A stretch of 18,925 bases of DNA from Candidatus Dadabacteria bacterium (lineage in GTDB: Bacteria > Desulfobacterota_D > UBA1144 > Nemesobacterales > JADFKM01), in assembly GCA_022564935.1 (NCBI GenBank), contig JADFKM010000042.1, forward strand, positions 1-18,925, written 5' to 3'. The position numbers and the translations under genes were made by a program. Below the pieces are notes generated by a model. It was not told the origin of the DNA. It ran no database searches and saw nothing but the letters and a program-made list of their open reading frames with translations. Positions 1-18,925 of this stretch are shown here, in pieces (the first letter of the stretch is position 1; each line of letters begins with the position of its first letter).

Positions 1-204
1 TGTACCGTTGATACAGATTGCGCCGAGGGCGAGGTATGCGACGCAGGAGCTTGTGTTGATGCGCCCGATTGTATCGTTGATACAGATTGCGCCGAAGGCG
101 AGGTGTGCGACGCAGGAGCTTGTGTTGATGCGCCCGATTGTACCGTTGATGCAGACTGCGCCGGAGGCGAGGTATGCGTGGCGGGAGCATGTGTTGAAGA
201 AGTA
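1..204 (+). repeat. 69-bp in-frame tandem repeat (three copies seen)
   Basis: Units start at 1, 70 and 139, a period of 69 bases (23 codons). Units 1 and 2 differ at only three bases by eye; unit 3 is more diverged, particularly at its end. The array runs into the left edge, so the full copy number is unknown. The repeat encodes the four-cysteine module of the protein at the left edge. Confidence 0.9.
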
Positions 205-345
205 GTCGTCGACGGCGGCGGCGGCGGATGCGCCATAGCCTCAACGGCAACAGCAGGCAGCGCGGCGGCTAATGCGCTCGTAGTATTGATTCCGCTTCTC
301 GGCATCGGGCTTCGCTCCATGCTGCGAAGGAGGGAAGAGAACTGA
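1..345 (+). CDS. Cys-rich tandem-repeat surface protein, C-terminal part, with Gly-Gly-Cys sorting tail
   Basis: The reading frame is open from base 1 and ends at TGA 343-345, so the gene begins outside the window. The visible 114 residues are about three copies of a 23-residue repeat of the form C-x-V-D-x-D-C-A-x-G-E-V-C-x-x-G-A-C-V-D-A-P-D, with four cysteines per unit, acidic and probably disulfide-bonded. Then come VVVDGGGGGCAIAS, a hydrophobic stretch (NALVVLIPLLGIGL) and a basic end (RSMLRRREEN). This Gly-rich/Cys, membrane helix, Arg-cluster order is that of bacterial C-terminal protein-sorting tails such as the MYXO-CTERM, Synerg-CTERM and JDVT-CTERM families, in which the tail is processed after export. 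I infer an exported, cell-surface-anchored protein. Function and N-terminal domains are unknown. A strong terminator follows. The frame is well supported by the repeat; assignment to one CTERM family is not certain. Confidence 0.85.
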   Translation, partial: CTVDTDCAEGEVCDAGACVDAPDCIVDTDCAEGEVCDAGACVDAPDCTVDADCAGGEVCVAGACVEEVVVDGGGGGCAIASTATAGSAAANALVVLIPLLGIGLRSMLRRREEN

Positions 346-406
346 GACTGTATATAATAAGGTAAGGGCGGGAGCGACCCTCCCCCCCTCCGATATGAAA
401 ACTAAG

Positions 407-442
407 ACCGGGGCGTCCCACAAAGGGCGCTCCGGTTTTTTT
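407..442 (+). terminator. Rho-independent terminator after the Cys-repeat gene
   Basis: Bases 407-418 pair with 425-436 as a 12-bp stem containing two G-T (G-U in RNA) wobbles, with a 6-base loop (419-424), followed at once by a run of seven T (436-442). It lies about 60 bases past the stop of the Cys-repeat gene. It also sits about 35 bases beyond the end of holB on the other strand, where it may help stop convergent transcription, although that side lacks a clean T run. Confidence 0.88.
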
Positions 443-475
443 ATGTTTGCAGGGTGTTACGCCCGTGACAGCGGC

Positions 476-1474
476 CTATCCCGCCATTTTGATTACGAAG
501 TTCTCTAGCGCTATCTGCTTGTTCGCGTTTGTGTAGAGCACCGCGCGGCGGGCACTCTCTACGGCTGCTCGCTTCTCAAGCACGGCGTCCATGTCCATCC
601 TTGCCGCAATGGTCTTCGCATAGGAAACCATGTCCGTGTTGGCAAGCTCCTCCTCTCCGAAGCCCAGCTTTATACGCATCACGTCCTGAATGAGTAGCGA
701 GACGAAGTCGAAAAGGAACCCGAGCTTCTCCGTGTCCTCTTTCGATGAGGTCTTAGGCAGCCCCTCGACGAATCCGAGCACATCGCCGGCGCTGTCGGGG
801 TCGAGCTCACATATTGCGCCGAGCACGTCTCTCCTGAAAGACTGGAGCTTCTGGTCGAAGCGCAGGGCCTTGCCCAGGCTCCCCCCGGTAAGACTTGCGG
901 TGACGCGGGCATCCGCGTCCGAAACGTCACCCCTCTCGGTAAGCGCCCCGATTATTTCCTCATCCCTCAAAGGGGCGAACTCAATTACCTGGCACCTAGA
1001 GCGTATCGTGGGCAGCAGCCTGTTGAGCTGGGAAGTGAGCAGTATGATGACCGTATCCCGCGGGGGCTCTTCCAGCGTCTTTAGAAAGGCGTTCTGGGCG
1101 CCCCGGTTCATCCTGTGGGCCTCGTCCACGACGGCCACCTTAGTTAGTCCCTCGAAGGGGCTCCGCTGGACCCTCTCGGCCACCTCTTCCCTTATCTGCT
1201 CCACCTTGATGTCTTTTAAGCCCTTATACTCGACCACGAACACATCTGGATGTATGCCCCGCTCTATCTTCGAGCACGAGCCACATTGCTCGCCTTCCTC
1301 CGCGCAGCCGCCCCCCTTGCAGTTAAGCGCCTTTGCGAACGCAAGAGCAACGAGCTTCTTGCCCACCCCCTCGGGGCCGCTGAAGATGTAGGCGTGCGAG
1401 GCGCGCCCACCCCTGGCCGCCGCGCTCAGCGCCTCTTTCTGAAAGTCGTGTCCTATAACCCTTGAGAAGCTCAT
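476..1474 (-). CDS. holB: DNA polymerase III subunit delta prime
   Basis: A clamp-loader subunit that works with delta and the tau/gamma ATPases to load the sliding clamp during replication. The 332-residue length is normal. Visible features are a P-loop-like GPEGVGKK (about 33-40), a four-cysteine zinc module (C52, C57, C64, C67), a Walker B-like VAVVDEAH (113-120) and the SRC motif (159-161) of AAA+ clamp-loader subunits. The P-loop ends GKK rather than GKT/GKS, consistent with delta prime being a weak or inactive ATPase. The start is ATG at 1474; no clear ribosome binding site precedes it. It follows tmk by 102 bases on the same strand, a common pairing in bacteria. The long open frame on the opposite strand (690-1391) is its shadow. 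Confidence 0.95.
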   Translation of the reverse strand: MSFSRVIGHDFQKEALSAAARGGRASHAYIFSGPEGVGKKLVALAFAKALNCKGGGCAEEGEQCGSCSKIERGIHPDVFVVEYKGLKDIKVEQIREEVAERVQRSPFEGLTKVAVVDEAHRMNRGAQNAFLKTLEEPPRDTVIILLTSQLNRLLPTIRSRCQVIEFAPLRDEEIIGALTERGDVSDADARVTASLTGGSLGKALRFDQKLQSFRRDVLGAICELDPDSAGDVLGFVEGLPKTSSKEDTEKLGFLFDFVSLLIQDVMRIKLGFGEEELANTDMVSYAKTIAARMDMDAVLEKRAAVESARRAVLYTNANKQIALENFVIKMAG

Positions 1475-1576
1475 TCTAACTTTTTGTAATTTGAAGACGG
1501 GGCCTTAACAATCCCGCGCTTAGTAGGGGTGATATGAACGCCGCTTCTCCGAGAGGGGAAGCCGGGCTGCCGGGCC

Positions 1577-2203
1577 TTAACCGACCCTTTTCATCACTAT
1601 GGGCGCTATCTCGGCAGCAAGCTCGTCTATGGGCTTGTCCGCGCCCACGACGACCACCCTCTTAGGCTCGGACTCGGCTATCTTGTAAAAACCCTCTCTC
1701 ACCCGTGTGTGAAACTCGATTGACTCCTCGTCTATCTTCGTAGTCCCCCCTCTGTCCTTTATCCGCTCAAGCCCCGCCTCTGCGGGCAGGTCGAGGATAA
1801 TTGTAAGGTCGGGGATGACGCCGAGGGCGGCCGCCCACGCCATTTTCTCCACGAGGTCGAGGTTGAGCCCCCTGCCGTAGCCCTGGTATGCCACTGTGGA
1901 GTCGCTGAACCTGTCGCAAACGACGGTGTGCCCCTCTTCGAGGCTGGGTTTTATGAGGCCGCGGACGTGCTGTGCCCTGTCGGCGCAGAAAAGGCAAAGC
2001 TCGGCAAACGGCTCAAGCCGAAGCTCCTTTTCGTCGAGGAGCATCTTACGGGTGTATTTGCCCAGTACGCCCCATCCCGGCTCCTGCGTGTGTGTGACCT
2101 TGCAGTCCTTGCTTTCAAGAAAGTCCTTTAGCGCAAGAGACTGCGTGGTCTTTCCGCACCCCTCTATGCCTTCAAGCGTGATGAAAATGCCACTCTCACT
2201 CAT
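1577..2203 (-). CDS. tmk: Thymidylate kinase (dTMP kinase)
   Basis: Phosphorylates dTMP to dTDP with ATP, an essential step of dTTP synthesis in the cytosol. At 208 residues it has normal length. The P-loop is GIEGCGKTT (12-20); the dTMP-site DR[FY] motif is DRFSDSTVAYQGYGRG (97-111); the LID region is near 146-162. The usual EPGGT loop reads EPGWG (41-45), a departure from the consensus I know for this family. Start ATG at 2203, without an obvious Shine-Dalgarno sequence. It lies between rluB (155 bases upstream) and holB (102 bases downstream) on the same strand; the gaps are wide for an operon, and a weak promoter candidate lies in the upstream gap. Confidence 0.94.
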   Translation of the reverse strand: MSESGIFITLEGIEGCGKTTQSLALKDFLESKDCKVTHTQEPGWGVLGKYTRKMLLDEKELRLEPFAELCLFCADRAQHVRGLIKPSLEEGHTVVCDRFSDSTVAYQGYGRGLNLDLVEKMAWAAALGVIPDLTIILDLPAEAGLERIKDRGGTTKIDEESIEFHTRVREGFYKIAESEPKRVVVVGADKPIDELAAEIAPIVMKRVG

Positions 2204-2247
2204 ATCTGTAACCGTGTGTAAGTTGATGTTCCTGGGACTGTTACACT

Positions 2248-2276
2248 ATCTTACCATAGCCACGGCGGGCGTTAAA
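2248..2276 (-). promoter_or_regulatory. Weak promoter candidate upstream of tmk
   Basis: On the minus strand TTTAAC (2276-2271) and TAAGAT (2253-2248) are separated by 17 bases, about 45 bases before the tmk ATG. Match to the sigma-70 consensus is partial. It would give tmk-holB its own transcript inside the rluB-tmk-holB run. Confidence 0.25.
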
Positions 2277-2358
2277 CGGGGGTGGGTATGCTAATAAGTA
2301 AGCTCCGTTTGTTTAGTGGAGGTTAAGTTAATTTCTTCCCCCTTCCCGGTGCTATTTA

Positions 2359-3090
2359 TCACTCCAGCCCCACATATCTCCTGAGCCTCCCAAGCTCCCT
2401 GGGCGTCAGGTCACGCCACTGCCCCGGCGGGAGATCGCCGAGCACTACGGGGCCTATGGCAGTCCTCCTGAGCCTCACGGCGGGGAAGCCGAAGCTCTCG
2501 AAGAACCGCTTTACGATACGGTTCCTCCCTTCGTGGAAAGAGATTGTAAGGATAGACTCCTCCCCCTCGTAGCGCACCAGTTTGATGGTGTCGGGCGCTG
2601 CGGGGCCGTCTTCAAGCTCCGCCCCGCTTTTCATTCGCGCTACCTCTGCCCTCTCCACCTTGCCCCGCAGAACGACCCAGTACTTTTTCGGAACTTCGTA
2701 GGAGGGGTGGTGTATCCTGTTGGCAAGCTCGCCGTCGTTTGTGAGAATGAGCAGACCCTCGGCGTCGTAATCCAGCCTTCCCGCCGGGTATACGCGCTCC
2801 GGGATACCCGTAATAAGCTCGGCGATTGTGCTCTTGCCTCCCTCTCCCTCTCCGGTGCCAAGCGTCGTCAGACACAGCCTCGGCTTGTTGAGGGCGACGC
2901 ACCTACTCCCTTCCACACTTATGACCCTTCCCCCGACTTCAACTGTGTCTTTGTCGATGTTTACCTTCGTGCCTACTTCCCTCACGACGCGGCCGTTCAC
3001 CTTCACCCCGCCCTCGCGAATTAGCTCATCGGCGCCTCTCCTCGAAGCGGCGCCGCACATTGAAAGGAACCTGTTCAGTCTCACTATCAA
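2359..3090 (-). CDS. rluB: RsuA/RluB-family rRNA pseudouridine synthase
   Basis: Converts a specific uridine in ribosomal RNA to pseudouridine. The 243-residue protein has an N-terminal S4 RNA-binding domain (about 1-60: RLNRFLSMCGAASRRGADELI, GGVKVNG), then the catalytic domain with GRLDYDAEGLLILTNDG (104-120), where the Asp of RLD (D107) is the family catalytic residue, and an EGRNRIVKRFFES segment near the C-terminus. RluB (23S) is the most likely member, but RsuA/RluE/RluF-type assignment cannot be settled by eye. The start is uncertain: TTG at 3090 lies about 10 bases after an AGGGAG, while GTG at 3084 is two codons further in. It is divergent from pheT and first of a run with tmk and holB. 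Confidence 0.9.
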   Translation of the reverse strand: MIVRLNRFLSMCGAASRRGADELIREGGVKVNGRVVREVGTKVNIDKDTVEVGGRVISVEGSRCVALNKPRLCLTTLGTGEGEGGKSTIAELITGIPERVYPAGRLDYDAEGLLILTNDGELANRIHHPSYEVPKKYWVVLRGKVERAEVARMKSGAELEDGPAAPDTIKLVRYEGEESILTISFHEGRNRIVKRFFESFGFPAVRLRRTAIGPVVLGDLPPGQWRDLTPRELGRLRRYVGLE

Positions 3091-3135
3091 ACCGCATGTT
3101 CTCCCTGACCCGACAAACCGCTCCGCTCCTCAATT

Positions 3136-3164
3136 GATTTATTTGCATGCCGAAGATATTTCAA
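3136..3164 (-). promoter_or_regulatory. Candidate promoter for rluB
   Basis: On the minus strand TTGAAA (3164-3159) and TAAATC (3141-3136) are 17 bases apart, about 45 bases before the rluB start. The -35 matches five of six consensus bases; the -10 is weaker. Confidence 0.35.
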
Positions 3165-3181
3165 CTATGACAATGAAGTTT

Positions 3182-3219
3182 TTAAAAACCTTGACACATT
3201 AGTTGATAATATGTAACGT
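3182..3219 (+). promoter_or_regulatory. Candidate promoter(s) for pheT-ihfA-DUF502-tilS
   Basis: Two overlapping sigma-70-like options lie in the rluB-pheT divergent gap. One is TTAAAA (3182-3187), 17 bases, GATAAT (3205-3210), with a good -10. The other is a perfect TTGACA (3191-3196), 17 bases, TAACGT (3214-3219), with a poor -10. Either gives a very short leader before the pheT ATG at 3235. No attenuator-like leader with Phe codons or a T-box was seen. Confidence 0.4.
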
Positions 3220-3234
3220 AGGTTATTCATAAAA

Positions 3235-5649
3235 ATGAGATTTTCCATCAACTGGCTAAAGGACTTCATCGATTTTGACGTCCCGCCGGAAGGGCTTGCA
3301 GAAAAGCTTACCATGGCGGGGCTGGAGGTGGAGGAGCTTGTGCGTGTGGGCGCAGGACTACGAGACGTTGTGGTAGCCGAGATTACAGCCCAAAGGCCGC
3401 ACCCCGAAGCCGACAAGCTGACCCTATGCGACGTGACGGACGGCGAGCGCTCCTACGAAATAGTGTGCGGCGCGACGAACATGAAAACCGGGGACAAGGT
3501 AGCCCTTGCGACCGCCGGAACGACCCTGCCCCCGAGCGAGAAATTCCCCGACGGCCTGGAGCTGAAAAAGACCAATATCAGGGGAGTAGTATCGATGGGG
3601 ATGCTATGCGCCGAGAACGAGCTGGGCCTCGGAGAGGAGAGCGAAGGCATAATGATACTACCCACTGAAACTGGGCTTGGAGAAAGCCTTGCAGAAGCCC
3701 TCGACCTGGAGGACACCGTTATCGAGATAGGCGTCACTCCCAACCGCGCCGACTGCCTGAGCGTTGTGGGCGTAGCCAGGGAGCTGGGAGCCATGCTGGG
3801 CTCTACGGCCCGAAGACCGGAGACACAGCCCACTGAGCAAGGAGAGGACATAGAGGGCGTTGTATCGGTAACGGTCGAAGACACCGAAGGCTGCCCTCGC
3901 TACTCCTGCCGCGTCATAAAAGGCGTAAAAATCGGCCCAACACCGCATTGGCTTGCAAAGAGAGTCGAGGCCTCGGGCATACGCTCCATCAACAACGTCG
4001 TGGACGTGACCAACTACGTGCTGCTTGAGCTGGGCCAGCCCCTCCACGCATTCGACTACGACCTCATTGAAGGAGGAGCAATCATAGTGCGCCCGGCACG
4101 CGAGGAAGAGAAGATAACGACCCTCGACGGGGCCCATAGAACCCTCTGTGGTGATGACCTCCTTATATGCGACGCCTCCAGGCCCGTCGCCCTTGCGGGT
4201 GTCATGGGCGGAGCCACTTCGGAGGTAACCGAGGAGACCGTCAATATCCTGCTCGAGAGCGCCTATTTCAATCCCTCAAGGGTAAGGAGGATGTCGAAGA
4301 GGGCCAACCTCCGCTCGGAGTCCTCGTACAGGTTCGAGAGGGGTGTTGACCCCAACGGTGTGGTAAGGGCCCTGGACAGGGCGGCGAAACTCATAAGGGA
4401 AGTGGCAGGAGGCGATGTAGCCCGCGGCAGCATAGACATCTACCCCAGTCCTGTAGAGCCATGCACGGTAAAGCTGAGGGCCGAGCGCGCAAACTCCCTT
4501 CTCGGAACAGACATTCCCATAGAAAAGATTACTTCCATCCTCTCGGGTCTCGGGATGGAAGTAGAGCAGACCTCCGAAGGAGAGCTACATGTGCGTGTGC
4601 CCACGTTCAGGGTCGATATCGAAAGGGAAGTCGACCTGATCGAGGAGGTTGCAAGGCACTGGGGCTACGACAAAATACCGACCACGACTCCCCGGGCGCT
4701 TATGGCCCTAGTAGAGGGCGAGAACCGCACAAATGCCGTCGCCTCAAGGGCCAGGGAGATACTCACAGGCGCCGGTTTCCTCGAAGCGATAAACTACAGC
4801 TTCGAAGACCCCGAGCTCCTCTACCTCTATAGCGCCGCAGAGCAGGTCAATTTATTAAACCCACTTACCCGCGAAAGCTCCGCCATGCGAACAACGCTCC
4901 TGGCGGGGATTATGAAAAATATAGCCATGAACCTAAACCGGCACGAAGAAGACCTGAGGGTGTTCGAGGTCGGAAGGTGCTATGTCCCCACAGAGCAGGG
5001 GGGACTTCCCAAAGAGACGCTTAAGGTCTCAGGGGCGGCCACCGGAAAAAGAGGTATCGAATTTTGGGACAAAGTCGAGTATAATTTTTATGATCTAAAA
5101 GGAGTTATGGAGAACCTCTTCGACTCTCTGGCTTTAAGCGCCACGGTGAGTTACGAAGAGGTAAAGGCCGATTCGTTCCTTCACCCGGGCAGGTCGGCGA
5201 TGATCACAATTAAGGGCGAAGAAGTAGGTTTTATGGGAGAGATTCACCCACGCATCCAGGAGAGGCTCGACATTTCGAAAAGCGTATACGTTTTCGAGCT
5301 CGACCTCGACAAGCTCTCCGAGCTCTCGGCCAGCGCTCCTAGAGCCCTCTCCCCGCTTCCCAGGTTCCCATCGCTGAGACGTGATCTCGCCCTTATCGTC
5401 AACGACAACCTGATTGTCGGCGATATATTAAAGGAGATAAGCAAAATTAAAACCCCTTATATTGAAGAGGCGTCGGTGTTTGATGTTTTCACCGGAAAAC
5501 CGATAGAGGAGGGAAAGAAGAGTGTTGCGGTTTCTATCGTTCTCAGAGCGACAGACAAGACTCTCACAGACGAAGAAGCCAACTCGGTTCAAAACAAGAT
5601 TCTCAAGAAGCTCGAAGGGGCTCTTGGAACAGAACTTCGAAAAACATAG
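3235..5649 (+). CDS. pheT: Phenylalanine-tRNA ligase beta subunit
   Basis: Beta chain of the (alpha-beta)2 Phe-tRNA synthetase; it binds tRNA-Phe and edits mischarged Tyr-tRNA-Phe, while the catalytic alpha chain (PheS) activates phenylalanine. At 804 residues it is full length. Domain order: B1, then the OB-fold tRNA-binding domain (about 40-150, HPEADKL and GMLCAENELGLG), TPNRADCLS (168-176), the B3/B4 editing domain (about 215-390), B5 (about 410-480), the catalytic-like core, and the C-terminal ferredoxin-fold anticodon-binding domain (about 710-804, PRFPSLRRDLALIV). Start ATG 3235 fits the family N-terminus (MRFSINWLKDF). Unusually, pheS is not upstream: the next gene is divergent rluB. 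ihfA follows 8 bases after the TAG stop, the arrangement known from Proteobacteria. Confidence 0.97.
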   Translation: MRFSINWLKDFIDFDVPPEGLAEKLTMAGLEVEELVRVGAGLRDVVVAEITAQRPHPEADKLTLCDVTDGERSYEIVCGATNMKTGDKVALATAGTTLPPSEKFPDGLELKKTNIRGVVSMGMLCAENELGLGEESEGIMILPTETGLGESLAEALDLEDTVIEIGVTPNRADCLSVVGVARELGAMLGSTARRPETQPTEQGEDIEGVVSVTVEDTEGCPRYSCRVIKGVKIGPTPHWLAKRVEASGIRSINNVVDVTNYVLLELGQPLHAFDYDLIEGGAIIVRPAREEEKITTLDGAHRTLCGDDLLICDASRPVALAGVMGGATSEVTEETVNILLESAYFNPSRVRRMSKRANLRSESSYRFERGVDPNGVVRALDRAAKLIREVAGGDVARGSIDIYPSPVEPCTVKLRAERANSLLGTDIPIEKITSILSGLGMEVEQTSEGELHVRVPTFRVDIEREVDLIEEVARHWGYDKIPTTTPRALMALVEGENRTNAVASRAREILTGAGFLEAINYSFEDPELLYLYSAAEQVNLLNPLTRESSAMRTTLLAGIMKNIAMNLNRHEEDLRVFEVGRCYVPTEQGGLPKETLKVSGAATGKRGIEFWDKVEYNFYDLKGVMENLFDSLALSATVSYEEVKADSFLHPGRSAMITIKGEEVGFMGEIHPRIQERLDISKSVYVFELDLDKLSELSASAPRALSPLPRFPSLRRDLALIVNDNLIVGDILKEISKIKTPYIEEASVFDVFTGKPIEEGKKSVAVSIVLRATDKTLTDEEANSVQNKILKKLEGALGTELRKT

Positions 5650-5657
5650 AGGTAGGG

Positions 5658-5966
5658 ATGGCAACAATGACCAAAAAAGAACTGGCCGATGTTATACACA
5701 AAAGGATTGGTCTATCCAAGAGGGAGTCGGCAGAGATTGTCGAGTACTTTTTTGCAGTAGCCAAAGAGCGTCTCACCATCGGCGACAGTATAAAGATGCC
5801 CAGGTTCGGAAGCTTCCGCATTCAGGATAGGAAATCGCGCAAGGGCAGAAACCCGGCGACGGGCGACACAATCCAGATCTCCAAGAGAAAGGCCCTTGTG
5901 TTCAAACCCAGCAGGTTTCTGCGTGACGCTTTGAACAAAAACATAAACAAAGATAAAAATAGTTAG
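5658..5966 (+). CDS. ihfA: Integration host factor subunit alpha
   Basis: A small nucleoid protein of the HU/IHF family that bends DNA, normally as a heterodimer with IhfB. The 102 residues show the family pattern: N-terminal helices (MTKKELADVIHKRIGLSKRESAEIVEYFF), the FGSFRIQDRK beta segment and the DNA-intercalating arm GRNPATGDTI (about 63-72). Location directly after pheT supports IhfA rather than HU or IhfB. An AGAGG overlapping the pheT stop serves ATG 5658; the second ATG at 5667 (MTKKE...) is also possible and aligns well with known N-termini. The lysine/asparagine-rich tail (NKNINKDKNS) is short. It is probably co-transcribed with pheT and translationally linked to it. Confidence 0.93.
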   Translation: MATMTKKELADVIHKRIGLSKRESAEIVEYFFAVAKERLTIGDSIKMPRFGSFRIQDRKSRKGRNPATGDTIQISKRKALVFKPSRFLRDALNKNINKDKNS

Positions 5967-5984
5967 CATTTTTTATCTGATTCT

Positions 5985-6620
5985 ATGAAGAGAAACTTTC
6001 TTGCCGGGATTCTTGTGGTAGGGCCTTTTGGATTAACCTTTTTTATCCTCTTCAAACTCGGCAAGTGGATGGCTGAACTCCTGAGCGCGGCTCCGGCCAG
6101 CTTGATCAAATCGCTGTCCGAACTCCCCCCGTTCTGGTTCCAGGCTACCACGCTTTTAATCGGGTTTTCCGGTACGGTGCTCGTAGTGCTTATAACCGGA
6201 GCCCTGGCGCGCAACTTCGTCGGAGGCAAGCTGGTGGAGCTTGGAGAGAGAATCATATCCAAGATACCCATCGCAGGAACCTTCTACATGGCCACCAAGC
6301 AGATTATCGAAACCGTATTCACCGAGTCGGGCTTCAAGGGTATAAAAAGAGTCGTGATGTTCGAATTCCCCAGAACGGGTCTCTACGCATTAGGGTTCGT
6401 CACGGGCACTGTGCAGATGGGACGCGAGAGCCCTTTGCCGGGCAAGAAGCTTCTCAGCGTCTTTATGCCCACATCTCCAAACCCCACCTCCGGGTACTAC
6501 TTGATGATTCCAGAAGATGAAGTCAAAGATCTTCCCATTAGCATCGAAGAGGCCTTTAAAATAATTATGAGCATCGGGCTTGCATCTGAGCAAAGTGAAC
6601 CTTTTAGGGCTGGTACGTAG
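5985..6620 (+). CDS. DUF502 family inner-membrane protein
   Basis: A 211-residue protein of the DUF502 family, whose biochemical role is not established. Two hydrophobic segments are clear (about 8-33 and 53-80), followed by a conserved soluble part: ISKIPIAGTFYMATKQ (91-106), FEFPRTGLYALGFVTG (126-141) and a VFMPTSPNPTSGYYLMIPEDEV-like motif, all typical of the family. The start ATG 5985 is 18 bases after the ihfA stop in a T-rich spacer without a good ribosome binding site, so coupling to ihfA is possible. Its 3' end overlaps the start of tilS. Assignment to the family is firm; function is unknown. Confidence 0.9.
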   Translation: MKRNFLAGILVVGPFGLTFFILFKLGKWMAELLSAAPASLIKSLSELPPFWFQATTLLIGFSGTVLVVLITGALARNFVGGKLVELGERIISKIPIAGTFYMATKQIIETVFTESGFKGIKRVVMFEFPRTGLYALGFVTGTVQMGRESPLPGKKLLSVFMPTSPNPTSGYYLMIPEDEVKDLPISIEEAFKIIMSIGLASEQSEPFRAGT

Positions 6621-7992
6621 CACAATAGCAAAATACGACATGCTCCGAGCCGGAGAAACCGTCGTAGTAGGGGTTTCCGGGGGAGCCGATTCGGTTGCCT
6701 GCCTCCACCTGCTCTGCGAACTCAAGGAGCTAGCCCTCAATGTAGTGGCGGCCCACGTCAACCACGGTCTGAGAGGGCAGGAGAGCAAAAGGGACGCCGA
6801 CTTTGTTGAGGCTCTCGCCCGGGAAAAAGGGCTTGAGTGTGAGCTCTTCGAGGCTGACGCCGCTGGGTACGCCAGCGACCAGGGGCTCTCACTCGAAGAG
6901 GCCGGAAGGGTTATCCGCTATGGGTTCTTCGCGCAGATAAGCGAGAAATACAGCGGAGCTAAAATAGCCACAGCTCACACCTTTGACGACCAGGCCGAGA
7001 CCGTCCTGATGCGCCTAATACGCGGCAGCGGGCCAAAGGGCCTCGCAGGCATACCGCCGGTTGGGAAGGGGGGCGTTATAAGGCCCCTGATAGAAGCACG
7101 AAAAAGCGACCTCAAGATCTACCTCAACGAAAGGGGCGCGCAATGGTTGGAAGACTCTACTAACCTTAACCCGAATTTCCTCAGGAACAGAATCAGGCAC
7201 GAGCTTATACCTGTCCTTGAGCGCTACAACCCGTCAATAAAGCAAAAGCTCGTAAATACCTCCTCAATCTCCACGGCTTGCTGGGACTACATAGAACAGG
7301 CGGCTGAACAGAGCTTAGGCGACATGTTCGACGCCCTTCAGCCCGGAGAGCTTTGCGGAGACGCAGCGACGTATTCTCCCCTTCACAGGGCGGTCCGCTA
7401 CGCCGTACTTATGCTTGGCGTTGAAAGGGTGAAGGGAAACACGAAGCGCATCGGGTTCGAGCACATCTGCGCAATGGACGATTTCCTCCTTGGGGACACG
7501 ACCTCGGGGGAGATAGACCTTCCCGACGGTATAGCGCTTGTAAAGAGCTACGGCGTTTTCATGATAACAACTCTAGAGGATCTCGAACGCAGTTTTTCTT
7601 ACACCGTTCCGTCCCCCGGCAGATGGTCTTTCCCTTACGTCGAGTGCGAGATTACCGAAGGGGCAACGGACACTGATTTCTCGAGGCGGGACACCGCCGT
7701 GCTGGACGCCTCTTCCGTGGGCTTCCCCATAGAGATAAAGAGCTACGAGCAGGGGATGAGGTTCCATCCCCTGGGAATGGAGGGGACGAAAAAGCTGAAG
7801 AGGTTTTTCATCGACGCCAAGGTTCCCCGCTTTTTCAGGCGCCGCGTCCCGCTTTTCCTTTCGGGGGGGGAGATCGTTTGGGTCGGGGGGATGAGGGTTG
7901 ACGAGAGGTTTAAGCTTAGAGGAAAAGCTGCGCTCACCATCAGGCTCATAAGCCCGAAAATCCCCCAGCTCCCCTGGGCGGCTCAGAGGTAA
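6580..7992 (+). CDS. tilS: tRNA(Ile)-lysidine synthetase
   Basis: Uses ATP and lysine to convert the wobble cytidine of tRNA-Ile(CAU) to lysidine, so the tRNA reads AUA and is charged with isoleucine. Up to 470 residues. The N-terminal PP-loop ATPase has SGGADS (33-38), AHVNHGLRG (58-66) and TAHTFDDQAETVLMRLIRGSG (131-151); NFLRNRIRHELIPVL follows, then the TilS substrate-binding and C-terminal domains (RRRVPLFLSGGEIVWVGGMRVDERFK near the end). The start is uncertain: TTG at 6580 overlaps the DUF502 gene by 41 bases, and GTG at 6595 by 26; both keep the expected helix before the PP-loop. The overlap suggests translational coupling. The last 47 bases overlap the convergent methyltransferase gene. 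Confidence 0.95.
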   Translation: MHLSKVNLLGLVRSTIAKYDMLRAGETVVVGVSGGADSVACLHLLCELKELALNVVAAHVNHGLRGQESKRDADFVEALAREKGLECELFEADAAGYASDQGLSLEEAGRVIRYGFFAQISEKYSGAKIATAHTFDDQAETVLMRLIRGSGPKGLAGIPPVGKGGVIRPLIEARKSDLKIYLNERGAQWLEDSTNLNPNFLRNRIRHELIPVLERYNPSIKQKLVNTSSISTACWDYIEQAAEQSLGDMFDALQPGELCGDAATYSPLHRAVRYAVLMLGVERVKGNTKRIGFEHICAMDDFLLGDTTSGEIDLPDGIALVKSYGVFMITTLEDLERSFSYTVPSPGRWSFPYVECEITEGATDTDFSRRDTAVLDASSVGFPIEIKSYEQGMRFHPLGMEGTKKLKRFFIDAKVPRFFRRRVPLFLSGGEIVWVGGMRVDERFKLRGKAALTIRLISPKIPQLPWAAQR

Positions 7993-8671
7993 AAAGGGGC
8001 GGGAGCACCTCTACTCCGGGTTTGCCATCCTTTAGGAGCTCAGCCATAAAAAGCTCGGCCCCGCGGTCCGGCCTCGGGTGGATGAACCTGAGCCTCTTAA
8101 GCTCAAGACCCCTTTTGCCCGCAATGTCTACCAGCTCAGGGAGCCTCCTAGAAGGGTAAATGCAGCAGGCTCTCCGCCTGGGCTCAACCAGGTATTTCAT
8201 CGCGTCCATGACGTCTTCCATGGAGCAGCTAATCTCATGCCTCGCGATGGCCTTTTGCTCGGTGGGCGTTATCCTTCCGGCTCGCGGCTCCCTGTACGGG
8301 GGATTGGTGATTACGTAGTCAAACGACCTGCAGGGAAAGCTCCGGCTCACGTCCCGGAGGTCAAGCTCCACTATATCCACCACATTCCCGAAGCCGTTGA
8401 GAGCCACATTCCTTCTAGCAAGGGAAACGAGCTCGGGCTACAACTCTACCCCCACTACCCTTGGCGCCAGCCCCCTCTTGACCAGAATAAGCGGGATGAC
8501 GCCGTGGCCGGTGCCAAGGTCTATTACCTCCATCTTAGACCCGGTTCCCAAGAACTCGGCAAGCGCGAGGGCGTCGTGCGAATACCTGCACCCGGCCCTT
8601 TTCTGAACTATCTTCAGCCCGTAAGGCCCGTCGAGGGTTTCATCTTCAGTGAGTACGCTCTGAGTTTCCAT
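7946..8671 (-). pseudogene. TrmN6-type tRNA (adenine-N6) methyltransferase with an in-frame TAG stop
   Basis: The two open frames at 8438-8671 and 7946-8437 are in the same frame and together form one SAM-dependent methyltransferase like E. coli YfiC/TrmN6, which makes m6A37 in tRNA1-Val. The first part carries LDGPYGLKIVQKRAGCRYSHDALALAEF and the SAM motif VIDLGTGHGVIPLIL, ending VVGVEL; TAG at 8440-8438 follows; the second part resumes PELVSLARRNVALNGF, has the catalytic NPPY (ITNPPYREPRAG) and an intact C-terminus. Relatives have Gln just after VGVE[IL], so one CAG-to-TAG change explains the break. Nothing else in the gene looks damaged. ATG 8671 fits the family better than the further upstream TTG at 8716. 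Its 3' end overlaps tilS by 47 bases. It is either a recent nonsense mutant, a sequencing error, or read through. Confidence 0.85.
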
Positions 8672-9253
8672 GAAACAATGTATGTCGCTACTGCTCGGCA
8701 AGCGCACAAACCTCAATAAATATCTTACCAGTTATTTACCGCAATGGACTTACATATTCAGACAGATTTATCTGAAATTCGTACAACCTCGCAGGGACCC
8801 CGACACTGGCCACATACGGAGGGGTTTGTCACCGGAGGGGACTGATATCACGGGCAGAAGCGGAACTAGCTACCAAAGAAGCAATTAAGTCCCCCTTACT
8901 ACACCGGTTTCACAGCCACAGACGAAAGCGAGCGGTTCGGGTTGTCGCCCTTCCGGGTTTTAAGCATGCCGATTGGTACGGTAATTGCTGCAAAAAAATG
9001 TGTAACAAACATTTTCTCGCAGAGGAAGAATGAATTCTTCTCGCTAGGTTAGAATCGTTCGTTCTAAAAGCGGATGAATTTCGACTAGCTTTCAGACACC
9101 TACTCATGTGGATTGAGGAATTCCGGGGGTGGTCTTATTTGCGGCAACACTATATTATTAAATCGTGTTTATGTATAATAACGTTATACTCATTTCTGAA
9201 TATTTCTTTCTTTGCGCCGCATGTACTTTAGAGCAAAACATTCGGAGTAATGT
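8672..9253. other. Non-coding stretch upstream of the soluble hybrid kinase
   Basis: About 580 bases without a convincing gene; the short open frames here (8670-8888 +, 8910-9107 -) resemble no family I know. Contents seen: an imperfect inverted repeat TTCAGA/TCTGAA near 8759-8776; a direct repeat of CGGAGGGG at 8817-8824 and 8833-8840; an A/T-rich hairpin AAAATGT (8995-9001) with ACATTTT (9009-9015); a GAAGAA/TTCTTC hairpin near 9025-9040; and TTAGAA/TTCTAA near 9049-9067. The last 120 bases are AT-rich and hold the likely promoter of the kinase. Confidence 0.6.
9174..9186 (+). promoter_or_regulatory. -10 element with overlapping palindrome, soluble hybrid kinase
   Basis: A perfect TATAAT (9174-9179) lies about 75 bases before the kinase start; no good -35 is found at 16-18 bases upstream. 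A 10-base perfect palindrome ATAACGTTAT (9177-9186) overlaps it, a possible operator placed over the -10/start region. Confidence 0.35.
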
Positions 9254-12200
9254 ATGAGTGAGACAAAGGATATATACAAAGCCCTTTACGAAGACAACCC
9301 CTGTATGCAATTGACCGTCGATGTCGACGGGACGATAAAAACCATAAACAAGCTCGGCGCCGAGCAGCTCGGCTACAAGCCCGAGGAGCTTGTGGGCAAG
9401 TCCCTGGACTGCGTATGTCACAGCGAAGACAATGAAACTGCACACGAGAACATCAAAAAATGCCTAAAAAACCCCGGCAAGCCCTTCGACTGGGAGCTTA
9501 GAAAGGTGCGCAAGGACGACTCCGTGCTATGGGTCAAGGAAACGGCACGTTCGGTAAACGGCGTTGAAGGTGAGCAAAATGTGATCATTGTGAGCAACGA
9601 CATAACGGAGAGTAAAAAGTTAAACGATGAGCTGAACAATGCTCAGCTGGAGCTTGAGAATCTGTTAGAAGAGAGAACAGGAGAACTTGAGACGATCAAT
9701 GAGGCGCTGTATGAAGAGATAAGCGAGCGCAAGAAGACCGAGCTGGAGCTCACGGCCCGAACCCACCAGCATGCGTTGCTGGTAGAGCTCGGCCAACTAG
9801 CCCTATCGGAAACCGACCTGCTCAAACTGTTTAATGAGGCCGTCAGAATTACGGCAAAGACGCTAAAACTTAAGTACTGCAAAGTGCTCGAGCTGCTGCC
9901 CGACGGCAAAGAGCTGCTCTTAAAGTCCGGAGTGGGGTGGAAGAAAGGGTATGTGGGCAAGGCCACAGTCGGCACTGAAAAAAGCTCCCAGGCAGGTTAC
10001 ACTCTTTTCTTAGACGAGCCCGTTGTGGTCGAAAACCTGAATGAGGAGACGCGGTTCTCCCCCTCTGAACTCCTCACCGAACACGGTGTCGCAAGCGGGA
10101 TAAGCGTAGTCATTCAAGGCCGGAATCAACCCTGGGGTGTGCTTGGGGTGCATTCTAAACGAGTGCGCAACTTCAGCCGGGACGACGTTAATTTCCTTCA
10201 GGCGGTATCGAACACCCTCTCAGAGGCCATAGAGAGAAAGGAAGTCGAAGAAGCCCTCAAGGAAAACCTTTCAGAGCTGGAAAAAAAGAACCGCTACGAA
10301 AAGATAATCAGCACCGTAACAAGGAGCGTCCACCAATCGATCAACCTGGATGACGTGCTGGAAAACGCCGCTGGGGCCATGAGCGGAAACATCGAAAACG
10401 CAGAACATGTGGCCATTTACCTGGTCGAAGGCACCGATGCAGTAATGAGAGCTTTCCGTGGGCACCCGGATTGGTTCGTAAAGCTTGTCTCAAGGATTCC
10501 CCACCCCAGGGGCTTCACCTGGGAAGTAATCAATAACGGCAAGCCCCGCTACTGCCCTGATGCGGATAAGGACGAAGTCATAGGCGTCGCCGGAAAGAAA
10601 GTCGGAACAAAGAGCTATCTCGGTATGCCCATTTTTTCGGACGGAGAGGCGGTGGGATGTATATGCATTAATTCTTTTATAAAACACGCCTTCGACAAAG
10701 ACGATCTGAAGCAGCTGGAAATCGTCGCGGGCCAAATCCAGGTGGCCATCAACAACGCGCGTCAGGCCAAAGCGCTCAGAGAAAACCTTTCAGAGCTGGA
10801 AAAAAAGAACCGCTACGAAAAGATAATCAGCACCATAACAAGGAGCGTACACCAATCGATAAATCTGGATGACGTGCTGGAAAACGCAGTCGATGCCCTG
10901 AGCAAGAACATGGACGGGGTGGACAATGTGGTCATATATTTCAAGGAAGGCAAAGAGGCCGTTATGATGGCTTACAGGGGATTCTCGGTGGATATTATGG
11001 AGCGACTGGACATTATACCCTACCCCAAAGGGCTTACTTGGAAAACCCTCATAGAGGGCAAACCAATTTATTGTCCCGATACGGAAAAAGACCCCCATAT
11101 TGGCCCTGTCGGCAGGGAGATGGGAACGAAGAGCTACATCGCTATACCGCTCAAACACGAAGGGGAGACTATGGGCTGTATAGACATAAACTCTCTCGAA
11201 GTGGACGCGTTCGATGAAAATGATCTTAACGTTATCAAGATAGTAGCAAGCCAGATAGAGGTGGCTATCAACAACGCCCGGCAGACCGAAGCCATAAGGC
11301 TTTTTGATGAAAGGCTAAAGACAATATTCAGGGAATCTCTCGATGTGATAATGGTGGTGGATGCGGAAACAGAAGAGATTATAACCGTAAACAGAGCCAC
11401 CGAGAGGATACTTGGGTACAAAGAAGAAGACCTGAAAGGGAAAAACTTCCAATCTCTCCTATCGCCCAATTCCCACCTCTCAAGGGATGAATTGTTGGAT
11501 AATCTCAGTGTACAGGGGAGAGTGTTCGAGTCACAGGAGTTCGTTCGCCGGGACGGCACCGAGTGCCCGATAGACATTACCGCCACAATGGTTCCCTGGA
11601 ACGAGGGCAAAGCCATCCTTCTAACACTCAGGGACATTACCGAGCGAAGGAGGGCGGAAGAACAGATAAGGGAGCAGGCCGCACTGCTGGACAAAGCCCA
11701 GGACGCAATAATCGTCAGGGATATGGAAAACAAGATCATTTATTGGAACAAAAGCGCCGAGAGGCTGTACGGCTGGGCCGAAGAGCAGACTCTCGGCAAA
11801 AGGGCCGACGAGCTCCTCAACCCTAAGGACTTATCAAAGCTGGTGGAGGCAGAAAGCGCAGTGATTCTAAAGGGCGAATGGGCCGGAGAGCTGACTCAGG
11901 TTACAAACACTGGGGAGGAAAAGGTTGTAGAAAGCCGCTGGACCCTGGTCAAAGACGCCCACGGACGGAATAAATCGGTGCTTGTAATCAACACGGACAT
12001 CACAGAGAAAAAAGCCCTCGAAGCACAGTTCCTCCACGCCCAGCGCATGGAGAGCCTCGGCACCCTTGCCGGGGGCATCGCCCACGACCTTAACAACGTT
12101 CTCGCCCCCATACTTATGTCAGTCCAGATTCTGAAATCCAAGGCGACCGACGAAAGGTCTGAGAAAATGATCAACATCCTGGAGAGCAATACCCTGAGGG

Positions 12201-13177
12201 GGGCAGACATCGTCAGGCAGGTTCTCACTTTCGCCAGGGGGGTAGAGGGCAAAAGGGTGCCGGTCAATCCCAAGTACCTTATAACCGAGATTTCAAACAT
12301 TACTACCGGCACCTTCCCCAAGTCCATAAAGATCGAAACGAAGGTATCATCGGAGTTTTGGAACCTGGTGGGAGACGTCACCCAGCTGCTTCAGGTGCTG
12401 CTGAATCTCAGCCTCAACGCCCGCGACGCCATGCCGGGCGGCGGCCTGCTCAAGATCTCAAGTGGCTATAGTTATATCGACAAGAACTACGCGTCCATGA
12501 ATACTCAGGCCACTCCCGGCAACTACGTTGTCCTGACAGTCGAAGACTCAGGGAAGGGAATCAGGGCCGAGCTGCTCGACAAGATCTTCGAGCCCTTCTT
12601 CACAACCAAAGAGGTGGGCGAAGGCACCGGTCTGGGCCTATCCACCGTATCGGGGATTGTCAAGAGCCATAACGGTTTTATCGAAGTGGAAAGCGTTACC
12701 GACAAAGGGACAAAATTCAGTGTTTACATCCCCGCAAGCAAAACGAAAGACAGCGCAGAAGACAGCTCTTTAGATCTGAGCATCCCCCGGGGAAACGGCG
12801 AGCTTGTAATGATAGTTGACGACGAGCCCTCATTCAGGGAGATAACGAAAGAAACCCTGCTGTTCAACGGCTACAATGTATTAACCGCAAATGACGGCAC
12901 GGAAGCCGTCGCCCTGGCCGCGGAGAACAAAGAAGAAATCCAGGCGGTAATAACGGACATGATGATGCCTGTGATGGACGGAGCGGCGACCATAAAGGCG
13001 CTTCGGAAGATCAAACCCGAGCTAAAGATCATAGGCACAAGCGGCCTCAACGCAGAAGACAAGTATCTCCAGTCATCAACCACCGGGGTGCAGGCGTTTT
13101 TGTCAAAACCATATACGGCTGCGATGATGCTTCAATGCCTGGCAGAGATTCTGGACAAATCCACAAGTGCCGACTGA
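9254..13177 (+). CDS. Soluble PAS-GAF3-PAS2 hybrid histidine kinase with receiver domain
   Basis: 1307 residues without membrane segments, so probably a cytosolic sensor. Order: PAS (about 1-120), coiled coil (120-170), GAF1 (170-335), GAF2 (337-509), GAF3 (510-682), PAS (683-805), PAS (806-930), HisKA with phospho-acceptor His944 in AHDLNN, HATPase with N box LNARDAM and G1 box DSGKG (D1098), [18 protein letters not shown], and a C-terminal receiver with DDE and Asp1235 ([10 protein letters not shown]). It should autophosphorylate on His944 and pass phosphate to Asp1235; onward transfer would need an Hpt protein and a regulator, neither of which is adjacent. GGAG (9244-9247) sits 6 bases before ATG 9254. 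GAF2 and GAF3 are an internal duplication. The signal is unknown. Confidence 0.95.
10262..11299 (+). repeat. 519-nt in-frame tandem duplication encoding GAF2 and GAF3
   Basis: Copy 1 is 10262-10780 and copy 2 is 10781-11299, exactly 173 codons each, aligning with no gaps; I count 101 identical residues of 173. The first 54 bases of the two copies are identical and about 50 more differ at only four positions, covering the coiled-coil linker [18 protein letters not shown]; the rest is much more diverged at DNA level. Confidence 0.92.
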
Positions 13178-13413
13178 AGAGAGAACCGCGTTTAGCCCGG
13201 CTGTTTGAGCAATCTCCCCTAACCGATACACCCGTGCTTACGCTGGATTAACATTTCACTTTGACAAGCCTCTCCTCGCTTTCGATATATATGCCGCTTA
13301 CTCGCCCCCTTCCCGCCTTCAAGCTTAACGTCCTCCTAAGCCGTATCTTTAAAGCCGAACCGCCTACCACCCGGCCGGTGTTTGATTAATGAAAGTCGAA
13401 AACCAACATATTT

Positions 13414-13443
13414 TTGTTGCTCTAAAGACTTTTTTGTTAAAAT
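13414..13443 (+). promoter_or_regulatory. Candidate extended -10 promoter of the MASE1 kinase
   Basis: TTGTTG (13414-13419), an 18-base spacer, and TAAAAT (13438-13443) preceded by TG one base upstream (13435-13436), an extended -10 arrangement. It would give a leader of about 150 bases. Confidence 0.45.
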
Positions 13444-13510
13444 ATACTATATTATTTGTTTAGGTTTTGACTCGGGGTACATTTACGATACTTCACATCG
13501 ATTTCGGTAT

Positions 13511-13572
13511 CCCTGCGCCCTGCCGTTCGGTTCGCACCGGCGGGTTGTTTCCACGCAGGGAACAGGGGTGCG
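13511..13572 (+). other. Structured 5' leader with competing stems
   Basis: CCCTGCG (13511-13517) can pair with CGCAGGG (13554-13560), enclosing CCTGCCG (13519-13525) with CGGCGGG (13538-13544). Alternatively CGCACC (13533-13538) pairs with GGTGCG (13567-13572), which excludes the inner stem and crosses the outer one. No known riboswitch consensus was recognised. Confidence 0.4.
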
Positions 13573-13602
13573 GTTGTCACAATACTACGGCGGGGGTCCG
13601 CG

Positions 13603-16600
13603 GTGGGTAGGAACCAGCTGGAGCTAAGCCACTTCTATTACCTGCTCAGGTTGGTTGTTATAGCTGCCCTTTACTACGGCTCGGGCAAGCTGGTAGCAAC
13701 GTACGTTTTTATTGACTTCGAGGTGCCCTTTATATGGCCCCCGGCGGGGATTGCCCTGGCCGCCGTTCTCATAGGCGGATATCACTATCTGCCCGGCATC
13801 GTCTTCGGGTCACTCCTCCTGATGCTGACCTCCGGCTTCAGCGCACTCCCTGCCCTGGGTGCGGCCATGGGCAGCGTGCTCGGAGCCTTCCTGGGAGCAT
13901 ACCTTCTGCGCCTTGCGCCGTGGTTCGACGATTCGATGGAAAGGATTAAGTACGTAATCGGCTTTGTTGTGATAGGAGCCGTCTTAAGCTCCATTCCCGA
14001 AGCGGCCGCAAGAGTTCTTATACTCCAGGGGGACGGCTTGAGCGTCATCCACTCCCCATTGTTCATATTCGGCAAGTGGTGGTTAGCGCAATTTATGGGA
14101 GTACTTATCATAACCCCCGTAGCGCTACTCTGGTCCGTCCACCGTATTAAGGGGGAAAGCACAGCGCGTCTTATCGAAGCCGCAGCGCTTTTAATACTCC
14201 TGGGGTTTGCCAGCACTCAATCCTACACCTTCGGATTGCTTGAGCGCGACGCAGCTCCGGTCTCGTATTTGGTTTTCCCCTTTATCATATGGGCGGCGGT
14301 AAGATTTTCGGTGAGGGGCGCCGCAACTGCCGTATTTATAGTTACATCTGCTGTAATCTTCGATGTCGTGCGGCGCTACGGTGATTTCAACAATGCCTAC
14401 CCCTTAATGGATATGAACCACACACACGTGTTCCTGGCGCTCGTGGCTCTGAGCGCACTGCTCACAGCGGCGGCTGTCCACGAGAGGAGACCGGACGAGA
14501 AAGGGCTAGGTCTTCGCGATGAGGTGTACGGAGCGCTGCTTGAGAGCGCCGGGGCACAGATCTTCATCATTGACCCCGAAACCCGCCGCATTTCCGAGGC
14601 AAGCAGCGGCGTCGAGAAAACCCTCGGCTACTCGAGCAGTGAAATTATCGGCATGAGCATAGACGACATCGAACGTCCCGGAGGAGAAAAACAAGGCGAA
14701 GCGGAGGGGGGTTTAAACCTGAGGGATGAGAAATTCTTCAGGAGGAAAGACGGAACCTTCCTGCCGGTGGTAACAAGCTCCGGACTCATCGAGTATGGGG
14801 GCAGGAAGCAGGTAATGTGCGTGGTACGGGACGTTTCCGAGCCGGGGCCCCCGTCCGCGGAACAGACACCGGACGATAGCGAAGAAATGAACAAAATGCT
14901 GTTCGAGTCCCTCCTTTACGGTGCCGCAAAGTGCGAGCTCGTATACATGGAGGACGAAAAACCGGTTGACAGCCGCATTCTCGATGTCAACTCGGCGTAC
15001 GAGACACTTACAGGCATAAAACGGGAAGACGCCGTGGGCAAGAGGGTTTCTGTTCTCTTCAACCTGAACAAGGACCCGAACCTCGATCTGATCGACGCTA
15101 TAGTCTCTCGGGGAAAGCCCACTCACTTCGACACCTACTTCAAGCCCCTCAACAAGCATTTCAACGTGTCCATACTGCCCTCGAAGCGGGGCAGATACAC
15201 CGCCATTTACCACGACATCACGCTAAACAAGGTGGTGGAAGTGGCTTTGAGGGAAAGCGAGGAGAGGCTCGAGCTGACGCTTAGGAGCATAAGGGACGGC
15301 GTAGTGGCGCTTGATTCCAAAGGCCGGATAGTTTTCGCCAACCGCGCGGGCAGGCAGTACCTGGAGCTTATGGGCGACGCGGAGGTCGGCGAGCGTCTGA
15401 CCCATCTAGGCAAATTCCCCATAGAAGACCTGATAAAGCACTCCGGGGTGGGAAAGACCTTTCACGAGATAACCCTCGAGGAAGACAGCGAAAGGGTGTT
15501 TGAAGTGTCTTCCCAGTCCATGGACGAGAGCAACTCCGCCAAGGGAGAGGTACTTGTCATCAGGGAGGTGACCGAGGAAAGGGCGATAAGGAAAAGTATC
15601 GAAGGACAGTCCCGCCTGGCCGCCGTGGGTCAGCTGGCCGCAGGCATAGCTCACGATTTCAACAACATCCTCACGGTGATGATAGGATACATCGACCTTG
15701 TGCTGTACTCTAAATCCATTCCCGAAAACGTCAGGTCAAACCTGAACCTGGTGATCGACCAGGGCAAGAAGGCAAGCAAGCTCATCTCACAGATCCTGGA
15801 CTTCAGCCGCAGGTCGGTCTCAGAGCGCTTACGCCTCGATCTACTCCCGTTCCTGAAGGACAACCTGAAGCTCTTCGAGCGCACGATCCCTGAGAGCGTG
15901 AGAATTGTCACAGAGTTTTATCCCGGCGAGTACTGGGTGCTCGGAAGCAGCCCCCAGCTCCAGCAAATCCTAACAAACCTTGCCGCCAACGCCGGGGACG
16001 CAATGCCGGGCGGCGGAAAACTGTTTATCAGCCTGCGGCACGTTGATCTTCCTGACAAAAAGAGCTTGCCGTTCCCACAGATGTCCACTGGACGCTGGGT
16101 CAAGCTTTCTATCTCCGACACGGGGAGCGGGATATCAAAGGAGCACATACCCCACATATTCGAGCCCTTCTTCACCACAAAAGGGCCGGGGGAAGGGACA
16201 GGGCTCGGCCTCGCGCAGGTCTACGGTCTAGTAAAGCAGCATGAGGGCTTTATCGACGTCGAGAGCGACGGAATGAGCGGAACCACTTTCAACATCTATC
16301 TCCCCCCTCCCACGAGCGCACCACAGCATGAAGAGGAGGAGACTGACGAAAGCACCAAGATACTGAAGGGCGGTGGAGAGACCATACTCCTTGTCGAAGA
16401 CGAGCCTCTTGTGCTTGAGACCACTAAAAACATGCTTGAAGGGCTGGGCTACAACGTGCTAACCGCCTCTAACGGCAAAGAGGCGCTCGAAATATTCTAT
16501 AATAAAAGGAGCGAGATAGACCTTGTCGTCACAGACATGGTGATGCCGGAGGTGGATGGGGCGGCGTTGCTGAGGGAGCTCAAAGAAACCGCACCGCACC

Positions 16601-16767
16601 AAAAAGCCCTGGTTATGACGGGCTACCCGCTTGGAGAAGAGTCCAGGAACCTGCTTACACAGGGCAGGGTCAAGTGGATTCAAAAACCTTTAGACCTGAT
16701 CGAGCTGTCAAGGATCATCGGCTCCCTCCTCACTACCCGTGAAGCAGATGTTATAAACCATTCGTGA
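13603..16767 (+). CDS. MASE1-anchored PAS hybrid histidine kinase with receiver domain
   Basis: 1054 residues. The N-terminus (about 10-290) is a MASE1 membrane sensor domain: multiple hydrophobic helices with YYGSGKLVATY and the typical VPFIWPPAGIALAAVLIGGYHYLPGIVFGSLLL. Three PAS-like domains follow (about 305-425, 430-545, 548-665), then HisKA with His684 in AHDFNN, HATPase (N box ANAGDAM, G1 box DTGSG at D839, [17 protein letters not shown]) and a receiver with Asp978 (TDMVMPEVDG). It is a membrane-bound phosphorelay kinase; the ligand of MASE1 domains is not generally known. Its kinase-receiver half resembles that of the upstream soluble kinase, suggesting paralogy. Start GTG 13603 has GGGGG 6 bases upstream, inside a small GCGG/CCGC hairpin; no better start exists. 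No output regulator is adjacent. Confidence 0.94.
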   Translation: MGRNQLELSHFYYLLRLVVIAALYYGSGKLVATYVFIDFEVPFIWPPAGIALAAVLIGGYHYLPGIVFGSLLLMLTSGFSALPALGAAMGSVLGAFLGAYLLRLAPWFDDSMERIKYVIGFVVIGAVLSSIPEAAARVLILQGDGLSVIHSPLFIFGKWWLAQFMGVLIITPVALLWSVHRIKGESTARLIEAAALLILLGFASTQSYTFGLLERDAAPVSYLVFPFIIWAAVRFSVRGAATAVFIVTSAVIFDVVRRYGDFNNAYPLMDMNHTHVFLALVALSALLTAAAVHERRPDEKGLGLRDEVYGALLESAGAQIFIIDPETRRISEASSGVEKTLGYSSSEIIGMSIDDIERPGGEKQGEAEGGLNLRDEKFFRRKDGTFLPVVTSSGLIEYGGRKQVMCVVRDVSEPGPPSAEQTPDDSEEMNKMLFESLLYGAAKCELVYMEDEKPVDSRILDVNSAYETLTGIKREDAVGKRVSVLFNLNKDPNLDLIDAIVSRGKPTHFDTYFKPLNKHFNVSILPSKRGRYTAIYHDITLNKVVEVALRESEERLELTLRSIRDGVVALDSKGRIVFANRAGRQYLELMGDAEVGERLTHLGKFPIEDLIKHSGVGKTFHEITLEEDSERVFEVSSQSMDESNSAKGEVLVIREVTEERAIRKSIEGQSRLAAVGQLAAGIAHDFNNILTVMIGYIDLVLYSKSIPENVRSNLNLVIDQGKKASKLISQILDFSRRSVSERLRLDLLPFLKDNLKLFERTIPESVRIVTEFYPGEYWVLGSSPQLQQILTNLAANAGDAMPGGGKLFISLRHVDLPDKKSLPFPQMSTGRWVKLSISDTGSGISKEHIPHIFEPFFTTKGPGEGTGLGLAQVYGLVKQHEGFIDVESDGMSGTTFNIYLPPPTSAPQHEEEETDESTKILKGGGETILLVEDEPLVLETTKNMLEGLGYNVLTASNGKEALEIFYNKRSEIDLVVTDMVMPEVDGAALLRELKETAPHQKALVMTGYPLGEESRNLLTQGRVKWIQKPLDLIELSRIIGSLLTTREADVINHS

Positions 16768-16808
16768 AGGTAGCTTTGTACCGTTATCCCCACTCAGCCC
16801 CCCCGCTT

Positions 16809-17936
16809 TTAGGCGCCGAGGTCGGTTTTAATCGCAAGCAGGGTCATTATGTCCCTCTGGGATAATATCCCCACAAGCCTCCCACTCTCAAGCACAACAA
16901 TTCTTCCCGGTTCGCTGCTCATAAGGGCGTTAAGCGCGCTTAGGGCCTCGTCCCGGGGCGAAAGCGTTTTCAGCTCCGACGCTCCTATCATAACGTCCCC
17001 GACCGTCTTTGCGTCCCACTGCGCTTGAGGGACGTCCTTAACCGATTTAAGGGACACCAGTCCCAGGAACTCTTCCCCCTCGCCGACCACTGGAAAGCTC
17101 ACGTATATGTGGAGGTAGAAGTAATCCCTCACCAGCTTGGACAGGGTTATGAGGGGCGACACCGTGACGACTCTCCGGGTCATTATGTCCGCTACCCGCA
17201 CTCCCTCGAGGGCGTCCTTGAGCACTGTCATCCGGTACCCACTCTTTGCGGCGCCGTTGAGAAACATCCCGATGAAGATGAACCAGATCCCCCCTATCAG
17301 GTTTCCCGTCAGTACGCTTACACCCCCAAGCACTATCAGGACAATGCCGAAGCCGCTCCCTATCCGGCTCACAGTGTAGGTCGCCCTCTTGATGTCTCCC
17401 CACCTATCCCACAGGTAAGCGCGTAATATGCGCCCGCCGTCGAGGGGGAACCCCGGGACCATATTGAAGATCACAAGCGCTAGGTTCACCACCGCCAGGT
17501 ACTCGAACAGGGCCACGAACCTGACGTCCCCGGAAAAGAGCCGTAATTGTGAGAACGCCCAGAAGAGCACAGAGAGCGCCAGGCTGCACACAGGGCCGGC
17601 CACCGCTATGTTGAACTCGGCCTTTGCGCTGCGGGGCTCCTCTGAGATCTGGGCCACGCCGCCGAATATGAAGAGCGTGATGCGGGGCACGGGTATGCCG
17701 GAGCGCTGTGCGATATAGGAGTGGGAAAGCTCATGCAAAAGCACGCACACAAACAGCAAAACGGCCGAAGCGCCGCCCAGCACAAGGTAAACCGCCCTGG
17801 AAAGTCCGGGGTACCGGTTGGGGAAGAAGCCGCCCGACAGGCTCCACAACAGCAGTATGAATATAATGAGCCACGAGTAGTCAACGTAGATTTCGATGCC
17901 GAGCACCCTGCCCAGCCTAACTCCGCGTCCAAACAT
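16809..17936 (-). CDS. Site-2 protease family (M50) membrane metalloprotease with CBS domains
   Basis: 375 residues. An intramembrane zinc protease: zinc-binding HELSH (H68, E69, H72) in one hydrophobic segment and the second zinc motif FPLDGGR (163-169, D166) in another, in a six-helix-like membrane region (about 15-225). The C-terminus (about 240-370) is a pair of CBS domains (IMTRRVVTVSPLITLSKLV; LSPRDEALSALNALM and GILSQRDIM), which usually bind adenine nucleotides and could regulate cleavage. This architecture is the SpoIVFB/Rip-like CBS class. The substrate is unknown; candidates include a membrane-tethered regulator, though none is adjacent. Start ATG 17936 has a strong GGAGG just upstream. 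It converges on the MASE1 kinase with a 41-base gap and no evident terminator. Confidence 0.93.
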   Translation of the reverse strand: MFGRGVRLGRVLGIEIYVDYSWLIIFILLLWSLSGGFFPNRYPGLSRAVYLVLGGASAVLLFVCVLLHELSHSYIAQRSGIPVPRITLFIFGGVAQISEEPRSAKAEFNIAVAGPVCSLALSVLFWAFSQLRLFSGDVRFVALFEYLAVVNLALVIFNMVPGFPLDGGRILRAYLWDRWGDIKRATYTVSRIGSGFGIVLIVLGGVSVLTGNLIGGIWFIFIGMFLNGAAKSGYRMTVLKDALEGVRVADIMTRRVVTVSPLITLSKLVRDYFYLHIYVSFPVVGEGEEFLGLVSLKSVKDVPQAQWDAKTVGDVMIGASELKTLSPRDEALSALNALMSSEPGRIVVLESGRLVGILSQRDIMTLLAIKTDLGA

Positions 17937-17973
17937 ATGACCTCCGCCCCTGCGTGTGAGTGTGCGGCTACGA

Positions 17974-17995
17974 ATAGCACAATTAATATAGCACA
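17974..17995 (-). promoter_or_regulatory. Direct repeat upstream of the site-2 protease gene
   Basis: On the minus strand TGTGCTAT occurs twice (17995-17988 and 17981-17974), separated by ATTAAT, a 14-base period, about 40-60 bases before the protease ATG. It could be a regulator site; TGC-TATTCG at its end could also act as a weak extended -10. Role inferred from position only. Confidence 0.3.
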
Positions 17996-18103
17996 GTAAC
18001 TGCGGAGGGGGAAAAGGGGGGAGGAACTATGAAAAACGGTTATTAAACGCAGGAAAAGGTATTTTCCCCCCGAGCTGTAAAATGTGTCCATGCCCACCTC
18101 AAG

Positions 18104-18112
18104 TGGTATAAT
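18104..18112 (+). promoter_or_regulatory. Extended -10 promoter of the Dph6-family gene
   Basis: TGGTATAAT (18104-18112) is a perfect extended -10 (TGn plus TATAAT). No strong -35 is seen, which extended -10 promoters tolerate. The predicted start is near 18119, giving a leader of about 40 bases. Confidence 0.6.
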
Positions 18113-18161
18113 AGCGCAGGGTCTGCTTTAGCATTTCCGTAAGTTCAAAGGACGTACGCAG

Positions 18162-18821
18162 GTGAAAGAAAAGATACTGCTTTCGTGGAGCGGGGGAAAA
18201 GACAGCTGCATGTCCCTCTACGAGCTGCAACGCTCCGGGTACAGCGACGTCACACTCATTACAACCATAACTGAGGGCTACGACAGGATAAGCATCCACG
18301 GGGTGCGCAGGGAGCTACTGGAGATGCAGGCAGATTCGCTGGGCCTCCGTCTCAGCGCCGTGTACATCCCGAAAGACTCGACGAACGAGCAGTACGAATC
18401 CTGTCTGAAGGAAACGCTCGCCGAGCACAGAGAAGAAGGGATAGGCAAAGTGGCCTTCGGAGACATATTTTTGGAGGACTTGCGGTACTACAGGGAGAAG
18501 ATTCTAAAAGACCTGGGTATGAAAGCAATTTTTCCTATATGGGAAAGAGATACGGCAGAGCTCCTAAGAGAGTTTATCGAGCTGGGTTTTAAAGCCGTCT
18601 TAAGCTGCGTCAACCCCAAGTTTCTAGACATCTCATTCGCCGGAAGAGACATCGACGGCGAGTTTATAGAGCTGGTTCCTGAGGGCGTAGACCCCTGCGG
18701 CGAGAACGGGGAGTACCACTCCTTCGTGTACGACGGGCCGATATTCGGAGAGGAAATCAAGCTCAGGCAGGGTGAAGTGGTATTGAGGGACGAGATTTAC
18801 TACTGCGAACTGCTGCCGTAG
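18162..18821 (+). CDS. Dph6-family (diphthine-ammonia ligase-like) ATP pyrophosphatase
   Basis: 219 residues of the PF01902-type adenine nucleotide alpha hydrolase family. The PP-loop is SGGKDS (10-15), which binds ATP; GDIFLEDLRYYREKIL (100-115), SCVNPKFLD and GENGEYHSF (180-188) are the conserved family blocks. In archaea and eukaryotes the family member Dph6 amidates diphthine on elongation factor 2. Bacteria lack diphthamide, so this enzyme must adenylate and amidate something else, which is unknown. Start GTG 18162, with AAAGGA about 9 bases upstream and a good promoter before it; the stop is TAG followed directly by TAA. It is divergent from the site-2 protease gene. Confidence 0.92.
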   Translation: MKEKILLSWSGGKDSCMSLYELQRSGYSDVTLITTITEGYDRISIHGVRRELLEMQADSLGLRLSAVYIPKDSTNEQYESCLKETLAEHREEGIGKVAFGDIFLEDLRYYREKILKDLGMKAIFPIWERDTAELLREFIELGFKAVLSCVNPKFLDISFAGRDIDGEFIELVPEGVDPCGENGEYHSFVYDGPIFGEEIKLRQGEVVLRDEIYYCELLP

Positions 18822-18925
18822 TAACAGCCCCTGTGCCGCAAGTGTAGCAACTCCTTCCCGGCTAACCTTGCTTAAGTACTGGCCGGCCCCCCTCAAATAA
18901 ACTCCCTCAGAACTTCACGTTAACA

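Follow-up and report, generated by a model that had tools for sequence, protein, structure and literature searches.

The window, that is, the whole stretch of 18,925 nt analysed here, corresponds to contig 45 in a draft MAG that is fragmented (104 contigs totalling 1.99 Mb) and 88.6% complete. On the minus strand, a TrmN6-like class-I methyltransferase gene can be read through from an ATG at 8671 to a TGA at 7948-7946 (7946-8671, 241 codons plus stop). This frame is open except for a single in-frame TAG at 8440-8438, around which the minus strand reads GTA GTG GGG GTA GAG TTG TAG CCC GAG CTC GTT. The TAG separates an N-terminal piece of 77 codons (8441-8671, minus strand), which contains the SAM-binding motif DLGTGHGV, from a C-terminal piece of 163 codons plus stop (7946-8437, minus strand), which contains NPPY. 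At its 3' end the gene overlaps by 47 bases with the convergent tilS (6580-7992, plus strand), and the flanks of the orthologues at two loci of relatives (L010 and L013) read as the same convergent neighbour. Elsewhere in the window, a tandem pair of very large genes occupies 9254-16767 (plus strand); both are multidomain and sensor-kinase-like, with receiver-like C-terminal ends. Cys-rich repeats that follow the pattern D(T/A)DC..GE.C..GACV.APDC (1-345, plus strand) reach the contig edge, and the contig therefore probably ends in a repeat.

A preliminary description of this DNA had proposed that the TAG splits an otherwise intact gene at a position where Gln is expected, and comparison with homologues bears this out. 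The stop column was compared with 21 homologues, five from relatives of the same order and 16 more distant, and all of them, including those of distant Bacillota, Halanaerobia-type bacteria and Aquificota, have Gln (CAA or CAG) there. The orthologue is a single protein, 49-54% identical, in each of the five relatives of the same order, which include Candidatus Dadabacteria CSP1-2, nzgw197 and Bacterium HR37, and relatives begin at a site equivalent to ATG 8671 (M..-EDETLDGP). Relatives with two truly separate proteins, envisaged in the preliminary description, were not seen (0/21 homologues split), and the C-terminal piece did not occur as a separate gene in any relative examined. An orthologue in relative G019 that appeared to carry an internal TAG was rejected, its TAG being the terminal stop only. 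The matches to the Pfam domain MTS (PF05175, E = 2.6e-11, 43.9 bits against a cut-off of 23) and to PDB entry 3lpm (E = 5e-40) both span the stop. The window gene deviates at none of the 13 family-invariant columns that could be tested. With one lesion and the remainder intact, a single CAG-to-TAG change suffices, as had been suggested.

Judged from its sequence, the intact gene is by family an ordinary TrmN6/YfiC-like class-I SAM adenine-N6 methyltransferase; the MTS domain together with DLGTGHGV and NPPY places it in the class-I adenine-N6 methyltransferase superfamily (TrmN6/YfiC-like). The Escherichia coli enzyme TrmN6, also called TrmM or YfiC (tRNA1(Val) adenine-37 N6-methyltransferase), makes m6A37 in tRNA-Val(UAC) (PMC4132733). 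The window gene resembles it in DLGTGxG, NPPY and the conserved ExQ, and the best solved relatives (3lpm, 7wm5 and 7wm6) match the read-through protein over almost its entire length, whereas the in-frame TAG at the conserved Gln sets it apart. The score against the TrmN equivalog model NF047853 (46.5 bits) is also far under the cut-off of 350, so that a tRNA substrate is presumptive and the predicted specificity stays at the family level. The earlier name of tRNA methyltransferase thus stands for the family but not for a tRNA-Val m6A37 identity. The genome carries a candidate substrate, a tRNA-Val(UAC) that has A37.

Further stops were sought in about 1.09 Mb of the 1.99 Mb MAG by scanning codon usage for stops with coding sequence on either side, followed by homologue comparison. 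Many candidates from the codon scan were dropped as gene junctions or antisense shadow frames. Among all stops flanked by coding-like sequence in the sampled genome, the TAG of the window gene ranked with the strongest, and it therefore does not lie in a chance frame. Most of the broken genes were identified with Pfam. There was no Pfam match for a hotdog-like gene, and the names hotdog, GST and glycosyltransferase are putative ones, given on sequence resemblance.

The scan does not support the earlier treatment of the stop as a special case, as conserved genes elsewhere in the MAG, guaA and ilvC among them, also contain lone TAG, TGA or TAA codons. The genes guaA and ilvC are both single-copy and lie on the plus strand. 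In ilvC, which is about 80% identical to its nearest relatives, one in-frame TAG lies near residue 86 (C5:19816, L170:1317) and the gene is otherwise full length; in guaA, with about 85% identity over the C-terminal domain, one in-frame TAG lies 27 codons before the end (C89:1527, L076:1527). The residues replaced in the two genes are variable, and an internal stop is absent from every relative in which the respective gene was found (30 relatives were searched for guaA). An FHA-EAL gene on the minus strand has one in-frame TAG (C51:13800, L303:13800), with EAL homologues too distant to fix the residue replaced. Two in-frame TAGs interrupt a TlpA-like thioredoxin gene (Thioredoxin_10; C34:13067 and 12461, L227, minus strand), and both sit at a Trp of six out of six close relatives.

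The hotdog-like gene (C27, plus strand) contains a TAG at 44901 and a TGA at 45060, the latter at a Lys or Arg of relatives, and the GST-like gene directly after it on the same strand has a TAA plus a frame change (both genes, L173:4901-5756); the two genes are likely to be genuine pseudogenes or to lie in poor sequence. A sugar-nucleotide epimerase gene, 84% identical to that of relative G003, has a TGA close to a contig end (C44:31, L299:31, minus strand), at a Trp of that one relative. In a deoxyhypusine-synthase-family gene (C60:401, L311:401, plus strand) the in-frame TGA falls on a Cys kept in 7/7 relatives. A glycosyltransferase-like gene (C30, L223:9911-10435, minus strand) contains a TGA as well as a frame change that is compensated and a further one near its end. 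No stops were found at these sites in relatives' orthologues of the window gene, ilvC, guaA and the TlpA-like, hotdog and deoxyhypusine-synthase-family genes.

Leaving aside the glycosyltransferase, which is broken by frame changes, the lone in-frame stops comprise seven TAG, three TGA and one TAA. An excess of TAG was considered and rejected as not significant against codon usage, which predicts that TAG makes up 49-58% of random-substitution stops (P = 0.24-0.47 for at least seven TAG among 11). After inspection of the lists, five of 286 genes in the MAG were broken internally versus 0 of 293 in the control relative G003, a difference that by our own arithmetic would arise by chance in about 3% of cases (one-sided). 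At the codon usage of the MAG about 3.4% of random substitutions produce a stop, and at that rate about 11 nonsense codons in each Mb would imply around 300 wrong bases, a rough figure with which possible real pseudogenes may be mixed. Compared with its relatives, the MAG shows the excess of internal stops, of several types and in conserved single-copy genes, that is looked for in assembly error.

We consider the window TAG to be most probably a wrong base in the draft MAG consensus, with a probability of roughly 0.6 for this base. The organism would have CAG at this position, the T having been called from reads that were too few, damaged or of mixed strains, and the protein would be made as one normal polypeptide, its codon read without anything unusual. 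A base error (or an ordinary dead gene) is the most likely explanation because comparable isolated stops, TAG, TGA and TAA alike, occur in many other genes of the MAG, with the core genes guaA and ilvC among them. Internal stops in excess are a published sign of an assembly with low coverage or poor quality (Cooley and Wright 2024, PMC11017572). The stops described here are like such spurious pseudogenes in being single, of all kinds and in conserved genes, with relatives lacking them, but some genes of the MAG have more than one lesion and could be true pseudogenes. Some of the other lesions are clustered, in the TlpA-like gene, the hotdog/GST pair and the glycosyltransferase, a pattern less suggestive of uniform error than of true pseudogenes or of stretches where the sequence is poor. 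Neither the relatives nor the genome contigs included a second sequence of this species.

The same TAG could also be a real nonsense allele, a possible but less favoured explanation under which CAG changed to TAG in the strain and a dispensable tRNA methyltransferase was lost. Translation would then yield a 77-residue fragment without the catalytic NPPY, and the remainder would be untranslated or give only an inactive piece. One transition is enough for such an allele, and there are other genes of the MAG with more than one lesion, in the manner of real pseudogenes. A strong match to the methyltransferase was obtained in only five of about 42 same-order genomes; given this patchy occurrence the gene is probably dispensable, which makes a real nonsense allele plausible. 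The window gene itself, however, has neither a second lesion nor decay at family-invariant positions. Lone stops of the same type also interrupt guaA and ilvC, two genes whose loss is difficult to tolerate, and this class of stops must therefore be artefactual in part; loss of both genes is not expected in a prototroph.

Natural amber readthrough or recoding, in which a suppressor or near-cognate tRNA sometimes reads TAG to give the full-length protein, is very unlikely, even with seven in-frame TAGs in coding sequence and two of them in the likely essential ilvC and guaA. TAA and TGA turn up likewise, and TAG stands in place of Gln in the window gene and of Trp in the TlpA-like gene. Since the stops replace Gln, Trp, Cys, Lys/Arg and variable residues, no single codon meaning fits, and the orthologues of relatives are free of stops at these sites. 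The preliminary description had taken TAG to be a working stop, as it ends holB, pheT, ihfA, the DUF502 gene and the Dph6 gene, and had regarded genome-wide recoding as unlikely. The wider data agree on both counts: TAG terminates 48 of 140 well-scored frames, and 59 of the 62 TAG-ended genes end within eight residues of the homologue's end, so that TAG neither represents a single amino acid nor is depleted as a terminator, as would be expected after reassignment.

The search for an amber suppressor or tRNA-Pyl that had been proposed gave no tRNA with a CTA anticodon (CUA) among 36 tRNAs in the 88.6%-complete MAG, and the Gln tRNAs are ordinary (anticodons TTG and CTG). The best PylS match in this incomplete assembly reached 22.3 bits against a cut-off of 178, which does not point to pyrrolysine or amber recoding; pyrrolysine was rejected, the weak match lying in a 492-residue frame that is probably an ordinary class-II tRNA synthetase. 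Selenocysteine was likewise rejected for the gene with TGA at Cys: no SelB scored above the cut-off, the best matches resembling other translational GTPases, and matches to tRNA-Sec were under the cut-off and nearly all at loci already listed as ordinary tRNAs. It is also highly improbable that in this Dadabacteria-related bacterium near-cognate readthrough, efficient and independent of a dedicated suppressor tRNA, lets core genes (ilvC, guaA and the tRNA methyltransferase) work despite in-frame stops, chiefly amber. That the two pieces, both open and coding-like, are genuine proteins working as split halves has a negligible probability, as every homologue examined is one protein, the break comes directly after the acidic strand that is predicted to bind SAM, and the second piece has no possible start before GTG 8407, where the Shine-Dalgarno-like run AGAAGGA is too close (only about 2-3 nt upstream).

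For a wrong base as the preferred explanation, the read error named among the original options is thus retained. Because lone stops occur across the MAG, most of the weight shifts to assembly error or ordinary decay and away from the site-specific readthrough that had also been listed. The case calls for caution, in that the view of a single gene suggests recoding or readthrough whereas the genome-wide view is one of a background of stray stops. Genome-wide counts of internal stops by stop type and replaced residue may serve as a quick filter for findings of this kind.
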